Source: Ignavibacteriales bacterium
GTDB taxonomy: Bacteria > Bacteroidota > Ignavibacteria > T3Sed10-11
Reading direction: 5' to 3'
Assembly (NCBI GenBank): GCA_003568415.1
Contig: PWXV01000248.1
Span: 1 to 48,791, forward strand
DNA length: 48,791 bases
Shown: positions 1-48,791 of the stretch, in pieces
Layout: each line of letters starts with the position of its first letter
Numbering within the stretch: position 1 is the stretch's first letter
Notes under the pieces: model-generated
The model's database searches: none
The model's input: the letters and a program-made list of their open reading frames with translations, nothing else
What the model was told of the DNA's origin: nothing
Made by a program: the position numbers and the translations under genes

Positions 1-121
1 GGAGGTCATCCCACCCTTTCCGCGAGGCTGGAATGTAGAAAAGACTATATAATTTGAGTTGTATTGTTAAGCGGACAGAGAGCACAGGTGGGATCACCGG
101 AGGTCATCCCACCCTTTCCGC
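1..121. repeat. Two exact 23-nt copies of GGAGGTCATCCCACCCTTTCCGC (1-23 and 99-121); the second forms a hairpin with GGTGGGATcACC (87-113)
   Basis: Direct reading; GGTGGGAT/ATCCCACC and ACC/GGT pair around a GGA loop. Confidence 0.85.
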
Positions 122-208
122 AAAGTTTTATTTTCGGTGTTTAGCGTATTACAGTTAACTTTTTAAAAATTTAATTATATTTCCCATTGATGAAGGGATG
201 TGAAAAAA

Positions 209-1498
209 ATGAAAAAAGCACTTTTTGCGGCAATTATACTCGTCATCGGGTTATTCAATGCAGGGAATGCACAGGAGCGAACAAAAGTGCACGTAATGAA
301 AATCGACGGCTCAATTAACCCTGCTGTCGCATCAATGATTAACTCAAGCATCCAAACCGCCAGAGATGAAGGATCTGAAATGTTAATCATTCAAATTAAT
401 ACACCCGGCGGATTGCTTACATCCACACGTGCCATTGTAAGCGATATTCTGGAAAGTGAAATCCCAGTAGCAGTTTTTGTATATCCAAGCGGGTCATCGG
501 CAACATCAGCAGGTGTGTTTATCACACTCGCCGGACATGTTGCTGCAATGTCACCCGGGACAAATATGGGAGCCGCACATCCCGTTGGTATGGATGGGCA
601 GGCAGATACGGTAATGATCGAGAAAGCGCTCTCTGACGCGTCTGCATTTATCCGCACAATAGCCGAACACCGTGAACGAAATGTCGAGTGGGCTGAAAAA
701 GCGGTCCGGCAATCACTCTCGGTAACTGAATCGGAAGCGCTGCGTGACAACATCATCGATATCATAGCAAGCGATATAAACGATCTGCTGGCACAAGTAG
801 ACGGAAGAGAAATTGAGACAAAGCGTGAGACCAGAACTCTGGCTACAGAGAACGCAGAAATCATTATTCTCGAAATGAACTGGCAGCAACGCTTTCTCAA
901 TATAATTAGCGATCCGAATATCGTATATATTCTTATGATGGTCGGGTTCGCAGGAATAATGTTTGAGATATATAATCCGGGTGCAATTTTCCCCGGTGTT
1001 ATAGGTGTGATATCACTTATCCTTGCATTTTACTCATTACACACATTACCGGTCAACTATGCGGGTGTTGCCCTGATTGCTTTTGCAATTATATTATTCT
1101 TACTGGAAATAAAAGTACCAAGTTACGGAATATTAACGATCGGCGGTATCGTATCTCTCCTGCTTGGCTCGATTATGCTGGTCGATCCGGACTCTGCTCT
1201 TGAATATGCCCGGATCTCCTGGACAGTAATTATTCCGGTAACATTTTTTATTACCGCATTTTTCCTCTTTGCAATAAGTCTGGGTATTCGAGCACAACTA
1301 CGCAAACCCGCAACCGGTGCAGAAGGAATAATTGGCACATTTGGTGAAGCTCTCGAATTACTCGACCCAACGGGTGAGGTTCGTGCATTTGGTGAACGGT
1401 GGACTGCAGAGTCAGTAAGCGGGAAAATTAAAAAAGGAGAACGGGTGAAAGTTGTGGGTGTTGACAATATGAAACTAAAGGTTGAAAAAGCCGACTAA
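209..1498 (+). CDS. NfeD family membrane-bound serine protease (ClpP-class domain plus NfeD C-terminal domain)
   Basis: ORF 200-1498; signal peptide; INTPGG and SSATSAGVFI motifs typical of NfeD-type ClpP proteases; ATG at 209 better placed relative to GAAGGG than the GTG at 200. Confidence 0.9.
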   Translation: MKKALFAAIILVIGLFNAGNAQERTKVHVMKIDGSINPAVASMINSSIQTARDEGSEMLIIQINTPGGLLTSTRAIVSDILESEIPVAVFVYPSGSSATSAGVFITLAGHVAAMSPGTNMGAAHPVGMDGQADTVMIEKALSDASAFIRTIAEHRERNVEWAEKAVRQSLSVTESEALRDNIIDIIASDINDLLAQVDGREIETKRETRTLATENAEIIILEMNWQQRFLNIISDPNIVYILMMVGFAGIMFEIYNPGAIFPGVIGVISLILAFYSLHTLPVNYAGVALIAFAIILFLLEIKVPSYGILTIGGIVSLLLGSIMLVDPDSALEYARISWTVIIPVTFFITAFFLFAISLGIRAQLRKPATGAEGIIGTFGEALELLDPTGEVRAFGERWTAESVSGKIKKGERVKVVGVDNMKLKVEKAD

Positions 1499-1516
1499 AT
1501 CGAAAGGAGATTTTAC

Positions 1517-2308
1517 ATGGAAGTTCTCCCGACTGTAATTGGTATAGGTGTTGCGTTTGCTGTTATCATTTTAGCAAATGCAATCCGCATTCTACGCGAG
1601 TATGAACGGGGTGTTATCTTCCGACTCGGTCGTTTAATTAACGTCAAGGGCCCCGGTCTTATTCTCTTAATCCCTATAATCGATAAAATGGTGCGTATAA
1701 GTTTACGTACCATCGTTATGGATGTTCCGACACAGGACATCATCACCCGAGACAACGTTTCGGTAAAAGTTAACGCCGTTGTTTATTTCCGCGTCATTCA
1801 GCCGGATAAAGCGGTTGTCTCGGTTGAGAATTATCTGATGGCTACTTCACAGCTTTCACAAACAACACTGCGAAGTATTCTCGGACAATCGGAGCTTGAT
1901 GAATTGCTCGCTGAGCGCGACAAAATAAACCGCGCACTTCAACAAATCATCGATCATCAAACCGAGCCGTGGGGTATTAAAGTTTCTGCCGTAGAGGTGA
2001 AGCACGTGGATCTCCCTGTTGAAATGCAGCGTGCAATGGCACAACAGGCAGAAGCAGAGCGTGAACGGCGATCGAAAATTATTCGCGCGGAAGGTGAATA
2101 TCAGGCAGCACAAAGATTGTACGATGCTGCAAAAGTCATAAGTGATTATCCGGTTGCATTCCAACTGCGGTATCTGCAAACACTTGGTGATATTGCCAGT
2201 GAAAATAATTCAACGACGTTGTTTCCGATACCTATCGATCTGTTCAAGCCGTTTATTGAATCCTACGGGAAGTCTGGTTCATCATCTTCCCGATCGAAGA
2301 AAAAGTGA
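1517..2308 (+). CDS. Slipin / SPFH-band 7 family protein (stomatin-like)
   Basis: [47 protein letters not shown]; directly follows nfeD. Confidence 0.93.
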
Positions 2309-2317
2309 GCAACTAAA

Positions 2318-2380
2318 ATCTCCCCAAAATATCGCTAAATGTAGCATTAATTTACGATATGGGGAGATCTATATTTTTTC
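2318..2380 (+). terminator. Intrinsic terminator downstream of slipin gene
   Basis: ATCTCCCC...GGGGAGAT stem followed by ATATTTTTT. Confidence 0.7.
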
Positions 2381-2392
2381 TTATCTTTCCCC

Positions 2393-2421
2393 TTGATTTT
2401 AGCGAATCCGAGTAGTATATT
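2393..2421 (+). promoter_or_regulatory. Sigma70-like promoter for the cold-shock gene
   Basis: TTGATT-N17-TATATT. Confidence 0.5.
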
Positions 2422-2493
2422 CCGCTGTTAGCTCACTACCCTCTTTCCCGAACGGGAGGGTTATTCCATAACTGTTATGAGGTAGCTTGCCTT

Positions 2494-2706
2494 ATGGAAC
2501 GCGGTACTGTTAAATGGTTCAACAATGCCAAGGGATTCGGTTTTATCAAAAAATCGACAGGGGAAGATGTCTTTGTCCATTACAAGTCGATCACTGGAGA
2601 AGGATATCGAACTCTGCATGAGGGTGAGACAGTAGAGTTTGAATATGAAGAAGGGCCGAAAGGACTTCACGCAACAAGTGTTGTGAAAGTCGCTCAAACG
2701 AGTTGA
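2494..2706 (+). CDS. Cold-shock protein, CspA family
   Basis: [30 protein letters not shown] contains RNP motifs. Confidence 0.96.
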
Positions 2707-2725
2707 ACCGTTCGCTACAATAGGA

Positions 2726-2762
2726 AGCCCTCTTCGAAAAATGTTGAGGGCTTTTTATTTTT
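2726..2762 (+). terminator. Intrinsic terminator after csp gene
   Basis: AGCCCTC...GAGGGCT followed by TTTTATTTTT. Confidence 0.75.
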
Positions 2763-3166
2763 CAATTCCTGTTTTCTTGTACCCATTTCTTTACGTACTC
2801 AACAATATCCAATGTCGACGCACCCGGGGTAAAGATTTCACCAACACCCATTTCTTTTAATTTCTGGACATCCTTGTCTGGTATGATACCTCCTCCGAAT
2901 AAAAGAACATCCTTCATATCATTCTTATCCATCAAGGATTTAATTTTTGTAAAGACCGTCATATGTGCACCGCTCAGGATGCTAATGCCGATAGCATCGA
3001 CGTCCTCCTGCAGAGCAGCTTCGACAATCATTTCGGGTGATTTACGTATTCCGGTATAAATAACTTCCATACCTGCATCGCGTAAAGCGGCAGCTACCAC
3101 TTTTGCCCCACGGTCATGACCGTCCAGTCCGGCTTTAGCTACAAGAACGCGAATTTTCCGATCCAT
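2762..3166 (-). CDS. Stand-alone cobalamin-binding domain protein (methylmalonyl-CoA mutase small/C-terminal type)
   Basis: [29 protein letters not shown] contains DxHxx[11 protein letters not shown]. Confidence 0.93.
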
Positions 3167-3185
3167 AATATTCCACCTCTTCTTT

Positions 3186-3776
3186 TTACATTACATTATT
3201 AGCTATACAATGTTTAAGGTCGTTATATACTTTTGCAAGCGGCAATCCGACGACATTATAATAACATCCTTCGATACGACTGACAAACACAGCACCGAAA
3301 TCGTCCTGGATACCATATGCGCCAGCTTTATCAAGCGGTGAGCCTGAATTCACATATGATTCGATTTCTTCGTTTTCCAGTTCACGAAACCACACTTTCG
3401 TTAATTCATAATTCTTGATTACATTATTTGACGGCCGGTCGTAAATGCAATAACCGGTGATAACCTCATGCAGGCGGTTACTTAAAGAATGAAGCATTTC
3501 TTTTGCTTCTTTGGCATCGGATGGTTTTCCCAAAATTTTATCACCCAGTACTACAATGGTATCCGCAGCCAGCACAATTGCTTGTTCAAGTGATGCTGCT
3601 ACTGAGCTTGCCTTTTCAACAGCCATATCGACCGCAAACTCCACCGGTTTTCTGCCGTTATATTCTTCCTGTATAGAAGCGGATATAGCACGAAACTCTA
3701 GCCCTACTTGTCGCAATAATTGTATTCGTCGCGGTGATGCTGATGCAAGAATAAGATCTTTGGGTAAATGTAACAT
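3186..3776 (-). CDS. maf: Maf family nucleotide pyrophosphatase
   Basis: [33 protein letters not shown]. Confidence 0.94.
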
Positions 3777-3793
3777 TCTGAAAAAATAATAAA

Positions 3794-3825
3794 AAAGCGA
3801 TACACAGTTTGCTGAGCATCGCTTT
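3794..3825 (-). terminator. Intrinsic terminator downstream of 3858-4325 gene
   Basis: AAAGCGAT...ATCGCTTT followed on the minus strand by a T-tract. Confidence 0.65.
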
Positions 3826-3857
3826 GTTTATAAAAAGCTATACGTACATTAATGCTA

Positions 3858-4325
3858 TTACCGAAACATTGATTTTATACTTCCCCACGTCCGGTAAGGA
3901 ACACTGCTTATGTTGCTGAGTGATATTTCATCGGTATAGTGTACACTTCCATCCATTTGAACTATTGCCACCTTATAAGATACAACAGCGGTTCCTTGTT
4001 TAAATACCCCCCGGTCAACGTACTCATAATTTCTGTTTGTATTGCGCGTAACAGGTTGGTTATTAATTCGAATAAAATTTTCTTGATCAGCGGTTCTGCG
4101 TTCTATATTAAAATGTTGAACACCATTTTGATCAAGCATCTCCCAGGAAATTATTATGTCTCTTCCATCGGCATTAACCGATAAGTTAGTGACCCGGGAT
4201 CCGGATAGTCCTACAAGAAAGCAACAAAAAATTAAAAACGATAATATTACAGTGTAGCGCATAATATCCACATTGAGTAAGTCAATATTTTTTTTAAATA
4301 TAGACACATTATAAATAAAAATCAA
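3858..4325 (-). CDS. Hypothetical secreted protein with fibronectin type III-like segment
   Basis: ORF; hydrophobic N-terminal segment; NADGRDIIISWEMLDQNGVQHFNIERR. Confidence 0.55.
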   Translation of the reverse strand: MIFIYNVSIFKKNIDLLNVDIMRYTVILSFLIFCCFLVGLSGSRVTNLSVNADGRDIIISWEMLDQNGVQHFNIERRTADQENFIRINNQPVTRNTNRNYEYVDRGVFKQGTAVVSYKVAIVQMDGSVHYTDEISLSNISSVPYRTWGSIKSMFR

Positions 4326-4334
4326 CTTAAAAAA

Positions 4335-4375
4335 AATAAAACCCCATTATCTTTCAAGGAAAATGGGGTTTTATT
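4335..4375 (-). terminator. Intrinsic terminator downstream of TPR gene
   Basis: AATAAAACCCCATT...AATGGGGTTTTATT. Confidence 0.7.
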
Positions 4376-4402
4376 AGAATATTCTCATATTGAATTACTG
4401 TA

Positions 4403-5392
4403 TTATCTTAACTCTTCGAGTTCGTACTCTGCGTTTCGCCGATATCGCGAATCTTTGGCTGCCTCTTCAAATGCAGCGATAGCTTCCTGTTTTCTGCCCT
4501 GATTCCGTAATGCAATACCAAGTTCAAAATATTCGCCGCCTTTTTGGCCGCTGGTTTTATACTCAATTGCATTCCGGGCATGCTCCTCTGCCCGTTGGTA
4601 ATTACCAAGTCGATTATTTGCAACTGCAAGCAACAAATAAGCCTGGCTATGCTGCGGATGTGAATCGATAGCATTTTCAAAATTATTGATAGCATCACTG
4701 ACTCTTCCGCGTTCGAGCAACTCGTGACCTTGTGCAGTATAGGCTGTGGCTAAACCAGTCTGAGCCTGCTGCAACGTCGGATCTATCTGGAGCGCATTTG
4801 AATACGCATCAATCGCATTATCAAACTGTTGCAGACTTACATACGCACCTCCAAGTCCTGCATAGGCAACGGCATATTGAGGATTTAACTCGATTGCTCT
4901 CTGAAAGTTTTCAACGGCTTCCTGATTCTGATTATTTCGGCGCTTTGCGATAGCAATACGATTATAGAAGCGTGGATCTGGATTTATTTCGACAGCTTCT
5001 TTATAGTGCTCGATCGCACCCGAATAATTTCCGGCACTGAATAACTCTTCTCCTTTACCCATATATGCACCGGATAAACCTTGCCGTACTGTTTCCATAT
5101 CGGTTCCGTGATCAAGAGCATCATTAAAGGCAGTCACGGCATCGTCAAAACGCTGCATGCGCAGCAAGGCAACCGCTTTTTGATAATAATACCGGTGATC
5201 TTCTACAATCTCCAGCGCCTCTGAATATTTATTGACAGCCTCCGCTAAGTTTCCAGCCCGCAAAAGCGAGTTTCCCTCATTGAAGAGCTCATCCGCCTGT
5301 ACCTGTGGGTCATCATGTTCTTGTGCAAACCCGATGAGACCGATCGAAAGCATGAGTACCAGCAACATTGCGATTCTCTTCATTTGTATCAC
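4403..5392 (-). CDS. Secreted tetratricopeptide repeat protein
   Basis: Signal peptide plus repeated TPR units (e.g. AVENFQRAIELNPQYAVAYAGLGGAY). Confidence 0.92.
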   Translation of the reverse strand: MIQMKRIAMLLVLMLSIGLIGFAQEHDDPQVQADELFNEGNSLLRAGNLAEAVNKYSEALEIVEDHRYYYQKAVALLRMQRFDDAVTAFNDALDHGTDMETVRQGLSGAYMGKGEELFSAGNYSGAIEHYKEAVEINPDPRFYNRIAIAKRRNNQNQEAVENFQRAIELNPQYAVAYAGLGGAYVSLQQFDNAIDAYSNALQIDPTLQQAQTGLATAYTAQGHELLERGRVSDAINNFENAIDSHPQHSQAYLLLAVANNRLGNYQRAEEHARNAIEYKTSGQKGGEYFELGIALRNQGRKQEAIAAFEEAAKDSRYRRNAEYELEELR

Positions 5393-5423
5393 CCTCCATA
5401 TAGTGGAATAGTTGTTTTAAATT

Positions 5424-5511
5424 TGGTGCGGAAGGGGGGACTTGAACCCCCATGCCCTTTCGAGGCACCACCCCCTCAAGATGGCGTGTCTACCAATTCC
5501 ACCACTTCCGC
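5424..5511 (-). tRNA. tRNA-Leu (anticodon GAG), CCA encoded
   Basis: GCGGAAG/CTTCCGC acceptor; anticodon arm CCATC-TTGAGGG-GGTGG; long variable arm; T-arm GGGGGTTCAAGTCCCCC. Confidence 0.95.
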
Positions 5512-5524
5512 ATTAATATTTTAG

Positions 5525-5597
5525 TGAGGCTGGATGGATTCGAACCATCGGCCACCTGCTTAAAAGGCAGATGCTCTACCAGCTGAGCTACAGCCTC
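5525..5597 (-). tRNA. tRNA-Lys (anticodon TTT)
   Basis: GAGGCTG/CAGCCTC acceptor; anticodon loop CTTTTAA; T-arm GATGGTTCGAATCCATC. Confidence 0.95.
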
Positions 5598-5649
5598 TTT
5601 TTGGTAAAACGGCACTAATTTATTAAGATAAAAAACATCTCGAGGAATG

Positions 5650-5928
5650 TCAACTTTGTGATGCTGATCCGGTATTTCCGCTTACTTCTTCTTTTTTCCT
5701 GTACAGTAAAGCAAACGGGATTATTATACAATAACCGATAACCAACAATATTGGTGCAATAACTATCGGCATCACGCCGTCAACCGATCCCTCTAACATA
5801 AACAAATATCCAATTATAATTACTCCCACTCCAATGAGTAACATAACATAGTTTACATTTGTCAGTGGAAGCGTTCGATCTCCACTTTGTTTACGTTTTG
5901 ACCTTTTCTTTTTAACGGGTCGTGCCAT
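5650..5928 (-). CDS. Small membrane protein, DUF3098-like
   Basis: Two hydrophobic helices after basic N-terminus; NYVMLLIGVGVIIIGYLFM. Confidence 0.6.
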   Translation of the reverse strand: MARPVKKKRSKRKQSGDRTLPLTNVNYVMLLIGVGVIIIGYLFMLEGSVDGVMPIVIAPILLVIGYCIIIPFALLYRKKEEVSGNTGSASQS

Positions 5929-5979
5929 ACAATTGTTACACCATTATTTTATCTAAATTTAGCCCCCGGGAGAATTAAA

Positions 5980-6009
5980 AAGCCCGGTGTTGGGGGGGAC
6001 ACCGGGCTT
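5980..6009 (-). terminator. Intrinsic terminator of the lol operon
   Basis: AAGCCCGGTGT...ACACCGGGCTT then TTTT on minus strand. Confidence 0.75.
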
Positions 6010-6109
6010 GACCTTTTGAATTACAACAGTCAGGGGAGAAACTGTCGTAACGGTCTATACCAAATATACGTTTTTTCTACAAAATGTCAATATCTTGCAA
6101 AAAATAATT

Positions 6110-6814
6110 TCATTTTTTTTCAGCCTCCAAATTGTCGATTTTTCCATCAATAAGGCGAATTATTCGGTCTGCTTTATCCGCAAGTTCAAGATTATGGGTA
6201 ACAATGAAAAGTGTTATCCCGATATCGTCATTTAGTTGCCACAAAAGATTGTGTAATTGTTCTCCCCCGCTGCGATCAAGGTTTCCCGATGGTTCATCTG
6301 CGAATAAGATCTTAGGGTCATTCAATAATGCTCTGGCCACCGCCACCCGCTGTTGTTCTCCGCCGGATAATTCTGATGGAAAATGCGATATCCGGTCTGA
6401 CAAACCTACTAAATCAAGTATTTCTTTTGCTTTTTTCTCGCTTTTTGCGAAAGATTTTCCATTGATCAGACCCGGCATAAGAACATTTTCAAGTGCTGTG
6501 AATTCCGGCAACAGATGATGAAATTGAAAAACAAAACCAATTTCTTTATTCCGAAATCGCGCCAGTTGATCATCCGAATAATCAAATATATTTTCTTTGC
6601 CGTATAAAACTTTTCCCTCATTCGGACGATCAAGGCCACCGAGTATATGCAGCAATGTACTCTTGCCCGCACCCGAAGGGCCGATGACAGCGATTGTTTC
6701 TTTCCGTTTAATTTCAAGTGATATTCCTTTTAGAACTTCAAGCTCATGACGCTTTGCCATTGAATATCGCTTCTTTATACCTTCTGCTTTTATAATTATA
6801 TCACTTTTTTTCAT
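6110..6814 (-). CDS. lolD: LolD-like lipoprotein-releasing ABC transporter ATPase
   Basis: GPSGAGKSTLLHILGG, LSGGEQQRVAVARAL, ILFADEPSGNLD; start at internal MKKSDIII more likely than 6925, which overlaps the permease. Confidence 0.88.
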   Translation of the reverse strand: MKKSDIIIKAEGIKKRYSMAKRHELEVLKGISLEIKRKETIAVIGPSGAGKSTLLHILGGLDRPNEGKVLYGKENIFDYSDDQLARFRNKEIGFVFQFHHLLPEFTALENVLMPGLINGKSFAKSEKKAKEILDLVGLSDRISHFPSELSGGEQQRVAVARALLNDPKILFADEPSGNLDRSGGEQLHNLLWQLNDDIGITLFIVTHNLELADKADRIIRLIDGKIDNLEAEKK

Positions 6815-6833
6815 ATATGATCTTTCAGGATTA

Positions 6834-8063
6834 TTATTCCCACCGAACCGCTTGCGCGGGTAATACCCTCGCCGCACGCTTTGCGGGATATAGTGCAGCA
6901 AGTGATGACAGCAATAATGCCGCACCGCCTACTGCTATAAAATCAATTAGTCTTATCTCCACAGGCAACGCAGGTATTATATATACGGTTGGGTCAAGAG
7001 GAAACAAATGATACTGTATTTGCAGGTAACACACTATATAACCGATCAAGCTTCCTATTACCGATCCTATGATACCTACCAACACTCCTTCGAATAAATA
7101 GATACGAATTACCTCACGTTTTGTCGCACCCATGGCTTTTAATACACCTATATCACGGGTTTTTTCAATTACGGTCATTGTTAGTGAGCCAAGAATGTTG
7201 AAAGTAGCTACCGCGATAATTAATGATAAAATTATATACGCCCCCCACCGTTCGATTTCCATCACCGAATATAAATCACGGTGCAAATCATACCATGTTT
7301 GCACAAGATAGCCGTCGCCCAACGCACGCTGGAGGTCACGCTTTACTGCATCGGATTGTCTGAAATTATGAAGCCGCAGTTCGACTCCGGTTATATCTTC
7401 CCCAAGATTAAATAAGCGGCGTGCACTATGAAGTGACACAAAAGCATAATTCGCATCATAATCCTGATTCATCGACTCATAAATTCCCGATACGATATAA
7501 CGCCGGAGAATCGGCTGACCGAACCGTAACAGTGCTGCCTCCATTCCCTGCGGACTGATGACTGTTACCGTATCGCCCTGCATTGCATTGAGTCGATCGG
7601 CAAGGCCTATCCCCAACACTATCCCGTCCGAATTATCCGGTCTATCTAACAGCAACGACCCAAGCACCATTGATTCTTCAACGCCGGATACATCGGGCAT
7701 TTTATCAGGATCCATACCACGCACATTGATGATCCGGTTTATATTTTTCACGACAATCATCGATCTGCCGCTTGCTGCAGGTGAATATGCTTTCACACGA
7801 TCGTCTTCTTCCAGCACCGATATTACCCGTTCATAGTCAGGGAGTGCCGTTCCGGTTGCCGGTTCAACCCTGATGTGCGGATCAAATCCAACCAGAATAT
7901 CGGTGACAAGACTATTGAATCCGTTAAAGACAGATAGAACGATGATTAATGCGGCGACACCGACCGTGATCCCGATTACGGAAATTAACGTAATAATACT
8001 GATAAATCGGGCTTTCCGCTTTGATAAAAGATATCTTCTCGCTATGAATCGTTCAAAGTTCAT
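6834..8063 (-). CDS. LolC/LolE-type ABC transporter permease (FtsX/MacB fold)
   Basis: FIARRYLLSKRKARFISIITLISVIGITVGVAALI; DIGVLKAMGA. Confidence 0.9.
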   Translation of the reverse strand: MNFERFIARRYLLSKRKARFISIITLISVIGITVGVAALIIVLSVFNGFNSLVTDILVGFDPHIRVEPATGTALPDYERVISVLEEDDRVKAYSPAASGRSMIVVKNINRIINVRGMDPDKMPDVSGVEESMVLGSLLLDRPDNSDGIVLGIGLADRLNAMQGDTVTVISPQGMEAALLRFGQPILRRYIVSGIYESMNQDYDANYAFVSLHSARRLFNLGEDITGVELRLHNFRQSDAVKRDLQRALGDGYLVQTWYDLHRDLYSVMEIERWGAYIILSLIIAVATFNILGSLTMTVIEKTRDIGVLKAMGATKREVIRIYLFEGVLVGIIGSVIGSLIGYIVCYLQIQYHLFPLDPTVYIIPALPVEIRLIDFIAVGGAALLLSSLAALYPAKRAARVLPAQAVRWE

Positions 8064-9283
8064 CAGGCAAACCGAATCGTAGTAACAGGATCAAGTCGGC
8101 CGGCTAGTCGTGCCGGTACGATACTGCATACAAAACACATTGCCAGTGCAACCGCCGTTACGATCAGGTAATGCAGCGGTTCTATGGCAATCGGTACATA
8201 ATTCATATAATAAATCTCACCCGGGATTGCTATGATCTGATACTGATATTGTATAAAAGAAAGAATAAACCCTGTCAGATTTCCGATAATAACACCTACC
8301 ACACCGATGATCATCCCATCGATCACAAATATTTTCCCGATGCTTCGCCGTGTCATGCCGAGCGCTTTTAATGTACCGATCTGATTGGTTTTTTCCATCA
8401 CCAGCATCAGCATCGTTCCGATAATATTAACCGATGCTACAAGAATAATCAATCCGAGAATGATCGGGATCGGCTTCTTCTGCAACTCAATCCACGTAAA
8501 CAAATGCCGGTACATTTGATACATTGTCCGCGGGTAATGCGGATAGCCAAGTTTGGTGAACAAACCTTCGGAAATACTGTGAATCCGATCAATATCGCTG
8601 ACCATTATGTCATACCCGGATACCAGGCCGTCCATTCGTAACATTCGCTGCGCAGCGGATAGATCTACAAACACATAAATATCATCATATTCTGCCATGC
8701 CGGTTTCGTAGATACCGGTTACTATGAATTGAGCAGCGCGGGCAAATCCTATTACGGTTCCTTCGGCTTGTTCGAGTGCAAAAATAGTTAAGCGATCACC
8801 TAAATCAACGGCGAGGCGCCGTGCCAACTGCTCACCGATGATTATGCCGCCGCGATTTGGTTCCTGTTCTGAGAGATCAAATACTCCGGAGGTAACATAT
8901 TCCTGCATAAGTGATGCATCGACCTCCTCTTCAAGTCCTTTCATAAGAATACCCTCGAATCCCTCACGGGAACGAATCATTCCTTCGCGCTGGATAAACG
9001 GCGCAACATGCCGGATGCCGTCGGTTTCACGCAGGGTAACTAAATTTGCTTGATAATCACGGAGCGGTTGATTCTGAAATCCAACCACCTGAATATGAGA
9101 GGAGAATCCTACGAGTGTCTCTTCGAGTTTGCGCTCGAAACCGGTAATAATAGCAAGTGCAATTATAAGCACCATCGTACCTATCGCAACACCGAGAATT
9201 GCGATAAAAGTTACAAAAGAAATAAAACCCGTCCGGTGCCGGGAGGATAAATTACGGCGAGCTATAAACGATTCATAAGCCAT
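8063..9283 (-). CDS. LolC/LolE-type ABC transporter permease (second subunit)
   Basis: FIARRNLSSRHRTGFISFVTFIAILGVAIGTMVLII; NQIGTLKALGM. Confidence 0.9.
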   Translation of the reverse strand: MAYESFIARRNLSSRHRTGFISFVTFIAILGVAIGTMVLIIALAIITGFERKLEETLVGFSSHIQVVGFQNQPLRDYQANLVTLRETDGIRHVAPFIQREGMIRSREGFEGILMKGLEEEVDASLMQEYVTSGVFDLSEQEPNRGGIIIGEQLARRLAVDLGDRLTIFALEQAEGTVIGFARAAQFIVTGIYETGMAEYDDIYVFVDLSAAQRMLRMDGLVSGYDIMVSDIDRIHSISEGLFTKLGYPHYPRTMYQMYRHLFTWIELQKKPIPIILGLIILVASVNIIGTMLMLVMEKTNQIGTLKALGMTRRSIGKIFVIDGMIIGVVGVIIGNLTGFILSFIQYQYQIIAIPGEIYYMNYVPIAIEPLHYLIVTAVALAMCFVCSIVPARLAGRLDPVTTIRFA

Positions 9284-9292
9284 AGTTGTACA

Positions 9293-9400
9293 TCAGTGAG
9301 AATGACCGGGCATCAAGATAATGCCGGCAGTAAAAGCTATACCTATACCGGCGATGGTATGGGTATAACGTTCGACCAATGCAATAAAACTTTCACTCAT
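9293..9400 (-). CDS. 35-aa putative small membrane protein MSESFIALVERYTHTIAGIGIAFTAGIILMPGHSH
   Basis: Complete ATG-TGA frame read directly from the minus strand, starting 1 nt after the prfB TAA and ending 9 nt before the permease ATG; not in the ORF track. Confidence 0.4.
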   Translation of the reverse strand: MSESFIALVERYTHTIAGIGIAFTAGIILMPGHSH

Positions 9401-9401
9401 A

Positions 9402-10524
9402 TTATGCTGTTTTTAGTACTGATTGTGAGCCAAATTCTATTAAAAATGCTTTAATAAACTGATCGATATCGCCATCCATTACACCACGCGTATCGCTGGT
9501 TTCAACATTGGTTCTGTGATCTTTGACCATATTATACGGGTGAAATACATATGAACGAATTTGACTTCCCCATTCGATCTTTTTCTTTGCACCTTCAACG
9601 GCATCACGCTTTGCCGCTTCCTCTTCACGCTTTTTCTGATATAATCGCGCTTTTAACATCACCATAGCACGCTCGCGGTTCTGATGCTGCGAACGTTCCT
9701 GCTGACAGGAGACAACAATTCCGGAGGGTAAATGCCGCAACCGAACGGCAGTTTCAACTTTATTCACATTCTGACCGCCCTTGCCTCCGGCCCGAAAAGT
9801 ATCCATTTCCAGGTCAGCTGGATTGATTTCAATATCAAACTCACTTTCGTTTTCAATTTCCGGATAGACAAAAACGGATGCGAATGATGTATGCCGGCGT
9901 GCATTGGCATCAAACGGCGAAATACGAACAAGCCGATGGACACCGTTTTCCGCTTTCAGATACCCGTACGCATAATTACCTTTGATCTCGATGGTAGCGC
10001 TTTTGATACCCGCACCATCGCCCTCAAGCATATCAAACAATGTTGTCTGAAAACCTCTCCGTTCTGCCCAGCGCAGGTACATACGCATCAACATTTGCGC
10101 CCAGTCCTGTGCCTCGGTGCCTCCTGCTCCGGCATGAATCGTGAGCAATGCATTGCGCCGGTCATCCTCATCGCTCAACATACTATAAAATTCTAGATCG
10201 GTAACACCCTCTTTTACTTTTTTCAATTCTGCTTCAATTTCAGAATGTAAAGAATTGTCATCGGATTCTTCATCAAGTTCGATAAGGGTTTCCAGATCTT
10301 CGATTTGTTTATTCAGTTCGGCCCACGAATCCACCCAATCTTTACGCGTTGTGATTTCGCGCATTACTTTTTGTGCGGCGATATTATCATCCCAGAAACC
10401 TGGTTCCTGGGTCTTTTCCTGCAACTCCGCTATCTCGTGTTCTTTCTGCTCGATGTCAAAGATACCTCCGCAGATAGAGTATTTTTTCCCGAAGGTCTTT
10501 AATTTCAGTTTTTATATCTTGCAT
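9402..10524 (-). CDS. prfB: Peptide chain release factor 2, expressed by programmed +1 frameshift
   Basis: [16 protein letters not shown] and SPFDA motifs; 0-frame ATG at 10524 reads [22 protein letters not shown] to CTT TGA C, then main ORF. Confidence 0.96.
10455..10470 (-). promoter_or_regulatory. prfB +1 frameshift cassette (GGAGGTATCTTTGAC; in-frame UGA at 10458-10456)
   Basis: SD-like AGGTAT, CUU slippery codon, UGA C context; frames verified by coordinate arithmetic (10524-10461=63; 10457-10424=33). Confidence 0.95.
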
Positions 10525-10542
10525 ACTATCACCTCAGTCAAT

Positions 10543-10866
10543 TTATACAGTTTCTTCAATATCAATTTCCATTCGTAATAATGCCGCTGCAAACGTTTTA
10601 CCCTGTGCATCGGTCATCAGCGATTTTGTACCGCCTCCACCGAGAGCACCGTGAAGCAGAAAATTCAAAGCACCGAGATTCGGTAATTCAAATCGTTCAA
10701 CATCGCCTTTTACCATCTCTCCGAAAAACGATTTAACTCTTTCGGCCGTAACATATTTTTTCAAAATCGGATAATGCTTTTCTTCACGGGCAATCAATCC
10801 GATATTAGCCGTATCACCTTTATCGCCCGAGCGGGCATGTGCTATATCAATTAAACGTATATGCAT
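10543..10866 (-). CDS. AtuA-like C-terminal domain protein
   Basis: DIAHARSGDKGDTANIGLIAR; adjacent to AtuA-like gene. Confidence 0.8.
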   Translation of the reverse strand: MHIRLIDIAHARSGDKGDTANIGLIAREEKHYPILKKYVTAERVKSFFGEMVKGDVERFELPNLGALNFLLHGALGGGGTKSLMTDAQGKTFAAALLRMEIDIEETV

Positions 10867-10867
10867 A

Positions 10868-12229
10868 TCAAATTTGTTCTATTATTATATTGGGAGTCAC
10901 GGCGTTCTTGGGCATCAATGCCGGCCAAAATGCAATTACTTCACTCGGTTTCGGCCTTCCGCCGGCAAAACCGGTCACACTCGGCGGACCGGTTAAAATC
11001 AGCGGTGCAATCTCCTTGCCGAACCGTTCCACCATTTTAAAATCCTTGCCGCGAACACCGAATCGCAACACAACCTCATTAATGTGGTCTGGCATCGAAA
11101 CGAGGTGTCCGTGACAGGCATTCACCCCGACAAACTCGGTCCGGATTTCCTCAAACTTCAAACCGAGATTTTCCAGACGTTTTCGTAAAATTGTATCGGC
11201 TGCCTTCGCTTTTTCAAACGCATCGGGCCAGGTATATGTTAATGTACTGACTGCCGTATATCCATCAGCATACGACATTGATACTTTGTACGTATCGGTA
11301 CAGGGTTTTCCCTTTACGCCGGTCATCTTAACACGATCCGGTCCGTCATCCGATAATTGAACAGTAGTAAAATCTGCTATCGTCTCCGGTGTAATGTAAT
11401 TTCCAGGATCGCCGATTTCATAAAGCAACTGTTCTTTTACCGTTTGTTGTGTTACCAAACCGCCGGTTCCTTCGTGTTTAGTAATTACAATACTACCATC
11501 GGCATACGCTTCGGTGATCGGGAAACCAATATTTTCAAGTTCCGGAACGCTCTTCCAATCGGCAGAAAAATTCCCGCCAGTCGCCTGCCCACCGCATTCC
11601 ATTATGTGTCCCGCTATTGTACCGGCAGCCAGTTTATCCCAGTCGCCTTCTTTCCAGCCATATTCATAGATCATGGGAGCAAGCGTTAAACCGGTATCGG
11701 TTGTACGTCCCGTGATAACAATATCGGCACCTTGCTGCAATGCATCTACTATCGGAAATGCACCAAAATAAACATTAGCACTGGAAATTTTATCAGCAAT
11801 GACACCGACATCCTCACCGGTTTCCATGTTCCGGAATTCAATACCCTGCGAGCGGAATTCATCCATCCGCTCCAATATGTCATCACCAGTAACAACACCG
11901 ATTTTTAACCCTTTAATTCCCAGTTCACGGGCACTTGCCAGGATTGCCTCAGCACAAGCCTGTGGATTGACTCCTCCTCCGTTTGTAATAATTTTTACAT
12001 TTCGATCAATACAATCGGGAAGGATATCGGCAATAAGTGGTACAAGGTCTTTTGCATAGCCGAGTGACGGATCGCGCTTCTTTTGTTTTTGCATAATGGA
12101 CATAGTTACCTCGGCAAGATAATCCATTACCAGATAATCAACCGGTCCTTTGGTAACCTGCATTTTCGGAGCAGTTAACAAGTCACCCCAGAATCCTTGT
12201 CCGCTTGCTATGCGTATTGGTTCTTTCAT
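10868..12229 (-). CDS. Acyclic terpene utilisation AtuA family protein (DUF1446)
   Basis: IASGQGFWGD, ITNGGGVNPQACAEA, DIVITGRTTDTGLTLAP. Confidence 0.85.
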   Translation of the reverse strand: MKEPIRIASGQGFWGDLLTAPKMQVTKGPVDYLVMDYLAEVTMSIMQKQKKRDPSLGYAKDLVPLIADILPDCIDRNVKIITNGGGVNPQACAEAILASARELGIKGLKIGVVTGDDILERMDEFRSQGIEFRNMETGEDVGVIADKISSANVYFGAFPIVDALQQGADIVITGRTTDTGLTLAPMIYEYGWKEGDWDKLAAGTIAGHIMECGGQATGGNFSADWKSVPELENIGFPITEAYADGSIVITKHEGTGGLVTQQTVKEQLLYEIGDPGNYITPETIADFTTVQLSDDGPDRVKMTGVKGKPCTDTYKVSMSYADGYTAVSTLTYTWPDAFEKAKAADTILRKRLENLGLKFEEIRTEFVGVNACHGHLVSMPDHINEVVLRFGVRGKDFKMVERFGKEIAPLILTGPPSVTGFAGGRPKPSEVIAFWPALMPKNAVTPNIIIEQI

Positions 12230-12232
12230 ATG

Positions 12233-14023
12233 TTATAATCTTAATTTCAGATGTAATTCTTTTAACTGCTCTTCAGAAACTTCAGAGGGTGAGCCATCCA
12301 TAAGTGACAAACCGCTGCTCGTCTTCGGAAAAGCTATGACATCACGAATCGATTTCTGGCCGGCAAACAACATCACAAGACGATCGAATCCGAATGCAAT
12401 ACCTCCGTGTGGTGGAGCACCGTACTTGAACGCATCCATTAAAAATCCAAACTTCATTGCAGCTTCCTCCGGACTGATACCGAGCTTATCAAATACAATC
12501 GATTGCAGCTCGGGAGTATGGATCCTGATGCTTCCGCCGGCGATCTCATTTCCATTCATCACAAGATCGTAAGCCCGTGCTTTGACTCCCTCAACACTCT
12601 CTTTTAATTTCTCGATATCTTCAATTCGCGGCGATGTAAACGGATGGTGCATTGCATAATATCGTTTATCCTCTTCATCCCACTCGAATAATGGAAATTC
12701 AGTCACCCAATGTAAATCAATTTTATCATGGTCAATAAGCTCCAACCGTCTGCCGAACTCAAGCCGAAGATCACCGAGCACACTATAACAATTTTTCCAG
12801 GAATCGGCGACGATTAATATTAAATCACCGGTCATAGCATCGACAGCGTTAGCTATTGCTTTAAGATCGTCCTGTGAAAGAAATTTTTGAACAGGGGTCT
12901 CATAGCCGTTATCGGTTACTTTGACATACACCAACCCCTTTGCACCCAGTGATTTGGTTAAATCCACAAGGTTATCAAGTTGATTGCGGGTATATGAAGC
13001 ACATCCCGGAGCAACAAATCCTGCAACGGCACCGCCGTTTTTAATTGTATCACTGAAAACTTTAAATGGTACATCCTTCACGATATCCGACAGGGTTGTA
13101 ATTTCAAGCCCGAATCTTCTATCCGGTTTGTCGGTACCGTATCGCTCCATCGCGTCTTTGAAACTCATGCGGTCGAATGGTGCAGTAACTTCAACGTCGA
13201 GCACTTCTTTCAACAAACGCACCAGTAATCCTTCAGAGACGGTAAAAACATCATCTTCATCGACAAACGACATCTCGAGATCGATTTGTGTGAATTCCGG
13301 CTGCCGGTCGGCACGAAGATCTTCATCGCGGAAACACTTAACTATTTGAAAGTACCGGTCAAAGCCGGAGACCATCAAAATTTGTTTATATGTTTGTGGT
13401 GACTGTGGTAAGGCATAAAACTTACCTTTATTCACTCTGCTCGGCACCAGAAAATCCCGTGCACCTTCAGGGGTGCTTTTCATCAGAAACGGCGTTTCGA
13501 TTTCTACAAATCTATGTTCATCAAAATAGCTTCGTGTCACCTGTGCCATAGCGTGCCGCATCAGTAAATTATCGCGCATTGCCGGACGACGCAGGTCAAT
13601 ATAGCGATAGCGCAGCCGGTGATCTTCGCTAACATCCACACGGTCTTTAATTTGAAACGGTGGCGTCTCCGCTTTATTTAATACCTCAAGCTCTTTGACT
13701 ACAATATCAACTTCACCTGTCGGTATATTCGGATTATAGGTACCTTCGGGTCGTTCTTCTACGACCCCACTAACGGCTACAACATATTCACCACGCAACA
13801 ATTGAGCACGGCGATACAATTCTTCATCATGTTGAGGGGCGAATACGATTTGCGTTACACCATACCGGTCGCGCACGTCGAAAAATACAACACCTCCCAG
13901 ATCACGGCGGGTATCGATCCAGCCGTTCAGGACAACCATTTCACCGATATGATGTCTCCGCAACTCACCACAAGTGTGAGTACGTTTGAGAAATGCTTTA
14001 TTTCCGTTTTTCACAGTTTCCAT
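12233..14023 (-). CDS. aspS: Aspartyl-tRNA synthetase
   Basis: RTHTCGELRRHHIGEMVVLNGWIDTRRDLGG; FRDEDLRADRQPEFTQID; class II motifs. Confidence 0.97.
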   Translation of the reverse strand: METVKNGNKAFLKRTHTCGELRRHHIGEMVVLNGWIDTRRDLGGVVFFDVRDRYGVTQIVFAPQHDEELYRRAQLLRGEYVVAVSGVVEERPEGTYNPNIPTGEVDIVVKELEVLNKAETPPFQIKDRVDVSEDHRLRYRYIDLRRPAMRDNLLMRHAMAQVTRSYFDEHRFVEIETPFLMKSTPEGARDFLVPSRVNKGKFYALPQSPQTYKQILMVSGFDRYFQIVKCFRDEDLRADRQPEFTQIDLEMSFVDEDDVFTVSEGLLVRLLKEVLDVEVTAPFDRMSFKDAMERYGTDKPDRRFGLEITTLSDIVKDVPFKVFSDTIKNGGAVAGFVAPGCASYTRNQLDNLVDLTKSLGAKGLVYVKVTDNGYETPVQKFLSQDDLKAIANAVDAMTGDLILIVADSWKNCYSVLGDLRLEFGRRLELIDHDKIDLHWVTEFPLFEWDEEDKRYYAMHHPFTSPRIEDIEKLKESVEGVKARAYDLVMNGNEIAGGSIRIHTPELQSIVFDKLGISPEEAAMKFGFLMDAFKYGAPPHGGIAFGFDRLVMLFAGQKSIRDVIAFPKTSSGLSLMDGSPSEVSEEQLKELHLKLRL

Positions 14024-14116
14024 TGCAGGGCTGATTAATGATACAAAAATGTCGTAAACTTATAATATACAAAAAGATACATAAGGGAGCAATTATTCTC
14101 GGAAATGAAATAAAAT

Positions 14117-14137
14117 GGGGCACAGGAATTGTGCCCC
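14117..14137 (-). terminator. Intrinsic terminator downstream of trxA
   Basis: GGGGCAC-aggaatt-GTGCCCC, then ATTTTATTTC on minus strand. Confidence 0.65.
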
Positions 14138-14147
14138 GGGGAATGTT

Positions 14148-14477
14148 TTATGCCGCAACAACGTGCTTTTCAACTTTTTCAACAAGATGACGCTTGGGCA
14201 CCGCACCAATAATCTGGTCTACAACCTGTCCGTCCTTAAATACCAACAACGTCGGAATGCTTCGTATGCCGAATTTCCCGGCTGTTTGCGGATTAGCATC
14301 CACATCGAGTTTTGCAACCTTTACTTTACCCTCATATTCCTTTGCAATTTCCTCAACTACAGGTGCAACCATTTTACACGGTCCGCACCATTCTGCCCAG
14401 AAATCTACGAGTACAGGTGTATCGGCTTTCAATACTTCGTTTTCAAAATTAGAATCAGATACTTCAATCGGTTTCAT
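14148..14477 (-). CDS. trxA: Thioredoxin
   Basis: [23 protein letters not shown] active site. Confidence 0.97.
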
Positions 14478-14490
14478 AATTATCTCCTTA

Positions 14491-17400
14491 TTAATTAATC
14501 TTTACAGAATTTTCCCCGAGTAATCGGTGTACTTCTTCAAGGAAGGAATCATTCGGATCGATCATATACTTCCTGCTGTACCATCGCTTCGAGACTGCCG
14601 TGCCTGCATTTTCAACGACAAAGGTACACGAACAGTTCCCTTGATGCTGCTCGAAAATTTCACGTAATCGTTTGATTGCATCTTCCCGCACCGCATGCAA
14701 ATCAATAGAGATTACTACCTGTTTTGCATAATGCTGATGCGCTTCACTTAACGGGCGAATGACCGATGGCAATATCTTTAGTGTATCGTCGGTCGGTTGT
14801 GCTTTTCCTTCTATAATTACTAATGAATCGGGATACAGTATATGTTTGTAATTCTTATAGGGATCGGAAAAGACGATCAATTCTCCTTTGCCGGTGAAAT
14901 CCTCCATCGAAACGAACGCCATCGTATTGCCCTTGCGGTCAATCTTTGTCCGCACGGCAGTTATAATACCGCACACGCGAACATTTGAGTCGAACTCCAC
15001 CAGATCAGCTTCACCGAATTTTGCCGTTGAAAATGCTTCAACCTCGCGTTCGTATTTTTTCAGCGGGTGACCTGAAACATAAAACCCGAGTAATGCTTTT
15101 TCGCGTGAAAGTTTTTCAGCTTCACCCCACGGTTCAACATCCGGCATCGCCGGATATTGCACTTCTGTTTCCTGGCCGGTTCCTCCAAGATCGAAAAGAT
15201 TCGATTGGCCTGCAAGAGCATGTTTCTTTTGCGATTGACCGTATGCAACCGCTCTGTCGACTGTTTGAAGTAATTTAGCTCGGTTCGGTTCAATTGTATC
15301 AAAGGCGCCCGCCTGAACCAGACTTTCAATGTTCTTTTTATTCACCGTCCGCAGATCAACACGGGTACAAAACTCAAAAATATTCTTGAACGTTCCGCCC
15401 TTATTTCTTACACGAACTATCTCGTGGACAGCACCGGTGCCGACATTCTTGATTGCCGCAAGGCCAAACCGCACACTATCACCCGCAACGACAAAATTCC
15501 AGTCACTTTCATTGACATCGGGCGGCAGAACATTAATCCCGAGTTTACGGCACTCATCGATAAATAATACGATCTTATCGGTGTTGTTAATTTCGCTTGT
15601 CATTGTGGATGCCATAAACTCGGCCGGATAATGAGTTTTCAGGTAGGCAGTCTGATACGCAAGCACCGAATATGCAACACTATGCGATTTGTTAAAACCG
15701 TACGAGGCAAATTTATCGATAAGATCGAATATCTCGGTAGCAGTTCGTTTCGGCGTTCCCTTTTTTGCAGCTCCTGCAATAAACTCTTTCTTTTGTTCCG
15801 CCATCAGGGCTTTATCTTTTTTACCCATCGCACGGCGCATTATATCCGCAGCGGCAAGGGTAAAGCCTGCAATGACGCTGGCAATTTTCATTACCTGCTC
15901 CTGATACACGATGACACCGTAGGTCTCTTTCAGTATTGGTTCGAGATCAGGATGCAGATAATTGATATCCTTACGCCCGAACTTCCGGTCAATGAAATCG
16001 TCTATCATACTCATCGGACCCGGACGATACAGTGCGTTCATGGCAACAAGATCATTGACAGACTCAGGTTTCAGCTTCTTTAAATAATCCTGCATACCGC
16101 GGGATTCAAACTGAAATACAGCTACTGTTAAACCTCTGGAGAATAACTCAAAGGTTTTTTGATCATCCATCGGGATTTCATCAAGATCGATTTTCTTTCC
16201 GGTCTTTTTTTCGATCATTTCGAGCGTATCTTCAATAACGGTAAGCGTTCGTAATCCGAGAAAATCCATCTTTAACATGCCTGCATCTTCGAGATCTTTC
16301 ATGTTATACTGGGTCATCAACTCGGTTTGCGGAGTTTTATACAGCGGCACGTATTCACTTACCGGTCCCGGCGCAATGACAACACCTGCAGCGTGAGTGC
16401 TGACATTCCTGTTCATCCCTTCAAGTACTGTAGAAATCTTAACAAGGTTTTTAATCTTCGGATCGTTGCTTGATTTCAACCATCTCAATTCCGGTACAGA
16501 CTTCAATGCTTCCCGTATCGGCATTACCCGTCCCTGCGATACCGGTATTTGCTTTGTAATAGACTCAACCGTGCTTAACGGAATACCAAGTACCCGCCCG
16601 ACATCTTTGAGCACCGCGCGGGATGACAGCGTTCCGAATGTTATTATCTGGGAAACAGATTCTTCACCGTATTTATCACGTACATACTGAATAACTTTTT
16701 CCCGTTTCCGGTCGGAAAAATCTACGTCGATATCGGGCATGCTGACGCGATCGGGATTCAGAAAGCGTTCAAAGAGCAATCCGTACTCAAGGGGATCGAC
16801 ATTGGTGATACCAAGTGCATACGCCACGATACTCCCTGCAACACTCCCGCGTCCGGGTCCGACAAGCACATCCATCTCTTTTGCGGCACGTATAAAATCA
16901 TATACGATAAGAAAATAGCCCGAATAACCCATAGACTTGATGACATCAAGCTCTTTTCGAACACGTTCTTCAATTTCCGGGGTTATCTCATCATACCGCT
17001 CTTTCATGCCTTCAAGGGTTAGTTTTTCGAAATAATCATCCAGAGTATTTACACCAGCATCTGGGGGAATCGGAAATTCGGGCATGTGGTTTGTCTTGAG
17101 ATCGAGCTCGACATTGCATTTCTCTGCAACTTCAAGGGTCGACTCAATTGCCTCGGGCCATTTCTTGAATACCTCATGCATCTCTTCGGCACTTTTAAAA
17201 TAGATCTGATCGGTACCGTATCGCAGCACATCAATATCCTGCGCATTGGTGCTGTTCGCATCGGGAATCTTCAGCATCACATTATGCGGTATAGCGTGAT
17301 CTTTTTCGATATAGTGAATATCATTTGTGCCGATAAGTTTCAGGTTAAGTTCTCTGGCGATCCGGGGCATACCTTCGAGTACGTTTTTCTCCGGTGCATA

Positions 17401-17973
17401 ATTATGATTCTGGATCTCGAGATAAAAATCATCTCCGAAGATATTCTTGTAAACGACCGCTGCTTCTTTCGCTGCATCATAGTTACCATCGACAAGATGT
17501 GCAGCTACAACGCCACCTGCACACGCAGAGAGACACACTACCCCTTCGGAATATTCTTTTAAAAGTTCAGCATCAATGCGGGGTTTGTAATAAAATCCTT
17601 CGGTGTGACCGAGTGTACAAAGCTTGATAAGATTTTGATACCCGGTATTATTTTTAGCCAGCAACACGATGTGATGATATACGTTTCGTTTCCCGCTCCT
17701 GCCATTACCGCTGTTACCGTTTGCGCTTTGATCTGATTTATCGAACCGGCTGCCACGGGTCACAATGTAAAACTCCGATCCGAGGATCGGTTTAATACCG
17801 GCTTTCTTTGCTTTCTTATAAAACTCGATCGCACCAAACATAACACCATGATCGGTCAATGCAAGAGCTTTCATGGTATGCCGTACCGCAGCATTGACCA
17901 GATCGTCGATTGTTGCAGCACCGTCGAGCAAACTGTAGTGTGAATGATTATGAAGATGGACGAACTCAGCCAT
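14491..17973 (-). CDS. dnaE: DNA polymerase III subunit alpha
   Basis: PHP domain [37 protein letters not shown]; 1160 aa. Confidence 0.97.
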
Positions 17974-17982
17974 ATAAACTTC

Positions 17983-19407
17983 TTAAATAAAATTAAACGC
18001 TAACAATTTCACTTCGGTCATTGCTTCCATCGCATATCGAATCCCTTCGCGACCATGCCCGGAATTCTTAACACCACCGTAGGGCATATTATCGATCCGG
18101 TAGGTCGGGAAATCGTTTACGATCAAACTGCCGACATCGATTTGTTCGTATGCGTAAAATATATTCCGGAAATCGTTCGAAAAAATACCGGCTTGCAATC
18201 CGAACTCACTGTCATTCACACCGTCAATCGCTTCCTGAATATCACGAAAACGGTGAATGGTCGCAACCGGCCCGAACACTTCCTCGCAATACACTTTCAT
18301 ACTGGGCATGGTGTTGGAGAGCAACGTCGGTTCAATGATAATACCTTTCCGCTTGCCGCCGTGCAGCACGTTTGCGCCTCCCTTTTTCGCTTCCTCAATC
18401 CAAGCTTCCACCCTATCGGCAGCTTCCTTATCAATTAAAGAGCTTACCATTGTTTCATCTTCAAGCGGATCACCGACTACAAGTTCTTTCATTGCTTCCT
18501 TAAAACGCAGCAGATAATCATCGTAGATATCTTCGTGTACAAATATTCGCTGCACTTTAATACAAATTTGCCCGGCATTTGCATACGCACCGAATGCTAT
18601 ACGATTCACTGCATAATCAAGGTTTGCAGTTCGATCGACTATTACTCCTGCATTCCCTCCAAGCTCAAGTAAAACTTTCTTTTTACCGGCTTTACTTTTC
18701 AACTTCCACCCAACTTCCGGGCTTCCGGTAAAGCTTAACATCTTAAATCTATCATCAGTTACAAGCTTATCTGCCACTTCAATCTTGCAAGGCAGAACAT
18801 TAAACGTACCCGGGGGAGCACCGGCATCAAGTACAATTTGTGCCAACCAGAGTCCGGTTAACGGTGCCTGTGGCGGGGGTTTTAATACCATGGTATTTCC
18901 CGATGCAATACACGGGGCGATCTTATGTGCGATCAGATTTAACGGAAAATTAAACGGGGATATTCCACTGACAGGCCCGATGGGGAACCGGCGTGTAAGC
19001 GACCACCTCCGCTCTGAATGTGATGCAAGATCAAGCGGAATAGTTTCACCATAGATACGCTTTGCTTCCTCAGCTGCTATAGTAAACGTTAATATTGCCC
19101 GGTCAACCTCGACCAGTGTTTGCGATATAGGCTTAGCGGATTCTTCGGCCATTGTCAGTGCAATTTCTTTTCGTACCTTTTTGAGACGTGAAGCGATCTC
19201 TACCAATATCTCCGATCGTTTGTACGACGGCATACGTTTGGTTTGATCGTATGCTTCAACAGCAGAGACTATGGCATCTTCCATATCCTGTTCTTGTGCC
19301 TGACAGATATCGGCGATTACTTTACCGGTATATGGATTTCGGTTCGGTTCCTTTTCAGATGAAGATCGCCATTCTTTTCCGACAAGGAATTTATGTTCCT
19401 GTGGCAT
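17983..19407 (-). CDS. NAD(P)-dependent aldehyde dehydrogenase family protein
   Basis: LELGGNAGVIV, FGAYANAGQICIKVQR, EEVFGPV. Confidence 0.93.
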   Translation of the reverse strand: MPQEHKFLVGKEWRSSSEKEPNRNPYTGKVIADICQAQEQDMEDAIVSAVEAYDQTKRMPSYKRSEILVEIASRLKKVRKEIALTMAEESAKPISQTLVEVDRAILTFTIAAEEAKRIYGETIPLDLASHSERRWSLTRRFPIGPVSGISPFNFPLNLIAHKIAPCIASGNTMVLKPPPQAPLTGLWLAQIVLDAGAPPGTFNVLPCKIEVADKLVTDDRFKMLSFTGSPEVGWKLKSKAGKKKVLLELGGNAGVIVDRTANLDYAVNRIAFGAYANAGQICIKVQRIFVHEDIYDDYLLRFKEAMKELVVGDPLEDETMVSSLIDKEAADRVEAWIEEAKKGGANVLHGGKRKGIIIEPTLLSNTMPSMKVYCEEVFGPVATIHRFRDIQEAIDGVNDSEFGLQAGIFSNDFRNIFYAYEQIDVGSLIVNDFPTYRIDNMPYGGVKNSGHGREGIRYAMEAMTEVKLLAFNFI

Positions 19408-19420
19408 TTGCTAATTCCTG

Positions 19421-21115
19421 CTAATAATCTAGTTTTTCGATTTTATTTAATATATCTTCTATTGCAACTACCGAACGCTCTCCCGTTCCGCGCACCTTGG
19501 TCTCAACATTTCCATCACGAAGATTCTTCTCACCGGCGATAATGTGCAGCGGCATACCCAACAGATCGGCATCTTTAAATTTCACTCCAGCCGAAACATC
19601 GTCCCGGTCATCGAATATAACCTCATATCCATTATCGATAAGAAGCTGATATACATTTTCGGATGCTTCACGCACCATTTCATTTTTCATGTTCAATCCG
19701 ATCAGATGTATGTGGAACGGTGCGATCGTCTTATTCCAGATGATACCGTTCTCATCATGATTCTGTTCGATATAGCTTGCAATGATACGCTCAACGCCGA
19801 TACCATAACTTCCCATTATAATTGGCTGCTCATCGCCTTTCTCGTTCAGGAAATATGCTTTCAGATCTTCAGCATATTTTGTGCCGAGCTTAAAAATGTG
19901 TCCGATCTCAATAGCATTTACGACCCGGAGTTGGTTACCGCATTCAACGCACGCCTCTCCTTCTTTAACCTCGCGCAGATCGTAATAACCATCGAGGTTT
20001 ACATCGCGTTTAATGTCTATATTTCCAATATGGTAATCGTCTTTGTTTGCACCGCTGACCAACCCGTTGGCATCTTTCAATCGATTATCGGCGATGATCT
20101 TGAAATTTTTCAAACCTACCGGTCCGAGTGATCCGGAGTGCGCACCGGTAAGCGGTTCAATTTCATCGGGGTGCATAGGACGTATATTTCCACCCAGAGC
20201 ACTGGCAAGCTTCGTTTCATTCAAAACATCGTTGCCGACCATAAGCACAAGAATCGGCGTTTCGTTGTTCTGCATATAAACAAGCGATTTCGCCAATTTT
20301 TCTGCCGGAACATTTAAAAATTCAACAAGTTCATCTATTGTCCGCACGTTCGGTGTGTGGATATCCTCAAGCTCCGGGTTATTATCGGAACGGGGCAGCG
20401 GCGGGATATTCGATTCGGCCACTTCGACATTTGCCGCATAGCCGCAATTGCTGCATACCGCACACGTATCCTCACCTGACGGCGACTCGACCATAAATTC
20501 CTGTGAACCTGATCCGCCCATCGCGCCGCTCGAAGCTCCTACAATAAAGAACTTTAATCCGCACCGTGCAAATATTTTCTTATATGCCTCGGCGTGCTTA
20601 TCATAACTTTCATCAAGGCCCTCCCACGAAGTATCCATACTATACGCATCTTTCATGACAAATTGCCGTCCGCGCAGAACACCGGAGCGGGGACGCGGTT
20701 CATTGCGAAATTTTGTCTGTATCTGATACCAGATCTGCGGCATATCCCTATAGGAACGCAGGAAGTTCTTCGCAATCGAACAGATAACTTCTTCGTGCGT
20801 CGGTGCGAGCACCATCGGACGATTTTTTACATGAAACATGATATCGCCAAAGTCATCGACACGACCGGTTTCCTGCCATAATTCAAGGGGATTTAACGCG
20901 GGAAGAAATAATTCCTGCCCTCCGATTGCATTCATCTCCTCGCGAATGATCTGCATAACCTTGAGCATAACCCGTTGCCCGATCGGTAAATGTGAGTAAA
21001 TACCTGCAGCAAGCGGGCGAATAAGTCCCGCCCGGAGCATAAGAATGTGACTTGGAATAGTTGCATCTACGGGTACTTCTTTTTGAGTGGGGAAAAATGA
21101 TGAGCTGAATTTCAC
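19421..21115 (-). CDS. proS: Prolyl-tRNA synthetase (bacterial type with editing insertion)
   Basis: TLxxx-type class II motifs: LPIGQRVMLKVMQIIREEM, FRNEPRPRSGVLRGRQFVMKDAYS, GSYGIGVERI. Confidence 0.97.
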   Translation of the reverse strand: MKFSSSFFPTQKEVPVDATIPSHILMLRAGLIRPLAAGIYSHLPIGQRVMLKVMQIIREEMNAIGGQELFLPALNPLELWQETGRVDDFGDIMFHVKNRPMVLAPTHEEVICSIAKNFLRSYRDMPQIWYQIQTKFRNEPRPRSGVLRGRQFVMKDAYSMDTSWEGLDESYDKHAEAYKKIFARCGLKFFIVGASSGAMGGSGSQEFMVESPSGEDTCAVCSNCGYAANVEVAESNIPPLPRSDNNPELEDIHTPNVRTIDELVEFLNVPAEKLAKSLVYMQNNETPILVLMVGNDVLNETKLASALGGNIRPMHPDEIEPLTGAHSGSLGPVGLKNFKIIADNRLKDANGLVSGANKDDYHIGNIDIKRDVNLDGYYDLREVKEGEACVECGNQLRVVNAIEIGHIFKLGTKYAEDLKAYFLNEKGDEQPIIMGSYGIGVERIIASYIEQNHDENGIIWNKTIAPFHIHLIGLNMKNEMVREASENVYQLLIDNGYEVIFDDRDDVSAGVKFKDADLLGMPLHIIAGEKNLRDGNVETKVRGTGERSVVAIEDILNKIEKLDY

Positions 21116-21154
21116 GTCGGGTTTATATCTCCTTTTTATATTAATCGATATTCA

Positions 21155-22366
21155 TTAAATATTGCTATTTAAATTTATAAGTGTGGCACTGATCACCTCA
21201 TCACTACGACTCCGGATCTTCTCCAGCATCGCATCGGTCGGTTTATTATCGAGCTGAATAGTACAACAGGCTGCTATTTTTCCATCGAAGATAACGTTCT
21301 CAAGTTCTTCGGCATTGATGTTTCCTTCTTTTAAGACTGTCATAACATTTGCCAGAACGCCGGGCTTATCGTAATGCCGTACAACCAATTGCCATTCGGC
21401 ATCGGTGGTTTCACATCGGTTCACCCAATTTCTCACTTGTCCCTGAGATACGTATTCACGAACAATGGATACCGCATCTGCAGCAACTGCATTTTGCGCC
21501 TGCTCGGTCGATGCACCAATGTGATGAGTTACATATATATTTTCAATATTCTGTAAGGTACTTGAGAAATCGCCTTCTTTCTGTTCAGGCTCGTCATCGA
21601 ACACATCCAGTCCTGCTCGTATTTTTCCATCTTTTACTGCTTTCACAAGCGCGTCTTCATCGACGACCTCTGCACGGGCAGTGTTGATGAAAATTGTTCC
21701 GGGTTTCATTCGTTCAATTACAGCTTTTGATATAATGCCTTTTGTATCAGGTTTTAATGCAAGATGCACCGACACGATATCGACGACATCGACAATGTCT
21801 TCAATTCTTTTACAATGGTTTACTCCGATCTCTGCAGCACGTTCGGGGGTTAATGAACGGGACCAGGCAAAGACTTCGATGCCGAACGACTGTGCCCGTT
21901 TGATCAGTTCCTGACCTATTTTACCGGTTCCGATAATGCCGAGTTTTTTGCCCAACAAACCGTCAGCTTTTGAATATGTTGCTTTATTCCACTTTCCATT
22001 ACGAAAATCTATAACGTTATCGGGGATCTTCCGATCGATAGCAAGTATCAATCCCATAGCAAGTTCTGCAACGGCAATGGAATTTTTTCCGGGGCAATTT
22101 GCTACATAAATACCTTTTGCACTTGCTGCTTTTAAATCAATATTGTTTACACCCGCCCCGGCACGAATTATTAAACTCAACTCATCGCTATTTTTGATAC
22201 ATGCTTCATTCACGACGGTGGATCGGACGATAACGATGGATGCATTTTTTGCCGCGTCGACAAGGTCGTCTGCACCTAATTTTGGATTGTAAATTACATC
22301 GAGATTGAGATTTTGCAATTCAGTTATATATTTTTCCGGAAATTTATCGGCGACCACTACTCTCAT
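21155..22366 (-). CDS. serA: D-3-phosphoglycerate dehydrogenase-like 2-hydroxyacid dehydrogenase with C-terminal ACT domain
   Basis: GIIGTGKIGQELIKRA, FINTARAEVVDEDALV, HHIGASTEQAQ, ACT segment HYDKPGVLANVMTVL. Confidence 0.87.
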   Translation of the reverse strand: MRVVVADKFPEKYITELQNLNLDVIYNPKLGADDLVDAAKNASIVIVRSTVVNEACIKNSDELSLIIRAGAGVNNIDLKAASAKGIYVANCPGKNSIAVAELAMGLILAIDRKIPDNVIDFRNGKWNKATYSKADGLLGKKLGIIGTGKIGQELIKRAQSFGIEVFAWSRSLTPERAAEIGVNHCKRIEDIVDVVDIVSVHLALKPDTKGIISKAVIERMKPGTIFINTARAEVVDEDALVKAVKDGKIRAGLDVFDDEPEQKEGDFSSTLQNIENIYVTHHIGASTEQAQNAVAADAVSIVREYVSQGQVRNWVNRCETTDAEWQLVVRHYDKPGVLANVMTVLKEGNINAEELENVIFDGKIAACCTIQLDNKPTDAMLEKIRSRSDEVISATLINLNSNI

Positions 22367-22459
22367 AGCGTCACTCCTTTCTTTCGATCATTTGCTTGTC
22401 GGGGATGTTTATTTTGAAGCTTAAGATGCTGTTTAATATACAATAAAATGTGCAAAATT

Positions 22460-23707
22460 TCACCCCATTTCAAATTTGAGCAGCGAATGAGCTTTGCGTA
22501 ACGCCCGTTCGACTTCTACCGGACGCTTTGCCCGTGAAAAAATAAAACCAGGATATTTTCCACCTTCCGGAAGGGGAATAAGTTCCTCTCCCTCCCGCAC
22601 GGTTATCACTACATCAGTTATACAGGGTACCTGTTTAGCTTCTTGTTTCCCGTAAATTTTCCGGACAATTCCACGGCCGGGCACCGGCAGCATCATTACA
22701 CCAACGGCATCTTTTTCACGCCGATATGAGTACACCGGTTCATCCAATGCATCACGAACGATTAATTCTTCGAGTGTGCTGTTTGTAGTACCGGTCGCCG
22801 GATCTTCAAAACGCAAGATCTGTGCACAATATCCACCGATGGAACGAGCTGCTAATTCTATCAGATATATGCCTGTTTCATTAAACCGGAGTTCAGCATG
22901 AACCGGTCCGGTCATTAAACCCATTGCTTGCGCGGCATTTTTTACAACTTCAAATATCTCCGATTGTATTTTTGTACTATGCCGCGACGGTGTTGTATAC
23001 ATAGTCTCTTCAAAGAAAGGTCCACGAAGCGGTTCCGGTTTATCAAACAAGACTAACGGATGTAATTTTTCATCAATAAGTAAACCATCGACGGCGACCT
23101 CATCACCGTCAATATATTCTTCAATTAGAATAGTCTTAGCTTCTTGCCCTTTTTCATGGGCAACGAGTGTGGATATAATGTTACGGATGAGGGAAACTGC
23201 TTCGTGCAGTTCTTGCCGGTTGGTAACCTTAACAACTCCGCGGCTGCCTGATAATGCAACCGGTTTCACGACAGCCGGATAGGTAGTTATTTCATTCAGT
23301 TTTTCTTTATCATCATTGAGTGATGCTTTTCGATATGCAGGCTGGGGTATATTATGCTGCGACAAGAATTCACGCATTATATACTTGTTGCGGGCGGCAG
23401 TAACCGAAATAATTGTGTTGTGATTGAGATTCAGTTCCTCAGCAATTGCCGATGCCGCTATCACCGATTGATCATCCACTCCGATCACTGCATCTACCGG
23501 GTATTTTTTTGCAAAAGATCTCGCTGTTTCAACAGCTTGGGGGAGATTATGTATATCAAGAGAAAGGAAACCCGCGGGATTCATTGCCGCGAGTGTGCTC
23601 TTATGATTCGATCCGACAGTAATTTCAACTCCCATTGCTCTTGCTGCTTCCACAAATGCTGTTGCCCTATACGAGGTAGCCGGAATGAGCAATAGAATTC
23701 TGCGCAT
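22460..23707 (-). CDS. ATP-grasp domain carboxylate-amine ligase
   Basis: VVKPVALSGSRGVVKV, EEYIDGDEVAVDGLL, HAELRFNETGIYLIELAARSIGG. Confidence 0.88.
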   Translation of the reverse strand: MRRILLLIPATSYRATAFVEAARAMGVEITVGSNHKSTLAAMNPAGFLSLDIHNLPQAVETARSFAKKYPVDAVIGVDDQSVIAASAIAEELNLNHNTIISVTAARNKYIMREFLSQHNIPQPAYRKASLNDDKEKLNEITTYPAVVKPVALSGSRGVVKVTNRQELHEAVSLIRNIISTLVAHEKGQEAKTILIEEYIDGDEVAVDGLLIDEKLHPLVLFDKPEPLRGPFFEETMYTTPSRHSTKIQSEIFEVVKNAAQAMGLMTGPVHAELRFNETGIYLIELAARSIGGYCAQILRFEDPATGTTNSTLEELIVRDALDEPVYSYRREKDAVGVMMLPVPGRGIVRKIYGKQEAKQVPCITDVVITVREGEELIPLPEGGKYPGFIFSRAKRPVEVERALRKAHSLLKFEMG

Positions 23708-23729
23708 AAATTATTTTGCAATTGTATTT

Positions 23730-24743
23730 TTATGGTTCTATACCAAGCACCAGCTTGCCAAATTGTTCCGCATCCTCCATACGATGGTGGGCTTTCGCAG
23801 CGTCGGCAAGGGGCATAACAGAATCTATGACCGGTTTAATTGTATCCGATGAATACAATTCCAGCATCTTTTCAAAATCACTCGGCGACCCCATTGTCGT
23901 ACCGAAAATATTAAGTTGTTTCCAAAATATTCTTCGGACAGTAACATTATCCGACGGTCCTAACGTGGCTCCATACATAACGATTGTGCCGCCCGGTTTT
24001 GCTACATCGAGAATTGCGTCAAAATTTTCCCCACCGGTGCCGTCAACCACCACATCGATTCCGCTTTCACCGGATATCTCTTTTAACTTCTGACGCCAAT
24101 TATCATTTTTATAATTAACGCCATCCTCAGCGCCCAATTCACGGGCACGATCGATTTTCTTATCGCTGCCCGAGGTTACAAACACCCGTGCTCCTGCTTT
24201 ACGGGCAATTTGCAAAGCAAAACACGCAACTCCGCCTCCTATTCCGGTGATCAGAACGGTCTGACCACTTTGTACATCGGCTCTCGAGATAACTGCACGG
24301 TATGCTGTCAGCCCGGCAAGCGGGATTGCCGCCGCTTCTTCCCATGACAGATTTCCAGGTTTTTCATAAATGTTCTCGCCAGGTACAGCAACATAGTTCG
24401 CATACGTACCATTATCGGGCAATCCGAGAATCCGGAAGTTATTATCCTGGACACGTTCATCACCTCCCCATGCAAGACAGGGATTTATGAGAACTTCTTT
24501 ACCAACCAGTGATGCATTGACACCGTTTCCGGTTGCGGTAACAATTCCTGCTCCGTCGGATCCGAGTATAATCGGTAATTTAATATTTGCATATCTTCCC
24601 CGGCGAATCCAGACATCGCGTCGGTTTAGCGCCGCAGCATGTAACTGCACGACGACTTCACCTTCTTTTGGTTCCGGCTCGGCGACATTTTCAACATTCA
24701 GTTTTTCCGGTTCACCAAGTTCGTGAAGCACGACTGCCTTCAT
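23730..24743 (-). CDS. Zinc-binding-type (MDR superfamily) dehydrogenase / quinone oxidoreductase
   Basis: LGSDGAGIVTATG, VLITGIGGGVACFALQIARKAGARVFVTSGSDKK. Confidence 0.92.
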   Translation of the reverse strand: MKAVVLHELGEPEKLNVENVAEPEPKEGEVVVQLHAAALNRRDVWIRRGRYANIKLPIILGSDGAGIVTATGNGVNASLVGKEVLINPCLAWGGDERVQDNNFRILGLPDNGTYANYVAVPGENIYEKPGNLSWEEAAAIPLAGLTAYRAVISRADVQSGQTVLITGIGGGVACFALQIARKAGARVFVTSGSDKKIDRARELGAEDGVNYKNDNWRQKLKEISGESGIDVVVDGTGGENFDAILDVAKPGGTIVMYGATLGPSDNVTVRRIFWKQLNIFGTTMGSPSDFEKMLELYSSDTIKPVIDSVMPLADAAKAHHRMEDAEQFGKLVLGIEP

Positions 24744-24774
24744 GGTCGACTCCGCATTATTAGAGTATGAACAA

Positions 24775-25371
24775 TTATTTGCTTGAGGGCGCGTAATACG
24801 GGTTTGTACCTGACGCGTGGTCAGTTACATCAAGGATACTTCCGACCTGAGGAACGTACTGGCGGATCATTTTCTCAATTCCCTGCCGGAGTGTAACATT
24901 GGCCATACCGCATCCCTGGCATCCACCACCGAGTTGTAAATACACATTGTTCTTCTTTACATCGACCAACTCAACAAAACCGCCGTGAGAAGCAACGGCA
25001 GGATTCACCTGCGTGTCAATCAGTTCTTTTACTTTCGCACGCAGTTCTTCTTCAGATGGCAAGTTTTTTTCTATTTCGTCAGAGATAGGAGCTTCTCCCG
25101 ATTGTAATTGCTCGCGAATAAATGTACCAATTTGTTTTGCAATCGGCATCCAATCTTCGTGGTCTGCTTTGGTTACCTTTACAATATTATCGTGCACAAG
25201 TACCGATGCAATGTTCGGTAACTCAAATATCTTTTCAGCAAGCGGCGAACCTTCTGCTTCTTTTTTACTGGAAAAATATACAGCTCCTTGTTCATATACA
25301 GGTCTGTCAACGGTAAATTGACAGTTTTCCTGTGAAGCAACCTGCGCCTGTATTTTAATCTCTTCTGCCAT
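24775..25371 (-). CDS. Nfu-type Fe-S carrier/scaffold (Nfu N-domain plus NifU C-terminal domain)
   Basis: CQGCGMANVTLRQGIEKMI (CxxC); N-terminal CQFTVDRPVYEQGAVYF. Confidence 0.93.
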   Translation of the reverse strand: MAEEIKIQAQVASQENCQFTVDRPVYEQGAVYFSSKKEAEGSPLAEKIFELPNIASVLVHDNIVKVTKADHEDWMPIAKQIGTFIREQLQSGEAPISDEIEKNLPSEEELRAKVKELIDTQVNPAVASHGGFVELVDVKKNNVYLQLGGGCQGCGMANVTLRQGIEKMIRQYVPQVGSILDVTDHASGTNPYYAPSSK

Positions 25372-25391
25372 AGTTTATCATCCTTTTATTC

Positions 25392-26873
25392 TTAAATACT
25401 AATTTGTTCTTTCGTCGGTTCAGCACAACAAAACCACGGTTCGGTAATGCGCGGTGCCCGTTTTCTCTGTTCAAACGCCTGATAGTGAAACGGTTCCGGC
25501 GGCACTTCTCCTCTCGCAGCATATGCTGCTTCGCGAATGAGTTTATATGTCTGCGCCGGATCCTGATTCGTACATCCTGCCTCCTCAACCAGAACCGATA
25601 TTCGCCGGTATAACGAATCCATTCTTGGATCAGGATGCTCCCACCGGTAGTATAACGATTCCTGGTCAAGTTTACCAAGATACGGTTTTATCTCCTGCCG
25701 GTCCAGCAAGCGTGAATCCGGCGGGATGAGCAGCCGTATAGATAATTGCACCGGGTCAACATTATCAATTAAACGTTCTTGATAGACAAATTCAACTATT
25801 TCTATATAATCGTCAATGGTCGTCCACGGTGTAAATGCAACCCAGGTCGGTCGCATTTCTATACCGGCATCCCTTACAATTTCAATCGACCGGTATACGT
25901 CTTCGCGTGTATGCCCTTTATCAAGATATGCCAGCACGTTATTATTAAGTGATTCCACAGCCGATATAATAAATATACAGCCGAGGTCTTTAAATTGCGG
26001 GAGCAGCTTACTATACTTTATCAGATGCTCAACCTTTGCAGTGAAATCAAACGTAAGATGCGGATATTCCCGATGCATTTCCCGGGCTATCTTCAATGAG
26101 TGTGTAGGCCCGTTGAGAAAATCAGGATCACCGAAAGTAATATGCTGCGCTCCCATTTCAACCTGTTTGCGGATGTCATCAAGAATGATATCTCGCGGTA
26201 CGGCGAAAAATCTGCCGTGGTATACAGCCGGTATAGGGCAATGCAAACAATTGTGCAAACATCCCCGTGTTGTCTCCACGTATCCGACTAGTCGCTCTTG
26301 ACCGTTCCATTCGAGTTTGGCATATTCTTCAAGCGGTTTCAGTCCATCACGGTTTACCGGCGGAAATTCGAGTCGCTGCAGGTTCGGTTCTCGTTTGATC
26401 TTGACCGAACCGGTAATTGGTCGCGACATTGCTGCACGTGATTCAACCTGCCGCACTATATCGACAAGTTGCTCCTCATATTCACCTCCCACTATTGAGT
26501 CCGCCACCGTTTCAAGTAAATAATCTGCATTCAACGCTGCATACATCCCGTAGAAACAGATATGACATCCGGGATTGAGCTCACGAATCCTTCTTGCGGC
26601 ATTGATACCAATTCTCATTGCAGTGTGCATCGGTGTCGAGATTCCGACAAACCGTGCAAGTTTGATCATCGCCTCATCCAGGCTATCGACACTAATATCA
26701 TGTGCGGCAGGATTGTACCCTGCCTCTTGCAGAAATCCCATAGGCACCGCCAGGCCCGCCGGTTGATGTCCCAGTTCATAACATGAAATAAGGACGATCG
26801 CACCATGATCGCGTAAACTCGCAGTGCGAAACCGGTGTTGTGGCAATTCGATCTGTACAGGTACAGTGTTCAT
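25392..26873 (-). CDS. Radical SAM protein with B12-binding-like N-domain and CCAEP C-terminal tail
   Basis: TTRGCLHNCLHCPIP (CxxxCxxC); C-terminus EPWFCCAEPTKEQISI. Confidence 0.9.
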   Translation of the reverse strand: MNTVPVQIELPQHRFRTASLRDHGAIVLISCYELGHQPAGLAVPMGFLQEAGYNPAAHDISVDSLDEAMIKLARFVGISTPMHTAMRIGINAARRIRELNPGCHICFYGMYAALNADYLLETVADSIVGGEYEEQLVDIVRQVESRAAMSRPITGSVKIKREPNLQRLEFPPVNRDGLKPLEEYAKLEWNGQERLVGYVETTRGCLHNCLHCPIPAVYHGRFFAVPRDIILDDIRKQVEMGAQHITFGDPDFLNGPTHSLKIAREMHREYPHLTFDFTAKVEHLIKYSKLLPQFKDLGCIFIISAVESLNNNVLAYLDKGHTREDVYRSIEIVRDAGIEMRPTWVAFTPWTTIDDYIEIVEFVYQERLIDNVDPVQLSIRLLIPPDSRLLDRQEIKPYLGKLDQESLYYRWEHPDPRMDSLYRRISVLVEEAGCTNQDPAQTYKLIREAAYAARGEVPPEPFHYQAFEQRKRAPRITEPWFCCAEPTKEQISI

Positions 26874-26882
26874 AGTTAATAA

Positions 26883-26904
26883 AAAAGGGACGTGTGTCCC
26901 TTTT
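26883..26904 (-). terminator. Intrinsic terminator of the suf operon
   Basis: AAAAGGGAC-gtgt-GTCCCTTTT, then TTATT on minus strand. Confidence 0.75.
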
Positions 26905-26941
26905 GAAGTTTATTGTTAGAAAAACTCTACTACCCGGTGGC

Positions 26942-27325
26942 TTAAACACCAAAGGAGCTTCCGCATCCGCATGTTTTTGTTGCCGATGGGTTATTAAAAA
27001 CAAATCCCTGACCGTTCAGGCCATCGGTGTAATCGAGAACCGTGCCACGCAGATACATCAGACTCCGCTCATCGACAAGGAGTTTTACTCCTTTATTTTC
27101 TATGACAATATCACCTTCCCGCTGACTTTCTTCAAAGGCAAGCATATAGGACATTCCAGAACAGCCACCACCCTTAACACCCACACGCAGCATATGTTCT
27201 GCCGGAATGTTATTCTCTTCTTTAATTTTGCCTATCTCCCCGGCTGCCTTCTCGGTTAGCTCGATGTCCTTTTGTACATCCAGACCAGGAATAGTTTGGT
27301 TGTTGGTATTTTGTGTATCAGACAT
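26942..27325 (-). CDS. Iron-sulfur cluster assembly accessory protein (HesB/IscA/SufA family)
   Basis: VGVKGGGCSGMSYML; C-terminal TCGCGSSF. Confidence 0.95.
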   Translation of the reverse strand: MSDTQNTNNQTIPGLDVQKDIELTEKAAGEIGKIKEENNIPAEHMLRVGVKGGGCSGMSYMLAFEESQREGDIVIENKGVKLLVDERSLMYLRGTVLDYTDGLNGQGFVFNNPSATKTCGCGSSFGV

Positions 27326-27355
27326 TGTAAAACCTCCCTTTAAACATAACGTATA

Positions 27356-27676
27356 CTATAAACCAAGCTCAAGTTTTGCTTCCTCACTCATCATCTCTGG
27401 ATTCCACGGCGGGTCCCAGACGATATCCACCTTAGCATCCTCTACTCCTTCAACACCCTTCACTCTTTGTTCGACCTCCTTGGGCAATGTACCTGCAACC
27501 GGACAAGCCGGCGAGGTGAGCGTCATTCGAACATTTACTTTATTATCACCATCGACGTGCACATCATAAATCAACCCGAGTTCATAAATATTCACGGGAA
27601 TTTCCGGATCGTAGCACGTACGAATAGCATCGATAATTTTTTTCTTCAATAATTCTCTATCTTCCATAACTTTCAC
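27356..27676 (-). CDS. SufT/MIP18-family (DUF59) metal-sulfur cluster biosynthesis protein
   Basis: AIRTCYDPEIPVNIYELGLIYDV; TSPACPVAGTLP. Confidence 0.94.
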   Translation of the reverse strand: MKVMEDRELLKKKIIDAIRTCYDPEIPVNIYELGLIYDVHVDGDNKVNVRMTLTSPACPVAGTLPKEVEQRVKGVEGVEDAKVDIVWDPPWNPEMMSEEAKLELGL

Positions 27677-28128
27677 TTTTCTGTCGATACGACATCATCT
27701 TTATTTTCGAGTGCAGCCCGGAGCGTATGCCATGCAAGACTTGCACATTTTACCCGTGCCGGAAATTCACTGACCCCTGCAAAGGCGGCAAGTTTACCCA
27801 GCCGATCAAGTTCTTCCATCGGATCTACACCACCGGTCACCAGCTTATGAAAAACTTCGATAAGCTCTTCGGCTTCCTCTTTCGTTTTCCCTTTCAATAA
27901 TGAACTCATCACAGAGGCGGATGCTTTTGATATCGCACACCCGGCACCCTCAAAGCTTACATCCTGTATAATATTATTTTCTACGCGAAGATATATATCA
28001 TACTTATCGCCGCATAATGGATTATATCCTTCAGCATGGCGATTTGCATTTTCAAGTTTTTTGAAATTATGCGGGCTTTTATTGTGATCCAGGATTATAT
28101 CCTGGTATAGTGATTTCAATTCAGACAT
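27673..28128 (-). CDS. sufU: SufU-type Fe-S scaffold/zinc sulfurtransferase
   Basis: YNPLCGDKYDIYLRV, FEGAGCAISKASASVM, RVKCASLAWHTL. Confidence 0.95.
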   Translation of the reverse strand: MSELKSLYQDIILDHNKSPHNFKKLENANRHAEGYNPLCGDKYDIYLRVENNIIQDVSFEGAGCAISKASASVMSSLLKGKTKEEAEELIEVFHKLVTGGVDPMEELDRLGKLAAFAGVSEFPARVKCASLAWHTLRAALENKDDVVSTEK

Positions 28129-29390
28129 TACTGGAACACCTTCTTTGCTTTATTAATGCTCTGTACAAGCGCATCAACTTCATCTCTTGTGTTATACAAA
28201 GCAAACGATGCCCGCGCAGTTGCCGGTACTCCAAACCGCTGCATAACCGGCTGGGTGCAATGATGTCCTGTTCGTATCGCAACACCCTCCGAATCGATAA
28301 TGGTTCCGATATCGTGAGGGTGAACATCTTCCAGCATAAAGGATACAACAGCCGTTTTATGTCGTGCCGTTCCAATGATTCTCAGCCCATCGACCTTTTT
28401 CACCGCTTCAGTAGCATAGGCAAGCAGATCTTGTTCGTAGATGTATACATCATCAAGATTAATATCGTTAAGATAATCGACTGCATACCCCAACCCGATC
28501 GCACCGGCAATATTCGGTGTCCCGGCTTCGAATTTATACGGGAGCTCATTGTAAATCGTTTTCTCGAACGTCACCGATTTAATCATATCTCCACCGCCTT
28601 GATACGGCGGCATCTTCTCAAGATGTTCCTGCTTACCATATAACACGCCGATACCTGTTGGTCCGAACATCTTGTGTCCTGAAAAAACAAAAAAGTCGCA
28701 ATCCAGATCCTGCACATCGACCCTTGCATGCGAGACAGCCTGCGCTCCGTCAATGAGGACCGGAATATCCTGCTCGTGTGCCATTTCAATCATTTGCTTT
28801 ACAGGATTAACGGTGCCGAGCGAGTTTGATATATAGACTATCGATACGAACTTTACCTTCGGGGTGAGCATCTTTTCATATTCTTCAAGAATGATCTCCC
28901 CTTTATCGTTAATCGGCACTACCTTAAGTTTTGCTCCCGTCTTCTCACAAACAATCTGCCATGGGACGATGTTGGAATGATGCTCCATTTCAGAGATTAC
29001 AATCTCCTCACCCGGCTTGATCTGTTCCTGAACAAAGCTGTGAGCTACAAGATTAATCGCTTCAGTCGCGCCACGAACATAGATAATCTCGCCGGTGGAA
29101 CGTGCGTTAATAAATGAACATAATTTTTTACGTGCACCTTCATATTCACCGGTTGCCTTCTGGCTCAGAAAGTGCACACCCCGGTGAATATTCGAATTTT
29201 CTTCACGATAATATCGTCGCAACGCTTCTATAACCTTTGCAGGCTTTTGAGAGGTTGCAGCGTTGTCAAGGTAGATCAGAGGTTTGCCGTTAACCGTCTG
29301 GTTTAAAATCGGAAAATCAGCACGTACGCGTTCAACATCGAACGAACGCCTCGATGTAGCTGGAGCATACATTTCAGCTGCGGCTTTCAT
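28128..29390 (-). CDS. sufS: SufS cysteine desulfurase
   Basis: [56 protein letters not shown]. Confidence 0.97.
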
Positions 29391-29403
29391 AATAATTCCG
29401 ATT

Positions 29404-30756
29404 TTATTCTTGATCTATACCTTCAAGTCGATCCTGCTGTAATTTTACCAACAACCGATGATGACAATAGTCTCTCAACTCTTTGATATTCATATGATTG
29501 ATCACATCGCTTGCAAATGCATATGTCAGAATGTTTCTTGCCATCTCCTTCTCTATACCACGTGTCTGCAAATAAAACATCGCATCTTCATCAAGCTGAC
29601 CGATCGTTGCGCCGTGCGTACATTTCACATCATCGGCGAATATCTCAAGCTGCGGTTTTGTGTCGATTGAAGCATCATCGGACAGCAAAAGCGCCTGATT
29701 TGTTTGCTTTGCGTCAGTTTTTTGTGCGTCAAGACGGACAAAGATCTTCCCGTTAAACACGCCTCGAGCATTGCCGTCAAGCACTCCTTTATACAGCTCA
29801 TGACTATTACAATGCGGTTTCGCATGGTCTATAGTCGTGTGATTATCAATAAGCTGCTTACCAGTACCAAGATACAACCCATTTAGCGTAGATTCAAGCC
29901 CTTCGGCATCAAGAATTGCGCGGGGATTGTTTCGGACAATCAAACCGCCAAAAGTAACTGCATTTGAAACAAAATTACTGTTCGCTTTTTGATACACCTG
30001 CGTCGTCGATACGTGATATGCCTCGCTACTCTCTTCCTGTATTTTATAATGTTCTACATATGCATTTTCATCGACAAACGCCTCGGTTACATTATTGGTA
30101 AAATAACGATTATTATTTAATCCGGCATACGTTTCGATAACTGTTGCTTTACTATGCTTTCCTGCAACAATTAAGTTTCGGGGATATGATACAAAGGGTT
30201 CATCGTGACTGGATGATAAAAAGAGCAAATGTATCGGTTTTTCAACCAGTGCATTTTGCGGTAGATATATGTACGCACCGTCGATGATAAATGCCGTACT
30301 CAAGGCCGTAAATGCATCATCCTGGTATGGCGCATATTTACCGAGATGCTGCTGGAGCGGAGCGGCATCACTTCTCAATGCATCTGCTAAACTTCCTGCT
30401 TTCACGCCATCCGGCAAATCACGAACGGAGGAGAGCTGTCCGGCAAAATGACCGTCGACAAAAACCAGTAAATGCGTATCCAAACCCGGATATTCAAACC
30501 GCTTGACATCGTTACTTGTTACTGCATTTAGGTCAGGTTTCAGGACATGCTTGAAGTTTTCCTGCGCAATCGGTGTTACGTTTGTATACTTCCACTCCTC
30601 ATTCCGTGTCGTCGGGAAGCCGAGTTCGTCAAATTTATTCAACGCATCCTGACGCAATTGATGGACCCAGCTTTTTGCCTCACCGTTGAGACTTTTTTCA
30701 AGCGACTCGAAATTGGAAATGTATAGTTGATTATTATCTTTAATTGCCAATGCCAT
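29404..30756 (-). CDS. sufD: Fe-S cluster assembly protein SufD
   Basis: Position between sufC and suf[64 protein letters not shown]. Confidence 0.97.
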
Positions 30757-30758
30757 TG

Positions 30759-31538
30759 TTACACTGTCTCCTCAAGCTTTGCTTTTACTGATGAATATTC
30801 TTCCTTGATTTGATCGTAACCTTTTTCTTCAAGCTCCATTGCAAGCTTTTTGTCACCGGACTTAACGAGCTTTCCTTCGAGCATAATGTGCACATGATCC
30901 GGAACAATATAATTCAGCAGCCGCTGATAGTGAGTGACCACGATGATTGCACGGTCTTTAGTCCGCAATCTGTTTACACCGTCGGCAACAATACGCAGAG
31001 CATCGATATCGAGCCCCGAATCAGTCTCATCCAGTATGGCAAGCTTGGGTTCAAGGACTGCCATCTGCAGGATCTCATTACGTTTTTTCTCACCGCCCGA
31101 AAAGCCCTCATTTACCGAACGGTTTAACATATCAGTGTTGATATCCAAAAGCTTCGCCTTCTCTTTGATATGTTTCAGAAAATCCATAGCATCGAGCGGT
31201 TCAAGTCCCTGATGCTTGCGGATCTCATTGAGACCTGTTTTCAGGAAGTATGAATTTGTTACACCGGGAATTTCTACCGGATACTGAAAAGCCATGAAAA
31301 CACCTTCGCGTGCACGCTCATCCGGCTCCATGTCCAGAAGGTCTTTACCAAGATATATTATTTCACCATTAGTTACATCGTATGTATCTCGGCCGCTGAT
31401 GGCCTGTGCAAGAGTACTTTTACCCGATCCGTTCGGGCCCATAATTGCGTGTACCTCGCCGGGTTTTACACTCAAATCAATCCCTTTCAGAATCTTTGTG
31501 TTCTCAACTTCTACGTGTAGATTTTTAATCTCAAGCAT
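30759..31538 (-). CDS. sufC: Fe-S assembly ATPase SufC
   Basis: [46 protein letters not shown]. Confidence 0.97.
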
Positions 31539-31590
31539 TAGTGCTCATCTCCAACAAATTAATTTGACATTATTTTTTTATAAAACTTTA

Positions 31591-33117
31591 TTATCCGACA
31601 CTACCTTCAAGGCTCACACCCAGAAGTTTTTGTGCTTCAACTGCGAATTCCATCGGAAGTTCTCTAAACACTTCTTTCGCAAAGCCGTTTACGATTATCG
31701 ACACAGCGTCCTCTGTCGAAATACCGCGCTGGTTTAGATAAAATATCTGGTCTTCACCAATCTTTGAAGTCGTTGCTTCGTGCTCTACCTGCGAGGAGGT
31801 ATTATTCACCTCAACATACGGGAAGGTATGAGCACCACACCGGTCACCGAGAAGCAACGAATCACATTGGGAGAAGTTACGAGCATTTTTAGCTTTTTTC
31901 ATAACTTTCACGAGTCCACGATAGGAATTCTGGCTCACACCGCCGGCAATACCTTTTGAAACAATTGTACTTTTAGTATTATTGCCAAGATGTATCATTT
32001 TTGTTCCGGTATCAGCCTGCTGATGATTCATCGTGAGCGCAACAGAGTAAAACTCGCCAATCGAATTGTCACCCTGCAACACGACGCTCGGATACTTCCA
32101 GGTAATAGCAGAACCGGTTTCAACCTGTGTCCATGAAATTTTTGAATTCACACCGGCACATTTACCCCGCTTCGTCACAAAATTGTAAATGCCGCCCTTA
32201 CCGTCCTTATCACCGGGGTACCAGTTTTGTACGGTGGAATATTTTATTTCGGCATTGTCAAGCGCAACCAACTCAACAACTGCAGCGTGCAACTGATGGG
32301 TATCGCGCTTGGGTGCCGTACAACCTTCGAGGTAACTTACATATGAACTATCTTCGGCAACGATCAATGTCCGCTCAAACTGTCCGGTGTTCTCGCTGTT
32401 AATACGAAAGTATGTCGACAGCTCCATCGGACAGCGAACGCCTTTCGGCACATAGACAAAAGAGCCATCACTGAACACCGCTGAATTTAACGCGGCGAAA
32501 AAGTTATCATTATAGGGAACGACCGAACCGAGATATTTCTTCACGAGGTCGGGATGGTTGTGGACCGCTTCAGACATTGAACAGAAAATAATACCTTCTT
32601 CAGCCAGCTTCTCTTTAAATGTTGTCGCAACAGACACACTATCGAACACTGCATCAACCGCAACACCGGCAAGCATTTTCTGTTCTTCAAGCGGAATACC
32701 GAGCTTCTCGTACGTCTTTATCAGTTCCGGATCAACTTCATCAAGACTCTTCGGGCGGTCATCATCCGTTTTGGGTGCAGCATAATACCGCTGACTTTGA
32801 TAATCGATCGGAGGATATTTAACATTAACCCAGGTCGGCTCTTTCATTTTTTGCCAGTTACGAAATGCCCTCAGTCTCCACTCAAGCATCCACTCAGGTT
32901 CTTTCTTCTTCATCGAAATAAAGCGAACCACGTCTTCATTCAAACCCGGAGCTGCGTACTCCTGTTCAATATCGGTATAAAATCCCCACTTATATTCCCG
33001 ATTACCAAGGGCTTCAAGAGTATCTTTTTCAGTTACTTTTTTCTTTGCCTTGTGAATCTTTTTTTCTTCCTGGGTAACCTCTGCCTGAAGCTGTTCCTTC
33101 TCTGTTGAGTTACTCAT
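31591..33117 (-). CDS. sufB: Fe-S cluster assembly protein SufB
   Basis: [38 protein letters not shown]-type motif, [21 protein letters not shown]. Confidence 0.97.
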
Positions 33118-33177
33118 ACAATCTCCCTTATAGCTTAGTACAATCTAATTTAACATTAATATTTTCAGTCACTTATG

Positions 33178-33202
33178 AAATAAGACTGTTTTAGTCCTAT
33201 TT
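33178..33202 (-). promoter_or_regulatory. IscR/Rrf2-type operator palindrome upstream of sufB
   Basis: Minus strand AAATAGGACTAAAACAGTCTTATTT; core GACT-AAAAC-AGTC fits the E. coli IscR type-1 core GACTRWWWYAGTC. Confidence 0.75.
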
Positions 33203-33364
33203 GCCAGCAAAAAAGAAGCGGCGATAAGTTGCCGCGAAATTCATAATATAGTAAGGTATAAAAAAATAGCGTTGAAATCAAGGTACTTATTATGCATTTA
33301 CTTTAAAAACGAGATTAATTGGGCCCTGGTTCCATTTTTTTTGCTTTTTCATTAGATTGTTACT

Positions 33365-33799
33365 ATGTCGCAAGAGCACTTTGAACATAATGTCGATGAA
33401 CGCCGCACTATGATACAAGCGTTAGCTGAAAATTTCAAAATAAACGATATTACAATACATGCAGCGGTCGATATAGAGGGACTCCCATTGCCCAAACTTT
33501 TTCCAAATCCGGGATTTGGTGATCAGCGCCGTAAGCAACCCCATATACTCGGTGTTCATAATAAATCAGGAGAATTATATATCGGGCTTGTAAAAACAAA
33601 GGATGATGATCTGACTGATGAATCATCACTTACCGAATACGACCTATATATGGATATGACAATGAAGCAGGAAGGGATTCGCTTTTGTATAATGATGCAT
33701 GAACATCGAATTCAACATTTCAACAGCTTTATTACGCACTACCTGCATCCCGACTTCTGGCCGAATATGATGGTCATAGCCTACTCAGAAGATTCATAG
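33365..33799 (+). CDS. Hypothetical protein
   Basis: ORF divergent from sufB; no family recognised. Confidence 0.65.
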   Translation: MSQEHFEHNVDERRTMIQALAENFKINDITIHAAVDIEGLPLPKLFPNPGFGDQRRKQPHILGVHNKSGELYIGLVKTKDDDLTDESSLTEYDLYMDMTMKQEGIRFCIMMHEHRIQHFNSFITHYLHPDFWPNMMVIAYSEDS

Positions 33800-34224
33800 G
33801 ACCGGAGTCGCGAAAATTCCAGTTGCCACGCATCGGCATTCCTTACACCCATCGTGATTTGCCGCTCAGTCTTTTCGCACCGGCAATATACCGTAATATT
33901 TTTTTTATCAGTACCCGGGCGAAGTTCACAGCGTTCGGGTTCGTCTGTACCTGCCCCATGAAACTCACACTCGAATACAGGTATTTGTTTCCAGTTAAAA
34001 ACAACTAATCGCTCACCGGTCAGGATCGCCATCCCCATGAACCTTCTTCGCAGGTCATCGGGATTGCGCATGAGAAAAAATGCAAGACTGGTCTGTAAAA
34101 TTATGCCTTCGTGGCGATAGTGAAATATTTTGTTTTCAAGTTTGCTTTTAATTCGAATCAGTACTATGCTCCCGATAATAATAATAGCGGGAACAATTAA
34201 TGCAATATTAACCCAGGGACTCAT
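33781..34224 (-). CDS. Hypothetical membrane-anchored protein, possibly PH-like
   Basis: N-terminal TM helix; MAILTGERLVVFNWKQIPVFECEF; 3' end overlaps the convergent ORF by 19 bp. Confidence 0.65.
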   Translation of the reverse strand: MSPWVNIALIVPAIIIIGSIVLIRIKSKLENKIFHYRHEGIILQTSLAFFLMRNPDDLRRRFMGMAILTGERLVVFNWKQIPVFECEFHGAGTDEPERCELRPGTDKKNITVYCRCEKTERQITMGVRNADAWQLEFSRLRSYESSE

Positions 34225-34232
34225 TCAGTATA

Positions 34233-35312
34233 CTATTCTCGTTTGATTTCATATAACCGACTTTTAATCTGTTCATCATCGGGGAATTTGCGCAAAGCGT
34301 GCTTGAAGGCTTCGATTGCTTCTTCGATTTCACCGAATTTATAATAACTTTCTCCGAGCAGGTACAGCGCATCCCTGTTTTCGGGTTCGAGCAAGACTGC
34401 TTTCTGTGCCAACTGCAAACCACGCTCAATGTGTACATTCTCATTAACTAAAAGCCAGCCGGTTCTTATAAGCGTTGTAATATCCTCGCTATCTCTTTCG
34501 ACCATTCGATCAGCGATATGAACGACTCTTTTCCGCTCACGTTTAGCCGCATCATATTTATCATTCTTTTTGAACAATGTTGCAGTTCGGGCGCGTGCGT
34601 GCATACCAAGAAATTCCTCCCACAGTAAAAATATTCGCTCCAATTCACCCACCGGATCGGAATGATCTTCAACACGGAGGTCGATAAACCTGTCATTGTA
34701 CCCGGCGTAGCCACCGTTCTTGCGGTTTACAACAAGTGCTGAGGACTGACTTCCACGCCGGTCGCCACCCGCTTCTTCTCCGGCACGAAGCGCTGCGAGC
34801 AATCGAACTGCAAGATCACCATCTGTTTCACTAAATGCCCGTGCCATATCCCGAACAACCTTCTCACTTTCGAGTATATTTCCCTGCACGGTAAAATATT
34901 CGCCGGTACTATGGCCTGCCCAGTCGTTACACTCCTCACCAGTCCACGCCCAAACTCCACCGCGGGCATCCACAATTCCAAGCTGACGATAACCGGCATT
35001 TTCATCTTTCCCGATAAGCGCTTGTCCGGTTTCTGCTGCCGATTTTCCTTCTCTCAGCATTTGCAGTCCATCCGGACCATAGCGTGTATTTGCCCAGGCT
35101 TGTGTTGCAATAGCACCTACCCCTGCCTCGACCCATGGCACAACCGGTCCGACGCCTAAAAACTTCGACTGAACTGCGACGCCAAGATCGCCGTTAACCG
35201 GGTCATAGGCAACTATGGAATACGTACTGACATCTTCCCATTGGCCGGTATTCACTATGTTTATACCGAGAAGAAGCGTCGTTACAATCAAGGATATAGA
35301 TTTATTCATCAT
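34233..35312 (-). CDS. Secreted DUF1028 (Ntn-hydrolase-like) protein with C-terminal TPRs
   Basis: STYSIVAYDPVNGDLGVAVQSKFLGVGPVVPWVEAGVGAIATQAWAN; start moved to MMNKSISL, which begins a signal peptide. Confidence 0.87.
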   Translation of the reverse strand: MMNKSISLIVTTLLLGINIVNTGQWEDVSTYSIVAYDPVNGDLGVAVQSKFLGVGPVVPWVEAGVGAIATQAWANTRYGPDGLQMLREGKSAAETGQALIGKDENAGYRQLGIVDARGGVWAWTGEECNDWAGHSTGEYFTVQGNILESEKVVRDMARAFSETDGDLAVRLLAALRAGEEAGGDRRGSQSSALVVNRKNGGYAGYNDRFIDLRVEDHSDPVGELERIFLLWEEFLGMHARARTATLFKKNDKYDAAKRERKRVVHIADRMVERDSEDITTLIRTGWLLVNENVHIERGLQLAQKAVLLEPENRDALYLLGESYYKFGEIEEAIEAFKHALRKFPDDEQIKSRLYEIKRE

Positions 35313-35378
35313 TATTAATACGATATAATAATTATTGGGGCGTGAGAATAGTATGAAATTACTAAAGATACATATAAG

Positions 35379-35407
35379 TTGCAAATTAGTAACGCATTGT
35401 GTATACT
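35379..35407 (+). promoter_or_regulatory. Sigma70-like promoter for the ECF operon, predicted leaderless
   Basis: TTGCAA-N17-TATACT, ATG 7 nt after the -10 box. Confidence 0.55.
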
Positions 35408-35414
35408 TTTTATT

Positions 35415-36023
35415 ATGAATATTGCCTCATACTTACGTACCAACATCACACCACCGGTTTTTTCGCTTATGACGGTTGGTGTTGCAGTTAATCTCGGAAT
35501 GGGACAACTCGTTGCACTATTAAAGATACCGCTGTATTTGGATTCGCTCGGCACGGTCGTGGTCGCCGCCCTGTGTGGAATAGTACCCGCTATAATTACA
35601 GGAATTATATCCAACCTGCTTGCAAGCGCCGTATTTAGTCCGGTAATGATGTTTTTTATACCCGTTATGATCATCATCGCAATTCTTGCCGGAATATTCA
35701 CAAAAAAAGGATTTTTTCTCCATTGGTGGAAAGCCATCCTCGGGGGCATACTCGTTGGTATATGTGCGGCACTCGTTTCCGCACCTATATCTGCCTATTT
35801 ATTCGGCGGTATTACGCTTGCCGGCACAGATTTTCTTGTCCTCTATTTTAGAGCAACCGGTCAGGAATTAATGCAGGCAGTGCTGTATCAAGGCCTTGCT
35901 TCAGATCCTGTAGATAAGGGAATTACCTTTTTGCTGGCTTTTGCCATCCTCAGCAAAATGCCGAGAAATCTGCTTATGCGCTTCCCCGGGTATCATCATC
36001 TGAGGCCAAACAACAAAATATGA
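35415..36023 (+). CDS. ECF transporter S component (substrate unknown)
   Basis: Multi-TM; LDSLGTVVVAALCGIVPAIITGIISNLL; first gene of S-T-A-A operon. Confidence 0.8.
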   Translation: MNIASYLRTNITPPVFSLMTVGVAVNLGMGQLVALLKIPLYLDSLGTVVVAALCGIVPAIITGIISNLLASAVFSPVMMFFIPVMIIIAILAGIFTKKGFFLHWWKAILGGILVGICAALVSAPISAYLFGGITLAGTDFLVLYFRATGQELMQAVLYQGLASDPVDKGITFLLAFAILSKMPRNLLMRFPGYHHLRPNNKI

Positions 36024-36748
36024 TACGGTATCTACCCCATCCTGCACCGATGTTTTTCTTTTTATTATTTATTATCATTGCAGGATTTGTACTCACCATC
36101 GAACTCCGCTTCATATTCAGTGCAGCATTGCTTGTTTTGTTTGCTCTACACATCAACGGAAAAAAGATACTACGGACAATTGTAAGAATTGTCGTTCCGT
36201 TATGTATTGCAATAGGATTGTTTATGACGTTTATTTATCCCGAAACGGAACGATGGGTGACCATTGCCGGCATACGGCTTTCCCACGAGGGTTTAACCGC
36301 CGCCGGTGAAATGACATCACGTATCCTATTTCTCTTTACCGGCATCATTGCATTTTTTAATCTTATTACAATTCACCGGCTGGGCTCGTATTTGTATCAA
36401 AGAAATCTCCCGGTTTGGCTGGTATTCATTTTGATCAATGGTTTAAAATTTGTCGAGCGTTTCAGAAACAATCTTAACGAGATTCACTTTTACCAGCACT
36501 TGCGGGGTATGCCGCTCGATACCGTGTGGCAGCGCTGGCGGGCAACAATTAAAATCCTTATCCCGCTCCTGTATGTCATGATCGAAGAAAGCTCCGACCG
36601 CGCGGTGGCACTTGAAATGCGGGGATTCACGGCGTTGAATGAACGCACCGCACTCGATCCGGATACCCAAACGCCGGCAGACAGGATTTTCGGTTTCATG
36701 CTCATTGCCGGTACTTTTATTGTTTTGTTATTCGGTATCATTCTATGA
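36020..36748 (+). CDS. ECF transporter T component (EcfT/CbiQ family)
   Basis: Multi-TM; coupling motif SSDRAVALEMRGF and QHLRGMPLD. Confidence 0.87.
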   Translation: MIRYLPHPAPMFFFLLFIIIAGFVLTIELRFIFSAALLVLFALHINGKKILRTIVRIVVPLCIAIGLFMTFIYPETERWVTIAGIRLSHEGLTAAGEMTSRILFLFTGIIAFFNLITIHRLGSYLYQRNLPVWLVFILINGLKFVERFRNNLNEIHFYQHLRGMPLDTVWQRWRATIKILIPLLYVMIEESSDRAVALEMRGFTALNERTALDPDTQTPADRIFGFMLIAGTFIVLLFGIIL

Positions 36749-37578
36749 TCGAAATTCAAAATTTTTCTTGTTTTGATGAATCGGCAAAACCGATCCTTGA
36801 TAATGTATCGTTTACGATACACGCTGACGACCGTGTGTGTATACTCAGCGACAACCAGGAACACGCTACAATAGTATGTCACGCACTTGCCGGCACTCTG
36901 AAGCGAACCTATCCCGCGCATACAACCAACGGTGAGATAACATTTAAAGGAAATCCTGTTCACACAATTGAATCACACCACCGGAGTGAACTGATTGCCT
37001 ATGTTCCTCCAAATTCCGATTTACTCATCAGCGGCGTAAAAGAAACGGTGTTCGGTGAAATTGCATTAAGTCTTGAACTCGCCGGTGAAAAACCGTCAGC
37101 GATCCGTGATAAGGTTTCGGATATCCTTCGTAAGCTCACTATTGAAAAACTTGCCGGGCGCGATCCCGATGAACTATCAGGCGGTGAACGGCACAAGGTT
37201 GCACTTGCCTCAATGATAATACGGAAGCCGGATATTCTTATTCTCGACAATCCCACTATGTTTCTTGACATAACCGGACTGAACAATTTACTTACCATAC
37301 TGCGGCACTACGATGGAGCTATTGTCATTGCCGATCCGAATCCATATGCCTGGGCATCGTTCGCAAAACGTTTTATCGTTATAAAGCAAAATGAAATCCG
37401 GGTGGCAGAATCGCCCGAGGATTATATCCGGGCAATCAATTCCGGGGAGATTACAAGTGAATTACCTGCCTGGATAGCATTATACCGGCTTATACAACAA
37501 ACACATCGGCTGGATGAAATTCCTCATACATTGTCAGGCAAACCATATATTCGCAAAATCGCCGGGGTATTGGAATGA
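36745..37578 (+). CDS. ECF-type ABC ATPase with degenerate Walker A, Walker B Glu and H-loop; intact LSGGE
   Basis: ILSDNQEHATIVCHALAG; ELSGGERHKVALAS; ILILDNPTMFLDI; IADPNPYAWA. Confidence 0.88.
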   Translation: MIEIQNFSCFDESAKPILDNVSFTIHADDRVCILSDNQEHATIVCHALAGTLKRTYPAHTTNGEITFKGNPVHTIESHHRSELIAYVPPNSDLLISGVKETVFGEIALSLELAGEKPSAIRDKVSDILRKLTIEKLAGRDPDELSGGERHKVALASMIIRKPDILILDNPTMFLDITGLNNLLTILRHYDGAIVIADPNPYAWASFAKRFIVIKQNEIRVAESPEDYIRAINSGEITSELPAWIALYRLIQQTHRLDEIPHTLSGKPYIRKIAGVLE

Positions 37579-38384
37579 TAACGTGTGAGCATGTATCATA
37601 CCGCTATCCGAACGGGCAGGGTATACATTCAATAGACCTGACGATACCGGACCGATCGATATATTTACTCGCCGGTATGAACGGTTCAGGGAAAAGTACA
37701 TTACTGAAAGTACTCGCGGGAGGATTAAAAGATTACGCCGGAATCATAAAAATGCACGGGGAAGATATCCGGGATTTACGTGCAAAACAAAAACGACTTT
37801 TCACCGTTTCGCTTTCCCCGCAACAACCTGAAAAACAATTTTCACTTCCGACGGTAAAAGATGAGCTGCGGTTCACGGCAAATGCAATCAAACAACCTGT
37901 AGATACCGATCTCGAATCACAACTACTTGACTTGCTGCAATTGCGACCCCACCTCGAAGATTCACCTTTTGACCTGCCGCCGGTAAAACGAAAATTGCTA
38001 TCTCTGGCAATAGCTGCAGTTATCCCTTCCCCTTTCATTGCCCTTGACGAACCCACTGCGGGAATTGACCGGATGCATAAACCATTGGTCTTGCAATTTA
38101 TCAGGTTTCTTTTTATACATAAAGGAGTGATAGCTGTCAGTCACGATATCGATACATTCCTCCCTTTATCTACTCATATCGGGCTTATGAGCGAGGGGAC
38201 GATTATGGATTCGACAGACAAAAACTCTTTTTTACAAAAATGCATTGACCGTAACTACACGGCGGAACTGATGCGTCCATTCATCGTTCCCCGTTTAGCA
38301 AAACTTCTCGTAAAGGAACCGGCAGGATCGGTGGACGATCTTGCCGCCATTATTAAGAAAAAACTTGGACATAAACACGTATGA
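37575..38384 (+). CDS. ECF-type ABC ATPase with intact Walker A/B and H-loop; degenerate signature
   Basis: [51 protein letters not shown]. Confidence 0.9.
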   Translation: MITCEHVSYRYPNGQGIHSIDLTIPDRSIYLLAGMNGSGKSTLLKVLAGGLKDYAGIIKMHGEDIRDLRAKQKRLFTVSLSPQQPEKQFSLPTVKDELRFTANAIKQPVDTDLESQLLDLLQLRPHLEDSPFDLPPVKRKLLSLAIAAVIPSPFIALDEPTAGIDRMHKPLVLQFIRFLFIHKGVIAVSHDIDTFLPLSTHIGLMSEGTIMDSTDKNSFLQKCIDRNYTAELMRPFIVPRLAKLLVKEPAGSVDDLAAIIKKKLGHKHV

Positions 38385-38992
38385 TACATATAGATCCATC
38401 ACAATTAACCACACGCGAGCGATACCGATTAATGATCAGCTCGATCATCCCACGGCCTATTGCGCTGGTTACAAGCATTGGTAATAATGGTGTTATAAAT
38501 GCAGCTCCCTTTAGTTTTTTTAACGGTGTTACCTCTTCACCACCGATAATCTCAATCTCGGTCGGTTACCGGAAAGGAAATGCCAAGGATACCGCACGAA
38601 ACATCAGGGAGCGCGGTGAATTTGTGGTAAATATTGTTTCTGAAAGTATCGCCGAGAAAATGAATATTGCCTCAGCCGAATACCCTCCGGAGGTAAGTGA
38701 AATCAGCAAAGCAAATTTACAGATTATACCTTCTGAATTGGTCTCGCCTCCGCGATTAGCAGAATCTCCCGTTCATATGGAATGCAAACTGTATAAACTC
38801 ATTGAAATCGGCGAAGGACCGAACGATCTCATCCTCGGTGAGGTAATCCGCTGGCACCTTAACCCGGATGTGAAAATTGACGACCGGTACCATATCGATC
38901 CGGAATCACTGAAGGTGATCGGACGCCTGGGCGGCCCGCAGTACTGCACAACGAATAATATCTTTGAAATGGTGAGACCGAAGGTGGAATGA
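38381..38992 (+). CDS. Flavin reductase family (FMN-binding split barrel) protein
   Basis: SSIIPRPIALVTSIGNNGVINAAPFSFFNGVTSSPPIISISVG. Confidence 0.93.
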   Translation: MIHIDPSQLTTRERYRLMISSIIPRPIALVTSIGNNGVINAAPFSFFNGVTSSPPIISISVGYRKGNAKDTARNIRERGEFVVNIVSESIAEKMNIASAEYPPEVSEISKANLQIIPSELVSPPRLAESPVHMECKLYKLIEIGEGPNDLILGEVIRWHLNPDVKIDDRYHIDPESLKVIGRLGGPQYCTTNNIFEMVRPKVE

Positions 38993-39038
38993 GTCTGGCC
39001 TTAATCGAATAGCTGGATGGTAAAGACATTTATACGAA

Positions 39039-41699
39039 CTACCCCTTTTCGACTTCCTCCTTCAACCTGGCCAGGATCTGCATAGCCTCCAGCGGAGTAA
39101 GAGTTTCGATTTCAAGTTCACGAATTTTCTTGCGCAGCCTGTCATCTTTTACTTCGAACAATGCGAGTTGCATCTCTTCTTTTGATTCCTTTAAACGCTT
39201 GCGCACATCGTCTTTCTTGATTGATGCTTTCGATGCATCATCAACATTTCGTAATGTTAATCCGGCCTCTTCAAGGTTTTTCAGAATTAATTTTGCGCGT
39301 TCGGTTATATCTGAGGGTAATCCCGCCATTTGCGCTACCTGAATTCCGTACGAGTGATCAGCAAAGCCGGGCACAACTTTATGGAGAAAAACAACCTTAT
39401 CGCCGTACTCGCGTACATCGACACGGTAATTTTTTATACGGGGAAATACTTCTGCAAGCTCGTTCAGCTCATGATAATGAGTTGCAAATATCGTCTTTGC
39501 TCCGATGCGGTCGTGCAAATGCTCGGTCAACGCCCATGCGATACTAATACCGTCGAATGTACTTGTACCCCTTCCAACTTCATCGAGTAAGATCAAGCTT
39601 CGCCCGGTAGCAGTGTTTACAATATTGGCCGCCTCATGCATTTCTACAAGAAACGTCGATTCACCTGCTGCTATGTTATCCGATGCTCCGACGCGTGTGA
39701 ATATCTTATCGACAAGTCCGATAGCCGCTTTATCTGCAGGGACATAACAGCCAATCTGCGCAAGTAAGACAATTAGACCGACCTGACGAATGTAGCTGGA
39801 TTTTCCGCTCATATTTGGCCCGGTAATTATCAAAACCTGCTGTTCAGATTCATCGAGCAACGTATCGTTCGGAATATATCGTTCACCCGGCGGCAGCAAT
39901 GATTCAATCACCGGATGTCTGCCGCCTTCAATATGCAAAGTAAAGTCGTCGCTGACAGCCGGACGCACATAGTTATTCTTCCGGGAAATATGGGCAAACG
40001 AGCACACCACATCAAGTTGTGCAATAGCCGATGCATTCATTTGAATTGTTTCTGCACAGTCACCTACTTTTGCACGTAGATCCGCAAATAGTTTCGCTTC
40101 AAGTTGCTGCATTTTTTCCTCGGCAGAAAGAATCTTTTCCTCATACTCTTTTAACTCCGGCGTGATAAACCGTTCGGCATTGGTCAGCGTTTGTTTGCGG
40201 ATATACTCAGCGGGCACCTTATCTTTATGTGTATGCGTAATCTCAATATAATAACCGAATACTTTGTTATAATTAACTTTGAGTGAAGGGATACCCGTTC
40301 GTTCACGTTCCTGCTTTTGAAGGTTTGCTATCCACGACTTTCCGGAGTGCGCCAGTTCCCGCAACTCATCAAGCTCGGAACTGTATCCTTTGCGTATTAC
40401 ATTTCCGTCAGATACCTGGGCAGGCGGCTCGTCGGTAATCGCCGTGTTTATTTCATCAACAATATCGTCGAGCGGATGTAAAGAATTTCGAATATCATTG
40501 ATCAGATTTGTATCGATATTCTGTATCGAGGTATGTAAATCGGGAATACGTTCGAGAATTGCCTTCAATTGTATCATTTCCCGGGGGGTCGCACGTCCGG
40601 TACAAATTTTTCCGGTCAGGCGCTCAAGGTCGCCAATCGCATCGAGCGTTTCCCGTGCAGCTTCGAGTGATTCTTTATCATTGTAAAATACCTGTACAGC
40701 TTCGAGTCGATTATTGATTGTATCCAATTTTTTTAACGGACGGGCAATCCACTGTTTGAGAAGGCGCCCTCCCATCGGGGTTAGTGTTTTATCAAGCAGC
40801 GAGAATAATGTACCGCTCCCGCCGCCGGCCATGAGCTGTGTTGTTATCTCGAGATTACGCTGTGTGGATTGATCCAGTACAATATAATCTTTCGTTTCAT
40901 ACGGTCGCAATCGGCTGATGTGCGAGAGATTTGCCTTCTGTGTTTCTTTCAGGTAATTCATAATAGCACCGGCGGCATTAATGCCGGTGGTATAATGCTC
41001 GCAGCCAAAACCTTTTAAACTTTGAGTTTTAAAATGGGTGAGCAGCAATTCATAACCGTAATCGTAATTATACACCCAATCGTCGATCTTGGTCAGGAGC
41101 GGCATCCGGGTTTTACCGGTATATGCACGTTTCAGAATTGATTCGATACCTTCATAATCACGCTTTTGAACGAGTATCTCGGAAGGTTGTATCGAGGCGA
41201 TCTGGTCTGCAACGTCGCGAAACGGGAACTCACCGACGAAAAATTCACCTGTCGATATATCTACAAAAGCGCATCCTATGATGTCTTTACTGTTTGCAAC
41301 TGCATGCGGTAATGCAAGTGCAGTAAGATAATTATTCTGTTTCTGATCGAGGACCTTCTCTGAGAACGCAACGCCGGGTGTTACAATTTCCACCACATCG
41401 CGCTTGACAATTCCCTTCGCAAGTTTCGGATCTTCAAGCTGCTCACAGATAGCGACTCTGTGTCCCGCTTTTAATAATCTCGGCAAATATGCTTCAAGTG
41501 CGTGATACGGAAATCCGGCAAGCGGCACCTCACCGGCGGCACCATTACCCCGTTTTGTAAGCGTAATGCCAAGCACCTTCGCCGTGACAATTGCATCATG
41601 CTCAAAAGTCTCGTAGAAGTCACCCAGACGAAACAGTAACACTGTATCGGGATACCGTGCCTTAATCTTTTGATATTGCTTCATCAACGGAGTTGACAT
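39039..41699 (-). CDS. mutS: DNA mismatch repair protein MutS
   Basis: MKQYQKIKARYPDTVLLFRLGDFYETFEHDA; ITGPNMSGKSSYIRQVG; LLDEVGRGTSTFDG. Confidence 0.98.
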   Translation of the reverse strand: MSTPLMKQYQKIKARYPDTVLLFRLGDFYETFEHDAIVTAKVLGITLTKRGNGAAGEVPLAGFPYHALEAYLPRLLKAGHRVAICEQLEDPKLAKGIVKRDVVEIVTPGVAFSEKVLDQKQNNYLTALALPHAVANSKDIIGCAFVDISTGEFFVGEFPFRDVADQIASIQPSEILVQKRDYEGIESILKRAYTGKTRMPLLTKIDDWVYNYDYGYELLLTHFKTQSLKGFGCEHYTTGINAAGAIMNYLKETQKANLSHISRLRPYETKDYIVLDQSTQRNLEITTQLMAGGGSGTLFSLLDKTLTPMGGRLLKQWIARPLKKLDTINNRLEAVQVFYNDKESLEAARETLDAIGDLERLTGKICTGRATPREMIQLKAILERIPDLHTSIQNIDTNLINDIRNSLHPLDDIVDEINTAITDEPPAQVSDGNVIRKGYSSELDELRELAHSGKSWIANLQKQERERTGIPSLKVNYNKVFGYYIEITHTHKDKVPAEYIRKQTLTNAERFITPELKEYEEKILSAEEKMQQLEAKLFADLRAKVGDCAETIQMNASAIAQLDVVCSFAHISRKNNYVRPAVSDDFTLHIEGGRHPVIESLLPPGERYIPNDTLLDESEQQVLIITGPNMSGKSSYIRQVGLIVLLAQIGCYVPADKAAIGLVDKIFTRVGASDNIAAGESTFLVEMHEAANIVNTATGRSLILLDEVGRGTSTFDGISIAWALTEHLHDRIGAKTIFATHYHELNELAEVFPRIKNYRVDVREYGDKVVFLHKVVPGFADHSYGIQVAQMAGLPSDITERAKLILKNLEEAGLTLRNVDDASKASIKKDDVRKRLKESKEEMQLALFEVKDDRLRKKIRELEIETLTPLEAMQILARLKEEVEKG

Positions 41700-41710
41700 A
41701 TTCCCTGCTC

Positions 41711-42217
41711 TTAACCAACCGATCTATCAAATTGTACCGAAGAAAGTTCTGTTACTATTTTTTCGAAATCATCAATCTGTGAAGAATGAATGTAGACATC
41801 GACCGAGGATGCTTCTTCAGTCGTTTTATAACCAAGCTTAATCTGCACAGCGCCTGTTTTATTGCCATTCTGAAGTTGTGCCGATGTAATATCGTTCCAG
41901 TTAATCTGTGAATCGATAGAAACAACACCTTTCTCACCGATCAAATACAACGGGAGATATTGCACCGACATAATTATAATGCCGAGCGTAAGAATCTGTG
42001 CAATCTGGTCGGTCGTAAGGGGATATCCCATAATAGTGAGTATAATAATTATTAATGCCACCCCTACCATACCGAAAATTGATATCATTCGAACGTGATC
42101 GGGAAGAACGGTAAACCTCGAACCGACAATGAAAATATCCCCGGCACGTTTTTGTTTTTCACGAAAAAAGAGGCGAAGTAAAAGGTAAAGGAAAAATACT
42201 ATAAGAAAAATTGTCAT
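41711..42217 (-). CDS. Hypothetical membrane protein
   Basis: ORF with three hydrophobic segments and soluble C-terminus. Confidence 0.65.
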   Translation of the reverse strand: MTIFLIVFFLYLLLRLFFREKQKRAGDIFIVGSRFTVLPDHVRMISIFGMVGVALIIIILTIMGYPLTTDQIAQILTLGIIIMSVQYLPLYLIGEKGVVSIDSQINWNDITSAQLQNGNKTGAVQIKLGYKTTEEASSVDVYIHSSQIDDFEKIVTELSSVQFDRSVG

Positions 42218-42324
42218 AATAAATTATGAATATGATGAATAAATTGATTTCAGAGCAATTATAAATATAAGGAAAATCGTACAAAATGCCCATTCAGTAT
42301 TTATACACCTCACCCAATTTGATT

Positions 42325-42417
42325 CCCCTCTCCACTTTTGGTGAAGAGTGGGACCCTGAGGGGAGGCTTCAAAAGGATTGCAAAGACTATATCATTGACA
42401 GCCCCGGCAAACCGGGG
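42325..42417. repeat. Intergenic pair of hairpins (REP-like)
   Basis: CCCCTC/GAGGGG enclosing CCACT/AGTGG (42325-42363) and CCCCGG-caaa-CCGGGG (42402-42417). Confidence 0.6.
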
Positions 42418-42457
42418 AAGGGCGCTTGAATAGGAATCTGATTCAATTGTAATAGTA

Positions 42458-42934
42458 TTAGTATTTTACCGCCATCGTTCTGCCGACCGTTCGCCATCCT
42501 TCCCGTTCGTACATTTTCCAGACACGTTCGTTTTCTTCCCATACATCAAGCCAGATACTGCCGAGTTTTTGTTCCTTCCCCCATTCAGTACCTCGCCGGA
42601 AAAGCTCGGTTCCAATACCTTTACCCCGGATCTCCGGATCGACCATCATTGGATCCATATATGCATGCTCTTCCGAAAATCCTTCGATCGTTCTCTTAAC
42701 AACCCGAACGAACCCAACGACACGTTCGTCAACCAGTGCCGTTAACAAGAACACATTCTCGTCATCAACCTGTTGCTCAAGTGTACGACCGAAATACCCG
42801 GTCACATCGTCATCAGGTTGTGCAATCCAATCCCGGGCGGTGTTTATTTCTCTGTGATACTGATGCAACTGATTATAAAGTTTTTTAATTGCAGGAATAT
42901 CGTCTTTTACAGTTCTTCTGAATGTAGTGATAAT
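42458..42934 (-). CDS. GNAT family N-acetyltransferase; true start probably ATT (42934) or ATC (42931)
   Basis: MVDPEIRGKGIGTELFRRGTEWGKEQKLGSIWLDVWEENERVWKMYEREGW; upstream in-frame residues TTFRRTVKDDIPAIKKLYNQLHQYHREI resemble the GNAT N-terminus; ORF track starts at TTG 42868. Confidence 0.75.
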   Translation of the reverse strand: MITTFRRTVKDDIPAIKKLYNQLHQYHREINTARDWIAQPDDDVTGYFGRTLEQQVDDENVFLLTALVDERVVGFVRVVKRTIEGFSEEHAYMDPMMVDPEIRGKGIGTELFRRGTEWGKEQKLGSIWLDVWEENERVWKMYEREGWRTVGRTMAVKY

Positions 42935-42944
42935 TCACCTCTTA

Positions 42945-43862
42945 TTATTTTTTTTGAAATGCATAATTCATTATTTTATATGCCAGCCGGGCGATTGTCA
43001 TATCGGGATGATGTAATCCTGTTATCGGTGCAAGCTCAACGATATCGAATCCGACAATATTCTTCTTCTTTCCCAATCGCTGGATAATATTCATCGTCTC
43101 GTGCCAGTACATACCATTCGGTTCGGGTGTTCCGGTTGACGGCATAATCGACGGATCGAAATAATCGACATCAAACGTTATGTATACATTTTCACTCAAT
43201 TTATCGATAATCTGATCCTCCCAGTGCTTTAAAACCCTCGTATATTTCCCCTGGCGGATCTCATATGCATAGTATGTACTCACCCCCTGCTCCTGGATGT
43301 AAATAGATTCCTCTTTTGCCTGAGCACGGATACCGACCTGTACAATATTCGAGGGATCGAGAAATTCCCCAACGCGTGCCATCACCGAAGCGTGGCTGTA
43401 TTTATTCCCTTGATATTCATCCCTGAAATCCGAATGTGCATCGAATTGGAGTATCGACAAATCGGGATATTTTTTATAAAATGCGGCGATCGGCGCCGAT
43501 GATATGGTATGCTCGCCACCGAGAATAGCAACAAATTTTTCATCTTCGATTAACGATGTAACTTTGTTCTCAATGTATGTCAGTGCTTCTTTATTGACTT
43601 TCTTCTTTTTCGTCCCGAAGGATAAAGCACGCATCGTTGCAATTCCGACGTCGAAACATAATTCTCTGTCGAGTTCTTCATCGTAGAATTCAACATATTT
43701 CGATGCATTGAGTGTGGCCTTTGGACCATCTTTTGTTCCACCGCCGTAGCTGACGGTGTGTTCATACGGTACCGGCAGGACAACAATTTTAGCTGTATCA
43801 TACTGTGCATGTTCTTTCGGAAGTGCTAAAAAATTCGAACGGACATCAAGTGTTTGCGGCAT
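42945..43862 (-). CDS. speB: Agmatinase / arginase family ureohydrolase
   Basis: LGGEHTISSAPI, LQFDAHSDFRDEY, YITFDVDYFDPSIMPSTGTPEPNG. Confidence 0.94.
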   Translation of the reverse strand: MPQTLDVRSNFLALPKEHAQYDTAKIVVLPVPYEHTVSYGGGTKDGPKATLNASKYVEFYDEELDRELCFDVGIATMRALSFGTKKKKVNKEALTYIENKVTSLIEDEKFVAILGGEHTISSAPIAAFYKKYPDLSILQFDAHSDFRDEYQGNKYSHASVMARVGEFLDPSNIVQVGIRAQAKEESIYIQEQGVSTYYAYEIRQGKYTRVLKHWEDQIIDKLSENVYITFDVDYFDPSIMPSTGTPEPNGMYWHETMNIIQRLGKKKNIVGFDIVELAPITGLHHPDMTIARLAYKIMNYAFQKK

Positions 43863-44018
43863 TGGTCACCTTATCTTTAGAATGAGATATGTCAATAATT
43901 TTCGGGTATAAAAAAATATATAGATATCGCCCCCGAAATGCAACATATAACTTGAATTTATCGTATTATTACATTATCATTTTAAATTCTTGTATCTTTG
44001 GAATTTTTGGAGGGTTCA

Positions 44019-44195
44019 ATGCATAAGTTTGTATATTCCGGGAATGCCTTTTTCCTCCTTGCCGTATTTTTTATTCTAATAAGTACTTTCACTAAAAGTC
44101 CGGCAGCCATCGGTTTGGGTTTATTCTGGTTTATATTTGGTCTTGTAGTCAGAAAAAAGTATGCTCAACAGCTGAATCCTGGTAATAAAGTATAA
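44019..44195 (+). CDS. Small hypothetical membrane protein
   Basis: ATG preceded by GGAGGG; two hydrophobic helices. Confidence 0.6.
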   Translation: MHKFVYSGNAFFLLAVFFILISTFTKSPAAIGLGLFWFIFGLVVRKKYAQQLNPGNKV

Positions 44196-44364
44196 ACCTT
44201 TACAAATCATAAATCTGATAAACCGATGTCGAAAAACATCTTATAATCACAAAAGAATTGAGGGGGAAAGAATTGAAAATTGATTGAGCCTCATTTTAAC
44301 TGCAATCTATGCACACTATTTCAAATCATCATATCAGTAAAATCATTCAACTATCGGTTGTATT

Positions 44365-44862
44365 ATGACAGGACGCTTGCCGTATTTCATACTTCTCGGT
44401 TTTTCTTTGTTGTGGTGTACAGGTATATATGTTACGCCATTCCTTGTAACCGAACAAACGGCTGCCTTTCTCTACTCCGTTTATAATCAGGTATGTCATC
44501 AGCTATCGGATCATACGTTTCATATTCACGGCTCACCACTTGCAGTATGTATCCGATGCACCGCGTTGTATACAGCATTCTTAGGCGGCGCTTTACTGTA
44601 TCCTTTATTTCGTCAGTATACGATATCAATTACATCATACCGGTATTACATCATACTGCTTGCCGTGCCGATGGTCGTGGATGTTGGTGCAAGCTGGGCT
44701 ACCGGTTATAGTTCTACAGCTATATCCAGAATACTAAGCGGTGGTTTATTTGGATTTGGTGCTGCACTATTGCTAATTCCAATATTTATCGAAGCTGGAC
44801 ATCAACTCACCACACAGAAAACTTCATATACTTTCATTAAAAAACACGGAGGATCAGTATGA
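44365..44862 (+). CDS. DUF2085 membrane protein
   Basis: VCHQLSDHTFHIHGSPLAVCIRCTALYTAFLGG. Confidence 0.85.
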   Translation: MTGRLPYFILLGFSLLWCTGIYVTPFLVTEQTAAFLYSVYNQVCHQLSDHTFHIHGSPLAVCIRCTALYTAFLGGALLYPLFRQYTISITSYRYYIILLAVPMVVDVGASWATGYSSTAISRILSGGLFGFGAALLLIPIFIEAGHQLTTQKTSYTFIKKHGGSV

Positions 44863-45395
44863 CCTATGACCAAATGAGCACTCCCTCATCACCAATTGAA
44901 CAACCATCCAAAATGGTGCCGGCACTGATAGGCGGCGCAGTAATGGGATTAATCAGTGCTACTCCATTTCTCAATCTTATTAATTGTCTCTGCTGTGCGG
45001 GGATCATCCTCGGTGGATTTCTCGCGGTATTTTTCTATAAAGACCAGCTCACACCCAATATGCCTCCCCTCCAGGCCAGCGACGGACTGGCACTCGGCGC
45101 ACTCGCGGGTGTGTTCGGATTTATTATCGCCACATTGCTGTCGGCGTTAATCTATGTTGTATTCGGTCCCATCGCAACCGAAGCTACCATGAACCTCATT
45201 ATTCAGTTTATTGAATCAATCGGTATGGATTTACCTCCTGAAGCATACGATGAAATGATGGAAGGTGCACGGGAATCACCTATCAACGCTTTTGGATTAT
45301 TAATGAGCTTGATTACATCGGTAGTATTCGGTATTATCGGCGGGTTAATCGGTGCGGCTGTATATAAACCGAAAGGACCACAGATACAACAATAA
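44859..45395 (+). CDS. Hypothetical membrane protein, ATGA-overlapping the DUF2085 gene
   Basis: Multi-TM glycine-rich ORF. Confidence 0.7.
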   Translation: MTYDQMSTPSSPIEQPSKMVPALIGGAVMGLISATPFLNLINCLCCAGIILGGFLAVFFYKDQLTPNMPPLQASDGLALGALAGVFGFIIATLLSALIYVVFGPIATEATMNLIIQFIESIGMDLPPEAYDEMMEGARESPINAFGLLMSLITSVVFGIIGGLIGAAVYKPKGPQIQQ

Positions 45396-45397
45396 TC

Positions 45398-45437
45398 AAA
45401 AAAAAGACCTGACAGGTTTGTCAAGCCTGTCAGGTCT
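45398..45437 (-). terminator. Intrinsic terminator of clpC
   Basis: AGACCTGACAGG-N9-CCTGTCAGGTCT, 12-bp stem, followed on minus strand by a T-tract. Confidence 0.85.
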
Positions 45438-45474
45438 ACCTGATAAATATTCGTGATACGGAAGTACGCTCTAA

Positions 45475-48069
45475 TCAGGCGTCAGCATTTTTCTCTTCAA
45501 GTTCTTGCTGCTCCTGCTTCTTCTGCTGCTTTTTCTCTTCCCGTTCTTTCTTTCGTTGTTCAATTATTTCTTTGTTTGCTTCTTTAAACTTCAGCTCATC
45601 GCCCTTTCTGCTCGCCGTTACTTTGATGACACTATTATCGCCATATTTACCTTTCATCATTTCTTCGGCAACCGGATCTTCAATATACCGCTGTATTGCC
45701 CGGCGCAGCGGTCGTGCACCGAACTGTGGATCGAATCCCTTATCGGCGAGAAATTCACGGGAGCCGCGTGTCAGTTGCACCTTTATATTTCTCGACTTCA
45801 TTCTTTTCAGCAGATCCGCCATCTCAATATCGATGATCTGCATTATATCTTTCTTATCGAGACTGTGGAATACGATAATATCGTCTATACGGTTTATGAA
45901 TTCCTGATTGAATACCCGTTTAACGGCATCCTCAATCTTCGATTTCATCGAGGTGTACTGGGTTTCCTCATCGGTCTGTGCACCAAACCCTATTCCCGCG
46001 ACACCCTGTTTTATATCCTTCGTACCGATATTAGAAGTCATAATTAATATCGTATTTTTGAAATCGATACGCCTACCGAGACTGTCGGTAAGAATACCGT
46101 CATCCAATACCTGCAATAGTATGTTAAACACATCAGGGGGGGCTTTCTCGATTTCATCAAGCAGCACTACTGAATATGGTTTGCGCCTTACTTTCTCGGT
46201 CAATTGACCGCCTTCCTCGTACCCGACATATCCGGGAGGCGCACCCACTAGTCGTGATACGTTGAACTTCTCCATATATTCACTCATATCGATTCGTATC
46301 AACGCTTCCTCGGAGTCGAATAGATATCGCGCAAGCACCTTAGCAAGCTCGGTTTTTCCGACACCGGTGGGTCCGAGGAAAATAAATGAGCCGATAGGAC
46401 GGTTCGGGTCTTTCAGACCTGACCGCGCCCGTCTGATCGCTTTAGAAAGTTTATCGATCGGTTCATCCTGTCCGATAATTTGTTTTTTCAGATTCTTGCT
46501 CATCTTGAGGAGTTTTTCAGATTCTGATTCCGCGATTTTGTTGACAGGTATACCGCTTATCATAGCAACCACGTCGGCTACATTTTCTTCGGTAACATCA
46601 TAAATTGTTTCTTTTGATTTAAGCTCCCACTCACGTTTTGCAATATCGAGATCACTGAGTAACTTCTTCTCAAGATCACGCAACCGGGCTGCCTCTTCAA
46701 AGTTCTGGTTCTTTACCACCTGATTCTTCGACACCTTGATTTTATCGACCTCTTCTTCAAGATCAAGTATTTCTTTTGGAACAATAATATTATCAAGATG
46801 AACGCGTGCGCCGGATTCATCCATAACATCAATGGCCTTATCGGGCAGGAACCGGTCGGTAATATACCGGTCGCTTAAATGTACAGCCGACTCGATCGCT
46901 TTATCGGCATATGAAACACCATGATGTTCTTCATACTTGTGTTTGATATTCGTGAGAATTTCAATAGTTTCATCAACGGTTGTCGGATCGACCATAATTT
47001 TCTGGAATCGCCGGTCGAGGGCACCGTCTTTTTCTATGTACTGTCTGTATTCATTCAACGTAGTAGCACCGATACATTGAATATCGCCGCGCGATAACGC
47101 CGGTTTAAACATATTTGACGCATCGAGCGAACCACTCGCTCCCCCGGCTCCAACAATGGTATGCAGCTCGTCGATGAACAGAATCACATCGTTGGCTTTT
47201 TCAAGCTCGTTCATTACTGCCTTCATACGCTCTTCAAATTGTCCGCGGTATTTCGTACCGGCAACCAGAGCGGCCAGATCGAGTGTGACAACCCGTTTAT
47301 CGTGTAATACGCGGGAGACTTTTTTCTCAATTATGCGCAGTGCGAGTCCTTCTGCAATAGCAGTTTTTCCGACGCCGGGTTCCCCGATGAGTACCGGGTT
47401 GTTTTTTGTTCTCCGGCTTAGAACCTGTGCCACCCGCTCGATCTCCCGGGAGCGGCCTATTACCGGATCAAGTTTGTCTTCATTGGCAAGTTTCGTCAAA
47501 TCGCGGCCGAAATTATCGAGAACCGGAGTTTTCGATTTTTCTTGTTGTTGCTGCTGCTGACGTTCACCGGCTCCACCGCGACGGGACTCGTGGCCATGTC
47601 CCTGTGCCTGTCCCTGAGGCGGATTTGATGGTTTACCGCTGATAATATTGTCCAATTCATTCCGTACAATATCGTAATGGACATTAAACTGGTGCAAAAT
47701 TTGAGCGGCAATATTATCATCATCCCGCAATAGCGAAAGTAAAAGATGTTCTGTACCGATAACGTCAGATTTATAGAGTTTTGCCTCTAAATAGGTAATT
47801 TTTAAAACTTTTTCAGCTTGCTTTGTAAGCGGGATATTGCCGATAGTTAATGTATCGCCTGAGGTCCGAACGGTATCCTCAATGGCTTTTTTGAGTTTGT
47901 AAAGATTCACTCCAAGGTTTCTGAGAATTTTTACAGCAACCCCCTCACCTTCTCGAATGATTCCTAAAAGCAGGTGTTCGGTACCGATATAATCGTGACC
48001 AAGACGCAGTGCTTCTTCTCTGCTTAATCGAATTACGTCCTGAACTCTGTTTGAGAAGTTACCTTCCAT
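45475..48069 (-). CDS. clpC: ATP-dependent Clp protease ATP-binding subunit ClpC
   Basis: Clp_N repeats; two AAA modules (GEPGVGKTAIAEG, GPTGVGKTELAKV); UVR-like NQNFEEAARLRDLEKKL. Confidence 0.96.
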   Translation of the reverse strand: MEGNFSNRVQDVIRLSREEALRLGHDYIGTEHLLLGIIREGEGVAVKILRNLGVNLYKLKKAIEDTVRTSGDTLTIGNIPLTKQAEKVLKITYLEAKLYKSDVIGTEHLLLSLLRDDDNIAAQILHQFNVHYDIVRNELDNIISGKPSNPPQGQAQGHGHESRRGGAGERQQQQQQEKSKTPVLDNFGRDLTKLANEDKLDPVIGRSREIERVAQVLSRRTKNNPVLIGEPGVGKTAIAEGLALRIIEKKVSRVLHDKRVVTLDLAALVAGTKYRGQFEERMKAVMNELEKANDVILFIDELHTIVGAGGASGSLDASNMFKPALSRGDIQCIGATTLNEYRQYIEKDGALDRRFQKIMVDPTTVDETIEILTNIKHKYEEHHGVSYADKAIESAVHLSDRYITDRFLPDKAIDVMDESGARVHLDNIIVPKEILDLEEEVDKIKVSKNQVVKNQNFEEAARLRDLEKKLLSDLDIAKREWELKSKETIYDVTEENVADVVAMISGIPVNKIAESESEKLLKMSKNLKKQIIGQDEPIDKLSKAIRRARSGLKDPNRPIGSFIFLGPTGVGKTELAKVLARYLFDSEEALIRIDMSEYMEKFNVSRLVGAPPGYVGYEEGGQLTEKVRRKPYSVVLLDEIEKAPPDVFNILLQVLDDGILTDSLGRRIDFKNTILIMTSNIGTKDIKQGVAGIGFGAQTDEETQYTSMKSKIEDAVKRVFNQEFINRIDDIIVFHSLDKKDIMQIIDIEMADLLKRMKSRNIKVQLTRGSREFLADKGFDPQFGARPLRRAIQRYIEDPVAEEMMKGKYGDNSVIKVTASRKGDELKFKEANKEIIEQRKKEREEKKQQKKQEQQELEEKNADA

Positions 48070-48096
48070 GAATTTAACCTTATAATTTTAGAGTGA

Positions 48097-48145
48097 TTAA
48101 TTCCCCCGACAAAAAACGCCGGTGTCATTGATTAAAAAACAATTG
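48097..48145. repeat. 49-nt repeat copy A (TTAATTCCCCCGA...TCATTGATTAAAAAACAATTG)
   Basis: 44/49 identical to copy B at 48513-48561. Confidence 0.9.
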
Positions 48146-48318
48146 GATAGTGATCTTAGTATTAAAACGAGCGATCCAGTGAATTAGTTTCACTAAAAAT
48201 ACAGCATTATTACTATTAAAAATATATACAAATGGAGTTCTATTGTCAAGGTGCCGGGTTTCATATAATATTAGATAAATCTTACTGAGATTAATTGATC
48301 AAGCGCACAAATGCAATC

Positions 48319-48347
48319 TTGACAAATCCCTTTTTTTTAGGTATCTT
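48319..48347 (+). promoter_or_regulatory. Strong sigma70-like promoter upstream of the tRNA-Asn region
   Basis: TTGACA-N17-TATCTT. Confidence 0.65.
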
Positions 48348-48406
48348 ATCAGTTCATAATGAAGGAAGTCCGTGAATAGACTTCCTTTCTGTACGAAATA
48401 GGGATG

Positions 48407-48606
48407 TTCCACAGTAGCTCCCCGCTAACAACGCGGGGCAGGCAGTTGGTAGAGCCCCGCTTCCCGGGATTGTTTTCAATGAACCCGCGTAGCGGGTTTC
48501 TGAATTTGGCAGTTAATTCCCCCGATAAAAAGCATCGGGGTCATTGATTAAAAAACAATTGCTCAAACTTCGCTTTCGCAAGCCAAATTCGAACAAGCGG
48601 CTGTTA
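48407..48606 (+). pseudogene. Fragmented tRNA-Asn 5' half interrupted by hairpin-rich insertions
   Basis: Exact matches to the intact tRNA-Asn: 48407-48420, 48444-48455 and 48594-48606. Confidence 0.75.
48513..48561. repeat. 49-nt repeat copy B, inside the second insertion of the broken tRNA-Asn
   Basis: See copy A; contains CCCCGAT-aaaaagc-ATCGGGG hairpin. Confidence 0.9.
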
Positions 48607-48632
48607 TCCCGATCCCGATGTTGTTTTACGGG

Positions 48633-48695
48633 AGCCTGTTTACCCACCGAAGTCCGTGAAACGGACGTAGGTGGGCCTGCGGAGGCAAATGGGCT
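48633..48695. repeat. Branched hairpin structure between broken and intact tRNA-Asn
   Basis: AGCCTGTTT/AAATGGGCT enclosing CCCACC/GGTGGG with GTCCGT/ACGGAC, plus GCCT-GCGG-AGGC. Confidence 0.7.
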
Positions 48696-48711
48696 TAGAA
48701 TTAAAACATAT

Positions 48712-48787
48712 TCCACAGTAGCTCAGTTGGTAGAGCAAGCGGCTGTTAACCGCTGGGTCGCAGGTTCGAGTCCTGCCTGTGGAGCCA
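48712..48787 (+). tRNA. tRNA-Asn (anticodon GTT), CCA encoded
   Basis: TCCACAG/CTGTGGA acceptor; anticodon loop CTGTTAA; T-arm GCAGGTTCGAGTCCTGC. Confidence 0.95.
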
Positions 48788-48791
48788 ACTA

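Follow-up and report, generated by a model that had tools for sequence, protein, structure and literature searches.

Complementary motif loss in the two ATPases of a predicted ECF importer from Ignavibacteriales and its relatives, with one candidate hydrolytic site

The ECF operon and its neighbourhood

The window, which is the whole stretch of DNA analysed here with a length of 48,791 nucleotides, contains an operon encoding a substrate-binding membrane subunit (S), a membrane subunit of the CbiQ type (T), two ATPases (A1 and A2) and a flavin-reductase-like protein. The positions of the genes and motifs are given in Table 1. In the window, a 4-base overlap is found at every junction from S through the flavin-reductase-like gene, and the ATGA overlaps at S/T, T/A1 and A1/A2 suggest that the translation of these genes may be coupled. 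The S component matched its family in the NCBIfam profile search with an E value of 5e-33 and 114 bits, a score below the curated cut-off of 180 bits. Its open reading frame opens at a TTG at position 35379, but the homologues agree with the ATG at 35415 as the start, and S is conserved in the first-gene position of the S-T-A-A loci. With 51.7 bits against the Pfam CbiQ cut-off of 25, T was identified as the ECF membrane subunit; it contains two x-Arg-Gly motifs, HLRG and EMRG, and comparable pairs are present in T proteins across the family. These two motifs fit putative coupling-helix anchors for both ATPases. A1 and A2 are ABC ATPases according to Pfam ABC_tran (E values of 8e-18 and 4e-16, respectively), and since their best NCBIfam matches are TIGR04520 and TIGR04521, the operon has two ECF-type ATPases, although the equivalog cut-offs of these canonical EcfA1 and EcfA2 models (315 and 330 bits) were not reached with scores of 86 and 104 bits.

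The start of the flavin-reductase-like gene (38381) overlaps the stop region of A2, and in the other members of the genus the gene follows A2 at a distance of at most about 20 bases; it is also found near the operon in locus L114. A protein with a DUF1028 domain and C-terminal TPR repeats is encoded at 34233-35384 on the reverse strand, divergent from the ECF operon, and two converging open reading frames with overlapping ends (33365-33799, forward; 33781-34224, reverse) gave no Pfam match. A gene resembling NHL-repeat lipoproteins occurs near the operon in L051, L052, L058, L059, L067 and L114, which represent two or more families of the class. Elsewhere in the genome, only one other T gene was found, which belongs to a CbiMQO-type cobalt/nickel module with its own ATPase on contig C82. 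This ATPase (G000:C82, locus L151:17-763, reverse strand) reads LSLGE instead of LSGGQ and VSQS, without His, at the H-loop.

Table 1. Features of the ECF operon in the window, with the basis of each assignment or the protein length.
Feature	Position	Strand	Basis or length
S component, substrate-binding membrane subunit, CD3073-type	35415..36023	+	NCBIfam NF045596
T component, EcfT, CbiQ-type	36020..36748	+	Pfam CbiQ, E 1e-13
A1, degenerate EcfA, predicted pseudo-ATPase and signature donor	36745..37578	+	277 aa
A1 former Walker A, SDNQEHATI, Lys to Ala	36847..36873	+	motif comparison
A1 intact ABC signature LSGGE (context DELSGGER)	37174..37188	+	motif comparison
A1 Walker B, LILDNP, Glu to Asn	37237..37254	+	motif comparison
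A1 former H-loop, IADPNP, without His	37327..37344	+	motif comparison
A2, predicted catalytic EcfA without signature	37575..38384	+	269 aa
A2 intact Walker A GMNGSGKST	37674..37700	+	motif comparison
A2 replaced signature segment FDLPPVKR (context SPFDLPPVKRK)	37968..37991	+	phmmer and motif comparison
A2 intact Walker B FIALDEP	38034..38054	+	motif comparison
A2 intact H-loop VSHD	38136..38147	+	motif comparison
Flavin-reductase-like gene (FMN-binding split barrel)	38381..38992	+	Pfam Flavin_Reduct, E 2e-24

Motifs of the two ATPases

In an earlier note on this DNA, A1 was described as lacking the P-loop Lys, the catalytic Glu and the H-loop His while keeping LSGGE, and A2 as having intact Walker A, Walker B and H-loop motifs with DLPPVKR in place of LSGGQ; all of these features were seen again. 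The P-loop position of A1 reads VCILSDNQEHATIVCHALAG. A further loss, absent from the earlier note, is that of the Q-loop Gln, which is replaced by Pro (YVPPNS as opposed to YVFQNP). A pattern search of the whole A1 protein found neither [AG]x4GK[ST] nor a Walker B “DE”. The structure of A1 was modelled with AlphaFold2 using 44 sequences (pLDDT 93.4, pTM 0.90), and the model shows a complete ABC ATPase fold with CbiO and EcfA subunits as the best PDB matches. In this model the P-loop strand comprises residues 30-35 and the helix begins at residue 38, three residues ahead of the lost Lys position. In a model of a fused Latescibacterota protein with intact P-loops, which is of lower confidence, six residues lie between strand and helix. 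The short gap between strand and helix fits the predicted loss of the phosphate-binding loop in A1. A hidden, misaligned P-loop, named beforehand as a result that would speak against the proposal, was ruled out, as GK[ST] is present in none of the five A1 proteins of the genus and the segment occupies the strand-loop-helix position in the model. The model of the natural A1-A2 fusion (pLDDT 76, pTM 0.62, five sequences) was set aside as a basis for conclusions on domain packing.

The intact motifs of A2 include GMNGSGKST, FIALDEPTAGID and VSHD. At the signature site, the phmmer alignment sets LPPVKRK of A2 against LSGGEKRR in TM_0222 from T. maritima, and a signature shifted to another part of the protein was ruled out, as the SGG strings of a few A2 proteins sit off the signature site. 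The replacement segment is itself conserved as LPxxxR, with P131 invariant and R139 nearly invariant among 41 aligned A2 sequences; it therefore has some function, which we counted against the explanation preferred below.

Each ATP site of an ABC dimer takes its Walker and H-loop residues from one subunit and its signature from the other (PMC7756269). With the core lost in A1, the signature lost in A2 and one site intact, the pair shows the complementary loss typical of the degenerate-site ABC class, and two complete composite ATP sites are not found in it, as site 1 is without catalytic motifs on both halves. Site 2 would be complete only as a combination of the A2 Walker A, Q-loop, Walker B and His with the LSGGE of A1, and site 1, combining the A1 core with the LPPVKR of A2, would be missing its catalytic elements from both sides.

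Conservation within the genus

The same operon is present in four other genomes of the genus, giving five members in total, and a sixth genome (G004, 79% complete) contained no match close enough to count as the gene sought. All five A1 proteins show the replacements of Lys by Ala or Ser, Gln by Pro, Glu by Asn and His by Pro or Ser with LSGGERHK unchanged, and all five A2 proteins have an intact Walker A, Q-loop, Walker B and H-loop with DLPPV[KM]R or DLFPVRR at the signature site. The states of A1 and A2, whose co-occurrence the earlier note had proposed to check, are thus found together in every member. Stops or frameshifts in A1 or A2 were found in none of the five. In the closest pair of the genus, dN/dS was 0.17 for A1, 0.10 for A2 and 0.075 for T, values that apply to close pairs only, as synonymous sites are saturated in many of the remaining pairs. 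With 51-69% identity within the genus, A1 shows the lowest conservation in the operon. The replaced positions are mostly fixed, including DNP and IADxNP in A1, and this speaks against free drift.

Distribution of the losses across the family

A search of the whole phylum for the S-component family NF045596 found it in only 9 of 395 genomes. Therefore, a wider sample was obtained by scanning contigs from named genomes for the S component, which yielded 80 loci, most of them ordered S, T, A1, A2. Motifs were counted in 60 S-T-A-A pairs from many phyla, from which duplicates had been removed and in which a few near-identical species were kept. Among the readable cases, A2 retains Lys (60/60), Gln (60/60), Glu (58/58) and His (58/58), and Ser-Gly-Gly is present in none of the 60. 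A1 retains Ser-Gly-Gly in 58 of 59 cases, the exception being Ser-Ala-Gly, together with Lys in 54/59, Gln in 45/59, Glu in 51/60 and His in 23/60, so that the losses amount to 37/60 for His, 14/59 for Gln, 9/60 for Glu and 5/59 for Lys. The invariant columns are SGG and the D-loop LD in A1 (44 sequences aligned), and GxNGxGKxT, Q, DEP and HD in A2 (41 sequences aligned). The direction of loss is uniform over the 60 pairs: all losses outside the signature fall on A1 and all full losses of the signature on A2. No probability was put on these counts because related species share states and the cells are not independent; a sign test, in which they are taken as independent, was left aside for this reason. 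The claim of the earlier note that complementary degeneration leaves one composite site is supported, and the asymmetry is not confined to the window genus.

Several stages of loss can be distinguished. In the Firmicutes and Spirochaetes of the set, the A1 core is whole and the A2 signature is the sole loss. In Kryptoniota- and Ignavibacteria-like genomes, the His of A1 is also gone (Asn, Thr, Tyr or others), and in some Chloroflexota it is replaced by Gln. The A1 proteins of Myxococcota have Glu in place of Gln and Gln in place of Glu and are without His, and in one Latescibacterota genome Arg replaces the Glu. Among the forms with separate subunits, the window genus shows the deepest decay. 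The advanced states in distant phyla suggest that the same site may have decayed repeatedly, the independence of these decays being beyond proof by the tree, in which the long branches of Myxococcota/Latescibacterota and of the window genus attract each other. Change counts from a concatenated tree of A1 and A2 (K 1, Q 4, E 1, H 3) were discarded, as long branches were joined and the result was flagged unsafe.

In five genomes from other phyla, a single fused protein comprises A1 and A2. In a metagenome-assembled genome of Verrucomicrobia (L078:7286-8605), Walker A in the first domain of an A1-A2 fusion reads GPNFSGRSR, the catalytic Glu of this domain is replaced by Cys and its H-loop His is missing, and the second domain has an intact core with FELPYVIR at the signature, which looks like another candidate for deep decay of the same composite site. 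In two metagenome-assembled genomes of Deltaproteobacteria/Myxococcota (L071, L074), the fusion, located downstream of the S gene, is extended in frame by a C-terminal region resembling methyltransferases and reaches 770-780 aa overall.

Canonical controls and phylogenetic tree

Canonical EcfA1/EcfA2 pairs from the same Firmicutes genomes (L127, L128, L129, L134, L135, L137, L138, L142, L144 and L145) served as controls and have an LSGGQ-type signature in both subunits. In the phylogenetic tree, which was computed without the motif columns, 53 of the 57 signature-less A2 sequences form one clade (SH-aLRT support of 99) that is separate from the canonical EcfA1 and EcfA2 proteins, and the other four are long rows of Myxococcota/Latescibacterota. 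The stems of the window genus are long, with 1.78 for A1 and 3.49 for A2. The simplest account of this topology is that the A2 signature was lost once, early. The missing A2 signature thus characterises an entire ECF subgroup, older and far wider than the window genus, and the losses in A1 are later.

Proposed mechanism and alternative explanations

We consider it very probable that the S-T-A1-A2 operon encodes an ECF importer of the dedicated, group I-like kind and that its two ATPases are obliged to pair as an asymmetric heterodimer, in which one site hydrolyses ATP. In the proposed mechanism, A1 would be a pseudo-ATPase that provides the D-loop and the signature and to which one of the coupling helices of T is attached. 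A2 would bind and hydrolyse a single ATP, and this cycle would close and open the dimer and drive the toppling or expulsion of S, with one ATP hydrolysed per cycle at the site formed by the A2 core and the A1 signature. In most of the family, where A1 has an intact P-loop, ATP may still be held at site 1 as a static glue, by analogy with known degenerate-site ABC proteins, and in the window genus this site is probably empty because the P-loop itself has been lost. The comparison supports an order in which the A2 signature would have been lost first, early in the ECF subgroup, whereby the A1 core was presumably freed, and the core would then have shed His, Gln, Glu and, in some lineages, finally Lys. 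For the wider claim, namely that a phylum-spanning ECF branch runs on a single hydrolytic site and the window genus on a single bound nucleotide with a non-nucleotide-binding A1, so that toppling would require one ATP per cycle and a two-site motor would be dispensable, we see the chances as evenly balanced.

The uniform absence of the Ser-Gly-Gly triplet from A2 speaks against the explanation that LPxxxR is an alternative working signature, in which case the wider family would hydrolyse ATP at both sites and only the window genus would be one-sited. The conservation of the segment in its own right and the P-loop, Glu and His of the Firmicutes A1 proteins favour this explanation, but the frequent loss of the A1 His, accompanied in some lineages by that of Glu and Lys, is what would be expected if site 1 were already non-catalytic, and we regard the explanation as rather unlikely. 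That the operon is on its way to becoming a pseudogene, with neutral losses in A1, would agree with fast evolution, as indicated by the long stems of the genus, and with the low conservation of A1. However, random decay, which the earlier note had named as a refuting outcome, was not found: the homologues in five species are free of frameshifts and stops, dN/dS is low in the closest pair, the signature and the replacement residues are fixed, and the losses in the 60 pairs are limited to one composite site. The relaxed-decay explanation is thus largely refuted, and we give it very little credence.

Two further explanations concern the partners and the role of the ATPases. The genome contains the ATPase of the CbiMQO-type module and many other ABC ATPases with which A1 or A2 could pair, and the composite site of the operon would then be irrelevant. 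Nevertheless, A1 and A2 lie side by side and are inherited together throughout the loci, their genes overlap within the genus, fusions of the two occur in other phyla, and their complementarity is sensible only for A1 with A2, which makes other partners highly improbable. S components without an ECF motor are known to work in other families, so that S might function alone and A1 and A2 might have a structural or regulatory role apart from transport. This can hardly be the case given the full and invariant catalytic core of A2, the presence in A1 of the one element that completes this core, and the two anchors in T.

Comparison with known systems

Returning to the proposed importer with one hydrolytic site, the systems nearest to it include the group II EcfA1/EcfA2-T modules of L. 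delbrueckii, T. maritima and L. brevis, which also have two ECF-type ATPases, a CbiQ-type T with two x-Arg-x anchors, and S. In contrast to the window pair with one site dead on both halves, however, the characterised ATPases of these modules are both canonical and both catalytic Glu residues are needed (PMC10368641). In the L. delbrueckii module, ATPase activity and transport were both abolished when Glu was exchanged for Gln in just one of the two ATPases, whichever it was (PMC10368641). One-site operation is thus without precedent in that module, which weighs against the explanation preferred here. By analogy, one-site ECF operation would depart from known ECF behaviour and follow a known ABC solution.

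The parallel with degenerate-site exporters drawn in the earlier note holds for TAP and TM287/288, which, like BmrCD and others, are heterodimers with one degenerate site, but these are weaker analogues than yeast Pdr5, which shows the same four losses in its dead site; the degeneration of the former is generally milder, with ATP still bound at the dead site. The fungal PDR exporters Pdr5 and Cdr1 show the four-motif pattern, with the Walker A Lys, the Glu (to Asn) and the His lost in one domain and the signature (LNVEQ) in the other (PMC8421411, PMC7756269). The dead site of Pdr5 (Lys to Cys, Glu to Asn, His to Tyr, signature LNVEQ) still holds ATP, and restoring all four canonical motifs to it abolishes activity. 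That Pdr5 is functional with these losses supports the explanation preferred here. Unlike the window pair, these are eukaryotic full-length exporters with ATP at the dead site, and the homology is limited to the ABC fold; the fused ABCG-type membrane and ATPase domains of such exporters are not found in the operon, which has separate ATPases, a CbiQ-type T and a separate S. One degenerate site with deviations in the Walker A Lys and the signature is also predicted for the sugar and nucleoside importers RbsA and NupO (PMC11466899), which differ in that they are ordinary ABC importers (type II), outside the ECF type, and have their ATPase domains fused. Within the CD3073-family systems (NF045596), the S of the operon is a relative, although below the curated cut-off, and more distant Firmicutes relatives also have a signature-less A2.

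In agreement with the earlier note, which knew of no characterised ECF importer of this type, none was found in the literature searched, nor any direct work on a degenerate ECF pair or on CD3073; as few subscription papers were covered, this absence is weak evidence. The degenerate-site principle itself is known, and what is new is its predicted presence in an ECF motor, where it extends over the whole family and, in one genus, has gone as far as complete loss. How much ATP is spent per ECF transport step, and whether the two sites alternate, is an unsettled question, and further work on sequential ATP binding and hydrolysis in the ECF motor has been called for (PMC10368641). A natural ECF family with an early loss of one site and a graded decay down to a genus without the P-loop would be a ready-made series for the study of one-site function, and this branch could reveal whether importers need one or two ATP per cycle. 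Current annotation masks this large subgroup, as general ECF ATPase models match although half of the proteins are without the ABC signature.

Possible substrates

In Firmicutes, Chloroflexota and a single Actinobacterium, a PfkB-type kinase was found within a few kb of the operon at 16 loci and a BtpA-family gene at 9, and a purine nucleoside phosphorylase is encoded near the operon at one locus. These neighbours are hints at nucleosides or pentosides as the substrate in the loci of these taxa. The window genus is without such neighbours and has the flavin-reductase-like gene instead. Two Firmicutes loci (L131, L132) contain paralogous A-A sets in which A2 is also signature-less, L132 also with a T gene and with a ribokinase-like gene following, and it seems likely that there is an ECF subgroup linked to nucleosides or pentoses.
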